From Mermis nigrescens (taxonomy: Eukaryota > Nematoda > Enoplea > Mermithida > Mermithidae): a stretch of 64,000 nucleotides of DNA. Position numbers and translations under genes: made by a program. Location of the stretch: positions 15,162,407-15,226,406 of the forward strand of contig JAVLUZ010000142.1 of the NCBI GenBank assembly GCA_036768485.1. Reading direction: 5' to 3'. The stretch's first letter is position 1, and each line of letters opens with the position of its first letter. The notes under the pieces were generated by a model. It worked only from the letters and a program-made list of their open reading frames with translations. It did not search any database and was not told the origin of the DNA. Shown in pieces: positions 1 to 64,000 of the stretch.

Positions 1-3000
1 TCAATTTTTTGCCTGTCTAACCTTATACCCTCGACTTCTTCGTATCGCCTAATATATTCGTCTTTTTCTGCTTCCGTTGTACATCCCTTTAGGCCATCCG
101 TCCGCCTGCTGCTTTCAATCGTAGGAACGTGTTGATATATTCTGTGAAAAGCCCTCCCTCCTTGGTCGTTGGGTCGTATTTTTCGATTTCTGTATAGTGC
201 CAAACTTCGTGGATTTTTGTTACTGTGTAGCCTTTATCGATTGCTTTGTACAGTTCTAGGGAAACCCAGGCGCCTGTGATTGATCTTTCTTCGTCTGAAT
301 GCTCACAGACGTCCTGCTTTTCAAAAACACAGGTCCGGCAGAGGGGGAATAATAATTTGCCGTCGTGTCGAAAAGGTAGGACTGGGTGGTACAAACCCCG
401 AGGGGGGACGACTGTACATTTAATAATACCATTATACGGTTTATCATACAACGAAACAAAATTTTCAGTGATAATTACAGGGTGTTTTAAAGGAAATTCG
501 CCCGTTTTACATACCCAGGGATACAAACTACATACATCTGTATAAGAAATTTTTCGCCTTCTTTACATTCGTGATACAACTTTACAGCGTTTGTACGACC
601 GCCGTAAAATGCTTCTCTCGGCGATAACGGAGTTACAAAATTTACAGAATCGAAAAAACGTTTCATATTTACATTTTGTTCAAGCTCTCGCTTCAGTTCA
701 CATTCCCATTTTTCTACAACTGTATAACCCAAATTTTCTAACGCTTTACGTCTATCTACAGTGGCCTGATAGGCTTCCTCGAACGTTCGATTATCTAGAG
801 TTCGCTGCTTTCTATTTACAATATTACATTTTGTACACCCGTGATAGTAACAACCGTTGAATTCGTAGATTGTGTTCCCCGAGATCCCGTCGACTTTAAA
901 CCGCCCAATTTTTACCTCGCCCCCGTTTAATTTATGTCGAATACGAATGTTTTGAGTTTCCGAAAGCCATTTTAACCATTTTAATGCTATTATCGATTGA
1001 TTTTCTTGAGACCGGTACCCGTGAGCTGGAACAATGCCAATACGTTCGGGTTTGAGAAAATTTTTCGAAAGACGTGATTACAGGCCGAAGCTATTGTTAA
1101 ACTGACTAGAAAAGGATCTACGCCCGTTTCGTCAATGAAAATTTGACGAAACTTTAAACAACAACGTCTTAAAATATCTACATCGGAATTACAGTATTCT
1201 ACAAGCTCTTTTTGTAAATCGAAGGGTTCGTTTTTTGCTTTTTCAGTTTCGTACCATTTAAAAAATTCCTCGCGCGCCTCGTCTTTCATAGTGTTGGGTG
1301 AGTAGTGCTCGGAGTCGGGTAGGGGGCCGATATAATTTTGGTTGTTTTTTGTGTTGAAAAGATGTGGGAAGTACCCCTTCTTCAGCTCTGGAATCCCGAA
1401 AGTTTTTGGAAGAGAAGAAAGGGGCATGGGTAGGAAATTTAAGGAATCAATAACCCGAACACCCCCCACTTCCAACATTATGACTTCGAGGCCGCGCGTT
1501 ACGATTTTGGGTAAAACTGTACAATTTTCGTGTAAATATTCGAGTAAAAATTGTGAATCGAAACCGCGAGCGTTATGGGCTAAAACTGTGGCGCCCCGAT
1601 GCTGCTCGCTAAATAACCATTTACAAAAATTTTCTAGACATTTATCGCCCAAAAACGTATACTTGCCACAGTTCTGACAAAAATCTGTATCTATACATTT
1701 TTCACAAACGCGATGAGCTATACAACAATTTGGTTCATGCTTGAAAATTTTTCCGTACTTATTTTCCCAATTTCTACATCCTGACGAGTTTCAAAATCGA
1801 AAAATATAAAGAAGGGTTTTCGTTTTGGTTCGGAATTCTTGTCTATAGGTTTCATATATCATTGATGATTGTCTCGATCTACATTACAATTACACGTTTT
1901 ACAGAAAAACTGATTACATTTATGATTTTTACCGTATTTGCTGCTTATTAATTGATTACAAGATTTACACCGTTTTAGAATCTGACAGACTGAAAGACGA
2001 GTCTGATCGTTAGTTTTTGACGGTTTTCCTACTTTATGCTTATCAAAACAGGATTCGCTCACGAACCATCGATTACATTCTTTACATAATTGCCAATTTA
2101 CAAATGTACATTCAGGAGACGAGTCACCACAGCACCTACATTCGCCCTTATTACATTCATGTCGCTCAGAATGATCATACGGTTTATCACATGTTTCACA
2201 GTAATATACAGAACCAAAAAAGGCGGGGACTCGGGTAATTAAATCAAAATGATTGTGATGGTGGTACAAATGTATAATTTTTTCGGCCGTGGGCCTGAGA
2301 AAATTAGCGAATCGTTAAAATCTCGAGAATAAACTTTTAATTGATATGTGGGTGATAAAACGGTCTGAATTTTACGAACTTCCTCGATCCCACAAAGCGC
2401 CCTATGCTCCCCTAGCCCCGCTTCGACCATTAAATTTTCAGCTAAACGTTTTTGTAACGTCCCTCTTCTCTTATCTCCCCTCCTAATCGTATTCCATTGG
2501 GGGTGGTTGTCTAATTTAGCTTTTCCCGTGACTATAGCCCTGGCTAAACATAATTTATCAGTGTTTTGGATTTGGATAAAACACCCCCGTTCCCGCAGTG
2601 TCTTTGAAACCAAGTGTCCCAATTTACGATTCTCGTTTTCGAAATTTTCTTACGATCTGTTCCGCCACCCATGGGGGCGTTAACGATTATAACATTCAAG
2701 CTTAATTACCTCGTCGAACGAAAAATCCTTCCTCGACTGGTTTACTCGTTCTGCGACGCTTAAAATCCTATCGGCGGTCATAAATTGCCTGGGGACGAAA
2801 GGAATTATTACGTGCCGATCAAGACTCGGGTGAATTAGCTCGACTCCGACCAAATCGTCGGGGCTACAACCGTCTAAAATCCTTTCCAACGCGCTGTTTA
2901 AAACGGACTGGAGGAATCCGCCAAAACCGCGGAGCTCCTCCACGCGTAGGAAACGTAGGTTGTAGCCCCGGGCCTCAGAGTTGAATCGTTTCACTCTCGT

Positions 3001-3069
3001 CCTGAACATTTCGCCGACATCGTAATAATCACTCGCCTCTCGTCCCCAGCCGACTTGCGCTCCTTCCAC
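1..3069 (-). pseudogene. Polinton/Maverick protein-primed DNA polymerase B, decayed, C-terminus off the window
   Basis: Successive minus-strand reading frames match the family B (DNA_pol_B_2) polymerase of Polinton/Maverick elements in the expected order. Positions 2680-3069 hold the N-terminal region with a SLDRHVIIPF segment. Positions 2239-2670 carry GGGTDRKK and NTDKLCLARA. Positions 1859-2269 are a Cys/His-rich zinc region. FDFET near 1790 is exonuclease motif I, and 990-1652 continues the 3'-5' exonuclease domain (AHNARGFDSQF, YCNSDVDILR). FNGCYYHGC lies near 850, FYGGRTNAVKLYHE near 590, and a SLYP-type motif A near 520. Palm motifs B and C would lie left of base 1. The frame changes about five times, at roughly 2675, 2250, 1860-1650, 1000 and 530, and the frame holding FDFET has a stop near 1720, so this is a dead copy. 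Known: the enzyme replicates the element from terminal protein. No terminal inverted repeat was found, so the element's end is undefined. Confidence 0.88.
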
Positions 3070-3433
3070 TTCGCCGAAAAATAACGTCCCAGAATTCGGG
3101 CGATCCGAAATTTGTTCTGTCGGCTTTTGATAATTTGACGAATTCTTGGAAAATGAACGAAATAATTTTTTCTTCGCCGACCCATAATCGGCTATCGACG
3201 AGCTTTTGAAGCGTTTGACGATTTATAACCGGCTCTCGAAGTTCCTGGGACGACCCGTCTTCAACAGTTGTCGCCCAGAATTGCGCCGTTATCGCGTTCC
3301 GAACGCCTATTCTTCCATACTCCCAAATTTTTCGTAGTATTACGCCAATAAGTCGTTCGTTTCCGACCCAAATCTTCGACTCGACCACCGCCAATAGTGT
3401 GTTGAAAGCCGGAAGCTCGAAATGCGCCGCCAT
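3029..3433 (-). CDS. Small ORF with an internally duplicated ~45-residue unit, upstream of PolB
   Basis: An ATG ORF of 134 codons lies directly upstream of the polymerase remnant and overlaps its N-terminal frame by about 40 bases. It contains two related halves: residues ~15-55, with ESKIWVGNERLIGVILRKIW and ending TAQFW, and residues ~75-118, with DSRLWVGEEKIISFIFQEF and ending SPEFW. Each half starts with a (I/L)WVG(N/E)E core and closes on FW about 30 residues later, so it looks like a tandem duplication. I do not recognise the fold. Its place and strand suggest it was either the true N-terminus of the polymerase polyprotein, joined before a frameshift, or a separate small Polinton gene. 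The M1 MITE begins 56 bases upstream of its ATG and may have separated it from a promoter. Confidence 0.45.
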   Translation of the reverse strand: MAAHFELPAFNTLLAVVESKIWVGNERLIGVILRKIWEYGRIGVRNAITAQFWATTVEDGSSQELREPVINRQTLQKLVDSRLWVGEEKIISFIFQEFVKLSKADRTNFGSPEFWDVIFRRSGRSASRLGTRGE

Positions 3434-3488
3434 AGTTCTTGAAAAGAATGAGCTCGCTAGCTCTGCTTGGCCTATTTATAGTCAGAGT

Positions 3489-3750
3489 CATACGTGGGCA
3501 GCAAGAAAATTCTGGGGGGGTCCAAGATTTTTGAAGGTCAAAAAATGGCCTTAAAAATGGTTGATATGGCGATAAAAACACCATTTTTCGACGTTTCTCA
3601 TCAAGCACTATCCAATGGCATCAAAAAATTGCGAAAAAAACCAAAAAAATCTTCAAAAATTGATTTCTGGGGGGGTCTTTTGATTTCTGGGGGGGGTCTT
3701 TTGGTTTCTGGGGGGTCCAGACCCCCCCAGATCCCCCACGCCCATGTGTG
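3489..3750 (+). mobile_element. M1 hAT-type MITE, complete copy
   Basis: This 262-bp non-autonomous element starts CATACGTGGGCAGCA and ends CACGCCCATGTGTG, giving short imperfect terminal inverted repeats. It is flanked by a perfect 8-bp duplication GTCAGAGT (3481-3488 and 3751-3758). An 8-bp target duplication and CA..TG ends fit the hAT superfamily. Short ORFs across it are translations of G/C runs and are not genes. Confidence 0.8.
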
Positions 3751-3943
3751 GTCAGAGTGCTCCGTGAGCCGTTCCGGAACAACTTGCAAACCCGTTCCGG
3801 AAGGTCTGTAAGCCCTTCCGGAACAACCGCGTGATGAGTCATCATTGCGCGCAAATTGCAAAATATGACGTAACACACTGAAATTTCTTGTAGTGCTTTG
3901 ACGATGACTAATACTGATACTTAGTCATGTTTTGGCTGCCTAG

Positions 3944-4105
3944 CACACTTAGGCGTCGGGGGATATGCAACCACCTCCGAGAAACCAAAATACCCCCTCC
4001 AGAATTCAATTTTTTGATGCCAATGAATAGTGCTCGATGAGAAACGTTGAAAAATGGTGTTTTTTCGCCATAACATCATTTTTAAGGCAATTTCTTGACC
4101 TTATG
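3944..4105 (-). mobile_element. M1 hAT-type MITE, internally deleted copy
   Basis: A reverse-orientation M1 copy of 162 bp. It keeps both outermost ends (CACACTTAGG and TTATG) but lacks the ~100 bp that normally precede the second end. The flanks CTGCCTAG (3936-3943) and GTGCCTAG (4106-4113) match at 7 of 8 bases, so the insertion is real and the deletion came before or after it. Confidence 0.7.
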
Positions 4106-4321
4106 GTGCCTAGCCCTAAAAGAAAGGATGAAGAAAAATATACAAATTAATACTTTTGCAGAAATTGTTTGAAAATTGACGACAATTTCAATGGTATGGA
4201 AGTGAAGGTAGATGTTTAAGATACAAAAAAGGAAGATTTGGAGTACAATATCTAATGAGATTTTAAGCTGCTTATCGCTCTGACTGTTTTGTACGCTATT
4301 CAATTTATTAAAAACAAAATA

Positions 4322-4729
4322 CTACATAAAAGAGGTGTAATAATCGTACGGTAGTCTAATTCCGCATTCTTTCAGTATCTTTTCAATATCGTCAATCTTT
4401 TTATACTCTGTCTCAATCGGCGGTTGCGGTTTTGGTGTAGAAAATCGAGCCATTCGCTTATCGATAGATAGTTCGATTTCATCGCTCGTTTCTGCCAGAG
4501 TCCCGATTCGGATCATGTTTTTGTATAAAAAAGCTTTCAGCTTGCTACCATCGACGTTTCGTCGTAATCTTTTACAGGTTTTGAACGAACATTTTGTGTA
4601 ATTAACGCCTTTGATACCGTCAACTCTACAGGCTTCGACGATCAGAAAACGGTGGATAAGTTTAATGTGGATTTCCGAAGGCGAAAAGTTTTCCGAAAGA
4701 CAGAAAGACGTTTCAACTATGGACGTCAT
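4322..4729 (-). CDS. Unknown ORF, 135 codons, downstream partner of an ATGA-overlapping pair
   Basis: The ATG is at 4729, inside the stop of the upstream ORF (ATGA overlap). The protein has charged and Cys-containing segments (YTKCSFKTCKRLRRN near residue 45) and an acidic/lysine C-terminus ending in aromatic residues (PYDYYTSFM). I recognise no domain. The composition looks more like real coding than the repeat translations nearby. Same-strand, overlapping small ORFs near a Polinton polymerase suggest an element gene pair, but I found nothing that ties them to the family. Chance ORF or exon of another gene remain possible. Confidence 0.35.
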   Translation of the reverse strand: MTSIVETSFCLSENFSPSEIHIKLIHRFLIVEACRVDGIKGVNYTKCSFKTCKRLRRNVDGSKLKAFLYKNMIRIGTLAETSDEIELSIDKRMARFSTPKPQPPIETEYKKIDDIEKILKECGIRLPYDYYTSFM

Positions 4730-4908
4730 TTTGGCTGGAATGAACTTTTCACTTGCACGAGTCTAATATACTGCGAATCATACACTGTCCTATTTCCTTT
4801 TTTGTACATTGTGCTAAGAATGTTTTTTATATTATCTCGTGGCTGGCGAGCTTCATACGTCCACGTCGTACCAGCTGGGGTCATGGATGCGAGTATGTCT
4901 GCATTCAT
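4726..4908 (-). CDS. Unknown ORF, 60 codons, upstream partner of the ATGA pair
   Basis: It starts at the ATG at 4908 (MNADILASMTPAGTTW) and stops at the TGA whose last bases overlap the ATG of the 135-codon ORF. It is rich in R, N and T with no signal peptide or membrane segment. No family is recognised. The two frames could also be one ancient ORF broken by a single-base shift. Confidence 0.3.
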   Translation of the reverse strand: MNADILASMTPAGTTWTYEARQPRDNIKNILSTMYKKGNRTVYDSQYIRLVQVKSSFQPK

Positions 4909-5092
4909 GATGCAGGATTGAAGCAATTTTGATTTTTTAAGATGTAAACAGCTTTTGATCAAGCTGAAACACCGGAATTGAGTGCTTAAAACTCATATTT
5001 TCTTATTTTCTCTTTTTTTGGCCGATGGATGACTTCCTATTATTTTAGCAAAAAAAATCGTAAAACAGCACAATTTTAGCAAAATTTAAAAA

Positions 5093-5980
5093 TTTACAAA
5101 AATTTTTCACACCTTGACAAAAAATTTTCACAACTTGACAAAAAATATTTCACAACTTGACAAAAAATTTCCACAACTTGACAAAAAATTTTCACAACTT
5201 GACAAAAATATTTTCACAACGTGACAAAAATATTTGCCACAACTTGACAAAAAATTTTTCACAACTTGACAAAAGTACTATGCTTAAGCACGTAAAAATA
5301 TTTCACAACTTGACAAAAAAATTTCACAACTTTACAAAAAATTTTCACAACTTGACAAAAGTACTATGCTTAAGCACGTAAAAATATTTCACAACTTGAC
5401 AAAAAATTTCCACAACTTGACAAAAAATTTTCACAACTTGACAAAAATATTTCACAACGTGACAAAAAATTTCCACAACTTGACAAAAAATTTTCACAAC
5501 TTGACAAAAGTACTATGCTTAAGCACGTAAAAATATTTCACAACTTGACAAAAAAATTTCACAACTTTACAAAAAATTTTCATGACTTGACAAAAATATT
5601 TCACAACTTGACAAAAAATTTCCCACAACGTGACAAAAATATTTCACAACGTGACAAAAATATTTCACAACTTGACAAAAAATTTCCACAACTTGACAAA
5701 AAATTTTTCACAACTTGACAAAAAATTTTCACAACTTGACAAAAAATTTTTCACAACTTGACAAAAAATTTTCACAACTTGACCAAAAAAATTCCACAAC
5801 GTGACAAAAATATTCCACAACGTGACAAAAAATATTTCACAACTTGACAAAAAAATTTCACAACTTTACAAAAAATTTTCATGACTTGACAAAAATATTT
5901 CACAACTTGACAAAAAATTTCCACAACGTGACAAAAAATTTCCACAACGTGACAAAAATATTTCAAAACTTTACAAAATA
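5093..5980. repeat. Minisatellite of ~20-bp CACAACTTGACAAAAAATTT units
   Basis: About 45 degenerate units of 18-21 bp run for almost 900 bp. Common variants are CACAACGTGACAAAAATATTT and CACAACTTTAC. Three units, near 5275, 5361 and 5510, carry an inserted AGTACTATGCTTAAGCACGT block with the palindrome TGCTTAAGCA, showing a higher-order period of roughly 85-150 bp. Open frames here in several phases (HNLTKNF-type peptides) are artefacts of the period. Confidence 0.95.
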
Positions 5981-5989
5981 ATAACAATA

Positions 5990-6569
5990 ATTGTTTTTAA
6001 TTGGCAAAATTTTTGGTAGTATGCAGACCCATGCAAATGAGTGGGAGACGAGACGAACACGGGAGGGGACCTAAGTGGAAAAGTTCCTGGGAATTGATGA
6101 AAATTAATTTTTGCTGCAATGACCATCTATTTATGCCTATTTTTGAGGCTAAAAACTCTGGCTGATCCATAAAGCCGCCATGCTTCGCATCTACGGATGA
6201 GAGATGCTCAGAAATCACTTGAAATAACTGCGAATTTTTTTGTTATTTCCGCGATGTATTGTCATATCGTATTTCTCTCTATCAAACGAAACAGATCACA
6301 TTTGCAGCATATCCGACGTATTCGCTGATCTATATGGCTGCCTCGTTCATTTTTGCTGTAATTTTAGCAACTTTTCGCGATTAATGTTCTACTGAATTAC
6401 CGGCAGATAGAAGCAAACACTTATTTATTCGTGACTTGTTGTGTACGTGCTTTCTTCGTACAGTAAAAATACGTACAACAAGCCATGCACGTGTGAAGCA
6501 TCTCTGCAGGGAAAATTTCTAGATAAAGTAAGGCAAAAATTGGAAAAAATGCTTGATCAGATACATAAT
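5990..6569. other. Unassigned spacer
   Basis: AT-rich unique-looking DNA. I see no convincing exon, RNA gene or repeat. Confidence 0.5.
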
Positions 6570-6577
6570 TTTTATGC

Positions 6578-6706
6578 AGGCACGTAGATCTGGGGGAATG
6601 GGGTCACCCCAAAATTCAGAAAAAACGTTATTTTGTGCTATTTTTGGGCATAGTCCTCCCAAATCAGTGCTGGTCCCCCAAAATAGGACGGCCAGCCACG
6701 TGCCTG
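6578..6706. mobile_element. Small hAT-like MITE (129 bp)
   Basis: The ends read AGGCACGTAGATCTGG and GCCAGCCACGTGCCTG, an imperfect inverted repeat. They are flanked by identical 8-bp copies of TTTTATGC (6570-6577 and 6707-6714). Confidence 0.65.
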
Positions 6707-7008
6707 TTTTATGCCATTTTAGCACTTTTTGGCACACCCCCCCCCTAGATCGACCATGCAACCTGAGGAACAAAACTGCAAGATAGACCATGATTTAACA
6801 GGCGACGCGGTGGGGCCCCCTTACACACCCCTCCTTTCCCGTCCAAATGTTCTATATACTTTAACGTTGCACCATCAACTTACCTCAGGGTGCAGATTTT
6901 TACGTCATCGCCTATGTTATAACATAGGCTATCCTACAGCGTTGCCCCCAGGCTGACGGCCATTACTACTACTAATATTCCTATAGTTTTTGCTTTGACG
7001 TTGCATAC

Positions 7009-7134
7009 TTTCATCTCTCTGATTCGGACAATCGGGATTGCAATCGTGAAATTTGCTTATTGGAACGCATCCAAAGTTGCTTCCACAGTCGAATTGACCT
7101 GGGCAGTTGGGCGATGTGAAAGCTGATAGCAACG
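7009..7134 (-). CDS. Modular gene, exon 12: third LDL-receptor class A domain
   Basis: The exon starts after the acceptor ...TTTTTAG (a second AG 12 bases downstream keeps the same frame) and ends at GATGAAA|GTATGC. It is phase 1 at both ends and 126 bp long, exactly the length of the exon at 20668-20793. The peptide has five LDLa cysteines with the expected spacing (CPGQFDC, GC, DC, DC) and ends RDE. As in the exon at 21381-21485, the DE is followed by a split serine codon, and the sixth cysteine would come from the next exon, which I could not find further left. The domain normally binds Ca2+ and protein ligands outside the cell. The Polinton remnant and minisatellite further left may sit in the next intron. 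Confidence 0.75.
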
Positions 7135-7840
7135 CTAAAAACATAAAACATTATAGTCTTTCTCTGCATTCATATAACAGAAAATTTTACAACGACTATT
7201 GCTCTACTGAAGGTTCTTTTTAATTTGCTGAATGGAAAGGCGATCATTAGGTATCTGATTTTCAATGACCAGCACAAGCTTGATAAAAGAAATCGATGAA
7301 AATTTCTGGATTGAAGTGTCCTAGAGGAAAGTGTGCTTTTAGTAACTATTTCGTCCAAGGCAACGTCATTTTATCAAAAAATTCAGCTGACACTGGCCGT
7401 TCGCAAATTTCACTTGATCAGCTAAGCATCTTAATTCTAGTCGAGTTTTTCACATTTTGCGTACGCAGTTAGTTCATAAGAAAAAGTTTTTCAGTCGTGT
7501 CCCATGATGGTCACACGAAAATAATATTTACTTTATTTATTTAATTATTTCAATTATTTATTTCCCATTTTTATGACAGGATGTTTCTAATGGTATTTCT
7601 ACGATATGGCCATGATTATATCCACTAATTGGTACAGGTTTAGCTGTAACAAACTAAAAACTAAAAACTTTACGTTTTATTTCAATAGTTTTCCTGCGCA
7701 AGAAAACTATTTTTCAGATGATTCAAATCACTCTTAAAAGGCTATTCATGTAAATGAAGTAAAAGTTATAAAGCACGATTGTTTTACATACATTTTTACT
7801 AAATTTTCTTTCAAATATTTTGCCAACTGTGTTTTCTTAC

Positions 7841-9469
7841 GGTCTGTTAGCACAGTTGTCAACGATGGATTAGGCACTGCTGTAGAAATGAGGCTCAGCT
7901 GTTGAGTGGCCCGAACGGTCACACTGGAGGCAATAACTGAAGGCGTTGTGGGAGCTACTGGAACAGAGGTCTGTGGAACTGGTATTGTTGCGACTTGTGG
8001 AGAAGTCAATACTGCTGAAACAACTGCTGGCGTTGCTGGCACCACTACGATAGCTGGAGCAGGTGTGGTTGCTATTACTGGCTGAGCTAGCGTCTGAGTA
8101 AAAACGATATTAGAAATTAGCGCCATAACGAGTGCCGTAATTATTACCAATATTGACAAAGGAGGTGACGAAGGTGAAGGTGGCGGTGGTGGCAATGATG
8201 TTGGGGATAACGGTAGTAGTGGCCGTGCTGTTGGAGACTGTGGTGGTGGTGGTGGTGGTGGTGGTGATGGTGTTGTTGAAAATGGTGGCGGTTGTGATGG
8301 TGCTGTTGACGGTAGTGGCGGTGGTGTTGGTGGTGGCGTTGATGGTGCTTGTGGTAATGTTAGTGATGTTGGAGGAGGTGGCGGCGGCGGAGTTGATGGC
8401 GAAGGTGGCGGCAGAGATGCTGGTAACAATGATGGCGGTGGTGAGGATGTCAGTGAAGGTGGCGGCGGTGGTGGTGATGATGGCAGCAGTGGTAGGGGTG
8501 CGGCTGATGATGGTAAGGGCGGCGATGCAGTAGAAGAAGATGCTGTGTGAAGAGGAGGTGAAGATGGTGGCGGTGATGATGACTGTTTTGGTGGTGGTAG
8601 AGGTGGTGATGGCGATGGTGATGTTGGCGAAGGAGTTGAAGGTGGCAGCGCTGATGAAGACGGAGGTGGCGGAGATGATAGTGGTGGTGGCGGAGATGAT
8701 GGCGACAGAGGTGGCGGTGAAGTTGACAGTGTTAGTGGTGGTGGTGGGGATGTTAGTGATGGTGGTGCCGGCATTGGTGAAGATTGTGAAAGCGTAAGGG
8801 GTGCTGTCAATGATGGAGGAGAAGGTGATGATGGTGGCAATGGCGGTGGTGGTGCTGACGATGGCGGAGGTGGTGGTGATGATGGAGATGATGACACTTT
8901 AAGTGGTGGCGGCGGCGTAGATGATAGTGGTGCTAGTGGAGGTGCTGACGATGGATGAGGTGGTGATGGTGGTGGTGGTGAAGGTGGTGATGGGGATGAT
9001 GATGGTGGAGGTGGTGGCGGTGGCGGCGTCGATGATGGTGGCGCTGGTGGAGGTGTTGACGATGGCGGAGGAGGTGATGGTGGTGATGGGGATGATGATG
9101 GGGGTTGTGGCGGCGGCGCCGATGTCGATGGTGGCGGCGATGGAGATGCAGATAAACTTGGTACAAGTGGTGATAGCGACGATAATGGCGGTGGAGGTGG
9201 TGACGACGCCTGGCGTGGTTGGGATGATGACGCCGGTGGAAGTGGTAGTGGTGACGGTGAGGAGGCAGGTAGTAGTGATACAGGGACGGTTGTTTGAGCA
9301 GTCGGATTGGCCGACGAAGAAACTGGATCTACTGCACCACTAGTCGCTACTGTGTTCACCACTGGATTTCCTTGTATCGTAACAGAACTGACTTGGATCG
9401 CTGAACTAGATTGTGGCATTGGTACTGACTGTAGAACAATCACAACGGTTGACTGAAGCGCTGGTGCTG
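7841..9469 (-). CDS. Modular gene, exon 11: 543-residue Pro/Ser/Thr-rich segment with one hydrophobic stretch
   Basis: A 1629-bp open frame between a tandem acceptor (TTTAGCAG, both in phase 1) and the donor ACAGACC|GTAAGA, also phase 1, so it joins the flanking LDLa and EGF exons in frame. The middle (about 8160-9240) is a degenerate GGN/GAT-rich repeat read as runs of P and S. Both non-repetitive flanks also stay open and have mucin-like S/T/V/P composition, which argues for a real exon. A strongly hydrophobic run (SILVIITALVMALISNIVF, about 8105-8162) looks like a membrane segment inside the exon. If it is one, the following LDLa would fall on the wrong side, so either it is not a true membrane span or the downstream LDLa belongs to another isoform. 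Plus-strand ORFs here are shadows. Confidence 0.65.
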
Positions 9470-9479
9470 CTAAACGAAT

Positions 9480-10771
9480 ACAACTGAGGTACAGAGAAGA
9501 TTAGTTCTCAATCCCTGAAACTTTTTCACCCCCTCCACCAGAATTCGCAATTTTCCAAACAATCCGTAGAAGTGGTTCTTAGGCGTTTTTAGCTATTTAT
9601 TTGCTCAAAAGTGTCAAATTTCCGGCACATCGCGCCGTAAACTCATTTTTGCCTATATTTTGTTCAATTCATTCGAATTTTTTATGCATTTTTCTAAATT
9701 TTATTTATGTTTTCAGGTTTTAGAATGATAAAGCATGTCGGAAAGACCAAAAATGGTGAAATGATCTTTTTGACGCGTATCCATCGTTTTTGACACCAAA
9801 AAAACGTTTTAGAAAAATACCCCCCTCCCAATTCCCATACTGAGCATGTCAGCTAGTGAAGCCGAATAACATAAAATCACACCAACACTAAAAATACATC
9901 AATCCAATTATTAACTGAGGCTCATTCAACAACGTTTAGAAAGATAACCAAATTAAAAAGTCTAACATGTAAAATGCAATTGAAAATACGAAAGTTTACT
10001 AGGAAAATAAATGTCAATCATTTGCGTTTGTCACTAAAATCGGTCATAGATTGGTACTTCAAAATTTTTAGACAGATTACGATGCAATACAACTTTCACT
10101 TCTTTACGATAAGCAGACCAACTGAATTTTTTTCTTATTTCTGCTTTTCGTTTCTCCAATTAGATCAGATATTTAAATTGCATGCACCAGGAAAATAGGA
10201 TTATAGGACTAAATTAAGAAACATTTAGTCTTATGGGAATTTAAGGACTTAGAACAAATTATCCAAAAAGTCTTTAACATTACCTGAATGTCAAAATATA
10301 CTGAGGATCTGAAAACTTGCATAATTTGATACGACAATTTTTAAATTATTTGTTTACGCTTATTTCGAATAATATAGGTATAATAAAATATTCTGGAAAA
10401 CATTCCTCTGGGGGTTTGCGGTTTGAACCCCACGTGACAGCTGACCCGCTGCAAAAAGCTAAACCGCAGACTTTCCAATTTTACAGAATATGTACGTGAG
10501 AAAAAGTGTTTTAATCGTTTTTTGCGATTTTTTCGCTCAAAAGTATCGACTTCCGCAGAATCTTTTGAAAAATTTTAATGTTTTGATGTTCTAGAAGGAA
10601 AGACGTATAAAAAATCGTTTTTGACGTAATCCCATGCTGTTACATGTAAGATACTCCTTAAGTTCGTTACATATGTCTTTTTTGCTTGTTTCTCCTTAAG
10701 CTTTTGTTTGTTAATTTTGATTTGGAAATTTGACTTGGTCAAAAAGCCGTCGTTCGTAAAAGCGTCAGAGG
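9480..10771. other. Intron with degraded dispersed repeats
   Basis: From 9510 to 9860 lies a relic containing the recurrent motif TTTCCGGC..CGCGCC and a GACGCGTATCCATCGTTTTTGA-like segment also seen near 27670 and 34400. From 9860 to 10760 I see nothing recognisable. A tRNA B-box-like GGTTTGAACCCC at about 10420 has no A box. Confidence 0.5.
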
Positions 10772-11026
10772 CACATCTGGGCTTAGGAGGGTTTGGGGTA
10801 TGCACCCCCCCCCTCGAGAAACCAAAATACCCCCTGAAACCAAAATACCCCCCAGAATTCGATTTTTGAAATTCTTTTCGTTTTTTTTCGCAATTTTTTG
10901 ATGCCAATGGATAGTGCTCGATGAGAAACGTTAAAAAATTGTGTTTTTCGCCATACCACCATTTTAAGGCCATTTTTCGACCTTGAAAAATCTTGCCCCC
11001 CAGAATTTTGGTGCCGCCCACCTATG
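10772..11026 (-). mobile_element. M1 hAT-type MITE, complete reverse copy
   Basis: The 255-bp copy begins CACATCTGGGC and ends GCCCACCTATG. Perfect 8-bp duplications GTCAGAGG flank it at 10764-10771 and 11027-11034. Confidence 0.8.
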
Positions 11027-11101
11027 GTCAGAGGCAGACCATTTCAAACGAAAATGACTTACATTTTCTTTAATTGCTTTGAATTTATAGATGCACCTCG
11101 T

Positions 11102-11565
11102 TATGTGTGGATTTAGAGGGGCGAGTGGAGGGGTGGCTGCCCCTTGTCATCAAAAAAATTAAGTGCATTTATTTATGATTTTAACCATTTTTTACCACGA
11201 TTATTCAAATCTTTCTGGGGTATGACTCATTAATGACATTTACTGACTTTATTGGCTCTCTAAAAACTTTATTTTCACGCCAGAAGAGTTGTTTGGGTTC
11301 GATACAAGAATTTTGTTAGTTCTTAAAATCATTCCTTTAGTATTGTTTCGCTATGCCGATTTAGCACTAATTTTGCACGTTATCCGCAAAAAAATTTCCG
11401 AAAATTTCTAAGTTTTTTCAGATCACATAGAATTTTGTCTATCAAAAGAGGGCAAAAAATTGATACTTTAAGCAAATTGGTCGGATTTTTTGGACAAATT
11501 TTGACACTATTAGCATAAATTTGGGTTTCCGTCCAACCTGTCAGAAAATCCTGGATCCGCCACTG
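11102..11565. mobile_element. hAT-like non-autonomous element
   Basis: The right end CTGGATCCGCCACTG is a classic hAT-type terminus, and the left end (TATGTGTGGATTTAGAGG) is its diverged inverted partner. Flanks CACCTCGT (11094-11101) and CAACTCAT (11566-11573) match at 6 of 8 bases. Confidence 0.6.
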
Positions 11566-11573
11566 CAACTCAT

Positions 11574-12347
11574 ATTTGAGAACCTTGACTTCAGGTTCAA
11601 ATGAATTTGCGCAGTAAAACCAGCTTAAGCCAATGTTATACTTGAACTGCGCAATTTATGAATTGGAGATAGGTTTACATCTTAGTCAATTTCAAATAAA
11701 TTGCATGAATTGATAAATAATGAATTAGATAAGCTAATGAATAATTATAAATTAATGATTAATGAGAAATGAATTAATTTATAATAAGCTTAATAAATTA
11801 ATCGATAATAAATTATTACAAATAAATAAATTATTCACAAACTTGAAAAAATGAATAGTGAATAGTTTATCTGTGAATAAATTAGTTTTGCGCGTCTCGT
11901 ATTCTAAATCAATTTTCTCATAGCTTATTTGCGTTTATCACTTTTCTCGCTTTCGAAACTTGTTTTTTTACTATTTTAAGATATTTATTATAATATTTCT
12001 TCACCTTACAAATACCTGATATCATAATTACTACTGTCAACTATACTTTACATTGTTTCATCGTCTTCTTTCAGTTTTTCGTTTCTTTATAGGTACCTAC
12101 TGACAGCGCCTGCTTACATTCGTTGTACTTTCATCATTCTTATTTATCTACTTATTCATTTAATTTTTTAAAATCAATTCTAGTACCTTCGATTTAATTA
12201 TTTCTTTCACTTCGTCTTCTCTGTTCTGCCCTCTTTCATCGGTATGACGACTTTATGTTAAGTTGAGCAAGTCGATTTTACTCACTGTTACTAGGTATTA
12301 ATTCGTTAAATTCTTTTTAATAAATTTTTACTTATTGATTTACTAAC
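11574..12347. other. AT-rich intron sequence
   Basis: 11660-11870 is dominated by AATTAAT/AATAA-type low-complexity sequence. The remainder shows no recognisable feature until the EGF exon donor. Confidence 0.5.
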
Positions 12348-12516
12348 TAGGTGTGGCAGGAGCAGGGCTGCACCTGAATCCATCGCCGAAAGTGTTGATA
12401 GGACAGGTACAGTAATAACTACCACCTATGATTTTTGTGCAATTAGCGAGCGAATTGCACTGGTTAGCTCATCGCACTACCCGACGGTGCATTACATTCA
12501 TCGAAAAACACCGCAT
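12348..12516 (-). CDS. Modular gene, exon 10: calcium-binding EGF domain, with a one-base frame slip
   Basis: The exon runs from acceptor ...CTCTGTTAAG to donor ACACCTA|GTTAGT, phase 1 on both sides once the slip is allowed. The first frame gives FDECNAPSGSAM and the next frame gives QCNSLANC, GGSYYCTC and TFGDGFRC. Together these are the six cysteines of a calcium-binding EGF module, including the DEC start and the Y/F-x-C-x-C core. The frames change by one extra base between about 12463 and 12485. This is either a sequencing or assembly error or a true lesion. The identification is strong; the exact acceptor is less certain. Confidence 0.72.
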
Positions 12517-12661
12517 CTTAACAGAGCATAAAATACGAAAAAAATTGAAAATTAAAAATAAAAAAATTATACGTACAAGGGTGTTCGGAGAAAAAGGGTT
12601 CATTTTTATTTTTTTCATAATTTTTTTAACACATAAGCAAAGTTGGTAACACTTTCCATAG

Positions 12662-12833
<172 letters not shown>

Positions 12834-12839
12834 TCAACC

Positions 12840-14340
12840 TTGTGCTGAGAGTTCATTGTCATACTGTAAATATAGCTGATATACAGTGCAAATTCAAAAT
12901 TGTACCTTAAACTAGATTTGAAACACCTCATTTTGTCAAAGCTCAGCGTCGTACAAATTTATGTAATGAATGTCATAATTTGTTCAAGTAGCTCAAGAAG
13001 CTTAATACGTAGTGAAAATAAAATGAAAATATTCAGTTGGCGCTGAAAGCTAGAATTTTAGTTTTTAGATTGTTCATTCATCTCAGTGTCAATGTTGTCT
13101 CAATATCGCTTATTTTCTAAGAAATACAAATCAGACCAGGCTTAAGCAAGCTGCGATGTAATTTTCTTCAAAATGCATAAATATGGATCAAGAGGCATCC
13201 CTTAAGCAAAAATAATTTATTTGAAGCAGGTTTTTGGCATGAGTTTCGTACAGTCACTTGTTTTATTAAAGCATTACACGTTGCTGCGCTAATTTTGAAT
13301 ACAATAATTCGTGTAAGGATGGGTCCGAACTTTCAACAACACATATTTCTTGATTTAAACTTACTACATAATATTAAGAGAACACCTAAAATATAAAATA
13401 AAACTTATCGAAGGTCATAGTACATCTTCCTAATCAGAGAGCAGCAGGTAGTGCACCATGCATTGTAAAAATGGAAAAACAATTAATATGATTTTCTACA
13501 GTATGTCGAGTCACTTGGAGACGCATGCCAGTGTTAAGCCGCATTTATGTATCAAAGTTTAAACCGCTTTTGTAGCCTGATTCTTGTGGAAAAATTTCAA
13601 AGAAAACCGCAAAGTTAAATGAAACAGACTATAGCACCAAGCGATATACTCAGTAATCATAATTTCTCAAATGTTTTCGGCGCGAATACCATTTATTTAC
13701 TTTCATTGTTACTTTGTAGCCGTTTTTTGTCCACAGAATAGCTTCTAAAATAATTTAAAGAGCAGAAGCAGCTATTTCAGCATAGAATTCTTTTATTTTC
13801 GAGCATACCGCCTAAAAAATTTTCGACGTTCGGCGTCAAATGCTACAAATACAGAAAATCGAGCAGCAAGCAAATCAAGCTTCTATATGTCCTTCAGCCT
13901 AAATTTCATGAATTTTCCGGTGCTTCGCGCCGTATTTTTGCCACTGGGTGAGGAAATGCTGAAAACAAAATTTTTTGACATTCCAAACAATCCGTTGTTG
14001 TAAGAACATTGAACAAAAAATGAGTGTTTGCTGCGATTCTCCTAAAATTTTACATTTGTGAGCCAAAATCTAGCTAAAAACGCTTAAAAATAGCACATTT
14101 TTCTCGATTGTTTTAAAATTTTAAATTTTAGGGGTCCGGCAGCATACACGGGCTAGCCAAATTATGGGGGCATCCGTGGTTGGTCGCTTGACTGTGATTT
14201 AAACAACATTAAACATGTATCATAAGTGACATTATCCTTTCCTGAAACTTGTACTTTTTGTTCCGCTATCATGAGTTATTCCACCTTGGATGTATGAGTG
14301 GATGTATGAGTGGACAAAAAGCAACATTGTGATTCAGTGA
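12840..14340. other. Intron, mostly unassigned
   Basis: 13900-14100 contains a hAT-type relic (TTTTCCGGTGCTTCGCGCC and reverse-orientation neighbours). CAGACTATAG near 13628 resembles one end of the TATAGTCTG element family. No exon could be supported. Confidence 0.45.
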
Positions 14341-14352
14341 AAGTTTGGTAGT

Positions 14353-14484
14353 GAATTTGACGTAACGCCATGTGACTTTTTTATGTGGGGATTTGTGAAG
14401 TCCAAGGTCTACACAACGCGTCCACTCAATATCGATAACTTAAAACAAAGAATCAGAAAGGCGTTTGTCGAAATATTGAAATGA
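14353..14484 (+). pseudogene. mariner-type transposase C-terminal remnant
   Basis: The short open frame encodes TPCDFFMWGFVKSKVY followed by a basic helix and then a stop. TPCDFF.WG..KS.VY is the signature around the third catalytic aspartate of mariner/IS630-family transposases, and the peptide lines up with the family's C-terminal segment. The N-terminal DNA-binding domain and first two catalytic acids are missing. GAAACACCCTGTA at about 14700 resembles the terminal repeat of such elements. It lies in an intron in antisense orientation to the host gene. Confidence 0.75.
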
Positions 14485-14923
14485 GACAAAAAGCATTGAC
14501 TGAATATCGTGAACGTTTGTACCAGATCACTGAAAATGGTGGATCTTACGTTAAAGTTCATAATTGATTGTAAAGCTCAGGAATTTGAGTAAAAATTTGC
14601 CATATGTAATTTTAATGCTTCAGCTACCTTTTAGCAAATTTCAATAAATTTGGTCAAATAATGCACAAGCTATTGCATTTTAAAATATAGAACGCTTAAC
14701 TGAAACACCCTGTATTGTTGTATTTTTCCCATCTAGCACCGTATTTCAACAGGCACGTACATAGCTAGCTTCCAGAACCAGGGACGAAACTTGCAATGGC
14801 GTAGTCATACGACAAATAATAAGAGATGGGCAAAAAGTATTTTTGATTGTTTATTAGCGAGCTCTAATCACTTAAGGAGAAAAAAATTGAAAACTCGCTT
14901 TATGTCTGATATACACAAAAAAT

Positions 14924-15235
14924 ATGTCGTTTAAAATAGCCCTACACGCGATTACTAAAGATTCCAATCGAGCTCCAACTTCTGAAAAATTTCGTAACTT
15001 GATTTTATCCTATTCCGATATATTGCGAAAAGCAAAGCAGAAAAAATTATTTCGCGCAGAGCGCCATAAAATTTTGACATACATTTCACATTGTCTTCCT
15101 AAATTTGGTCCGTTTGAAAGACAAAAATTACACAAAATCGATTTCAGCTTACTACCAAAATTTTTGGTGGACTGCGTGATCTTTGTTTCCATCAACTCGT
15201 ACGTGCATTACAATAGACGTTGTGCAATAAGATAG
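14924..15235 (+). CDS. Unrecognised ORF, 103 codons
   Basis: An ATG ORF rich in K, R, L and F with no signal peptide or membrane segment and no family I recognise. It sits antisense inside an intron between a mariner remnant and an M1 copy. It may be a transposon fragment or chance. Confidence 0.2.
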   Translation: MSFKIALHAITKDSNRAPTSEKFRNLILSYSDILRKAKQKKLFRAERHKILTYISHCLPKFGPFERQKLHKIDFSLLPKFLVDCVIFVSINSYVHYNRRCAIR

Positions 15236-15267
15236 TTACAGGTTACCACATTATAATGTGTTGTGTG

Positions 15268-15523
15268 AACACGTGGGCGTCGGGGGTTAGGGGTAATACA
15301 TCCCCCCAGAAGGCTAAATACCCACAGAAATCGAACACCCCCAGAATTCAATTTTTGGAATTTTTTTCGTTTTTTCGCACTTTTTGATCTAATGGATAGT
15401 ACTCGATGAGAAACGTTTAAAAACGGTGCTTTTTCTCCATATCTCCATTTTTAAGACCATTTTTGACCTTTGAAAAATCTTCCAACCCCCTCCCCCCTAG
15501 AATTTTGGTGCTGCCCACCTATG
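15268..15523 (-). mobile_element. M1 hAT-type MITE, complete reverse copy
   Basis: 256 bp, beginning AACACGTGGGC and ending GCCCACCTATG. It has a perfect 8-bp duplication GTTGTGTG (15260-15267 and 15524-15531). Confidence 0.78.
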
Positions 15524-15699
15524 GTTGTGTGTACACTCTACACAGGCAGCCTATGCATAACGAAGGGAAAATCACACGTAGCGCTAACTATAATATACTT
15601 GGCCATCTTATATGTTTATCACAGCGAGTGCGAATTTTGTGTCCCCCCTCACAGCAACAACAGCACACACCTGGGAAGTACGGTTTTTTAAACAATAGA

Positions 15700-16950
15700 T
15701 AATTAAAAAACTCGATGTACCATTTTTTGTTTTTGTTTACACTCAATACCGAGTTAGCAATGAGTGTGTAAAGTGTAAACCGAAAAATCAAATAATTTGC
15801 GGAGGGCCAATGTTTTTTAAATGTGGCCCCTGAGCTGTAGATTACAAATCTGACCTTAAAATTTCTTTACACTCAATGGTTGTTGCACAAAAATGTAAAG
15901 TATACGGGTTTTTTACTCTTCGCGTGTTTTCAGCTTATCTAACTCAATTTTGGTTTCTGTGCAGTCCAGTTGGTTTTATAATGTAGGGGTTACAATATCT
16001 CAAGGACCAATTTTTTCTCTTTCAACGCAATATTTCTTGATTTGTGATCGTTTTAGTGTAAAGGGTTCGAGACGAAAAACGAAATTTCTTCAGCTACTCC
16101 GCTAAGTAGGCGGAACATGCTAATTATGCCTAAAATTTGCCCTGACCTTAGCGTTACAGATCCTAGTTTATTTTGCTTCTATACACCCAATATTGCGTTA
16201 TTAACACAAGTGTGAAGTTTACACTGAGAAGCACTTTTCCGCCCAGAGCATTGGGTATCAAACAATTTGCGGAGGGCCATTTTTTCAAAAGTGTTGCCCC
16301 TGCGTTGTAGATTACGAATCTGAACTTAGAATTTCTTTACACTCAATGGTTGTTGCACAAAAGTGTAAAGTATACGGGTTTTTTACTGTTAGCGTGTCCT
16401 AAAGCTTATCTAACTCAATTTTAGTTTCTGCGCATTCCAATTGGTTTTATAGTGTAGAGGGTTACAATATCTCGAAACATGAAATTGTATTCATCTTATA
16501 ACGCAATATTTCTCGATCTGTGATCGTTTTAGTGTAAAGGGTTCGGGACGAAAAACGAAATTTCTTCAGCTACTCCGCTAAGTAGGCGGAATATGCTAAT
16601 TATGCTTAAAATTTGCCCTGACCTTACGTTACAGATCCTAGTTTATTTTGTTTCTATACAAATGGTTCTTCAACAAAAGTGTAAAGTATACGGGTTTTTT
16701 ACTGTTAGCGTGTCCTAAAGCTTATCTAAGTCAATTTTGGTTTCTGTGCAGTCCAATTGGTTTTATAATGTTTTTTGAGATATTGTAACCAGAATTTCGG
16801 TTACAATATCTCAAAAGGTGAAATTTTTTCTCTTTCAATGCAATATTTCTTGATCTGTGATCATTTTAAAGTAAAGGTTTCGAGACGAAAAAGAAATTTC
16901 TTCAGCTACTTGCACCCCCCCCAGAATTTCGGCGCTGCCCACCTATAGTC
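15700..16950. repeat. 'TTTACAC' dispersed repeat, three tandem segments
   Basis: Segments containing TTTACACTCAATGGTTGTTG, AAAGTATACGGGTTTTTTAC and CTCCGCTAAGTAGGCGGAA recur at about 15866, 16336 and 16660, a period near 470 bp with the last unit shortened. The palindromic pair TTTACAC/GTGTAAA appears again and again. Related copies occur, often reversed, at 39040-41280, 46188-47215 and 52050-52560. The array ends in a terminal fragment of an M1 MITE at about 16912-16950. Confidence 0.75.
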
Positions 16951-16984
16951 ATACGGCCCAAAATATTAAATAAAAGAAGGGAAC

Positions 16985-17630
16985 TATCAAAAAAATGCTC
17001 CGATGGAACAAAAAAGGTAAATATACTTGAATTTCTTCATTGTTAAGGATTAAAAGGAGAGGGGACTAGGAAAATTTCCCTATATGCGGAGAAGCCATAT
17101 GAATGTGTAGACTTCCCCTAAACAACGCAAAAATCGAAGTATATTCAGCGGCCTACCCGCGTTTCTGCAGATTTTCCGGAGTAATTTCGATTATAATGGC
17201 GAGTATTTTGATTACTTTATTTTGGAAAAAATTAAAGAAATTTTTTGTGGTTTTTCATGCAAACTATTGACTTGGCCATGTAGGTGTAAAGTTTTCACTA
17301 TTATCTTTTACGCCAGAGCATTGTGGAAGGTCAAGATTTCATTAAATAAATAATACATTGATTATTTTATATTCATGGAAGTGTCTTCAATGCTCTTTTG
17401 TGAAATACTTAAAAACGTTTTGTGACTACACCCTCGTTTTTCACAGGCCGCAAAATATACTTCGAGTTTTGCGTTGTTTAGGGGAAGTCTAACTCTTTAG
17501 CACATTACTATGGTTTCTGCGCATATAGGGAAATTTTCCCTAGTCAGTCCCCTCCTTTTACATCCTTAACAATGAAGAAATTCAAGTATATTTACCTTTT
17601 TTGTTCCTTCTGAGCATTTTTCTTGCTAAG
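16985..17630. mobile_element. Long-arm TIR element, first copy
   Basis: Inverted arms of about 180 bp flank a ~290-bp middle. The left arm has AATGCTCCGATGGAACAAAA and TTCCCCTAAACAACGC; the right arm has their reverse complements. A second full copy is at 38070-38867. No coding capacity, so non-autonomous. Confidence 0.7.
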
Positions 17631-17720
17631 AATCATGCTTATAGGAACATCCCATCTCTATACTACGTCGCACTTTTGCAGTGAATGACATCCTTAATAG
17701 GACGCAGAGCAAAATAATCG

Positions 17721-19141
17721 GTCCCGTCTCGCTAGACCCACCGTCCCGCTTGACCCACCGTCCCGCTAGACCCACCGTCCCACTAGACCCACTTTTTCGT
17801 CCCGCTAGACCCACCGGAAGTCTCGCTAGACCCACCACGTGCATAATGAGCTGTCCCGCTAGACCCACCGCTTTGCGACCGTCCCGCTAGACCCACTGTC
17901 TCGGAAGACCCACCAGTACGCTTATAAGCAAAAACAGAATGTAACTAAGTTACAAATTAAAAATTAATTTTTAACTTCGTTACATTTTAATCAGTTTTAG
18001 TTTATTAAGCCTAACTAATTAAGTACGTCATAATTAATTAAATACTTCATTAATGAATCAAAATAATTTAATCATTGCTCGATTAAATAAACTCCTACTT
18101 AATTGATTAACTAAGTCATAATCATTTGATTACCGTAAAATAATCAACTAAAATTGATTAATTAACTGATCAATCAATTAAACTCTTATTTAATTAATCA
18201 ACTGACTCTCGATTAATGAATCAATTACTGTTAAGTAATTAATTAAAATCAAATAATTAATTGAACGTTTAATTCCGTGATTAATTAACCTATTTCTTTA
18301 ATAACTAATTAATTTAATCTGAATCAATTGCACTCATATGATAAATTAAGTTAGATTAAGTAATAAATTACTCTTAATTAATTATTTTCAATAATTACAT
18401 ATTATAGGAAAAGACCTCAATTATTTTTTTACTAATTAAATAGTCTTGACTAATTAATGATCAAAATTAATTAATTAAGTGCTCCTAGTTATTTAATAAA
18501 AATTAATTATTTAATTTACTAATAATTTGCCTCTTATTCATCAATTAGGTGTTGATTAATTAAATTTTTATTAATTAATTTAATTCTTAAATAATTAATC
18601 CTAATTGACTCCTAAATAATTAAAGTTATAATTAATTAATTAAAACCAAATCGAATAATCAACTTCTAATTAATGAATGCATAAACTATTAATTATTGAT
18701 CCTTATTAATTAGTTGCTGATTTTTGATGTAACTATCGACTTGTCATATTCGAATGAAGTACCTATGGTAATTATATACAATTGCACATTCATGAAAACA
18801 AACTAACCGCTTGTTATTGACTGTCACACACCTCAAGCATGCTTTTAAATTAATGATTACAAAAAATTTTGCAGAATTCACTTAAGCGTCTTGATAACTA
18901 CTTTTCATTTAACATGTACATAATATGTATGTCTTCATTTTTTCGGGTGGGTCTTCCGAGACAGTGGGACTAGCGGGACGGTCGCAAAATTGTGGGTCTA
19001 GTGGGACACCTCATTATGCACGTGGTGGGTCTAGCGAGACTTCCGGTGGGTCTAGCGGGACGAAAAAGTGGGTCTAGTGGGACGGTGGGTCTAGCGGGAC
19101 GGTGGGTCTAGCGGAGACGGTGGGTCAAGCGGGTCACAATC
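17721..19141. mobile_element. Fold-back element with ~195-bp arms and a TTAATTAA-rich loop
   Basis: The left arm (17721-17914) is built of ~17-20-bp units of the type GTCCCGCTAGACCCACC. The right arm (about 18945-19141) is its inverted copy, including the same irregular insertions (TTTTTCG, ACGTGCATAATGAG). The 1-kb loop is almost entirely TTAATTAA-type sequence. AAATAATCG stands on both sides (17712-17720 and 19142-19150), a probable 9-bp target duplication. No transposase frame is present. Confidence 0.8.
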
Positions 19142-19150
19142 AAATAATCG

Positions 19151-20667
19151 TGCTATTCGAAAAGACGACAGCACATGCGCCTTGAAACCCGTATTAATAT
19201 GTTTTAGCGGACCTATAGATAGTAAATTTTTCTTGAAAATTGGTTTTAACCCTAACATTAAAGGTAAAACTCAAGTTCGGTCTTCGACTTCGGTCGTTGA
19301 GTCGGAAGTTTTTGGAAATGATGCTGCTCTCGTAGCAGTGTTATTCTGGTGTTACACGTGTGTGCTTATTAGCAATCCTTTTGCAGTCTAACTCAGATAA
19401 TGTTGACGTTTGGTGAATTTCGAGCGCGGGCTCGATTGCATCTCTATTTTCCTGCACATAAAATGAAGTTTTGTGATTTTGAACTCCTTATTCCAGCACT
19501 TAATCAGAGATTAAGACTCTGCAGTCGAAAATTAGGCAATCGGAATTCAAATGAAACTAAGTCGTTTTGAAATTTTCTAATCGCAATTGTGATTTTTTGT
19601 ACTTTTTAACTGAAAGCTCTCTTTAGTCAGTTACGTATCGCAGAATATAGTTATTTTGTAAAAATTTGCGGCTTAAGTTCTCCAACATTTTTTTCGCAAT
19701 TCAATTTTGTGGAAATTCGTTAAAAAAATATCAACAAAAGTAAGGTTGCTTTTTAAAATGAAGTTTTGTGATGTTTAACTCCTTATTTCAGCATCTAATC
19801 AGAGATTGAGACTGCCAACGAAAATGAGGTTGCCTTTTGAAACGTCACGGTATACGCGGATATCTTCCTATAATAATGTCCAGTTAAGGGTTGGTTGTAA
19901 TTAATTAATCTTTGCTCGTGATAAATATGAGCAGTCTATATAAAATTTCAATCATTTTTTTAGAAACTAAACTTTAAGTGAGTATTGACGAAAAAGGTGG
20001 CCGATCCAGAATTTTCCTAAGGGAGCAGTCAGCAGTGTCCCAACTTTTCTCCAAATTGTCGAAAATAGTTACAAAAATTTTCTAGTCACGCACGAACAGA
20101 GCGCGTTTTTTCATTGTTTTTCGGTGTCTTGTTTTATTCTCAATCATTTTTGGCGCAGAATTTTTTTCGATAAAAATTCGAAGCTTTCGAATATAAAAGC
20201 GCTTAGGTTGTCTAAATTTGAGCGGAAGTCTGGCGCAAGCGCTATAAAATTTTTGAAATATAGGTTATACGGATAGCTGTAAGATGATTAAAATTATTGT
20301 TCTTAACATGTACTACAAACCTTTTAAAAATTTAAGCGTGCACCAAAAATTTTTGTAATTAGCCATAGACAACTTGAACACTTTGGGGATGACAGCATTT
20401 TAGCTGCATAAATCCTCGCAAGAGGCCCAAAATGTATGCCAGGAAGTTGATATGCGCAACACACGGACGATATGAGAGGGGGGTCGAAAATTTAGCTTGC
20501 TTAAATAGCGTACTACGTTATTCCACAGTTTCTGGTACATTTCAAGCAGTGGACTTCATTTTGCCTCATTTTCCCTAGAATATTTCTCATTTTTCCATTC
20601 TGGGTGATCTAGACCCCCAAACGCCCCATTCGCGTGCATGTGTGATCATATATCCAAATAAAGTTAC
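19151..20667. other. Intron, unassigned
   Basis: AT-rich. A ~60-bp direct repeat occurs at about 19460-19515 and 19757-19810 (AAATGAAGTTTTGTGAT...AGAGATT). 20560-20650 is a fragment of a dispersed repeat ending GCGTGCATGTGTGATCATA. No exon recognised. Confidence 0.45.
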
Positions 20668-20793
20668 TTTCGTCGCTATAATCTGAGCAGTCTTTATCGC
20701 CATCGTCAACGAAAGCTGTTGAAATACAGCTGCCGTCATCGATGCACTGGAAAAAAGTTTGACCGTATTGAGGTGCACATATGGATCCTGGGG
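20668..20793 (-). CDS. Modular gene, exon 9: second LDL-receptor class A domain
   Basis: The exon lies between acceptor ...TTTTTGCAG and donor GACGAAA|GTAACT, phase 1 at both ends, 126 bp. The peptide reads SICAPQ, FFQCIDDGSC, DGDKDCSDYSDE, an LDLa repeat with the calcium-binding D..DCSD.SDE cluster intact. One of the usual six cysteines (fourth, normally just before DG) is replaced by aspartate. The module therefore has an odd cysteine count unless it pairs with the neighbouring Cys-rich linker. Confidence 0.85.
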
Positions 20794-20974
20794 CTGCAAA
20801 AATAATTTCGAATCATGAATTTCAAGCTTTACAATAAAAATTTTTAATATATTCAAAATTTAGAAAAATGACAAATTCAACAAAAAAATTGGTAGACATT
20901 TTTGGGCACTGAAAAAGAACCTTTAGTAGAAAATAGTTTTAAATGCAAGTAAGGGTTCAAATTAAAGCGCTTAC

Positions 20975-21046
20975 ACGGTGGAGATCTGCAAATAGAGCCA
21001 ACAGGAATACAATGGCAATCGCATCTATCGTATCCTCTCCCACAAC
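20975..21046 (-). CDS. Modular gene, exon 8: Cys-rich linker closing the first LDLa
   Basis: 72 bp, acceptor CTCTTCGAAG, donor CCACCGT|GTAAGC, phase 1 to phase 1. The first two bases finish the serine of the upstream DES, and the next codon is the sixth LDLa cysteine. The rest (GYDRCDCHCIPVGSICRSPP) carries four more cysteines in a spacing I cannot assign to a named module; it may be a partial EGF. Confidence 0.75.
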
Positions 21047-21380
21047 CTTCGAAGAGAGAAAGGCAAATACATATAAAGATCTTGTAAACAAATAATGGAA
21101 AATGCAAAAAAGTTTATAATGGTTAATCTAAGGGGCAGGCAGGGATAAAAGGCGAAAAAGCAAGTTTTGAAACAATCGTACCAAAAAATCACAGATTAAA
21201 CACTGTTTTTGCCAGAATAAAAATCGCATTCGAGATTGGTCAACTTTCCAAAAACCCCTTTACTATATCTTATTTTTATTAATAAACGAAAACATTTCGA
21301 TTTAAGGCTATTCTTTGGCAATTTGGCCTCCTCGAACTCCCTCCCAGAATTTTGTTGCTGCTAAGTATGTAAGCAGCTAC

Positions 21381-21485
21381 TCTCATCAGCTGCATTCGGA
21401 CAAACGGGATCACAGTCGCCCATTGAATCTAAACTAGCACAGTCAATGCCAAGTCCGGTACAGTCGAATTGCCCTCTGCATGCGC
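21381..21485 (-). CDS. Modular gene, exon 7: first LDL-receptor class A domain
   Basis: 105 bp between acceptor ...CCAATTACAG and donor GATGAGA|GTAGCT, phase 1 at both ends. The peptide ACRGQFDCTGLGIDC...GDCDPVCPNAADE has LDLa cysteines 1-5, the aromatic F before C2 and the terminal DE. The sixth cysteine comes from exon 8. The first codon is completed by the last base of the beta-domain exon, so the LDLa follows the hemicentin-type region without a gap. Confidence 0.85.
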
Positions 21486-21489
21486 CTGT

Positions 21490-23085
21490 AATTGGCATAT
21501 TAACGGAGGGATCTAGAAAAACTTTTAGAATAAAAAAAGAAAAAATTCAAAAAGCAAAAATAAAACAACTCGAAAAATTTGAAACGAAAAAACCCAAAAA
21601 TAAAAAAAATGAGAAAAATTGATAATTTAACATTCATACGGAAATTGTAGCACAGAAATGAAAAATGAAATAAAGATGACAAACCCAATTATGTTGAATT
21701 CATTCTGATCAAATGAGGACTTGCACAGAATACTAGGTTTTTCGTCAGACTGAATGAATTAAAGAATATCAAAATATTTGTCGATATTCACGACGCATTA
21801 AAGTGGAATCTTGATCTGCTTAAATTTTTCAAAGCACGCTCATTGCACTATTTATTGCTACTTAAATTGAAACGACAAATAATACCAAAAAGAAGAAAAA
21901 TGTGAATGTGATTCAAATAAACTTCCTGATATGAATATATAAAATTTAGAATTTTCGATTTTTATTTCGATATAAGTACGGATTGATAATTGTTTTGGGC
22001 TTGGATCTCCCTTTAGATAAATCGATAGAAACATTTTTGCTGATACGCCCGAATTTTATTTCTTCCTGAAAAATTGAAATTTATTTTATCCTTAACCGAT
22101 CCGTTTTGATTCATCTAATGCGCAAAAATTCATCTCGTAGCAGAATCTTTTACAGATAGCAGACCCCTGCGAAACAATCAACATTTTTGTAGATCTTGCA
22201 CAACGACTCAAGGAAGATCAATTAAAGCTGCAGAAGTATTTTAAAAATTATTATTAGTGCGTGCTAGTTTTAATGCTAAGCACATACATTGACAAGGCAG
22301 GAATGACAGGAGACTGAAGATTCCAAAGGTCGAAGAGGGTCAAAAATTTTTCCAGTTAGTGGCAAGACATTATTTATAAATGCATCTCATTGAACCCCAT
22401 TCTAGTATCAAAAAACTCTACAAACGATAAAAATTCAACAAAAAAATTTCGCTTGAGATTGTCATCAGAGGAATCTGTACTATATAACGCACATGGCTGA
22501 CCTGGGAAGGCGGTCAGTCCATCTGGGAGATCAACCGGAAAGCTATTTCGAGTTAGGATGAGCTTAATATTTATAAATGATAGAATAGCGAAAAACTACT
22601 ATAATTGACTGTCTGGACGATTTTACGCACTGTTTTCAGAAATTTTGGATTTTTTTCGTTTCTTGCCTTAATTTTGTCTTCCTGTACAGCGTTTTGTCTC
22701 TCTAAACTCTCAAACCTGCCTAGTGCATGTCTTATTCAAAGCAAAGATGCACAGCATGATGGCTGATCAGGGACAGATCAACCGATCGGGGGTCAGAGAG
22801 CTTTTTGAACCAAAATGACCTCAACAAGAGGTACGAATGCTAAAATAGAGTTGTAACTATTTAATATTCAGTCTAGATCATTTTTGAGAACTTTCGCAAG
22901 AATATTCATCTCCATAAATTTTCGACTTTCATTTACCTCATTTTTCTCCTAAAATTCCCCATTTTTACTTTGTTGGGACACTATACCACTAATTCATACG
23001 TGAACGTCTAGCCCGAATCCCTTGATCCCCATAGTCATTGCTGTATGGTACTGGATGTTAAAATCAAATGATCAATTTATTTTAT
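21490..23085. other. Intron, unassigned
   Basis: AT-rich sequence with fragments of a dispersed repeat (GGTCAG...GATCAACCG, about 22490-22560 and 22770-22810). No exon recognised. Confidence 0.45.
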
Positions 23086-23089
23086 TTAC

Positions 23090-23162
23090 TTATTCCCTTG
23101 GCATAGTAAGGAATCTGACTGTATCGCTGAAACATGAATCCCATTTGATCGACTCCACGAGC
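23090..23162 (-). CDS. Modular gene, exon 6: end of hemicentin-type beta domain
   Basis: 73 bp, acceptor ...ACTTCTTTTAG, donor GGAATAA|GTAAAT, phase 0 in and phase 1 out. It encodes ARGVDQMGFMFQRYSQIPYY. This is the D..G..FQR(Y/V)S closing strand typical of the region following the VWA domain of hemicentin-like proteins, and it continues the FYIL of exon 5 without a break. Confidence 0.82.
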
Positions 23163-23654
23163 CTAAAAGAAGTTAATTAAAAGCAAGCATTTCGTTTTAT
23201 TTTTCTCTTTTTTACTTTGTCTTCTTAAGTAACAAATGTTCCTTGAAAATATTGTAAACGATTCCAAGATCTACGGCATAAATTAAATAATTCCATCATT
23301 ACACAAGTATATGCCTTTAACAAAGCATTTAGGCCACGGTTCATTCGTTACATCAAATTAAAAAATACTCAAGCTAATTTAGCTGTAAGCGAAATTTCAA
23401 AAATAGTATTTGGTGTTTACTGAAAATGAATAAACACTATTTTAATCTGAAAAGCAAAAAAATTGAAATTGGCTAGAAAATGTTATTGAGAAAAAATTAA
23501 AATTTAAGAGTAAGAGTGACCTATAATAGTTTTGAAAATCTTTGAAAACCTCTTGGCCTATATACAGGCATATAAACGAAATCGCTTTTTATTTATGACC
23601 TAATTTTACACGATTGATCAAATCTCAGATTGTTTGGACTATAATAGTCATAAG

Positions 23655-23898
23655 CATAATGGGCGACATGAAAGTTCTGGGGGGAGGGGTGCAGGACTTT
23701 TTCAAAGGTCAAAAGTGGCCTTAAGAATGGTAGTATGGCGAAAAAACACCATTTTTCAACGTTTCTCATCGAGCACTATTCATTGGCATCAAAAAATTGC
23801 GACAAAAACAAAAAATTTTCAAAAATTGAATTCTTGGGGGTATTTAGGTTTCTGGGGGTGCATACTGTGTACCCCCAAAACCCACACGCCCAGGTATG
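23655..23898 (+). mobile_element. M1 hAT-type MITE, complete copy
   Basis: 244 bp from CATAATGGGCG to GCCCAGGTATG, with perfect flanking GTCATAAG (23647-23654 and 23899-23906). It sits in an intron. Confidence 0.8.
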
Positions 23899-23906
23899 GT
23901 CATAAG

Positions 23907-24552
23907 TGGAAATATATACAGTACGGAGGCAATAATAATCCAGAATCTAATTTAATTTATTTTTAAATATTGGCAATAGGAAGACTTCACGACGTGAGAT
24001 ATTTAGATTTGAATTAGACATAACGATTCGCATATTAGCTTCGAGTTCTAAGAGTTGTTAGATTTTTTAAACATTTTTCTAGTTTAAAAACCGTATTCAA
24101 ATCCCATAACATCTTTAATGCTTTTTCTTTCGTTGCGAAAAAATTCTAAGCAGGTCTTGGTAAGTTTTAGAATGTCTGTCAGGCTCTAGGTAGACACCTT
24201 TTTGAACTAAAATGACCTTTAAAATTGATGGCAAAAACATTTTAATAGCATTGAAATGGCCTTAAATGAAACTATTAGGCGATTCAGAGCACTTTTGCAA
24301 GAAAGTTGCGATTTTTTTATTTTTTGCCTCAATTCTGCTTTTGTAGACCGTAAAAATTGCTTTGATGATAGTTTTCGTCGATTTAAAACACTTTTGTAAG
24401 AAAGTTAGTATTTTTTTGTTTTTGACCTTGATTTTGCTTTTGTAATAAAATTTCACTTTCGGGAAACCCCCAAATCCCGACGTTCATACCTGGCCCATGC
24501 CCCCTAACCTCACGTCCTTGTTAATCACATCATACGCTTTGAGTTTTTTTAC
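23907..24552. other. Intron with duplicated segment
   Basis: 24255-24435 holds two related ~85-bp segments (CTATTAGGCGATTCAGAGCA... and GATAGTTTTCGTCGATTTAA...), a degenerate tandem duplication also related to text near 22860 and 47980. No coding signal. Confidence 0.4.
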
Positions 24553-24728
24553 CAAAATATAAAAGATGTTGTTATCTGCCTCCAGTAAATTTTTAGTCAT
24601 CGGTTGAGTAGCGGATACTGTAGAGCCGTCTAATAATTCTCCTGTTAAATCGACATATTGTATAAGCTGAGGTGTTGCGGCCGGTAAACTCGGATTAGCA
24701 GCGTAAACTCTGACTTTCTCTTTTGCAC
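24553..24728 (-). CDS. Modular gene, exon 5: hemicentin-type beta domain
   Basis: 176 bp, acceptor ...CATAGTTTAG and donor ATATTTTG|GTAAAA, phase 1 in and phase 0 out. The peptide runs AKEKVRVYAANPS...QLIQYVDLTGELLDG...EADNNIFYIL. A later, longer open stretch is intron: the GTAAAA donor gives the only reading that both fits the next exon's phase 0 and yields the family's FYIL-x-G-x-D junction. Confidence 0.8.
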
Positions 24729-25145
24729 CTAAACTATGTATAAAAGTCATGAAAAACGACGAGACGAGACGAGACATATACAGGATGACTAAAAAACGAA
24801 TGACACATTGGTCAATATAACGTCACCGCTACTTAACTAAATTGAAAGTGGTTTTGCTTAACATGAGAGCCTGTTACCTCTGCAAGAATATGGCAAACCT
24901 TCAGCTATGCTCATTAAGCTGCTCTAAATTTACACTTAATTATGTAGAAGTCGTTTTTTTCAGCTTTTTCAGATTTATTGCATAAAACAAGCTGTCTTTA
25001 TATATTCAGCCCGGTTTGTTTAATAAAAAATCAAAATTATTTGTTTGCTAATCTGTTTATTTTCATCTTGATTGTTTAGCCTACGCGAAACAGCTGCTCT
25101 CAGTTTTTAATTTGCTAGCAGTTGCTAAAAAGTGCAGCCCTTGAT

Positions 25146-25695
25146 TAGGAGCAGATTCAAGGGGGCGGGTAGGGGGCATGATTTCCGGACCTCAGTGACC
25201 ATAATTTCTCACGATGATACCTATTTATGACATTTATTTATTTTCTTGGCGACCTGGAAGCCATTTTTCTGTTCATATAGGTTTCCAAACAATTTTAACA
25301 GCAGAAACAGCTATTTTTGCATAGTTTTCTTCTATTTCCAAATAAAAATTTCGATGTTTCGCCTCAAATGCCATAAATACAGGAAATCAAGCAGTGAATC
25401 ATGCATCTAGACGTCTATCCGCCTTAATTGCACAAATTTTCCGGCGCTTCGCGCCAGATGTTTGTTAAAGTCAAAGATTTTTATTGATTTTTTCGCACAA
25501 AATTGTAGAAAATTTTAAAATTTTATAGATAAAACATTGTGTCAAAAGTGGTTTTATGTAAAAGTATACAGTGTAAAACACCGAAATAAAACGCTATTTC
25601 GCGCCTTAAGGGCAAATTTTCGAACCCATTTTTGACTGTTTTTGGAAATGTTGAGATACCGTCCTCCCCCTAGGAAAATCCTGAATCCGTCACTA
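25146..25695. mobile_element. hAT-like non-autonomous element, diverged
   Basis: The right end GAATCCGTCACTA and the left end TAGGAGCAGATTCAAGG are imperfect inverted partners of the hAT-type terminus also seen at 11565. TTTTCCGGCGCTTCGCGCC lies inside. Flanking octamers CCCTTGAT and CCCTAATG share only 5 bases, so the boundaries are tentative. Confidence 0.45.
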
Positions 25696-25703
25696 CCCTA
25701 ATG

Positions 25704-27007
25704 TCGTAAAACAAATGTGGTGAATCATAGCCAATTAAAAAGCTTTAGAATAAAAAAATCGCGCTCAAGTGTCGTAATGTAGTGTAAAGAAAGTTAGAGG
25801 TCTACAAAGCCAAATAATACTTCTGACAGATGCTTTTATTACCCCAAAACATGACTTCTGCTTAATTTAGTATCTCGCATGTCCCGTTGCTAATTCGTAA
25901 TTGCATTTATTGTGTATCTCTTCGCCTTTGCATTTTATAAGTCTAGCGTTAGTAATAAATTTCTAGATGTTAATGTTGTAAATTAAATTTCGGCACGCTC
26001 ATGCAGAAGTAATAGACTCCTCGAACAATACAAATTGCGTCTAATTCGGTCACGAATGGGAGAAGAGATGCTGTGGTCTGACGAGGCAATAAAAAACAAA
26101 TGCCATTAGAATTTTTGTTATGTAATTTATGGTTATGAATGAATTTCAGAAAATTATCATCGAGTCAAATTTTTCACAAATTTATTATATAGGACTAAGT
26201 TGCTTTCCAGAATTAAATTCTCTATTGATTACTTTTTGCCTGAGAAAAATACGTTTATGCTTTAATGATTAGTGCAGGAAGACAAATGTAAAATAAATTT
26301 TGGGACACTCTGTATAAAGAAGGTCTTTTTCGCAAAAAGACTTTATTTGAGATTTTTTAAAACATTTTTAGTACGAAAAACGAATATTTTGTAAACATCG
26401 CTACAATATCGCTACCAAATTTGGTTTAATTTTATTTTCATCATGTCAAACCCAGTAAAGAATGTTGCAGCCAAATAAACAAGTTCAAAATAAGCAGAGA
26501 ACATGTTTCTTCTGAATCTCGGTCTGAAATTGCTTTGATAAATAAATCTAAAATAAATATAAAATTGCTGACATTAGTCGAAGGTGCTCTCTGATCTAAT
26601 TTGGTCCAACAGTCTGCCAAGTTGATTTAACACGAGCCTAAAATCTGAATTTGGTGTGTAAAATTGTCGAGCAAGTTAGAAGTAGGTACCTACATAGCTA
26701 TGGTCTTCCGAAACATTTCCTTCGTTACCCCTAAAAATCATGGTCGTCCTCCAGAACGGGGAAAACGCGCGGTAAGACAGGTGCACAACGTGGCTGGTTT
26801 GGGGATAAGTCAGAACTGGCCAAACAAGAGCCCCTTTGAGTTAAAATAGCTTAAAATCGGTGAAACATCTTATGATAAAATATGATTTTTTTACCGTTTT
26901 TGACCTTAATTCTATCTTTCTCCCAAAAACTTTCCGTTTGTTTTTTTCGGGAGAAGGGAATGGAACCACACGAATGTGTCTGATGACGATGTTTTTACTT
27001 TTCCTAC
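25704..27007. other. Intron, unassigned
   Basis: AT-rich, with GGGACACTCTGTATA near 26300 resembling a mariner-type terminal repeat. No exon found. Confidence 0.4.
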
Positions 27008-27265
27008 CAATAAGAGGCGTAATCAACTCGACCGTCTTGTTATTAGCCAAGTCCGGTATAAACGTATAAACATAATCGGGAAATCCGGAGGCCGTAATGT
27101 CGTAGTCCATGCCGCAGCTACTATTCGCCTTGAACAACCATTCGCCCGGGCCAGGGGCGCTGAATTGAACCGTATTAGTCAACTGGACTAGTGTAAAAGA
27201 CATGGAACTGGTGGTCAAAATTTGAGACACTAGGTTAGATGTGGCGTAGGAAGACAACCAAATTC
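27008..27265 (-). CDS. Modular gene, exon 4: hemicentin-type beta domain core
   Basis: 258 bp, acceptor ...CCCCTTCTTACAG and donor CTTATTG|GTAGGA, phase 1 at both ends. The peptide includes VQFSAPGPGEWLFKANSSC and MDYDITASGFPDYVYTF. This is the P-x-P-G-x-W strand followed by a Y.I...G......F motif that, in hemicentins and other VWA-containing matrix proteins, follows the VWA domain. The open frame continues past the donor but the sequence there is not family-like. Confidence 0.85.
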
Positions 27266-27522
27266 CTGTAAGAAGGGGCGTAAATCAGGTTGCTGATTAT
27301 CAGAACGCCATTTTTCTGTAATAACTTTTTTATATTATTAAAAGTTAGTTATATTCTTTGCATAATTGAAACGCTGTTCTTTGTGTGATTATTCAATTCG
27401 CTTTCTAATCCCGCTGTTTTGGGAATCGATAGGTACAAGACCAAGTTTTACATAGAAAAACTCTCTTTTCTAGCTCTGTACCGTGCATGACTTGAAAAAC
27501 AAAAATTTTCATACTTAAACTT

Positions 27523-27526
<4 letters not shown>

Positions 27527-27563
<37 letters not shown>

Positions 27564-27632
27564 TAATAATAATAATAATAAATAATTATAAATAATAATA
27601 AATACTAATAAATAATAATAAATAATAATAAC
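27527..27632. repeat. (TAA)n microsatellite
   Basis: About 105 bp of TAA/AATAATAAT repeats with a few interruptions, within an intron. Confidence 0.97.
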
Positions 27633-27639
27633 TTCTAAA

Positions 27640-27925
27640 AAGTGACTTTTTTTGAACTAAAAACGATGGGTACACGTCAAAAACAACGTTTTTGACGTTT
27701 CGGACAATGCCCGTTCTTTTTAGCATAAAAACATAGAAAAATCTTGAAGTAATTTGAATAAATTGAATAAATCGAACAAAATATAGTCAAAAAATGTGTG
27801 TATGGCGCGAAGCGCCGAAACTTCAAGACTTTTGAGCCAAAAATGAGCTAAAAAGCTTAAAGTGGGACACTTTTTACTATTTTTACGAAAAATCGACAAT
27901 TCTGCGGATCAGTAGCCATTCGGGG
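27640..27925 (-). repeat. Degraded hAT-type dispersed repeat
   Basis: It contains GGCGCGAAGCGCCGAAA and a CGATGGGTACACGTCAAAAA segment that recur (reversed) near 9640-9790 and 34290-34460. The ends are not defined. Confidence 0.45.
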
Positions 27926-27982
27926 GGGGGGGTTTCGAAACCTCCCTAACCCCTCCTAGAACACGTGTGGTCGTCATAGTAC

Positions 27983-28301
27983 CTCTGTTGTCTTTTGCAT
28001 CTAAGGTAAGGTTGCATCCTTGTACGTACAACGACAATTCCGTGAGCCCCGGATCAACGGACACTCTTATCACGTGAGCGCCCGGACTATCGGCGTGACC
28101 TCGCAATAAATTGACCCTAAGGTTGGGCGTCACTTGTTGGACAGAAAATGCCGTGAATATATTGTTGAACGCTGTCATGGCTTGACCATCGGCCGAAACT
28201 TGGTACACCCAACCCCCGGACACCATTGCCACGGCGAGAAAAATATTGTAAGTGTCCTTATCTGGCTTAAAGCATCCGATGTCATACCTAATAACGTCAA
28301 C
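27983..28301 (-). CDS. Modular gene, exon 3: end of VWA domain and start of beta domain
   Basis: 319 bp, acceptor ...GTTCTCTCACAG and donor AACAGAG|GTACTA, phase 0 in and phase 1 out. It begins VDVIRYDIGCF, the last central VWA strand, followed by FLAVAMVSGGWVYQV, a VWA-terminal helix. It then enters IRVSVDPGLTELSLYVQGCN and LDAKDNRG, the VDP...L......L.D..G start of the hemicentin-type domain. It joins the exons on both sides in frame. Confidence 0.87.
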
Positions 28302-28342
28302 CTGTGAGAGAACAGGGCATTAATTCTTATTTTTATTATTTA

Positions 28343-29593
28343 CTAGTTGAGCTGCCCGGCGTTGCCCGGGCTGAACTTAGGCCTGATAGCTATATGGAAT
28401 TAATATGTCTCTTGTATTTTTTATTTTTCAAGACTTTTGATGTTTTTGGGATATTTCTAAAAAATTGTTGGTACAAACCATATTTTATTTTTTGGATTTT
28501 TTTAAAATGTCTTTTGTCAACCATTTTTTTGATCAAATCCATATTTTTGACGTTACAGAATGGTTTTGAAAATTGTTTAGCCATAATCATATTTATGATG
28601 TTCTGGGGTGTTCTGGAAATTTTTCAATAAAACCCATATTGTTGATGTTTTGGGATGTTTTGGAAAATTTTTCGTCAAACCATATTTTTGATGTTTTAGG
28701 ATGTTTTGAAAAATTTTCCGGTCAAACCATATTTTTGATGTTTTAAAAATTTTTTGTTTGTTGTAGCAAAGGGTGTCATATATCACGTGATATGTTATAG
28801 CTGATGGTATCTCCTATCTTATATCACTGCATGTTATGGCACAGACAGGGTATCTATACCAAACCTATCTTATAGCATTGCCTATCTCGTAGCACAGGGT
28901 ATCTTATATCCCATACTATCTTATAACATTGCCTATCTTGCAGCTCGGGGTATCTTATATCACTTCCTATCTTATAGCATTGCCTATCTTGTAGCACGGG
29001 GTATCTTTTATAACGTTCTATCTTATAGCATTGCCTATCTTGTAGCACGGGGTGTCTTATATCACGTCCTATCTTATAGTATTGCCTATCCTGTAGCACA
29101 GAGTATCTTATATCACGTCCTATCTTATAGCATTGCTTATCTTGTTGCACATAGTATCTCATACCATGCCTATCTTATAAAATTGCCTATGTTATAGCAT
29201 CATTTGGTTAAACCCGTATTTTGATGTTTCACAGTGCCGACCAATGCTATAACATATAACAATGTACATAGTGTCGCCAGGCATGCTCCTCTTGGCCGGG
29301 GTATCCCTATACAAACAGTATAAACTAATTTTTTTGAAAAAAATAGCAAAAAATCGGCCATCTCCCGAAATCGTGGAGGCTTATAGCACAGGGGCCAAAC
29401 CCTGCTCCCTCCCTGCCCAGGGCCAATGGGTGCGTTTGTCGAAATTTCAAGATCGCTACGGCTCCTTCCCCATTGGACCGACCTCGGCCCAAAATATCAG
29501 CCCACCAAATTTCATTGGGCCGGAGCCAACCCGGCACAAACATACGAACATACATACATACAAACAAACAAACTTTCAAAAATATATAGTAGA
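28343..29593 (-). mobile_element. Helitron-type element (family A), reverse copy
   Basis: Read on the minus strand it starts TCTACTATATATTTTTGAAA after an A (29594) and ends with the hairpin GCCCGGGCAACGCCGGGC followed by AGCTCAACTAG and then T (28342). A|TC...CTRR|T, with a GC hairpin ~10 bases before the end, is the Helitron hallmark. Inside are a CAAACAAACATAC-type tract, a 52-bp minisatellite and ~40-bp repeats. No Rep/helicase frame, so non-autonomous. Family A sequence also occurs inside the Helitrons at 41362-46187. Confidence 0.78.
28790..29200 (-). repeat. ~52-bp minisatellite inside Helitron A
   Basis: About eight units whose minus strand reads CTATAAGATAGGACGTGATA, then TAAGATACCCCGTGCTACAA and GATAGGCAATG. 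The same unit is tandemly repeated at about 42830-43330 and 45360-45540 on the plus strand. Confidence 0.9.
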
Positions 29594-29799
29594 TTTACTA
29601 TACAGTTGTGCGGTATGACCTATATATAATAAATAGTGTGACCTATTTAATATATTACTGCTGTGCGGTATGACCTATTTAAATGCAGCCGCAAATAAAA
29701 GGTCAAGCGCATTCTCGGAAATTCTTAATAGCAAATAAACAAAAACATAGGGGAGAGTGCTTGACGACTGGGTGAAAAAACAACTAAATATAAAACGTG

Positions 29800-30300
29800 T
29801 ATAGGCCCATTTATATTTCGTCCGGCTCCGTCCGATTTGGTGTCGGAATGCAAAAATTAACAAAACCGCTGCGGCACGCTCCCGCACGAATCCGGCATTA
29901 TCCGGCGTCATGCGGCACGCGTTCGACTTTCCCACGCGCGTGACGTCATAATCTGTGCCGCAATGCGGCTTTTTTGCCGGAACGGACAAGTTGAGTTGGT
30001 CTCAACTTTCATCCGTCCGGCACACATGAAATGAAAAGGACAGCGTAAAAAATCATTATTTTTAGCAGACTGCCGTGTTTGTTGCGGTGCAAATATTGAT
30101 TTTTAGCCGGAAGAAGCCGGATGAAGTATGAATGAAAGTCGGATTGGCTGTCTGATCCGGCGCCTCGCGGCGCCGCATGCCGCATCTCGCCGGGACTCGT
30201 GCCGCACACTGCCGCATGTGGCTTTGTCCGGCAAGAGTCCGGCGGGGTACAGCATGCGGCGCCGCGCGGCGCTGGATCGGACGAAGTATGAATAGGCCTT
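29800..30300. mobile_element. GC-rich TIR element, PIF/Harbinger-like in outline
   Basis: The left end (GGCCCATTTATATTTCGTCC) and right end (GGACGAAGTATGAATAGGCC) are inverted partners. The interior is unusually GC-rich for this window, with many GCCGCA/TCCGGC and GGCGCCGC palindromes. Possible TWA-type flanks are not exact. No transposase. Confidence 0.5.
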
Positions 30301-30364
30301 ACGTAAAGTGGAGCAAATTCTCGGAAATGCTTAATAGCAAAATGGGATCAGCGCTTGTCAGTTT

Positions 30365-30550
30365 CATTGTAAGGCGAAAGTTCCTGGGGGAGGGGCGAAA
30401 CATCCGAGTTGCGAAATGTTTGGGAGCGAAACATCTGGGGGCGAAATGTGTAGGGGCGATAGCTCCGGGGGCAAAACATACCTGGGGGCAAAATGTCGGG
30501 GGCGAAATGTTGCGATCAAAATGTCGGGGGCGAATCCTCCGGATGCCGGA
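30365..30550. repeat. Short degenerate tandem repeat GGGGGCGAAATGT
   Basis: Ten or so 15-20-bp units of the form GGGGGCGAAA(C/T)(A/G)T. Translations of it are not genes. Confidence 0.7.
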
Positions 30551-30725
30551 CTTATGAATACTTTTGTTAATTTTCTTTTCGTTGGTTTGAATATTTTATG
30601 CCTTATTTAGTTTTTGCTTCAAGACTGCAACTACTTCCACCGATTCCACAAATTATGTTCTTGGTAATTCGTGTTTTCCTATCGTTATCCAAAACGAAAT
30701 TTTTCATTCAATAAATAATTGTTAC

Positions 30726-31110
30726 CAGGCCCGTATCCAGGGTTCGGGAAAGGTAAGGAGGGGGTGCGACCCAATATAAATTAGTCTATATCTCAGAAAA
30801 TTCGTCGGGATCGATCCCGAAAACTCGTTTTTTCGACGTTTTTAGACATACTCTATCCATTAAGATCATAAAATTCGAACGTAAAAAGACAGGCTATGAA
30901 AAGTGTGATTTTTTTCGTCGCGCTTGGGCCAGGATTATGGATAATACTGCATCCGACGCGGAAGCGCCGAAAATTTGAAGATTTTGTGACAATTTGACAA
31001 TTTGACAATGACAATGACAATTCCCCATCCTTCCGTGTATTATCTTATCTTTCAGAATTTTTTTCGGCCAAGGGGGGGCGGCCGCCCCCGCCCCCTTAAG
31101 TACGGCCCCG
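30726..31110. mobile_element. hAT-like MITE (385 bp)
   Basis: The ends CAGGCCCGTATCCAGGG and TAAGTACGGCCCCG are inverted partners. Flanks ATTGTTAC (30718-30725) and ATTGTTGT (31111-31118) match at 6 of 8 bases. The internal GCGGAAGCGCCGAAAAT motif is shared with other hAT relics here. Confidence 0.65.
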
Positions 31111-31118
31111 ATTGTTGT

Positions 31119-32130
31119 TCAATACAGAGTAACACAATTATGCGTGCGTTGTTAGTATAGTATGAACAAAACGTTGGGCTTTCCATTTTGCAATATTTAG
31201 TGGCATCTTCAGAATAATTGAAATGTTTTCGCATTAAAATTTAAATTTTGTTTGATTAAGTTTAGATTTTATAATTCTGAAATTTCAGGATTTCAACCTG
31301 TCAAAAATATTACCGGAAGAAACCATTGATTTATTTGGTTTTAAAGTCAGAAAAAGATCACTCGCGATATCGATTAAATGGTAGAATTCGCATCCGATGG
31401 GGCAAAATCGCTAAAAATAGCACGAAAAATTTAATTCGGGATCTATCGATTTAAAGAGTCATTCAGATTCTTGGGGAGGGTGTACAGACATCCCAGACCC
31501 CCACACCCATGTGTGGTGGCTGGTCCACAATACTTTACGATGTGTTTATATAATTGTTTAGGAATGCCAAAGGCAAATTTAATTTTTAGACGCTCTGCGC
31601 CTTTCTGTATTTAATAAGATCATCAAGTAACTAAATAATTTAGGAGAAATTTTCGCAGCTTTTTGAAATCATGTACACTTGAGCCCGATCATGTAATGCT
31701 GGCTTTTGTATGTTAAGCGAAGTCAGCTTTAGACCGTATATCAATTTCCACGATTTTTCTCACTTTACTCTTATTTCGTTATTTTAAAATTGCATAGTTT
31801 TTTACATTTTAGAGAAAAGTTCATTGTCAGAAAAGTCGCACGCAAACACTTACCTTTAATGGTTTTTTGAGCCCAAGAGCTGCTGTTAAAAATTTTTAGG
31901 GTCGCAATCTCTCAGAATTCTTATGTTGTACACGACTCGATTAAGAGAGAGTCATTATGATATTGCAGTTCAAGTTACCCCCCCCTCTCCAGCCTTCTTC
32001 CACACAACCGACCTTGAATCTTCAGACATAAATTTCGGGTCAACTCTGGCTTACTTTTCATTCCCACAAAGACTAAAATTTGGTTATTTTTCAACGAATT
32101 TTACAATAAATTTTTTATTTATTCCGTTAC
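31119..32130. other. Intron, unassigned
   Basis: 31430-31520 is a fragment of an M1-like end (CACACCCATGTGTGG). The rest is AT-rich without recognised features. Confidence 0.45.
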
Positions 32131-32372
32131 TCGACATTGTCTCTCAGCCAAAGCGTTAAATAGAGATTCCTGATCACTTCCGGTGATGTCTACCGTATTG
32201 GTGTATACGATCCAGTAAAGTACACATCGTTTGGTAGCTTTTGACATGGCTTGAATAAGAACCTTCCATCCCATTGGATTGCACTTTGGGGTTAGGATTC
32301 CGGGTGACGCGGCGTATGTTGTCAGATAATCAATAAAAGTTTCAGAATTCGGGGTGTCTTGCAGAACGACGT
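32131..32372 (-). CDS. Modular gene, exon 2: middle of VWA domain
   Basis: 242 bp, acceptor ...TTGTGCATTTCAG and donor TGTCGA|GTAACG, phase 1 in and phase 0 out. It encodes DVVLQDTPNSETFIDYL...GWKVLIQAMSKATKRCVLYW and TNTVDITGSDQ. This follows the VWA pattern of an amphipathic helix, a hydrophobic strand and a metal-site loop containing D. The first codon is completed by the G that ends exon 1. Confidence 0.85.
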
Positions 32373-33789
32373 CTGAAATGCACAATTCGAAATTTAAGCA
32401 TAAGGTCATTTCTGACTGATTTGATGATTTTATATTATAATTTTTTATATTTTTGTTTAATTTGCAGTTTTGTTTTAGGTTTATGATTTTAGCACGATTA
32501 GAACGAAATCCATATACTTATGCTGGTTTTCCGATAGGAGAATATAGTTGATAAAAAATACTTCAAAATCGACGTCGTTTTATTTAATAAGTACATAAGA
32601 AAACCTTATGCATATTTAAGTCTACCTGAAGCAAATATGTTATCTTATATATTTTACGCCCTCAAGGGAAAATTCTTTAACCAAATGGCCAGTTTGATTG
32701 ATAACATCGTATACGATTGCACAATTCGAAACTATCAAAAATTGAATAGAATAAGTTTTCTATCTTTAAGTTCCTTTCAGTTTTATTAAAACAAAACGAG
32801 CGGAGCAGACACGCATCCGCGCGCTTCAGGCCCTTTTGAATAGAAAAGTGGAAAGCTTTTTGGAGAAAATGAGGCAAAATAAAATCGAAATTGACTGAAA
32901 ATCAAATATTTTTCTGCAAAAGGGCTCAAAAATGATCATATTTATTGATTAACATACCTTTTGCTCTATTTTAGCACATATACTATTTTTGAGCCCATTT
33001 TGGCTCAAAAAGCTCTTATAGACTCAATCCAGACCGGCCGTTCTGTACATCTAAGCGAGGTGTGACCGGATTTTCAGAGACGCTACTGCGTATTAATTTT
33101 ATTGAAATGGACATAAAAAAGACTTCAGAGATTCCTCTAGATCAAGTGAAGTACAGATCATTTGTAGAATTACTTGATAATCGACTATATTCTGATTCAT
33201 TTCGAATAATCTGTCTTCACTAGCAGTGGAGAAATTTTAGCGAGCTCTACGAAAATGCAACAAAATGTATCATGCATGTAAAAGTTATCATCATTTCGAT
33301 ATTAGTAAAATATTGTGGGCGCCGTGCAAGTTTAAGCAACTTCTGTGGTCTACACACATTCGTGAACGAATAGCAAAAAAGGCCGTCGGAAAACGTGGAT
33401 TACAATTTCATCAACGCCCCTATATTGGTTTCTCTGGACCCTTCAGCATTTTCTATTTAGTAAGCGAATAGGAGTGCTTATGCAATTTGAATGGAGCCGT
33501 TTATAATTTAAAAATTGGAAAAACAACAAATAAAAAAGTAAACAAAATAAATTAATCATTTAATATGTGTCGCTCGAGCGGGGTTGTTTGAACAACTCGA
33601 AATATTTTTCCCTTGCAACTTTTTTCAAAGGCGCATGCGTAAATATAAAACGAATATGATGCGTAAATTACGAGGAATTAAATTTGCATATTCAAATTTG
33701 ACTCAGCAAACAAATGTTAGCTACATATACCAAACCGTAAAAAAATAAAAAACATAAAACAAATAAGATAAAATTCTTAAAAAAATTAC
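32373..33789. other. Intron, unassigned
   Basis: Includes a fragment (32870-33040) of the dispersed repeat with CTCAAAAATGATCATA...GACCGGCCGTTCTGTACAT ends. No exon recognised. Confidence 0.45.
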
Positions 33790-34104
33790 CGTAGCCCCAA
33801 TATTGACCCAAAATATATCCATTGACCCTGGCCGACTCTACCGCGGTGAGCATGGACACCAACGCCTGAATGGCCGAAACTATGGCCGGCTTGACCGAAT
33901 TCATCGCATTCGAACCGTCCAATAAAAAGCCAAAAGTAACTCGAGGGTCCACCACGCCGATAGGCGTCGGCGAGTCTGCAGGGACCGTGAGATTTTGGGA
34001 AGGCGGTAATTGAGACCCCGGCGGCATTGATGAATTACCCGCCAAAGGCTTGGCCCCAGGAGGCGGAGTTTGACACTCAGGCAAAGTAGGCAAAATCTCG
34101 CATT
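33790..34104 (-). CDS. Modular gene, exon 1 found: start of VWA domain
   Basis: 315 bp, acceptor ...CGTTTAAAACAG and donor GGCTACG|GTAATT, phase 1 in and phase 1 out. A Cys/Pro/Gly-rich lead (CEILPTLPECQTPPP) is followed by DPRVTFGFLLDGSNAMNSVK, the first VWA strand and MIDAS loop. The MIDAS motif DxSxS reads DGSNA, so the third residue is Ala and metal binding may be weakened. The incoming phase means there is at least one more exon upstream, probably with the signal peptide; none could be identified. This and the eleven downstream exons form one minus-strand gene for a secreted or membrane-bound extracellular protein. Confidence 0.85.
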
Positions 34105-34902
34105 CTGTTTTAAACGACGTTTATTTAAGCTATAGCACAAAAAGCGTGTAGATTAAAAACCGAAATATGCATACGAGTATGGATGTCAAAGCTGACTTTT
34201 AATCAAAAATTTCTAAAATTTCGTAAATTTGTTCTGGAAAAGACGAATAACGCATTACGACCATTTTCTAGAATACTATTTGAATAGGTGCTATTTTAAG
34301 CGTTTTTTGCTACGTATTTGCTGCTGAATTGAACCGAATTTTTCTGATATCTTTTCGAAACTGTTTTATGTTTTAACGCTCTGCAGAGATGGCATTGTCA
34401 GAAAGACGAAAAATGATGTTTTCGATGCGTTTGCACCTCTTTTTTGAGCCGAAAAATCGTTACTTCAGAATTTTACTCCTCCTAGAATTCTCATGCTGTG
34501 CATGCCTAATTCTTACGTATTGGTAGTTTATGCAGGTATTGTATCGTAACAGACTCGTATACGATTTTTCACGATCGGGCAATAATAATCTGATAATAAT
34601 AGTCGCAATCTGACGCATCCGTTTACCCAAGGGCTAAACCTTTCCTACTTTCTTGCGAACATTATGAATTTGTGTTACTCTTGTTAATTTTTTCAAAAAT
34701 TATATTCCCATTTTATCTTTTTTTGACTTTTCTATTTAGTTTGCCTACCCATTTCTTTGTTTGGGAATGTTTGTCTTGGAAATTTTAAGCATAGGAATGT
34801 TTTACAGTATAATGATTTGTTTGAAAATGGTTCGTCGCGCGCAGCACCTAAAACATTCTTTCAAGAGAACAAAAAAGTTGCTCTCCCTTTCCTTTTACGC
34901 CT
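34105..34902. other. Intron or flank with hAT relic
   Basis: 34230-34510 is the same degraded repeat seen at 9570-9850 (GAAAGACGAAAAATGATG..., GAATTCTCATGCTGTGCATG). No coding signal. Confidence 0.45.
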
Positions 34903-35853
34903 GTCTTAAGCATAGCCGTGCCTAGGGGGGGGGGTGCGAACTGTGCGGCCGCACAGGGCCGCTAAAATTATGGGCCGCTAAAAAAGTTGTAGTGCATGCG
35001 TATAGAATTCATTTTTTGGCGGCCCTCGTACAATAATTCGATACATACGTTCAAAAGGATCGATTTTTCGACGTTCTAATGCAAACCCAGTCAGTTAAAA
35101 ATTTTTACTTGCATTTTTAAGAGAACGCTGACTGAGCTATACTTGTATTCATTTTTCAGACATATTGTTGATTTTTCTGTTGCAATAATGTGTGTCCAGA
35201 AAATTGAGTTCGAAAAGGCTAAAATGTCAAAATTTTCCGGCGCTTTGCACCGAGCCATAGATCAAATGAATTTAAAAGCTTGAATCAGCTGAAATAATCT
35301 AGCACTTCACATCACTAGTAATTTAATGCACTATTTGTTCATTGAATGAAAGTGCGCATGCTTGTTGAGCATAAAACTAAAAGTGTGAAAATGATTGTGT
35401 ACCAGTTTGTCTATTCTTTGCTTTTTTGTCTTTCTTTACAAGGACACAATCCTATTTTAAATGAAAGAAATGGCCAAATTTTCTTATGTTTTTGTGCATT
35501 TCCTGTTTTCTGAACTGCATCTTCTTAATAAGAAGGTCACAAAGGGGCCTGAAAAGGGTAAGAACAAAAACCTCAATTTATACATTTTTCTATATCTTAT
35601 TGGCAGCGACCCGTTGCTGCGCTATGTAATTAGCAGAGGTCGAAAAACGCATTTCAGCTCAGAAGTCTTGTGAGATGTAAGAGTTCATCAATTTTAAGTG
35701 TTTTTAGGCTCAATTCAGGGCCGAAATTTGGCCGTTTTTGCGAAAATTTTAACGTTATTATTTGACATTAAAATGCTTTTTTACAAAATTTGTAGGGATT
35801 CTGTCCCGGACCCCGCAGGGAACGTTTGACCGCGCCACCTAAGACCCCCGCAG

Positions 35854-35998
35854 CATATGTGGGCAGCAACAAAATCCCTTGAGGGTAGGTGCAAGGTTTT
35901 TTAGAGGTCGAAAAATGGTCTTAAAAATGATGGTCATGGCTAAGAAATACCGTTTTCAAGGTTTATCATTGAGCACTACCCACGAATACCAGCTTTAA
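35854..35998 (+). mobile_element. M1 MITE, truncated copy inside the hAT element
   Basis: Starts CATATGTGGGCAGCAACAAAA and follows the M1 consensus up to about TGAGCACTACC, then diverges. The right end is missing. Confidence 0.65.
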
Positions 35999-36010
35999 AA
36001 ACATGGGAAG

Positions 36011-36408
36011 ATGATGAATCGCTCAAGTCATGCACATGGACCAGACATGTACACTGAGCTAAAAGTTCTTGCTCGATCAAGTCCAAATGAATTAACTTCG
36101 CCACTAGCTACTCTTAAATATCTATCAAATGACCGCCAGGACGTTTTCCCGAACCTTATAATTGATTTCAGAATTTTACTTACAATACCTATTGCTGTGG
36201 CTCAGCAGAACGTTCCTTCTCGGAACTGAAATTAATAAAGACATATTTGCGGTCAACTATGACTGATTCTCGTCTAAGTGCACTAGCGATTATTTCAATT
36301 GAAAAGGATTTATCATCTTCGTTAGATTTTTTGCAATTGATTGACAACTTAAGAAAGCTAGGCAAGTTATTTTGTAATAAAGCACGTCATCATTCACGAA
36401 ATAGGTAA
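36011..36408 (+). pseudogene. hAT transposase, C-terminal dimerisation-region fragment
   Basis: The frame from the ATG at 36011 gives FRILLTIPIAVA, then breaks by a one-base loss near 36203. The next frame continues AERSFSELKLIKTYLRSTM, LSALAIISIE and a helical tail to a stop at 36408. LLTIP.(A/S)VA.(A)ERSFS.LKLIK.YLRS.M is the classic hATC block. The catalytic N-terminal two thirds are absent from the 1.7-kb element. Confidence 0.88.
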
Positions 36409-36628
36409 ATTATTTGAGAAAAAAACATACGATACCTACTAAAAATAATATATTTTGTTAGTAAATTTACAGTAAGATGCTAACTGCGATCATATAGGTA
36501 CAAATGTAAAGGATATACATAAGTGATAATTATGATGCCTATAATATCAGTTTTAAAAATTATGGGGGCTAGCAAAATAAAGTTTCGCCCAGGGCCGCTA
36601 AACCTCTAAGCACGGCCCTGGTCTTAAG

Positions 36629-38069
36629 AAAAAAACGATTCAAATCGTGAACACGAAAATTAAGCGAATCCTAACCAGATATACATATACAGGAAATTTA
36701 TGGGGAAAACGAGGCTAAATGACCAAAAATCGAAAAAATGACTGCAAAACTTGAGAATGGTCAGAGACTAAGAATTAATGTAGTTTTACGCTTTTTAAGC
36801 TTTTTGACGCCATTGCGGTTCGAAAGCTGTATATCTGACCCCCTTCCAGACAGGTCATTTTGTGAATCTATGAGTATAGTCCCATCAGACATGCACTTGG
36901 GAAGGGGGTGAGGGGTTTAGAGAGGTCTCGCTAGACTGTAGAATGAAAACAATGGGAAATTTTCTTGGGGAAATTGAGGCAAAAATCGAGGCCAAAAAAA
37001 TTATGAAAATTGAACGTTTTCTTCAAAAAACGCTTGAAATTGACCAGAAACTGTGGAATAACATCGTTTTAACGTTGTGCATTTATGGTGCAACCCAATT
37101 ACACTTGACTTATTAATATGACTATTTTAGTGAGCACTTATGTAATTTGTTCAATTATACCTATTAGCAAATTTTTGCAAACACTTACGGCCGCTTTGGA
37201 CATATCTCGAATTTTGCACAAAAACAATGAAAAATAAGGGTAAACAAGTGAGCTTCATGTTTTACATAGGCGAGCAAATGGAAGAGAGAAGTGTAGATTT
37301 ATTGAACACTTCTATTCAACATTGTTTGTAAACGCAATTCATATAATATTAAAATAAGCGGAAAAAGCAGAATCGTCGTAAAAGTGAAATACGCAGAAGC
37401 ACTGCTAATTGCCAATTAAGTTCTAATGCTCGAAACACGTTGTCATGTCGACTATCTCGTAAATGATGTTTTTTAAGTCTTCAGTCTCGATGATCGGACA
37501 TTTGATGGTTTAGTGGCCCGAAACTTTCGTCAGATTAATGTAAAAAAATGTATTCAAAGCTCAAAATATTTAAAAATAATTGCAAAACTAGCTTCTGTCA
37601 GTAATACGATATTTAGTTTTGTAAGGCAGTTAGAAATATTGAAAGCGTCCTTGCTTTTTTTAGTGGAATTGAAAATGCGAGGAAGTTTCTTTTTATATCC
37701 GTAAACTAAAAATTAGAGCAAATTCAATCGGAACTTGCCGAAATCGGCTCATCGATGGTTGAGGGCCGGCTGAGCAATTTTTGGCACCGTGACAGTTTTG
37801 CTTTAATTCGTAGATTGTAGAACACATATGCAACTCCAAAATTCTCAATATTGAATATTTAGCTTCCTTTTTTGCTTATTGAGTAGCTAGAAATCTAAAA
37901 GCAAATTTCCTAAATATTATTAGCATCAAAAAACAGTCTTCGGCACTAAAAATGAACACCATATCAGAAAAACCGCTTTATTAAACTTGATAGCAAGCAA
38001 AGCAATGATATTAAGAAAATTGCGACTGTCATAGATGCACACGGACGATCTGCAGGGGATCAGTAGATA
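36629..38069. other. Unassigned intergenic or intronic DNA
   Basis: 36870-37080 belongs to the dispersed repeat also found at 47870-48150 (GTCAGACATGCAC...GGAAGGGGG, GCAAAAATCGAGGC, AAACTGTG). No exon. Confidence 0.45.
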
Positions 38070-38867
38070 CTAGCAAAGAAAAATGCTCCGAAAGAACAAA
38101 AAAGATGAATATACTTGGAATTGTGGATTATTAAGGATGTAAAAGGAGGGGACTAGGAAAACTTTACCTAAAGTCGCAAAATCTGCTAAAAATCACACTC
38201 TCTCTAAGCAACGCAAAAAATCGAAGTATATTCTGCGGCTTCGAACAAAGTGTATTTTTTAAATAATGTTCAAAGTTTCAGATAAGAGTGTATAAACGAA
38301 ATCCATAATGTTTACTTTTTTAAATTGCTGGCAAGTGGCAACGCTGACTAGCTTCGTATCTTGATTGAAAGAAAACTTAGTGGTATTGTATAAAATTGTT
38401 TTATTTTGTTGTGAACATTATAGCAGGCAAAGCAGGGGCCGATTAATTAGTGTACACAATCGTTACGGGAATGCTACTGTACTTACATTTAGTCTGTTTT
38501 AAGTCAACTTACGCGTTCCCTACTGTTTTAAACCAATAATTTCTTCAGTTGTCTTGGATGCATCGATGTTTGCTATTTCATTCAATTGGCTTAGAAAGAC
38601 TGTTAGTTTACTCATTATCATTTCCCATAGCTACTGCATAGCTAACGTGCTGCTTTTTCAATCATTTGTATGGCTAAAGATTTATGTTAATCTGTTGGCT
38701 GCAGAATATACCCTGATTTTTTGCGTTGCTTAGAGAAAGTGTGATTTTTTGCAGATTTTGCGACTTTAGGTAGATTTTTCCTAGTCTCCTCCTTTTACAT
38801 CCTAAATAGTCCATAATTCCAAGTATATTCATCTTTTTTGTTCCATCGGAGCATTTTTCTTTGCTAG
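38070..38867. mobile_element. Long-arm TIR element, second copy, TA target duplication
   Basis: Starts CTAGCAAAGAAAAATGCTCC and ends in the exact complement GGAGCATTTTTCTTTGCTAG, between TA dinucleotides (38068-38069 and 38868-38869). The arms are roughly 180 bp and the middle is non-coding. TA duplication and long TIRs suggest a Tc1/mariner-mobilised non-autonomous element. A single arm is also present at 52667-52763. Confidence 0.78.
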
Positions 38868-39039
38868 TACCCTACTTTTTAATTAGCATGATTTCAGTAC
38901 ATCAGTCAGTAAACACATACAGTAGCATACCACAATAATGACAGCAGTCCAAGAACGCGGAAAGCAATATTGTTCTTAAAATCAGCATTATCCTTTTTAA
39001 ACAAGACAACCTTACATTATTTAAACAGATCGAAGTTTT

Positions 39040-41282
39040 TCAGCATAAACTTTACGCAAATATCAAATGTAAGGAACACTAACGCTCAGATTTGGAAGTA
39101 AAATAAATTTGTAGTATAAACTACATATTGACAACAAATGAATAGTGCAAACTTTACACAACTACTAGGTGTATAGAAAACTAACAGTCAGATTTCCAAT
39201 TCTGAATTTACGTACAACATTTTGTAAAAATTAAGCTTCCGCAAGGCTCTAGAACTGAAGTTAAGATGCAGTGTAAACTTTACACAACCACAGAGTGTAA
39301 AGAAAACTTCAGTCGGATTCGTAATTCTGATATTACTGTGATATTACGATAAACGTTTATGGAAAGATTAATACTCCACAATGGACCGAGGACAAATAAA
39401 TATCATATCTAAACAACTTTACACCACTGTTGAGTGCAAACAAACTGACGTATCACATTTGGTTTCTGGTTAAGTTTTAGACTTGAGATTATGCCCAGAC
39501 TCATAACCCAGAACTTGGGAGAAAAACAAGACAGAAACACAATTAACTCCCCTATTTTTTGAATTTACACCTCCCGAAGAAGCTAAATGTTGATTTAAAC
39601 AAACGCAATTCGCTGTGACGCGTACCCCTTAGAAAGTACTTTATTTTTATCCTATTCGACCTCGCCCGACTTCTGAACAGAGAAAGTGGCGAACAAAAAA
39701 TTGACAAACACGTATTTTCCACTGTCCACCACATTGTAAACTTTAAAAAATCAGAACCTAACGCCCCATTGAGTGAATAAATTCAGTTCGGGCCAGTTTG
39801 TAGCCCTTTAATTGCAGTACGTTTGTATGTGCCAAACTTATGTTCCGCAAAATATTTGATATGATTAACCAATGAAAATACGGAAAAAACCCTGTTTTTT
39901 CCGCCCACTTTACACCTCAGATTTCGAACTTTACACCCCATAAACAACTCAATATTACGTTTTTTTGAACGCGGCTTGCTTCGACGTGTAGCCATTAGAA
40001 GTTACTTTATTTCTATTGTATTCAATCCATCCCAACTCATAACCGGAAAAATTTGCCGAGAAATCTTGGACAAAATCTGTTTTTTTACTCATTCACTAGA
40101 GTGTAAAATTTAAAACCCTGGTATTAATGTGTATGATTGTAGAAAAGTTTGCTGGTAAGCACAAGATAGCCCTTAATCCGTAGTACATATCTGTCAGAAA
40201 AAATTTCCTAAAACTCATAACCGGACTTGTTGGCAGGCATAAACAAGTCGAAAACTCGGCCAAAATGTGTCTTTTTTCACCCCCAGATTTTCGCACTCTT
40301 CTCACTCCCATTCGAGAACTGAGGCGGAATTTAAAAAGCAAAAAAGTGCTATCTGCAGAACCTAAATAGATGAATAAGTCAAATGAAGTGCATGGTTTTG
40401 CCAAGAGAATTAAAAAATAAAAAAGACAGCATTCAGAAGATTCGAACCATCATTCTTTTCTTAAGACCGCATCCAAGAACGGAGTTGTCAACCACTGCGG
40501 ACCGCATCCGAGAACGGAGTTGTCAACCACTGCGTCAACTCGGCATATCGGGAGATTTCAGCTTGATTATACTATTTTGAAAAATATTCATCATTCTACT
40601 GAAGTTTAAGAATAGTGCATTTATGATGATAAAAGTAGTTATTTATTAAAGAGAGTCAAAAACCTCTGAAATAAGGAAAATCTGATCAAACAATATGCAA
40701 TATGGAGTTATCTATCGGCATTAGAAAATAGGTGTAGGTATAATTCAACGTTCACCTCTTCATACCTCAACAAACACTGACTGTAGAAAAGTTTGAAGGT
40801 CAGATTCGTTATTCTGATCTTACGGAGAACATTTTAAAAAATTCATCATCTACGACGCTCTAGGCGCAAAAATGCTTCTCGGTGTAAACTTTACACTTGT
40901 GCTTATACCGCAATATTGGGTGTATAGAAACAAAATAAGCTGGGATCTGTAACGCTAAGGTCAGGACACCTTTTAAGCATAATTAGCATGTTCCGCCTAC
41001 TTAGCGGAGTAGTTGAAGAAATATCGTTTTTCGTCTCGAACGCTTTACACTAAAACAATCACAGATAAAGAAATATTGCATTATAAGAAAAACAAAAAAA
41101 TCGGGTTTTGAGATTTTGCAACCTCTACATTATAAAACTGATTAAACTGCACAGAAACCAAAATTGAGTTAGATAAGCTGAAGGACACGCAAAGAGTTAA
41201 AAACACGTATACTTTACACTTTTATGCAACAACCATCGAGTGTAAAAAAATTTTAAGGTCAGCTCGACAAATCGGCGAATTT
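39040..41282. repeat. 'TTTACAC' dispersed repeat cluster
   Basis: Units of about 130 bp with TGTAAACTTTACAC...GTGTA(A/T)AGAAAAC and CAGATTC(G/C)(T/A)AATTCTGA recur at 39140, 39270, 39410 and on to 41260. 40010-40285 reappears reversed at 52270-52560. 40855-41260 is the reverse of the 15700-16900 array. A 36-bp tandem duplication (GCATCC(A/G)AGAACGGAGTTG) lies at 40450-40525. No coding signal. Confidence 0.7.
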
Positions 41283-41361
41283 TAATACTTAGTCAATTAT
41301 TGAAAAATGTTCATCATTCTACTGAAATTTAAGAATAGTACATTTATGATAATAAAAATAA

Positions 41362-44300
41362 TCTATAATATTAATTTCGAGTTGTGTGTAAGTGTGTGTG
41401 TGCGTGAGGCAAAAAAGTTTTTACTGGATAATTTTGTGATACTTATATTTTCACTCAATGGGTATTCTCGGGCGCTAATTACAATTTTTTGATTAAAATG
41501 GCTCGATCGGACTCCTGAAACCCGGAAACTACGGCTTTATGTAAAAGGTTTTGGTAGCTCTAGCCGCTTATGTAATTGCCGCAGGGTAAAATTTTAAAGC
41601 CACCCCAGATCAACTTTTTATGCGCTATCGACTGGTGTAAACCACTTTACACTACAGTGTAAACTGATGTTATGCCGGAAGAAAAACGTGATTTACAAGA
41701 GTATTTTATCAAATATCTCAAATCGCAGCAGATAAATTTTTTTGAAGTTCTCACCAATTATTGGATATCTTATGACTGACCTTACTGTAGAATTTGAAGA
41801 AAATTCACGGATTGGTTTCTGAGATACGGGAGCCCAAAGGTACCCTATGCATAGCGTAAAATTTAGGTTTTTGTCTTTTTGCAGAAGCACAGATTGACTG
41901 TTGCTTCCAAAATTTGGCCCTGGGGTTTCTGGGACCGCTGATTCCATATTCGCTACTTTAAATATACGATCTGGCATCGTAAAACATGTATGGGACGGGC
42001 TGAAAGGAAATTACGTACGGGTACTTATAAACTTGATTAATCACTGAAAAAGTGCTTGCACCAAGTCAAAATTTTTGACCTTGTAGACCAGCGCGCGTGA
42101 AATTCAGTGTGAAGCAATCGAAAGCAGCAAACATGCGGCTTTCGAAAGAAAGCAGCAAACATGCGGCTTTCGAAAATACAAATCCAAATGTTTTTGCTTC
42201 TAGCGGCTAATTTGATATGCAACTTTTTGCATTTGTTTACAATGAGGGCAAAGTTGAACATTGTACGCAGTTTTGCCGTTGAGTTGCCTCATAAACGGAA
42301 GAACGAGGCAAAAGAAGACAGAGCAAAATGGAATGAGTCGTTGCTTAATGGAAAGCACTCACAAAATGCACATAAAATAATAATTGAATTATATATGTAG
42401 GTAGGTACTATAAATCTTGATCCTTCTATGCACAATTCGCAAATGACCATAAACAATATGTACTGTAATTTTTATTCAATCGAGCAATAAATGTGAATTG
42501 TGAAAGTTTGTTTGTCTGTATGTCTGTTTGTTCGGGGTTGGCTCCGGCTCCATAATAGTTGGTGGGCTGACGTTTTGACCCGAGGTCGGCCTACCGGGGG
42601 AAGGATCCGTAGCGACATTAAAATTTGATCAACACCACCCAGTCACCCTATACAGGGGTGGAGCGGGAGGCAGCCCTATGCTTAAGCATAGCATTTTTTG
42701 GGACATGGCCGATTTTTCGCAAAATTTTGAAAAAGGAGCAAAACTCGGTTTACACTATTTTCGGGTTATGGTTTTTTCTGAATTTCGGGCGGGTCCGGAC
42801 CCCCCCAGTCCCCCACAGCTACATGCCTGGCTATAAGATAGGACATGAAATAAGATACCGTGTGCTACAAGATAAGCAATGCTATACAATAGGATGTGAT
42901 AGATACCTGTGCTACAGGATAGGCAATGCTATAAGATAGGACGTGATAAAAGACACCCGTGCTACAAGATAGGTAATGCTATAAGATAGGACGTGATACA
43001 AGATACCCCGTGCTACAAGATAGGCAATGCTATAAGATAGGATGGGATATAAGATACCCTGTGCTACTGGATAGGCAATACTATAAGATGTGACGTGATA
43101 TAAGATACCCCGTGCTACAAGATAGGCAATGCTATAAGATAGAACGTGATAAAAGATACCCCGTGCTACAAGATAGGCAATGCTATAAGATAGGAAGTGA
43201 TATAAGATACCCCGAGCTGCAAGATAGGCAATGCTATAAGATAGGATGGGATATAAGATACCCTGTGCTACGAGATAGGCAATGCTATAAGATAGGTGTG
43301 ATATAGATACCCTGTCTGTGCCATAACATGCAGTGATATAAGATAGGAGATACCATCAGCTATAACATATGAGTGATATGAGATATCACGTGATATATGA
43401 CACCCTTCGCTACAACAAACAAAAAATTTTTAAAACATCAAAAATATGGTTTGACCAAAAAAATTTTCCAAAACATCCTAAAACATCAAAAATATGGTTT
43501 GACGAAAAAATTTTCCAAAACATCCCAAAACATCAAAAATATGGGTTTGATTAAACAAATTTCCAGAACATCCCAGAACATCAAAAGTGCTTCAAAGCAT
43601 GGATGTGTCGATAATGTAAAAGTGCTATAACATATCCTGTGCTGTAAGATAGGTGTCCCAAAACATCAAAAATATGGTGTGCACCAAAAAATCTTTAAAC
43701 ATCCCAAAACATCAAAAAAATCGTTTTGACCAAAAAATTTTTTAAACACCCTAAAACATCAAAAATATGGTTTTGACCAAAAAAAATTTTAAACCTTCAA
43801 AAACATCAAAAGTATGGTTTTGGACCAGAAACGCTTTTTAATATTCCAAAACGTTAAAAATATGGTTATGATCAAACAAAATTTTTAAACATCCCAAACC
43901 ATCTAATGGTATAATTTCCAGAACATCCCAGAACATCAAAAATATGATTTAGGATAAAGAATTCTCAGAACCATTCTATAACGTCAAAAATATGGATTTA
44001 ATCAAAGAAATGGTTGATAAAAGACAGTTTTAAAAAATTTAAAAAATACAATATGGTTTTTACCAACAATTTTTTTAAAAAATATACAAAAACATCAAAA
44101 GTCCCGAAAAATAAAAAAATACAAGAGACATCTCAATCCCATACAGTTATCAGGCCTAAGTTCAGCCCGGGCAACGCCGGGCAGCTCAGCTCAGCTATTA
44201 TAATTCGAAAAAATATTAAAATCTATGTACGCATAAAATAATATGAAACAGAATATATAAGGCTTCGTGTCACAGACAAAAATATAAAAACCGCTCGCCG

Positions 44301-44404
44301 ATCCATTGCAGAGTCATTCAATTTTTTATACTAATTACTGGTTAAGATATTATTTGTTTACAAACACTCTAGCAGATGGGGCAGCGAAGCGCCCCATTTG
44401 CTAG
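41362..44404 (+). mobile_element. Helitron-type element (family B), copy 1
   Basis: Begins A|TCTATAATATTAATTTCGAG and ends with the hairpin GGGGCAGCGAAGCGCCCC followed by ATTTGCTAG|T. No target duplication is expected and none is seen. It carries a nested family A Helitron (about 42450-44197, ending GCCCGGGCAACGCCGGGC) with its minisatellite. Its first ~950 bp are nearly identical to copy 2. No Rep/helicase frame, so non-autonomous. Confidence 0.8.
42830..43330 (+). repeat. ~52-bp minisatellite in Helitron copy 1
   Basis: About ten units of CTATAAGATAGGACGTGATA + TAAGATACCCCGTGCTACAA + GATAGGCAATG with point differences, followed (43415-43980) by ~40-bp units of AAAACATCAAAAATATGGTT. Peptide-like open frames through it are artefacts. 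Confidence 0.9.
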
Positions 44405-46187
44405 TCTATAATATTAATTTCGAGTTGTGTGTAAGTGTGTGTGTGTGTGTGTATGTGAGGCAAAAAAGTTTTCACTGGATAATTTTGTGATACTTATATT
44501 TTCACTCAATGGGTATTCTCGGGCGCTAATTACAATTTTTTGATTAAAATGGCTCGATCGGACTCCTGAAACCCGGAAACTACGGCTTTATGTAAAAGGT
44601 TTTGGTAGCTCTAGCCGCTTATGCAATTGCCGCAGGGTTAAATTTTAAAGCCACCCTAGATCAACTTTTTATGCGCTATCGGCTGGTGTGAACCACTTTA
44701 CACTACAGTGTAAACTGATGTGATGCCGTAAGAAAAACGTGATTTACAAGTGTATTTTATCAAATATCTCAAATCGCAGCGGATAAATTTTTAAAGTTTT
44801 CACCAATTATTGAATATCTTATGACTGACCTTACTGTAGAATTTGAAGAAAATTCACGGATCGGTTTCTGAGATACGGGAGCCCAAAGGTACCCTATGCA
44901 TAGCGTAAAATTTAGGTTTCTGTCTTTTTGCAGAAGCACAGATTGACTGTTGCTTCCAAAATTTGGACCCTGGGCTTTCTGGGACCGCTGATTCCATATT
45001 CGCTACTTTAAATATACGATCTGGCACCATAAAACATGTATGAGACGGGCTGAAAGGAAATCACGTACGGGTACTTATAAACATGATTAATCACTGAAAA
45101 AGAGCTTGCACCAAGTCAAAATTTTTGACCTTGTAAACCAGCGCGCGTGAAATTTAATGCGAAGCAATCGAAAGCAGCAAACATGCGGTTTTCGAAAGAA
45201 AGCAGCAAACATGCGGCTTTCGAATGAAAGCAGCAAACATGCGGCTTTCGAAAATATAAATCCAAATGTTTTTGCTTCTAGCGGCTAATTTAATATACAA
45301 CTTTTTGCATTTGTTTACAATGAGGGCAAAGTTGAACATTGTACAAAGTTGAACCCGACGCTATAAGATAGGACGTGATACAACATACTCAATGCTATAC
45401 AATAGGACGTGATATAACATGCCCCATGCTATAAGATAGGACGTGATATAACATACCCAGTGTTACAGGATAGGACGTGATATAACATACCCCATGCTAC
45501 AAGATAGGACGTGATATACCATACCCAGTGCTATAACATATCCTGTGCTGTAAGATTGGTGTCCCAAAACATCAAAAATATGGTTTGCACCAAAAAAATC
45601 TTCAAACATCCCAAAACATCAAGAAAATGGTTTTGACCAAAAAAATTTTTAAACCTCCAAAAACATCAAAAGTATGGTTTTGGACCGAAAAAGTTTTTTT
45701 TAATATTCCAAAACGTTAAAAATACGGTTATTATCAAAGAAAATTTTTAAACATCCCAAACCATCTAATGGTATAATTTCCAGAACATCCCAGAACATCA
45801 AAAATATGATGTAGGATAAAGAATTCTCAGAACCATTCTATAACGTCAGAAATATGGATTTAATCAAAGAAATGGTTGACAAAAGACAGTTTTAAAAAAT
45901 TTAAAAAATACAATATGTTTTTACCAACAATTTTTTTAGAAATATCCCAAAAAACATCAAAAGTCCCGAAAAATAAAAAAATACAAGAGACATCTCAATC
46001 CCATACAACTATCAGGCCTAAGTTCAGCCAGGGCAACACCGTGCAGCTCAGCTAGATATAAAAAATATAAAAACCGCTCGCCGATCCATTGCAGAGTCAT
46101 TCAATTTTTCATACTAATTACTGGTTAAGATATTATTTGTTTACAAACACTCTAGCAGATGGGGCAGCGAAGCGCCCCATTTGCTAG
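44405..46187 (+). mobile_element. Helitron-type element (family B), copy 2, abutting copy 1
   Basis: It starts with the same TCTATAATATTAATTTCGAG at the base after copy 1's CTAG and ends with the identical hairpin and TTGCTAG|T. Compared with copy 1 it has a shorter minisatellite (about 4 units, 45360-45540) and three rather than two copies of a 26-bp GCAGCAAACATGCGGCTTTC repeat. The nested family A 3' end is CAGCTCAGCTAG near 46050. Confidence 0.8.
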
Positions 46188-47215
46188 TTATTTATTAAAG
46201 ACGAGTCAAAATCCTCTGAAATAAGAAAAATCTGATCAAATAATATGCAATACGGAGTTATCTATCGGCATTAGAAAATAGATATATAATTCAAAGTTCA
46301 CCTCTTCATACCTCAACAAACAGTGGCTGTAGAACAGTTTAAAGGTCAGATTCGTTATTCTAGCCTTACGGAGAACATTTAAAAAAATCATCATCCACGA
46401 CGCTCTAGGCGTAAAAAAATTTTCAGTGCAAAGTTTACACCTGCACTAATAACGCAATATTGATTGTAAGGAAACAAAATAAATTTTGACGTGTAGCGCT
46501 TAGGACGAGGCACATTTTAAAGGTAGTTACCACGTTATGTCTTCTAAGTGGAGAATATGGCAGGGAAAAATATTTTTTTGTCCCAGACTGTTTACAATAA
46601 ACCGACTCTAAATTTGAAAAATATCATTTTTGAAGAAAAATAAAAAAGACCCCTAGATTTTATAACTGTCTTCCTTTTTGAAATCAATCAGACTGCATAG
46701 AATGTAAAACTGAGTTAGATATGCTCGTACACATGAAAACAGTAAAAAAAACCGTCTAGTTCACACTCCTGTGCAACAACTAATGAGTGTAAAGAAATTT
46801 TAAGACCATATTCGTAACCTACTAATCAAGGAAAACATTTTTTTTTAAATTTGGCCCTCCGCGAATCATTTGAATTTTTGGTGTAAACTTTACACACTCA
46901 CGACTCATTCGGTATTTAGTGTAAACAAAAAAATTGGGTTCCTCAGTTTTTTTATTATCTACCTTTTAAAAAAACCGCACCTCTCAGATGTGTGCCGTTA
47001 TTAGCAGTGAGGGGGGGACATATGTTGGGAATACCCAAGTATATTATAAGTAGGCGCTAACGCGCTACATATTAATTCAAAGTTTAACTCTTCATACCTC
47101 AACAAACAGTGGCTGTAGAAAAGTTTAAAGGTCAGATTCGTTATTCTGACCTTACGGAAAACATTTTGAAAAAAATTCATCATCCACGACGCTCTAGGCG
47201 GAAAAAAATTCTTTC
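46188..47215. repeat. 'TTTACAC' repeat, right part of the Helitron-split unit plus a further unit
   Basis: 46188-46500 matches 40640-40930 closely (TTATTTATTAAAG...CTATCGGCATTAGAAAATAG). 47050-47215 repeats the CTTCATACCTCAACAAACAG segment again, showing at least three tandem units of this region. Confidence 0.75.
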
Positions 47216-48230
47216 AGTGCAAAGTTGGTTTCTAGGGAGGGGGATACCAACCCTCAGGCACACGTGTGGCCTAGACCTGATGGAATAGAAAAACGAAGAG
47301 GCGAAAAATGGCTTTTTTTTCTGGTTCTCATCACGGTTGACATCGAAAATCGCGAAGAACGACCGGTGCTTATTTTTAGGGGGCGTGATGCATTCTAAGG
47401 CATATTGACTGTAAAGGTAGGTATAGTTTTAAACGATAAATACTGGAGAACATCATGAGTTTCTTTATTCTGAGCAATATAACATATGCGGCTTGATCAA
47501 GATAATTGCATCTAAAAACGGTAAATCGTACACGACTGCAGGAAAGCGGGAAAGGAAGGGAAAAAATAAAATTTAAAAGAAGAAACACACAAGAAAAAAT
47601 ATAAAAAAACAGAATAAAAAAAGAAAAGAATGTGAAAAAGCACGCTTGAATGGAAAGACGGATAAAGTGCATACAGAGCGAACGATACGGAAATTTTTTG
47701 AATGGCGATATTTTTTCATTTGGCACTTGACGGCAACACGAATGCTTTAAAAACTGGGCGGCATGCGTCGACAACCAATCTGAAAAACTGTCCTCGTTAA
47801 AAAATTATAGAGCAAGAAAAGCAAGCAAGCATATATTAAACTATAGAAAATGGAGTATACCTCTTACTCCTCCCAAGCATGTCGGGATCAGACATGCACG
47901 TTAGGAAGGGGGCTTGGGGGTCTAAGCCTCGAAAAATGGAAAAATTCAAAATTTTATGAGGAAAACGAGGCAGAATAAAGGCTAAAAATAGATGAAAATT
48001 GAAATTTTTCTTCAAAAGTACTCGAACTTGGCCAGAAACTGTGAAATTGTGCATTTTTAACGCTATTTCATCATTTAAATAAGTTTTTGAGAGTTAGCCC
48101 AAAAAAGCTTATTTTTGATCCTCCTCTATCACAACTGACTCCAGACCGGTCATGGTGTGCATTCATGGTCCGGACTCCAGAGGGCTAAAATATTTATAAG
48201 TGCTTCAAAAATCAGAGATTCGGTTATAAA
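47216..48230. other. Repeat relics, no gene
   Basis: 47220-47280 is a degraded M1-like end. 47870-48150 is a dispersed element with ATCAGACATGCACG and GACCGGTCATGGTGTGCATTC ends. 47376-47774 has an open minus frame of low-complexity F/L/S composition that I do not accept as a gene. Confidence 0.5.
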
Positions 48231-48494
48231 CATAGGTGGGCAGCAGCAAAATTCTGGAGGGAGGTGCAAGATTCTTCAAAGGTCAAGAAATAATCCTAAA
48301 AATAATGGTGTGGCGAAAAAAACACAATTTTTCAATATTTCTAATCGAGCACTATCCATTGGCATCAAAAATCGCGAAAAACTTTTTCTCCAAAAACTAA
48401 ATTCTGGAGGGTATTTTGATTGGGGATGGGGGTATTCGGCCTTTTTGGTAGGGGGTGCATACCCCCAAACCACCCCTCCCCACGCTCACGTGTG
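48231..48494 (+). mobile_element. M1 hAT-type MITE, complete copy
   Basis: 264 bp from CATAGGTGGGCAGCA to GCTCACGTGTG. Flanks GTTATAAA (48223-48230) and ATCATAAA (48495-48502) match at 6 of 8 bases. Confidence 0.72.
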
Positions 48495-48502
48495 ATCATA
48501 AA

Positions 48503-49174
48503 GTCTCACTGATTGAGGCTCCAAACAATGTTTTGAACGTCTAGCTATGCTAACAAACTAAAATTGCGAAATTTTCTAGACGGATTGTTTTTGCAGCAAA
48601 AATATGGTCAGAGAGCACAGAAGGTGTGAGAGTCAAGTTTGAAAAAGGACTTATATCTGAACTGGCTCAATATCTTTATACTCGTATTAGCTCTTCACGT
48701 CAAACAACATTTTTCGAGTCTTGCTATTAATAAACTTTCGTACTAGAATATTAGAGCTTAAAAAATGTTTCAACGGGTAAAACGATATGGTCAACAAATT
48801 ACTATACTCTCTTTCATTTGTTTGAGAGCTTTTTCAATAAATATGATCCACGTGAATTATGTAGGCAACAAAAGTGGCTTAGAATGCCTGACACAGTTTT
48901 ACCGTTCGACAGCAGGAAAGGTCACTATCATAGATCAATATGTTTGTAAAAAATCACATTAGTCTCAATAACGTAATAGTTTACTGAACTTTTAAACTTT
49001 TTCTAAAAAGTATTGAACAAATCAAACAGACTATAAACGCTGTGAAGCGCGGGAAAACTTTCAAGCCGAAAATTTCGCTGAAACATACTGAAAGCAGCAT
49101 AATTCGAACGTATTTTTCGAAAATAATATTCTGTGGTGCATCAGCATAGGTTCTACATGAATCAAGCTCCCAAA
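48503..49174. other. Unassigned spacer
   Basis: A short plus-strand frame at 48765-48962 has no recognisable features. AGAGCTTTTTCAATAAAT at 48825 is shared with the TIR element at 53301. Confidence 0.4.
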
Positions 49175-49428
49175 CATACGTGGGCAGCATCAAAATTCTG
49201 GATGAGGGGGGTGCGAGATTTTTCAAAGGTCAAAAATGGTTTTAAAAATGGTGGTATGGCGAAAAACACCATTTTTCAACGTTTCTAATTGAGCACTATC
49301 TATTGGTATCAAAAAATTGCGAAATAAAAAAAAAATTCAAAAATTGAATTCTGGGGGGTATTTTGGTTTCTGGGGGGTATTCGGCTTTCTGGGGGTGCAT
49401 ACCCCCAAACCCTCAACGCCCATGTGTG
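49175..49428 (+). mobile_element. M1 hAT-type MITE, complete copy
   Basis: 254 bp from CATACGTGGGCAGCA to GCCCATGTGTG, with perfect flanking CTCCCAAA (49167-49174 and 49429-49436). Confidence 0.82.
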
Positions 49429-49436
49429 CTCCCAAA

Positions 49437-50407
49437 CCTTTGCGTACATGTATGTACATAGCTTAACTTTATTGGGCTCGGATCTGTTCGGTTGATTGGG
49501 ATTTATTAAAATTTTGGTCACTCATTAGTTCCATGCGCACACGGACGTTGAGGTCTAAGGGATTTGGACCCCTCAGAACTCAAATAACCCCCATAATTGA
49601 ATTTCTGTTTGAATAGTCCCATTAGATGCCTAGAATTCGGTTGCTGCCAAACATGTAAAGCAAGAAAACTCTTAGGGAGGCTAAAACAAAAAATTTTTCT
49701 AAAATTTTTTCTTTTGAACTCAAGAACGACGGATACGCGTCATTAACACTGTTTTATTGGCCTTTCTGACGATATTCTTTTATACCCCTCCCAGGATTTG
49801 AACCCGAATCGATATACCCCAGAATTGAATTTGTGATGCTATTTCGGACACGATCTTGCCCCATCCCCCAGAATTTGGCGGCTGCCCATGTACAGTTTGC
49901 ACTATTTATGACGTGGTTGTATAAAGTACAAGTGAGGGAAATTCATTGTATCTGAAAATTCCATTTTAGAACTCGAACATCCTCCAATAAATGTTTGCTT
50001 TTTTAATAAAGATGTGAACTTTGTCATTTGAATTAGAAATAAAAGCTTTAATCAATTTGATTATTTAAAAAATTCAATTTAAATAGAATTAATCCAATAA
50101 TTAAATTTGATAAATTTAATAATTTAATTTCAATAACTGTATGATATTGGTAATGTACATATGTGTACATATTTACCTATATAATTACATAGGTATAGGT
50201 ATGTACACTCGTTATTTCTCAATCTTTTGCGCACTTATGATCCAACAATAAAAACATGCACGCGTCATTATAATACAGAAGTAGGTCCCTGTGATTAATT
50301 AATTATGCATGCAAAACTTGCTAAATAAGCTATCATTTGCAAATGCAGATCGGGACGATTCATTTTTTTGCCGTCGAAAGAGAAAGGACAAGAAGCGATT
50401 TTTTTAG
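49437..50407. other. Degraded M1 copies and AT-rich spacer
   Basis: 49535-49670 and 49800-49890 are diverged reverse M1 fragments (CCAGAATT..GG(T/C)(T/G)GCTGCC). 50040-50260 is AT-rich low-complexity DNA. No gene until 50408. Confidence 0.5.
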
Positions 50408-50540
50408 ATGCAGCATTCAACGATTGAGCACAGGCTATTACTAATATTCTCTATTCTCTTGCTGCAGATCGCTGTGGATCGTGTGCTTGGAGTTTGTGGC
50501 CGGTTTCCAGAAGGGTGTCAAACGTGTAACAGAGGGTCTA
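50408..50540 (+). CDS. Possible first exon of a secreted Cys-rich protein
   Basis: The ATG at 50408 opens a classic signal peptide: charged start, then LLLIFSILLLQIAV, then a polar cleavage region and VCGRFPEGCQTCNRGS with three cysteines. The exon ends phase 1 at GGGTCTA|GTAAGT, a near-consensus donor; beyond it the frame loses this character. A strong internal acceptor (TTCTCTTGCTGCAG|ATCGC) also lies within the stretch, so this could instead be an internal exon starting at 50468. I found no second exon downstream, where MITEs and the gypsy element dominate. The strand is opposite to the large gene. Confidence 0.4.
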
Positions 50541-50680
50541 GTAAGTGTTTTAGGTACACTGAAAAAAATTGTCGTATTTTTGCCCAACAAAGTCGGGTTA
50601 ACGGAATTTTGTGGGGTTAAAGCTTAAATTTCTATGTAGTGGGCGTGATTAAGCCAACTAACTTAGTTACGCCTTGTATG

Positions 50681-50948
50681 CATACGTGGGCAGCAAGGAA
50701 TTTCTGGGGGGAGGGGTGCAAGATTTTTTTGAATGTAAAACAAATGGTCTTAAAAATGGTGGTATGGTGATAAAAGCACCATTTTTTCGACGTTTCTCGT
50801 CAAGCACTATCCATTGGCATCGAAAAATTGCAAAAAAACGAAAAAAATTTTCAAAAATTGAATTCTGGGGGGGGGGTATTTTGATTTCTGGGGAGGTATT
50901 TTTGTTTCTGGGGGCTGCATACCCCCCAAACCCCCACGCCCAGGTGTG
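50681..50948 (+). mobile_element. M1 hAT-type MITE, complete copy
   Basis: 268 bp from CATACGTGGGCAGCA to GCCCAGGTGTG, with perfect flanking CTTGTATG (50673-50680 and 50949-50956). It lies in the presumed first intron of the exon at 50408. Confidence 0.82.
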
Positions 50949-51129
50949 CTTGTATGTACAAGCGGTGGCTTGAATAGCCGCTTCCTGTACATATGTACCT
51001 ACGTATTCGAATATTGGGTAAGATCAACCAACTTTATTCGCATATTAAGCTTATTTTCACTATAACTGGTGAAATTAGCATTTAAGCGCTTGCTATACTT
51101 GAGTTAAACAATAATATGACATACCTATA

Positions 51130-51294
51130 GTCTGTTTCACATAAGTTTGGGCATAAATTTTGAGATATTTTTTCAAAAGCAAGCCGACGGATTACGATAA
51201 TTATTAATCGAATCAATCCTATAATCGCAATCTATCGGCTTATTATCGGACATATTTTTTTAAATTTATGTCCAAACTTGTGTAAAGCACACTA
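51130..51294. mobile_element. TATAGTCTG MITE with ~35-bp TIRs
   Basis: The left end ATAGTCTGTTTCACATAAG and right end CTTGTGTAAAGCACACTAT are inverted partners, with the inner AAATTTATGTCCAAAC matching GTTTGGGCATAAATTT. It sits between TA dinucleotides. Related ends occur at 53301-53845 and 53970. Confidence 0.65.
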
Positions 51295-51299
51295 TAATT

Positions 51300-52050
51300 G
51301 ATACATTTTTGAAGGCATTTTAAGAACATTTGAGTAGTATCGACTTCAAACTCAGGCGCTACAGTAATAAGCTTACTGTGAGTCTTAAAATACAAAGTGG
51401 TTGATGATCAGTGATTACTCATCAAGAAAGTGTTTCATACCTTTCAGGTTTGTTGAGCAAATCTCAGAAACCACTGCTCCAATTTTCGAAAAAATGAAAT
51501 GTTTTAGATAGAAAATGACTGTAAGTCCGGCACACTTAAAAATAGAAAAATGTGTCCAGGCCCCATTCACTCTGTATTGTAGGTAGAAGCAACATAGTTG
51601 CGTCTTTAGATGGGCTTTCTTGAACAATAAATGCGATTAAACAAAATTTGCTCGTTCTTCCGGTTTGTTCAATACCAATTTGTGTCATGGGGGCAGCCAT
51701 TTTGGAAAATAATACTTCAAGCTGTATCTGTCTGACTACTTATCGTAAATTATTGGTCAAGCACATTTTGAAAAGCGCAGAAAGCGAAGTTTCAAATGAC
51801 TATTTGCCTGTTTGATTTGGATGAGTAGAAGAAATTGCAATATAAAAAAGTGCGTTTCTTACACAATATGATTTACAATTCTTAATTGCTTCGCAGTAGT
51901 AGTCACCATTTTTTATCAGATAGATACAAAATTTGAAACTATTTCAAATGCGCAAGTCTTCAAACATTGGCATTTTAAATCGAAAAATCATTTATGTTAC
52001 ACTGAGAACGATTGGATAGGGTTAAGCTGTTTTTTAAAAAGAAAGATAAT
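51300..52050. other. Unassigned spacer
   Basis: AT-rich; I see no gene or repeat that I can support. Confidence 0.45.
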
Positions 52051-52763
52051 AAAAAATTCATATTTCTTAACAAATCAATACCCGTTGTGTAAAGAGCGTA
52101 TAAAGTTTTACTGTAACGCTAATAACAAATAGTTTTTAGAATTTTGGTCGTTCATCTAGCTACCTCAGATTTACATTCTGTTTAATCTGTTTTTTTAAAC
52201 ATAGGGATTTGTCTAGTCCCGATGGCATTTTTTTATTTTTTTCAAAAGGGACTTAATTTCAGGGTGACAGTGTAAAGAGTATAAAGAATCTGAGGGTGAA
52301 AAAAACACATTTTGGCCAGTTTTTCGTCTGCCAACAACTCCGGTTATGATGAGTCCTAAGAAATTTATTCCAGCAGAAATATACTACGACTCAAGGGCTG
52401 CTCTCGGCTTACCAGCAATCTTTTTATATGCAATACGGAGTTAGATCCAGGGTTTCAAACTTCACACTCTAGTCAATGGTATGAAAAACAGATTTTGCCT
52501 ACGATTTCCTTGACAACTTCTCCGCTTATAAGTCGGGATAAATTGAATATATAATTATCGTAACCCCCGACTCAATGTCGATGAAAATTCTTAGAATTTA
52601 TGCACGAAGTTATGTGAAACAGATTATAGTTGATTCTTTCAACTGTCACAGGCATGTATATGTAGGTAACTTTTCCCTAGTCCTCTCCTTCTTTAATTTC
52701 CCTAAGGGCGTGATTCCAAGTATATTTATCCTTTTTGTTCCATCGGAGCATTTTTATTGCTAG
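52051..52763. repeat. Reversed 'TTTACAC' family segment plus one arm of the long-arm TIR element
   Basis: 52270-52560 is the inverted paralogue of about 40010-40285 (CCAACAACTCCGGTTATGA, CTTACCAGCAA). 52667-52763 is a single right arm of the element at 38070-38867, ending GGAGCATTTTTATTGCTAG. No gene. Confidence 0.6.
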
Positions 52764-53300
52764 TTAAAATAATATGTGTATCACATTTTTATCCTTTTAA
52801 TTTTGGATACTTGCAATATGTTGTACAGTAGGTACGTACATATGTATGTACATAAATAATTTAAATCCCGTAAGTTTTAATTTTGAACAAATGGCCATAT
52901 TTGAGATTTTCGATTATGCTATAGGAATCGTTGGTACTACACCAATTGCCTTGATAGACGCAACGAGCTCATAAGCAGAAATCCTCAGGCAAGAAATATC
53001 CGGCCGGATAGGATAGTGATTCGCTGCTTTGAACAAGGCAGATGCAAAGCTTATTGCGGGTTGATTCTTCCTCTTGCAGACAACGAAGTGGGAGGCGGCG
53101 CTCCAGTTATCTGAAAAAATTGGACATGATTGTTTTGTTTCATGGTGTATTTGTGAAAGCTGAAGGAATATATTTGCAGAACGCAACATCCTTTTTTTAT
53201 TGCGATAACAATATCTGTTTTCCTCCCCTGAGATCGCGTGTTTAGGTTGGCAAACTATTTGCGATGGTAAAGAAGGTACATTCATTGAAGCGCATAGGTA
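52764..53300. other. Unassigned spacer
   Basis: Open frames on both strands overlap here without recognisable features. Confidence 0.4.
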
Positions 53301-53845
53301 TAGTCTGTTTCATTTATCCGAGAGCTTTTTCAGTAAATATTTTCGAAGGCTACAGTACCCCTTCTTTCTTATTCACAGTAGGTCGCTAGGTCTCACTGTG
53401 CAGCTCGTAGCAAAGAAAGGTTTTTCAATAACATTTTTGCGGCATAATTTATTCTCGTCTTCCAGCAGATCAATCAACTTACAGATAAAAATCGTGCATT
53501 CAGCTTATCGTAAGTTGACACTTTAAACACAATAAACTAAGATATTAAAGAACGCCGTCAACTCCCGCATACGTAGCTCCGTTTCTGCTTGTCGTCGAAG
53601 AAACGCGGGTTCGATTCCGGCCGATAGCTTTTTGTTTAGCGCACTTACTGTTGTATGTCCTAGCACTGATTAAATGCCTAAATAATGTAAATTTATATAG
53701 GCGGATTAGAGCGTTAAAAATGAAAGGAATCAAGCCACTGGCCCTCGCTGAGCTGATCTGCTGAATTACAGTAATTCGCCTTGTTTCGCTTATGTAGCCC
53801 TTGAAAAAATTTGCTAAAAAGCTTTCGAATAAATGAAACAGACTA
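53301..53845. mobile_element. TATAGTCTG element with ~50-bp TIRs
   Basis: The left end TAGTCTGTTTCATTTATCC...AGAGCTTTTTCAG and right end CTAAAAAGCTTTCGAATAAATGAAACAGACTA are inverted partners, and TA lies on both sides. It is non-coding. An internal GGTTCGATTCC (53608) resembles a tRNA B box, but stem pairing and the A box fail. Confidence 0.6.
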
Positions 53846-54479
53846 TAGAAGGTTAGGTATAACCTAAACGTATTGTTTGTGCAATCCACTATAGGCTTTT
53901 GCGTATAATATTGCTCCGAAGAAAAGCTGTAAGGCACCTACATACATACCTACCTATAGTCTTTTTTAACCCATTTATTTCACATAAGTTTGGGCATAAA
54001 TTCTAAGAATTTTTTCGAAAGTCTGTAAATGTAGGGGCCTGCATCTACAAGAGCGACGCAGACCGGCCTAACATTACCTTCGAGATTTACCTAGGTACGT
54101 AGGTACTTAAGTCTACGCTTAGTGCTGGCCCCGATCGCGCGGCCCTGGATAGCTTTCGATCTTTGGACCCTCAGAGACCTTACGGCTTCGATCCCCTCAG
54201 CCCTAATATTGCTGGCCGCTTTTATGTCGGGTGATCTCAGCAGCTACGCCCTAAGACCTAAGGCTACCTACCTAGTCTCGGTATTTGCCGCGGAGGTCAG
54301 TTGACCTATCTCAAGCTCAAGTTGAATATTTAACTTATTTTCCAATCAGTACCTATTTCAGAAAGGTTTTTTGGTTCCTAATATGTGTAGCACAATAGAC
54401 TATGAAAACAACAACATCGAGCTCTAATCTGATCAATCATCTCTAAAGATTAGATAATATTTTTTGATCAATTTTTGGT
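53846..54479. other. Unassigned spacer beyond the gypsy LTR
   Basis: Short AGGTACGTAGGTACTTA and CTAAGACCTAAGGCTACCTACC runs. No gene recognised. Part may be the outer end of the LTR. Confidence 0.35.
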
Positions 54480-55080
54480 TTGAGAAATAAATTAAGATTT
54501 CCAAATAAAAATAGCAATCATACGGAAATTACCTATCCGTCCACTCGGATGAGTTGCAATCCTCGACGTAGGAGTGGCCGACCTAACCCTCGGTATAACC
54601 GAAAACCCCTGGGTAGGTTTTTCTCTATTTTAATTCGACGAAGAATTCACGGCCTGGTTGCCGGACAACAACAATAAAGCAAAAAGAAAACGAAAACGTA
54701 CGGACTATACAATCGTACGACGGCCAACGAATGCCAACTGCCAACTAAACAACTTAAGTACATTGGCCTCAAGAGACCATTACAGTAAATTAAACAAAGA
54801 TCAAATTAACGTAATACTGATATCACTTTTATCTCAGATCGAATGTTCTCGATTAACGTAAGCGGTATGCATGAAACAATTACTATTATCATACACTTAA
54901 CTCTATGCTACCGGACAAGTATCTAAATGTTTTTTATTATTGAAAATTGGGGAAATAATGGGAAGACCGAAGGCATAGCCCACAGTGCACTATCATAGAT
55001 AGCTACTAGTATTGGCTATGTTATGGCTATCGCGAACTGCTAAGGCAAGTTCGCCTATACGTGTAACTCTCGCAGTTACA
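54480..55080 (-). repeat. 3' LTR of the Ty3/gypsy element (outer edge approximate)
   Basis: On the minus strand the LTR starts TGTAACTGCGAGAGTTACA at 55080, immediately after a purine-rich tract. TGTAACT/AGTTACA makes a 7-bp hairpin. An AATAAAA polyadenylation signal lies about 140 bases in. The outer boundary cannot be fixed because the 5' LTR is outside the window; 54480 is only a working limit. Confidence 0.55.
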
Positions 55081-55095
55081 CTCCCCCACGTATAG
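55081..55095 (-). promoter_or_regulatory. Polypurine tract for plus-strand DNA priming
   Basis: On the minus strand GTGGGGGAG sits directly before the LTR start TGTAAC, the standard position of a retroelement polypurine tract. Confidence 0.6.
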
Positions 55096-55980
55096 AAAAA
55101 AAATTTGAAACGAAGTGGAGAATTTTTTCGAGGGGTACACCAACGCCACTAGCGTCTACAACGCTTCTACAACTCGGCACTCTGGCGTTCGCAACGCCTC
55201 TACTCTGGCGTCCGCAACGCCTCATCCTGAGCGAACGTGAAAAACGAAAATAAAAGAACGAAAAAAATAACAAATAACGATAACAAATAACGGTCAACGC
55301 ATGACCTCGTTCGCACTCAGGAAACTCTCGAGCAACACTCTCAATGGCGCTAGGTAGAACTATATTGTTGCCCGAGTAATGATGAACTCCGGTCTTGGAC
55401 AGCATTGCATAATATTCGATTATGCTGTCCAATTAGCCTCCTTCAGTCCCCGGGTAATGAGAAAAATTTTGAATTGAAAAAGTTTTAAGATTGGGTATAA
55501 ATTAACCCCTTGTCCGTTAAAGAGTTAAGGTACCATAATAGTAACACCGCTAATTGAGCAAAAGAAAAATTAAGACACGGAATGATAAGGCAAAATTATG
55601 CTGAGCAAAATTAAAGTCACTGACGAGTTAAAACAAGAGGTAACGATAAAAACGAGAAAAAATGGCAAATTATGCGAGATAACGGGGAAAATACGAGCAC
55701 CGTCAAAGAAAAATTTACAGCAAGAAAGAAAAAATGACAAGAGAAAAAATTACACAGAAAAGAAACGATACGTGAAGTCCTGGAATCCACATTAGGACAA
55801 AAAACGAAAAAATGACAAAAAGCTGCTGGTCAAATTCGATGCCGATCGCAGAGTTCCAAAAAGTTCTGTACGTCAAACTTGTAAATTAATATTGATCCTG
55901 ATAATTGGCCTTCGAGCCATGCGATTTTCTGCGACGTCGTTGGCGTTGAAAATAATCGCGATCCGATTCAGGTTCGCGAC
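55096..55980. other. Non-coding 3' region between the extra ORF and the LTR
   Basis: 55140-55230 has repeated CTAGCGTCTACAACGC / CTCTGGCGT(C/T)CGCAACGCCTC units. 55600-55790 has a short plus-strand K-rich frame that looks accidental. No further gene was recognised. Confidence 0.45.
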
Positions 55981-56243
55981 CATACGTGGGCAGCAAAAAA
56001 ATTCTGGGGGGGGTGCAAGATTTTTTTGAAGGTCGAAAAATGGCCTTAAAAATGGTGGTATGGCGATAAAAACACCATTTTCGACGTTTCTCATCAAGCA
56101 CTATCCATTGGCATCAAAAAATTGTGAAAAAAACAAAAAAAATTTTCAAAAAATTGAATTCTGGGGGGTATTTTGATTTCTGGGGGGGGTATTTTGGTTT
56201 CTGGGGGGTGCATACCCCCAAACCCCCCTCACGCCCAGGTGTG
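55981..56243 (+). mobile_element. M1 hAT-type MITE inserted in the gypsy element
   Basis: 263 bp from CATACGTGGGCAGCA to GCCCAGGTGTG. Flanks TTCGCGAC and TTTGCAAT share 5 of 8 positions, with differences of the C-to-T or G-to-A type. It cuts the tail of the retrotransposon, so M1 moved after the gypsy insertion. Confidence 0.75.
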
Positions 56244-56279
56244 TTTGCAATGCGTATTCAAACGTTTGCAATACTGGTA

Positions 56280-58035
56280 TGGCGATTGCCTAAGCCCGTA
56301 CATATGTTGGCGTAAGCGTCGATGTGGATCGACTGGGCGATCGTCGTCCTCAAAATCGTTGTCGTCCTCGTAGTCATCCGCGTAACGACGCGGTATAGAT
56401 TGCACCGGAGTAAATAATTGCTCCGGCGTAAAACCATAAGTTTGTTCACGTGAAGATTCGCGTGGACGCTGTTGTTGTTGCGTAACAGGCCACGGTTTAG
56501 GTAAAAGTGGACCTGGTCGAAGTTGTGGCTGATAGATGGTTCTATTTCAACCACAGGTGAATCGTAAGGAATATCGGTCTGCGAAGAAATCGCAGAAGCT
56601 GGGGTACTTGAGCTAGTTGGTTTGGACTTTGGTTCGGTATCAGGTGCATTGACCGGGCCTGAAACTGAGTCGGCAACGGCCTGCAAACCCTGAACTTGTA
56701 GGTCAGGATTGTCGAACACATTAGCGTGAGCCAACGCTTCCATTACTGAGGCAATGGTGGTGGCTGCAGCTATGGCTGCTGGCAGTTGCGGAGCTGGACC
56801 ATAAAAGTCCTCAACTGTGAGTAACTCTCCGCCATCAGAATCAACTTCGACTTCAGTCACCGTGCTGGTTGACTGACCTCATGGTGGTTTGCGCAATGAC
56901 AACGGTATACGCGCTTTGGCTTTTGGGCCGCTAGCTTTAACGTGCCCTTCATCGTTTTTAAACGAAATTTGCATAGGCTTTCTATCGTCGGTAATGCGAT
57001 TATTCTGCGAGCAGCCTTCTATCAATATGAAGACATCAATAGTGATCAAGGCATCCATCGCTAAATAATGTTGCATATCCTGAGTTAAGGGTAAACTCCA
57101 CGCCTGTCCAAAATTATCAGGCGCGGTAGGATCAATAGCCATATCAAAGAAAAATTCAGCTAAGCGCTTTAATGTATGTGAATGCACTGTGATACGGAAA
57201 CGACGAGTAAACGCTCTCGCCAAGGGCTGAATATCAATAAAATTCGCACTGAACGGATCTTTCCAGTGCAGTTTGTTGCGAATTTCGGCGTCAGGAATCG
57301 CCAAAATTTCCTCAAAAGTTGGTCCGTATACGTGAAAATACGCAAGTTGATCTTGCGTAGGGTCATAACAAAATATATACACATTTGGTAAATGCGTTTT
57401 GAGCAACTGGTGAAGCCCAAACGGAGGTTGTGGGAAATTTGCAAGGTCCCAACAGAACACATGACCGTTCGCGCTCGCAACTTGGACGTAGCATACAAAT
57501 GGGCCATGGAGGTCCTGATAGGTGGGACACAGCTGCTTAAAACGCAGATCCCAGGTCTTATAACCTCTGCCTTTTCGGTCATTAACAAATTCGGAATCAT
57601 AGCCTAAGAATAATGTGCCATTTGTCATGTTTGATGGTTGGATTAAAGCCAAAATGGCCCCAAAAGACTCCTGATTGGTGGTGATTAGAACAGTGGATAG
57701 AAGTCTATTCTTTGGCACGCGTAGGGTTGCCAAAGGAAATCTATCAAATCTGTTCTCCCACCAGAGCTCTTGGTCGTTAATACGTTTACTATGATTTGTG
57801 GCTATATGTGTTGCTTTATGTTTTATCATTTTTGCGGTGAGTGCCTCTAAACCGCCATCACGACTATGGTCATTTTGTGGCAGCGGGTCTGGTACAACCA
57901 ACCCCGCTCCAACGCCATATTGGTCAAAGCCGAACGAAACTCATCTAGGGACGCGGGATCACGCCCCTCGAATTTGCATCGGCGACCAGCTGCCTCCAGC
58001 AATGCCTCCTTGCTTGGGGTACCTTGTGCAGCCAT
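56280..58035 (-). pseudogene. Extra ORF of the gypsy element: DEDDy 3'-5' exonuclease-domain protein, damaged
   Basis: Starts at the ATG at 58035 (ACCCATGG context), 59 bases after the integrase stop. After ~45 codons the frame moves by one base near 57905-57940. The long frame 56879-57901 then carries the exonuclease core: GYDSEF (D102, E104 counted from 57901; Exo I), DPTQDQLAYFH (D184; Exo II), NFIDIQPLA (D223), and HYLAMDA (Y279, D283; Exo III) preceded by AWSLPLTQ. This DxE...D...YxxxD layout, with a W..PL...Q lead into the last motif, is that of RNase D/WRN/EXD2/MUT-7 exonucleases. A single TGA at 56879 interrupts the frame, which resumes with acidic Ser/Pro/Ala sequence, shifts again near 56530, and ends in a Q-rich and Asp/Glu-rich tail. 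The intact protein would be ~580 residues. Known family role: removing nucleotides from 3' ends of DNA or RNA. The role in the element is unknown. Confidence 0.8.
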
Positions 58036-58062
58036 GGGTCTGCAAAAGGGAAAACATTAGAT
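58028..58062 (-). promoter_or_regulatory. Putative 3' splice site just upstream of the exonuclease ORF
   Basis: On the minus strand ATCTAATGTTTTCCCTTTTG is followed by CAG|ACCCATGG: a branch-point-like CTAAT, a pyrimidine tract, the AG, and four bases later an ATG in strong context. This would let the ORF be expressed from a spliced subgenomic RNA, as env is in gypsy-type errantiviruses. The matching donor would be near the 5' LTR, off the window. Confidence 0.55.
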
Positions 58063-58093
58063 AATGGTACGGCATGTGCTGTTTTAGAGCCAT

Positions 58094-59915
58094 TTAATAG
58101 ACGTATAGGCGCGCAGTCCTTAGCTTTTGTTCCCTGCCCGGTAAATCCTCAAAACTTATGACTACTGCCGGGGCAAGAGGGCGATGTGGTAATTTAACCA
58201 ACACAAAATCGCCAGGAACGTACACATGTTTTTCCACAATCAAATCAGAATAGGGAAGTTTAGGCTCAGGCAGAAGTCTATTCCGGTGAACGTGATGAAT
58301 GATTAAAGGGTTATAGACATAAGCGATTTTCGCCATTTCAGGAGTAGGTAAATCGATAATTCGATATGGACCAACACGCTTGGGTGATAGTTTACCGATT
58401 TCAGGTTGAATCACTGAGGTATTGTTAAAATAGACTATATCCGAGAGATTAAAATTTGTGTGCATTACGGACTTGTCATATTGTGACTTTTGCTGCTTAC
58501 GCGCTTGAGTTAGATTTTGAGACGCAATTTCATGCAGATCTTGCAACATCAGCTTTAAATCAATGACGTATTTTTCCGCAACAGATGGTAAATTTGGATT
58601 TATCACGAAGTCATCTATGAGTAAAGTGTCAAGTGGAAATGCTGGTTCGCGACCATAAAGCATTTCAAAAGGAGATATATTAGTTGATGATTGCGGAGTC
58701 GCGCGGTACGCAAATAACACAAAAGGTAAAAATTGTTCCCAATCATACTGGGAACGCGCGCTCAGCTTAGACAAACCATCAATCAAAGTACGGTTATAAC
58801 ATTCCACCGAATTTTATGCAATAAAAAATATTTACAACCCCATATCACCCCCATCACACTGGGGGTGATATGGGGTTGTAAATATTTTTTGAAGGTTTAT
58901 AGTTTACAAACTTCCGAAATTAGGGTAGATGTAAAGTTTGACCCCTGATCTGTCAAAAATTTCTTGGGAACTCCATAACGTGGTATAATTTCTCTTAGCA
59001 ATAAATTTGCGATAGTTGTTGCCTTTATGTCAGAAACAGCAAGAGCTTCCACGTATTTTGTAAAATAATCCATAAAAAATACAATTTGATCGTTTCTGGA
59101 GGGGATTGTGGCATATGCAAACAATCGCACGCAATGAGTTCAAAGGGTGCGGATACTTCGATTGGTTGCAATGGAACGGATGTGGAATTTAATGCGACCT
59201 TACGTTGTAAGCACACATCACAATTCCTACACCACGCAATCACATCATTTTCCATGCGCGGCCACCAATAACGCATTTGTATGGCGGGCAAGATTTTGCG
59301 CGATGAAAAATGAGCTCCAAAAATAGAGTCATGAAATTCAGTTAATATAAAACGACGCAAAGATTTGGGTATGACTACTTGATGAGCGACAGTTGGTGAA
59401 CGCTTGGGTTGGAATCGACAAAAAAGTACATCATTTATGAGAAAAAATTCGTCACGATATTTTTTCGTTGTTAAGTCATTCAATGCAATGCGAATTTTAT
59501 GCAATTCGTCATCTGCACGTTGCTCAGCGAGTAAACGCGCAGGTGTTAACATTTCAGCTTTTTCAGCATCGGTAAGTAATAGGCGTTCACAAAATGTAGG
59601 TGGTTTTGTATTAGTAGGATCAGTTTGCGTAGTAGGATTATTATTTTGCGCATTTGAATGATTAATTGGTGCAGTAGGCGCGTTATCGCACGATCGGTCA
59701 GGTGGAACCGATTCATCATCTGACTCAGAGTCTTCCGATTCTAAATTTGCGATGTTAACAACATTTTTGCGCTCTAATTTATATTTGCGTTCTGCATGAT
59801 CATATTTAGGATGTCGTGAAAGAAGATCAGCTGCGCAATTATATGCACCAGGAACATAAACAATATCATATTCATATTCCTGTAATTTGAGACCCCAACG
59901 GCGTAATCGACTCAA
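58094..59915 (-). pseudogene. Ty3/gypsy integrase, disrupted
   Basis: 59025-59915 begins with the end of RNase H (LLSRHP) and carries the HHCC zinc domain (EFHDSIFGAHF...YWWPRM...CRNCDVC) and the first catalytic aspartate (ACDCLHM). After a frame change near 59080 comes FFMDYFTKYVEA and LTDQGSNFTS with the second aspartate. The part expected to hold the catalytic glutamate (PYHPQTNG-type) is missing between 58900 and 58807; a 68-bp perfect palindrome lies there. 58094-58807 continues with CYNRTL, FAYRATPQSSTNISPFEMLYG and the C-terminal SH3-like region (GPYRIIDL). It would insert element DNA into the genome; here it cannot work. Confidence 0.88.
58823..58890. repeat. Perfect 30-bp inverted repeat with 8-nt loop, inside integrase
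   Basis: Arm 58823-58852 (AAAAAATATTTACAACCCCA, then TATCACCCCC) is the exact complement of 58861-58890. The loop is ATCACACT. The sequence replaces integrase coding. It may be a tiny MITE or a repair-generated filler. Confidence 0.93.
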
Positions 59916-60999
59916 TGGGTCTTTAACGTTTACTAGCCAGGTTAACGCTTGATGATCAGTTTCGACAATAAATTTTTTACCGTAAAGATAATGTCAATAA
60001 TGCTTGATGGCCCACACTACCGCTAACGCTTCTTTTTCGGAGTAGCATAGTTACATTTGGCAGAATTTAGCACGCGACTAGCGTAGCTAAGAATAAAACG
60101 ATTTTTGGATGGTAAATGTTTTTGCGTCAAAATAGCACCTAATGCATAGTTACTTGCGTCAGTTGTTAAAATAAATTGGTGCTCGTCATCGAATTTTGGT
60201 AGTTGCAAAATAGGTGGGGACGTTAATGCTTTCTTCAGAAGCTCAAAGGCGGTTTGGTGTTCAGCCTTCCAGCAAAATTCGACATCTTTACGAAGAAGAT
60301 GGAATAGCGGTTTAGCGATTTTAGCAAGATCTTTAACGAATTTCTTAAACCATTGGACTAAGCCAAGGAATTTCTGTAAGGATTTAACGGTTTTTGGTAC
60401 GGGAAACGACATTAAATCCGCGACTTTGGACATGTCAGGAGCAATGCCCATTGCACTTATGTTGTGGCCAAGAAATTTTACCTCTGCATGCGCAAGATGG
60501 CATTTATCAGGCTTTACACGTAAGTTTGCCTTTTTAAGAGCAATAAAGACATTTTCAAGATCTTTTAAATGTTCTTTGAAAGTACGAGAAAAAATAATTA
60601 TGTCATCAATGTAAACGAGACAAGATTTCCAATTTAGACCTGCAAGCACAAGCTCCATTAGTCTTTGGAAATCTGCGGACGCATTTTTAAACCAAAAGGT
60701 AAAACTTCAAATTCGTAATGACCAACAGGACATATAAATGCAGTTTTTTCGTGAGATTTATTATCGAGTGGAATTTGTCAGTATCCAGATTTTAAATCTA
60801 GTGTGCTAAAATATGCAGCATTGCCTAAAGTATCAAAATAATCGTCTAATTGTGGAAGAGGATAAACTTGCGTTTTAGTAACGTCATTTAACCGTCAATA
60901 ATCGACGACTGGCCTAAGGGAACCGTCCTTTTTCCCTATGAGAAATAATGGACTTGCCCATGGGCTAGTTGTAGGTCGAATAATTTTATCCGCAAGCAT
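59916..60999 (-). pseudogene. Ty3/gypsy reverse transcriptase and RNase H, damaged
   Basis: In order: [48 protein letters not shown] (catalytic YIDD), CHLAHAEVKFLGH, then RNase H with TTDASNYALGA, FILSYASRVLN, and TDHQALTWL. Stops occur after IIN, VDY and SGY and in HY*HYLYG. One frameshift is in an A-run at about 60684-60690 and another around 60040. Most stops can be explained by a single C-to-T or G-to-A change. Confidence 0.92.
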
Positions 61000-62896
61000 T
61001 TAATTTATAATTTTCTGCATAGATTCTCTTCTAGAATGTTCAACACAATAAGTTTTTCCAACAACGGGTGGATTATCCCCTGTGTCAATATGATGTTTCA
61101 TCAAGGGGATACGTCCAAGAGGTTCGTTTTTTAATGCAAAAATTGAGTCGTATTTTAAACATAGTTCACGAATTTGTTGCTGCTGTTGAGAATTAACGGC
61201 GGAGCCGTTTAAAGCTTTGTTTATTGATGCAAAAAGATCAGGTGTCCTATCATCAAGGGATGAAACATGTGACACAACTTCGGCATCAGTGGTTAAAGAA
61301 CCTATTATTTCACCAGAGTCAATGCGAATTGGTGCTTTAGAGATGTTACAGATGCGAACAGGTATTAGAGGTTGTGAAGCATCGACTATAGACGGAGCAA
61401 CAAAAAGTGAAGTTTTTCCCATGAAATCGGGATTAGGTTCAAATAATGCGAAATCAAAATTAAAAGAACCGTGACTTATAAAGCCAGGTGTAATTAATTC
61501 ATGCCTAGGTTGTATAATAACAGGCTCAGGTAACGAAACATGCACACACACAACACCAGAGGTAGTTGCGTTGGGTTTCGCGCGAAATTGCAATTTTTTG
61601 TGAGATGAGAGTAAATTAATCTTTATGCCGTTTATAAAAGCACAGTGCTCAATAGGATTAACCCACATGAGTGCGGATTCGCAAAAATCATATCCTAAGA
61701 GCATGTCTTCCGGCAAGTGATCAATTATAGATACTGAGGTAGAAATAGATTGTTCAGCGATGGTTAAAGTCATGTTTACTCTATAACGAACTACTGCGGT
61801 GATTTCGCCTACACCATGTACGACTTGTGAGACTTGTTTAGGTGGTAAATTAAAACCAAGACGTAAGAATGCAGATGTGGTCATCATGGTGACCTGTGAA
61901 CCCGTATCTATGAGAGCAGGTATGTCAACGCCATGAACTTTAACGAGAATGGTAGGTAAGTTAGTCCCAGCATGGCTTACAATAGGAATATTAGGATCTA
62001 AAGTCTTAGATGCATGTAAATTGATCTTTTCATAAGTTGCGAGACGACGTTGTAAACATTCATACTTTTCGAGAAATTCTTGCGACGCGAATAGATTAGG
62101 ACGCGTGCTAGATTCTGGCCCTTTCGCAGTAACCGTGTTTACATCATGAGGAGATGTAAGGGTTGGCTGCGGTGGGGGCGCATTCATGGTGGGTTGGTTA
62201 TCTGCAGTATATGTGACATACGGGCGATTAAAATTGTTATTGCTGCGGTAATTGGAATTATAGTGTGTCCCACGCTGTTCATTTGGGAATTGCACAAAAG
62301 GTGTATTTTGGCGCAGTTGATTATTATAACGATTATTGTAACGCAAATTTGGATAATTAGCACGCGAATTTTGGTTATAATCATTAAGATTTTGCCTAAA
62401 ATTCGATCGTGATTGCCTCGATTCAAGGCGGTTATCATTATTCGCATAGTTAGGTGAACGATGTTGACTAGAGTTATGATATCGTGATTGAGATCGATGT
62501 CTATTTTGCGAATTTGAACGCGATGGCGAACGATTTCGACGCAAAAAAGAACGCGACTGGCTGTGATTGCGAACCATAGAATTATTATTTCGATCAGCTT
62601 GGGTATTATGAGTAGCATTATTAGACGTTTCTTGCCTTTGCCGCGTGAAACATTCCTCATAAATGTGACCTATGCGCTTGCAAAAGGTGCAATATTTGCG
62701 AGAAGAACCTTCTGGTTTCTCAGCACGCGACGAGCGATGAAACGTTCTATGACATGAACAATTTGCATCGTTTTGATTAGATGCACGAGGAGTATCTTCA
62801 GGTACTGCGCTGCCTACGGGAGCAGCTGTTACCGATATGTAAGGCGTTACTGCCTTTTTATCCTCAAATTCTTTGTTAGCAAATTCAGGTCCAAAA
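61000..62896 (-). pseudogene. gag nucleocapsid tail and aspartic protease
   Basis: A long open minus frame. Near 62690 it encodes the zinc knuckle CTFCKRIGHIYEEC (CX2CX4HX4C). An RS/Asn-rich basic tail follows (RSFLRRNRSPSRSNSQ at about 62500). Near 61900 is the protease active site PALIDTGSQVTMM, with a later HLPEDMLLGYDF resembling the second conserved protease block. The frame then enters the pre-RT segment (LGRIPLMKHHIDTGD) and stops just before RT. It would bind element RNA and cleave the polyprotein. Confidence 0.88.
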
Positions 62897-64000
62897 ATTC
62901 AGCTTATGATGCTCTAGGTTTTTTGTGATATGCCTCTTTCAAAATGTGTGGTAATAAACCTTCTTTTAATTGATGTCGCATTAAATTATTGAAATGTGGC
63001 GAGTCAACTTCAAGATAAGGATCAGATTTAATTAACTCTTCGCGAAGCGAGGATAATAAGCTTTAACCGATTCGTTAGGCTGCTGTTTGTGTGACAAAAA
63101 ACGATTAAAGAGCGCACCGGTGTCCATTGGACAGAATTCGGTTATTAGCACTTGTTTCGTTTTTGAATACGATTGTTGTATATCAGCAGGTAACGAATGG
63201 TATAAACGCATAGCATAAGGATCAAGAAATCCAGTTGCGAATTTAAGACGATCAGCTTTGTCAATATCATAGGTATTGGCAAGTGATTCGAATTCTGCAA
63301 AGTATGCTTTTATATCCATTTTATCGCCATCAAAAAATTTTTTATTAGCAATTGCAATTTGCATCTGTGTCAAAAATGGTCCGCGATTCAAAGAATCAGC
63401 GAGACGTGATTCACCACGCAAGCTTTCAGATGAAGAACCTGAACTATAACAATGACGTCGTCTGCGCGATCTGCTTTTGCGACGCAAGCGACGACTGCGC
63501 GGGCGATCATAGCTATTAGATGAACTTTCATCAGAAAATTTGACATGTTTTCTCCTACTAGATGATTCATGTAGGGGTGCAGATTCATTTTGCAAATTTG
63601 CAGATTCATTATTAATACCAGATAAATTTATGTCAACTGGTTGCATTTCGATATTAGAAGAATGCAAAATAGAAATATTAGGTGGTATTTCTACGTTTAT
63701 GGGATTAGGTACATAATTATTGAGTAAGATTTCTCCTTGAGGTGAAAAATACTGCAGCGGTGGTGGGTTCAATTGCTGCTGCAAATTCGTGGTAGAAAGG
63801 TTAGGTACGAAAGAAGGCGCATTACGATTTAAGGACAGCGAAGGCCGAGATCGCGACGTCTGCAAAATCGGTACCGACGGCTGCGAAATTGTAGGTATAT
63901 TTTCCAAAAAACCCGAGTTTTGCACTGGTTGCAAACCCGTGTTTATAGGATTCTGTGATAAATTAGATATCTCAGGCACGCGATTCGTACAATTTTGAAT
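62890..64000 (-). pseudogene. Ty3/gypsy gag (capsid), N-terminus off the window
   Basis: 63032-63979 begins with a Pro/Ser/Asn-rich region, then an Arg-rich SRRRRHCYSSGSS tract. Next comes a capsid-like helical part (FFDGDKMDIKAYFAEFESLA, LKFATGFLDPYAMRLYHSLP, FLSHKQQPNESVKAYYPRFA), typical of gypsy gag. The frame breaks near 63050 but continues in another (LIKSDPYLEV, LKEGLLPHILKEA) until about 62900, where it breaks again. Assembles virus-like particles in active relatives. Confidence 0.82.

What the first reader, a model, noticed from the sequence alone, without database searches (positions are those of the whole stretch)
56280..58035. A Ty3/gypsy retrotransposon with a DEDDy 3'-5' exonuclease ORF in the env position
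Seen: after the integrase stop, on the same strand, lies an ORF with GYDSEF, DPTQDQLAYFH, FIDIQPLA and AWSLPLTQ...HYLAMDA, the full catalytic layout (D, E, D, D with Y) of RNase D/WRN/EXD2/MUT-7 exonucleases. Established: standard gypsy elements encode gag-pro-RT-RH-IN, with env at most. I know of no recognised gypsy lineage with its own DEDDy exonuclease. Inference: the element captured a host exonuclease, perhaps to trim cDNA or RNA 3' ends, or to counter the small-RNA silencing in which MUT-7/Nibbler-type exonucleases take part.
Basis: partly seen in the sequence, partly recalled or inferred. Interest (0 to 1): 0.92.

Follow-up and report, generated by a model that had tools for sequence, protein, structure and literature searches.

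The report
Gypsy retrotransposons carrying an exonuclease gene
A multicopy family of retrovirus-like mobile elements, in what is probably a nematode genome, carries its own nucleic-acid-trimming enzyme gene kept by selection; similar genes were reported before in retrotransposons of bdelloid rotifers.

Summary
Window 56531-58035 (-) is the first part of a third gene (ORF3) of a Ty3/gypsy-type LTR element, encoding a DEDDy 3'-5' exonuclease domain right after integrase. The window copy is broken (frameshift, TGA, 2.3 kb of ORF3 missing, insertion) and alone scores below the PF01612 cut-off. In the same genome the domain is multicopy: 30 of 30 fetched close loci have integrase just upstream, and so do nine further sub-lineages, down to about 21% exonuclease identity. 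Catalytic D-E-D-Y-D is kept, dN/dS is 0.12 in one lineage, and the predicted fold matches WRN and other DEDD exonucleases. Integrase and exonuclease divergence track each other. The claim of no precedent is wrong: bdelloid Juno and Vesta LTR elements carry DEDDy ORF3s (PMC5408684). New here: another animal group, several lineages, purifying selection, a 1390-aa ORF3. Host capture and anti-silencing are untested. Most likely the enzyme trims 3' ends of the element's own cDNA or RNA (inference). In a related lineage an env-like glycoprotein lies between gag and protease, so ORF3 is no env substitute there.

The parts
54026..54862 (-). 3' LTR of the window element
   Evidence: blastn to the paired LTRs (about 831 nt) of a related insertion
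54863..55980 (-). stretch between ORF3 end and 3' LTR, with the last part of ORF3 at its upper end
   Evidence: part of a 96% identical match to the C48:12.09 Mb copy
55980..56243 (.). later insertion, member of a small repeat family also at about 48.2, 49.2 and 50.7 kb
   Evidence: absent from the related copy; repeat families D1-D4
56243..56536 (-). 3' part of ORF3
   Evidence: 93.9% identical to the related copy
56531..56536 (-). junction of an internal deletion: about 2.27 kb of ORF3 missing relative to the related copy
   Evidence: blastn coordinates of L039 and L040 on the window
56531..58035 (-). 5' part of ORF3; ATG at 58033-58035
   Evidence: the long open frames of L014, L017 and L021 contain the same ATG
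56879..57940 (-). open frame with the DEDDy exonuclease domain (353 aa), ended by TGA 56879-56881
   Evidence: homology
57590..57598 (-). Exo I motif D-S-E (D101 and E103 of the protein read from 57898)
   Evidence: D in 40 of 42 and E in 41 of 42 copies
57350..57352 (-). Exo II aspartate (D183, DPTQDQL)
   Evidence: 42 of 42 copies; invariant over nine lineages
57053..57067 (-). Exo III Y-L-A-M-D (Y278, D282)
   Evidence: 42 of 42 copies; invariant over nine lineages
58040..58054 (-). TTTTCCCTTTTGCAG, resembles a 3' splice acceptor, 4 nt before the ORF3 ATG; overlaps the end of pol
   Evidence: same place in 30 of 30 loci with point variants in four; CCTTTTGCAGACCC followed by ATG in 29 of 30; function inferred
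58094..58813 (-). integrase C-terminal part of pol
58809..58849 (.). about 40-nt insertion in integrase
   Evidence: gap between matches of L039 to the window
59025..59993 (-). RNase H end and integrase H2C2 domain
   Evidence: Pfam
60023..60706 (-). reverse transcriptase and RNase H
   Evidence: Pfam
61000..62898 (-). gag end and aspartic protease
   Evidence: Pfam protease; zinc-knuckle-like CTFCKRIGHIYEEC read in the frame by eye

Best explanation
The feature is the first part of ORF3 of a Ty3/gypsy-type LTR retrotransposon (about 14 kb in a related copy). ORF3 is about 1390 aa in related copies. Its N-terminal third holds a DEDDy 3'-5' exonuclease; the rest has no recognised domain. The same exonuclease is a resident third gene of a whole group of gypsy-type lineages in this genome, inherited together with pol at least within lineages, and under purifying selection in the lineage tested, so it does something the elements need. 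It is expressed apart from pol, by splicing to an acceptor just before its ATG (best guess) or by -1 frameshifting. Most likely it removes nucleotides from 3' ends of the element's own replication intermediates (cDNA ends before integration, or RNA or primer ends). Shown: gene, place, conservation, selection, predicted fold. Inferred: expression route, enzyme activity, substrate.
Against: No transcript, protein or activity data. The fold model has mean pLDDT 55.6 and its alignment contained B and C rows, so it is not independent of them. The A family alone finds no DEDDy relative in the PDB by sequence, and the window frame alone fails the PF01612 cut-off. One relative after integrase (L049) appears by eye to have lost the catalytic residues in an open frame. 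The r of 0.908 is driven by close pairs; deep branching of A, B, C and E/F is unresolved. Copies for dN/dS were taken from the best-scoring matches of one lineage. Some copies are exact duplicates in the assembly: L009 (the window) and L010 agree over 4059 of 4059 bases, L017-L019 over 4032 of 4032, so copy counts are inflated by assembly or segmental duplication; the 42 copies are 38 distinct ones. The acceptor-like string also codes for pol, so its conservation is not independent evidence. Two PF01612 matches (L001, L005) look like ordinary host genes; L005 had no match to the two B pol queries and L001 was not tested.
Confidence: 0.8

Rival explanations
1. ORF3 is a counter-silencing factor: it degrades or trims host small RNAs or their precursors, acting like or against MUT-7/Nibbler exonucleases.
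Against: WRN (E 1.5e-12) and EXD2 (1.1e-9) score better than the MUT-7 homologue; no data on small RNAs here.
Confidence: 0.2
2. The protein works mainly as a nucleic-acid-binding or packaging factor, with catalysis secondary or lost, like EXD1 or Egalitarian.
For: A long extra region in ORF3 of A and a conserved C-terminal region in B; one relative appears to have lost the catalytic residues (L049); structural similarity to Egalitarian and EXD1.
Against: Catalytic residues are invariant across nine lineages apart from one D to E.
Confidence: 0.2
3. A host exonuclease gene was recently and independently captured by this one element.
For: Only that the domain is cellular in kind.
Against: Shared by ten sub-lineages (A and nine more) at the same place; within-lineage congruence with integrase; the host-like locus L005 is not among the matches listed for the A, B or C queries (capped lists).
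Confidence: 0.03
4. Chance frame or host exons next to a retrotransposon.
For: Window frame below the PF01612 cut-off.
Against: Multicopy, same place, purifying selection, fold match.
Confidence: 0.01

Closest known systems
DEDDy ORF3 of bdelloid rotifer LTR retrotransposons Juno and Vesta (PMC5408684; outline, DEDDy passages and the whole Discussion read)
   Same: LTR element with a separate ORF3 after pol that encodes an RNase D-like DEDDy exonuclease; present in more than one LTR lineage; said to lack transmembrane domains, as found here by hydropathy.
   Different: Other animal group; no dUTPase domain found in the pol frames scanned here; the rotifer text says the motif is changed to DEED, here DEDD is kept; its authors report no significant departure from neutrality, here dN/dS is 0.12; the A family's ORF3 is about 1390 aa. 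Sequence relationship to rotifer ORF3s untested (no sequences at hand).
Terminons (giant Penelope-like elements of rotifer telomeres) with DEDDy ORFs (PMC6431247, PMC5408684; passages read)
   Same: Retroelement-borne DEDDy exonuclease.
   Different: Not LTR elements.
Dada DNA transposons with a DEDDy domain inside the transposase (PMC3706591; passages read)
   Same: Mobile element with its own DEDDy domain, proposed by its authors to process 3' ends.
   Different: DNA transposon; domain inside the transposase, not a separate gene.
Cellular WRN and EXD2 exonuclease domains
   Same: Best sequence-profile matches among solved structures; WRN also best by structure; same catalytic layout.
   Different: The element proteins carry about 20-30 extra residues between Exo I and the next strand with an invariant W and G-x-F, and an invariant R before the domain.
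Cer1 CERV protein of C. elegans (PMC10309623; abstract and outline read)
   Same: Nematode LTR element with an accessory protein from a spliced mRNA.
   Different: Described by its authors as a novel protein needed for genomic RNA export, not an exonuclease.

Membership tests
DEDDy 3'-5' exonuclease superfamily (PF01612-like) | D-x-E, D, Y-x3-D catalytic residues | tested here: met
   departures: D to N in 2 of 42 and E to A in 1 of 42 A copies, D to E in lineage C1; L049 appears to lack them (by eye)
DEDDy 3'-5' exonuclease superfamily (PF01612-like) | Predicted fold | tested here: met
DEDDy 3'-5' exonuclease superfamily (PF01612-like) | PF01612 score over the curated cut-off | tested here: inconclusive
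   Window frame 12.8 of 23.6 bits; relatives 40.4, 35.3 and 26.3 over, 23.4 and 15.0 under the cut-off
DEDDy 3'-5' exonuclease superfamily (PF01612-like) | Metal-dependent 3'-5' exonuclease activity | not testable with these tools
   needs an enzyme assay
Ty3/gypsy LTR retrotransposon | PR-RT-RH-IN order | tested here: met
Ty3/gypsy LTR retrotransposon | Paired LTRs | tested here: met
   for related copies; the window holds only the 3' LTR
Ty3/gypsy LTR retrotransposon | 4-6 bp target site duplication | tested here: inconclusive
   GTTG in the B copy; not determined for A
Ty3/gypsy LTR retrotransposon | RT placement in a tree with reference clades | not tested
   no reference elements at hand; one local exo-less gypsy-type element (D) used as outgroup
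Bdelloid Juno/Vesta DEDDy-ORF3 elements | ORF3 after pol encodes a DEDDy exonuclease | tested here: met
Bdelloid Juno/Vesta DEDDy-ORF3 elements | dUTPase domain in pol (in three rotifer-specific lineages per the abstract) | tested here: not met
   No dUTPase among Pfam matches of the pol frames scanned
Bdelloid Juno/Vesta DEDDy-ORF3 elements | Closest relative of ORF3 is a rotifer ORF3 | not testable with these tools
   no rotifer sequences at hand; no hits
env-type fusion glycoprotein | Transmembrane segment or glycoprotein domain in ORF3 | tested here: not met
   No Pfam glycoprotein in the ORF3 frames scanned; in A, hydropathy over 1.6 only once, inside the Exo III helix, and none in B and B2

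The most novel reading that the evidence does not exclude
The exonuclease is an ancient core gene of a large animal gypsy-type clade, going back to before the split of the lineages seen here and shared by descent or exchange with the rotifer elements. Part of that clade are retrovirus-like elements with the order gag-glycoprotein-protease-RT-RNase H-integrase-exonuclease, that is, with an obligate 3'-end-processing enzyme not known from other retroelement replication cycles.
Probability: 0.3. Interest if true: 0.78.

Novelty: new variant of a known kind. Interest (0 to 1): 0.6.

Why it matters
The rotifer report left open whether such ORFs help the element and found no departure from neutrality. 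Here 36 distinct copies of one lineage show dN/dS of 0.12 and nine lineages keep the catalytic residues. So the question 'what does a retrotransposon need a 3'-5' exonuclease for' becomes testable with biochemistry and with small-RNA or cDNA-end sequencing. It also shows that the trait is not a rotifer oddity, and that a frame after integrase should not be called env without a domain test.

Tried and rejected
Chance frame, host exons and single recent capture were rejected on copy number, constant place and cross-lineage conservation. Env function for ORF3 in A was not supported. A single ancient acquisition against repeated exchange could not be settled: by integrase identity A is nearer to C and E/F (41-44%) than to B (33-34%), while the exonuclease tree weakly joins A with B (74/94). 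A smaller identity comparison of six lineages gave r 0.92 with 3 of 720 permutations as high, and no clear relation among the between-lineage pairs alone. A first exonuclease tree used an out-of-frame row F by my error; one search replaces it and also leaves out the second A copy and the outgroup D. Protein database searches and viral contigs gave no relative; I take these collections to be mostly prokaryotic and viral, so this says little about other animals. The structural libraries were not searched with the ORF3 C-terminal region; its sequence gave no PDB match and no Pfam match over cut-off. Paper searches that might have shown a nematode precedent; no listing showed one (open-access library only); 'exonuclease' does not occur in the main text of the Mermis genome paper. 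Searches were side searches on PWWP and glycoproteins. That L001/L052 is EXOSC10 is recalled from its motifs; that the host is Mermis nigrescens (524 Mb, 867 scaffolds in PMC10989877 against 524 Mb in 860 contigs here) is an inference.

Full report
What is there. Comparison with a related insertion at C48:12.09 Mb shows the 3' LTR at 54026-54862, an insertion at about 55980-56243, a deletion of about 2.27 kb of ORF3 at 56531-56536, and 92.6-96.1% identity in the aligned pieces of the element. The 5' LTR would lie beyond base 64000. The window copy is a relic, with a frameshift at the start of ORF3 and a TGA at 56879-56881. An exact duplicate of it (L010) exists on another contig, 4059 of 4059 bases, probably from the assembly.

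Is it an exonuclease? The window frame alone is not convincing by Pfam (12.8 of 23.6 bits), and the profile of eight A copies finds no DEDDy relative in the PDB by sequence. The case rests on the family. Divergent frames in the same genome pass PF01612 clearly (40.4 and 35.3 bits; of three others one passes and two do not). Their profile finds WRN at E 2.8e-10 and EXD2 at 4.9e-8, and the A profile aligns with theirs over 221 columns at E 9.8e-17. The predicted model of the window protein (pLDDT 55.6, pTM 0.61, with B and C rows in its alignment) matches WRN best, then other DEDD exonucleases. Catalytic residues are D 40, E 41, D 42, Y 42 and D 42 of 42 copies examined (42 of the 115 scored matches, from 2599 candidates; 38 distinct). 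Across nine lineages E, D, Y and D are invariant; the first D is replaced only in C1, by E.

Does it belong to the element? Of the 30 A loci fetched with 1.5-kb flanks, 30 have the pol C-terminus upstream on the same strand. Other lineages: B1, B2 and the apparently catalysis-less L049, B3, C1 and C2, C3, C4, E and F have integrase upstream on the same strand. C2 and C3 are near-identical by eye, so with A this makes ten sub-lineages. Loci without enough upstream flank (L002, L045, L046, L048) could not be judged. Two PF01612 matches look like host genes: L005 had no match to the two B pol queries, L001 was not tested. One gypsy-type element without the gene, D, was met. LTR pairs were found for one A copy (about 831 nt; 97.4% over 643 nt), one B copy (594 nt, 99.3%, TSD GTTG), and a 118-nt identical pair for B2. 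Copy number is only bounded: 115, 100 and 130 matches were listed for A, B and C queries, with 2599, 673 and 333 first-look candidates. These include fragments, exact duplicates and, between B and C, some shared places.

Selection and history. Pairwise dN/dS of the A exonuclease is 0.118 (630 pairs among 36 distinct copies without a stop), 0.21 for pairs with dS under 0.1 and 0.10 for dS over 0.8. That is the pattern of constraint during replication plus neutral decay after insertion. In six loci open in all three parts (three of them identical), dN/dS is 0.06 for integrase, 0.12 for exonuclease and 0.13 for the following part of ORF3. dS of the exonuclease is about twice that of integrase there (0.30 against 0.15), which I cannot explain except by recombination between copies. 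Integrase and exonuclease identities over 36 lineage pairs correlate at 0.908, with 0 of 5000 label shuffles as high; close pairs drive this. The groups B (100/100), C (80/90) and E/F (100/100) appear in the pol tree; in the exonuclease tree B (94/95), C3+C4 (80/98) and E/F (100/100) appear, while C1 is unplaced. The order of A, B, C and E/F is unresolved, so one old acquisition and exchange between lineages both remain possible. Shared features beyond the catalytic core (an invariant R before the domain, and a 20-30 residue insertion with an invariant W and G-x-F after Exo I, compared with WRN) favour one origin of these element exonucleases.

How it may work. In A, ORF3 overlaps the end of pol in another frame; the ATG is preceded by TTTTCCCTTTTGCAG-ACCC in the same place in 30 of 30 loci with point variants in four, and CCTTTTGCAGACCC is followed by ATG in 29 of 30. 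This resembles a splice acceptor, and the same string holds a possible slippery heptamer, T TTC CCT in the pol frame (my reading). Splicing is the likelier route because in the B, C, E and F loci read the gene starts after the pol stop. Cer1 of C. elegans expresses its accessory protein from a spliced mRNA (PMC10309623, abstract). The nearest solved relatives include DNA-end (WRN) and RNA (RNase D, NrnC) exonucleases (substrates recalled), so the substrate is open. I commit to trimming of 3' ends of the element's own cDNA or RNA (about 0.5), with anti-silencing (0.2) and a binding role (0.2) as rivals.

Compared with what is known. Rodriguez, Kenefick and Arkhipova 2017 (PMC5408684; outline, DEDDy passages and the Discussion read) describe DEDDy ORF3s in bdelloid Juno and Vesta LTR elements, acquired at least twice, and in Terminons. 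They saw no departure from neutrality and suggested 3'-end processing. The present elements are the same kind of thing in another animal group, but lack the dUTPase in the frames scanned, keep DEDD where the rotifer text says DEED, and show selection. The searches listed in Tried and rejected showed no nematode report in the open-access library. The genome's size and contig number fit the Mermis nigrescens assembly (PMC10989877, passages); this is an inference.

A second oddity. In B elements a 1707-aa (B) or 1411-aa (B2) frame reads a viral fusion glycoprotein domain (PF24664, E 9.3e-16 and 1.1e-17) before protease and RT, with a strong hydrophobic segment after it and a weaker one before it. 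Capture of a chuvirus envelope by an LTR element has precedent (Anakin, named in PMC12440569, passage read), but env is said to lie downstream of pol (PMC5718144, passage read). This was only described.

Noticed in passing
L044:2379-7499 (+) and L043:4268-8500 (+): Related B elements read an env-like viral fusion glycoprotein (PF24664) with a TM-like segment between gag and protease, in addition to the exonuclease after integrase: unusual gene order.
   Followed up: partly
L067:96-2999 (-), L068:198-2852 (+): Integrase of C elements ends in a PWWP domain (PF00855, E 1.2e-14 and 5.5e-10), at the place where chromoviruses have a chromodomain; a weak trace in A (E 0.25).
   Followed up: partly
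L049:3-998 (-): A relative downstream of integrase keeps a 332-aa open frame in this piece but appears to have lost the catalytic residues, a possible pseudo-enzyme.
   Followed up: no
L015, L017-L019, L021, L032 (six A loci): Synonymous divergence in the exonuclease part is about twice that of integrase, perhaps from recombination between element families.
   Followed up: no
L009/L010 and L017/L018/L019: Exact duplicates over the whole fetched length on different contigs or places, including decay marks: assembly or segmental duplication that inflates copy counts.
   Followed up: partly
window 48215-50914 and 55965-56250: Small repeat family with G-rich tail (TTCTGGGGGG), four copies, one inserted in this element.
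   Followed up: no
window 28334-28912, 43248-44202, 45562-46055: Sequence that in the C48:12.09 Mb locus lies next to the element's 3' LTR recurs here with internal near-tandem repeats.
   Followed up: no
C48:2709184-2725763: A B element is nested in another gypsy-type element (D) whose 3' LTR follows the pol frame within 34 nt, leaving no room for an ORF3.
   Followed up: partly
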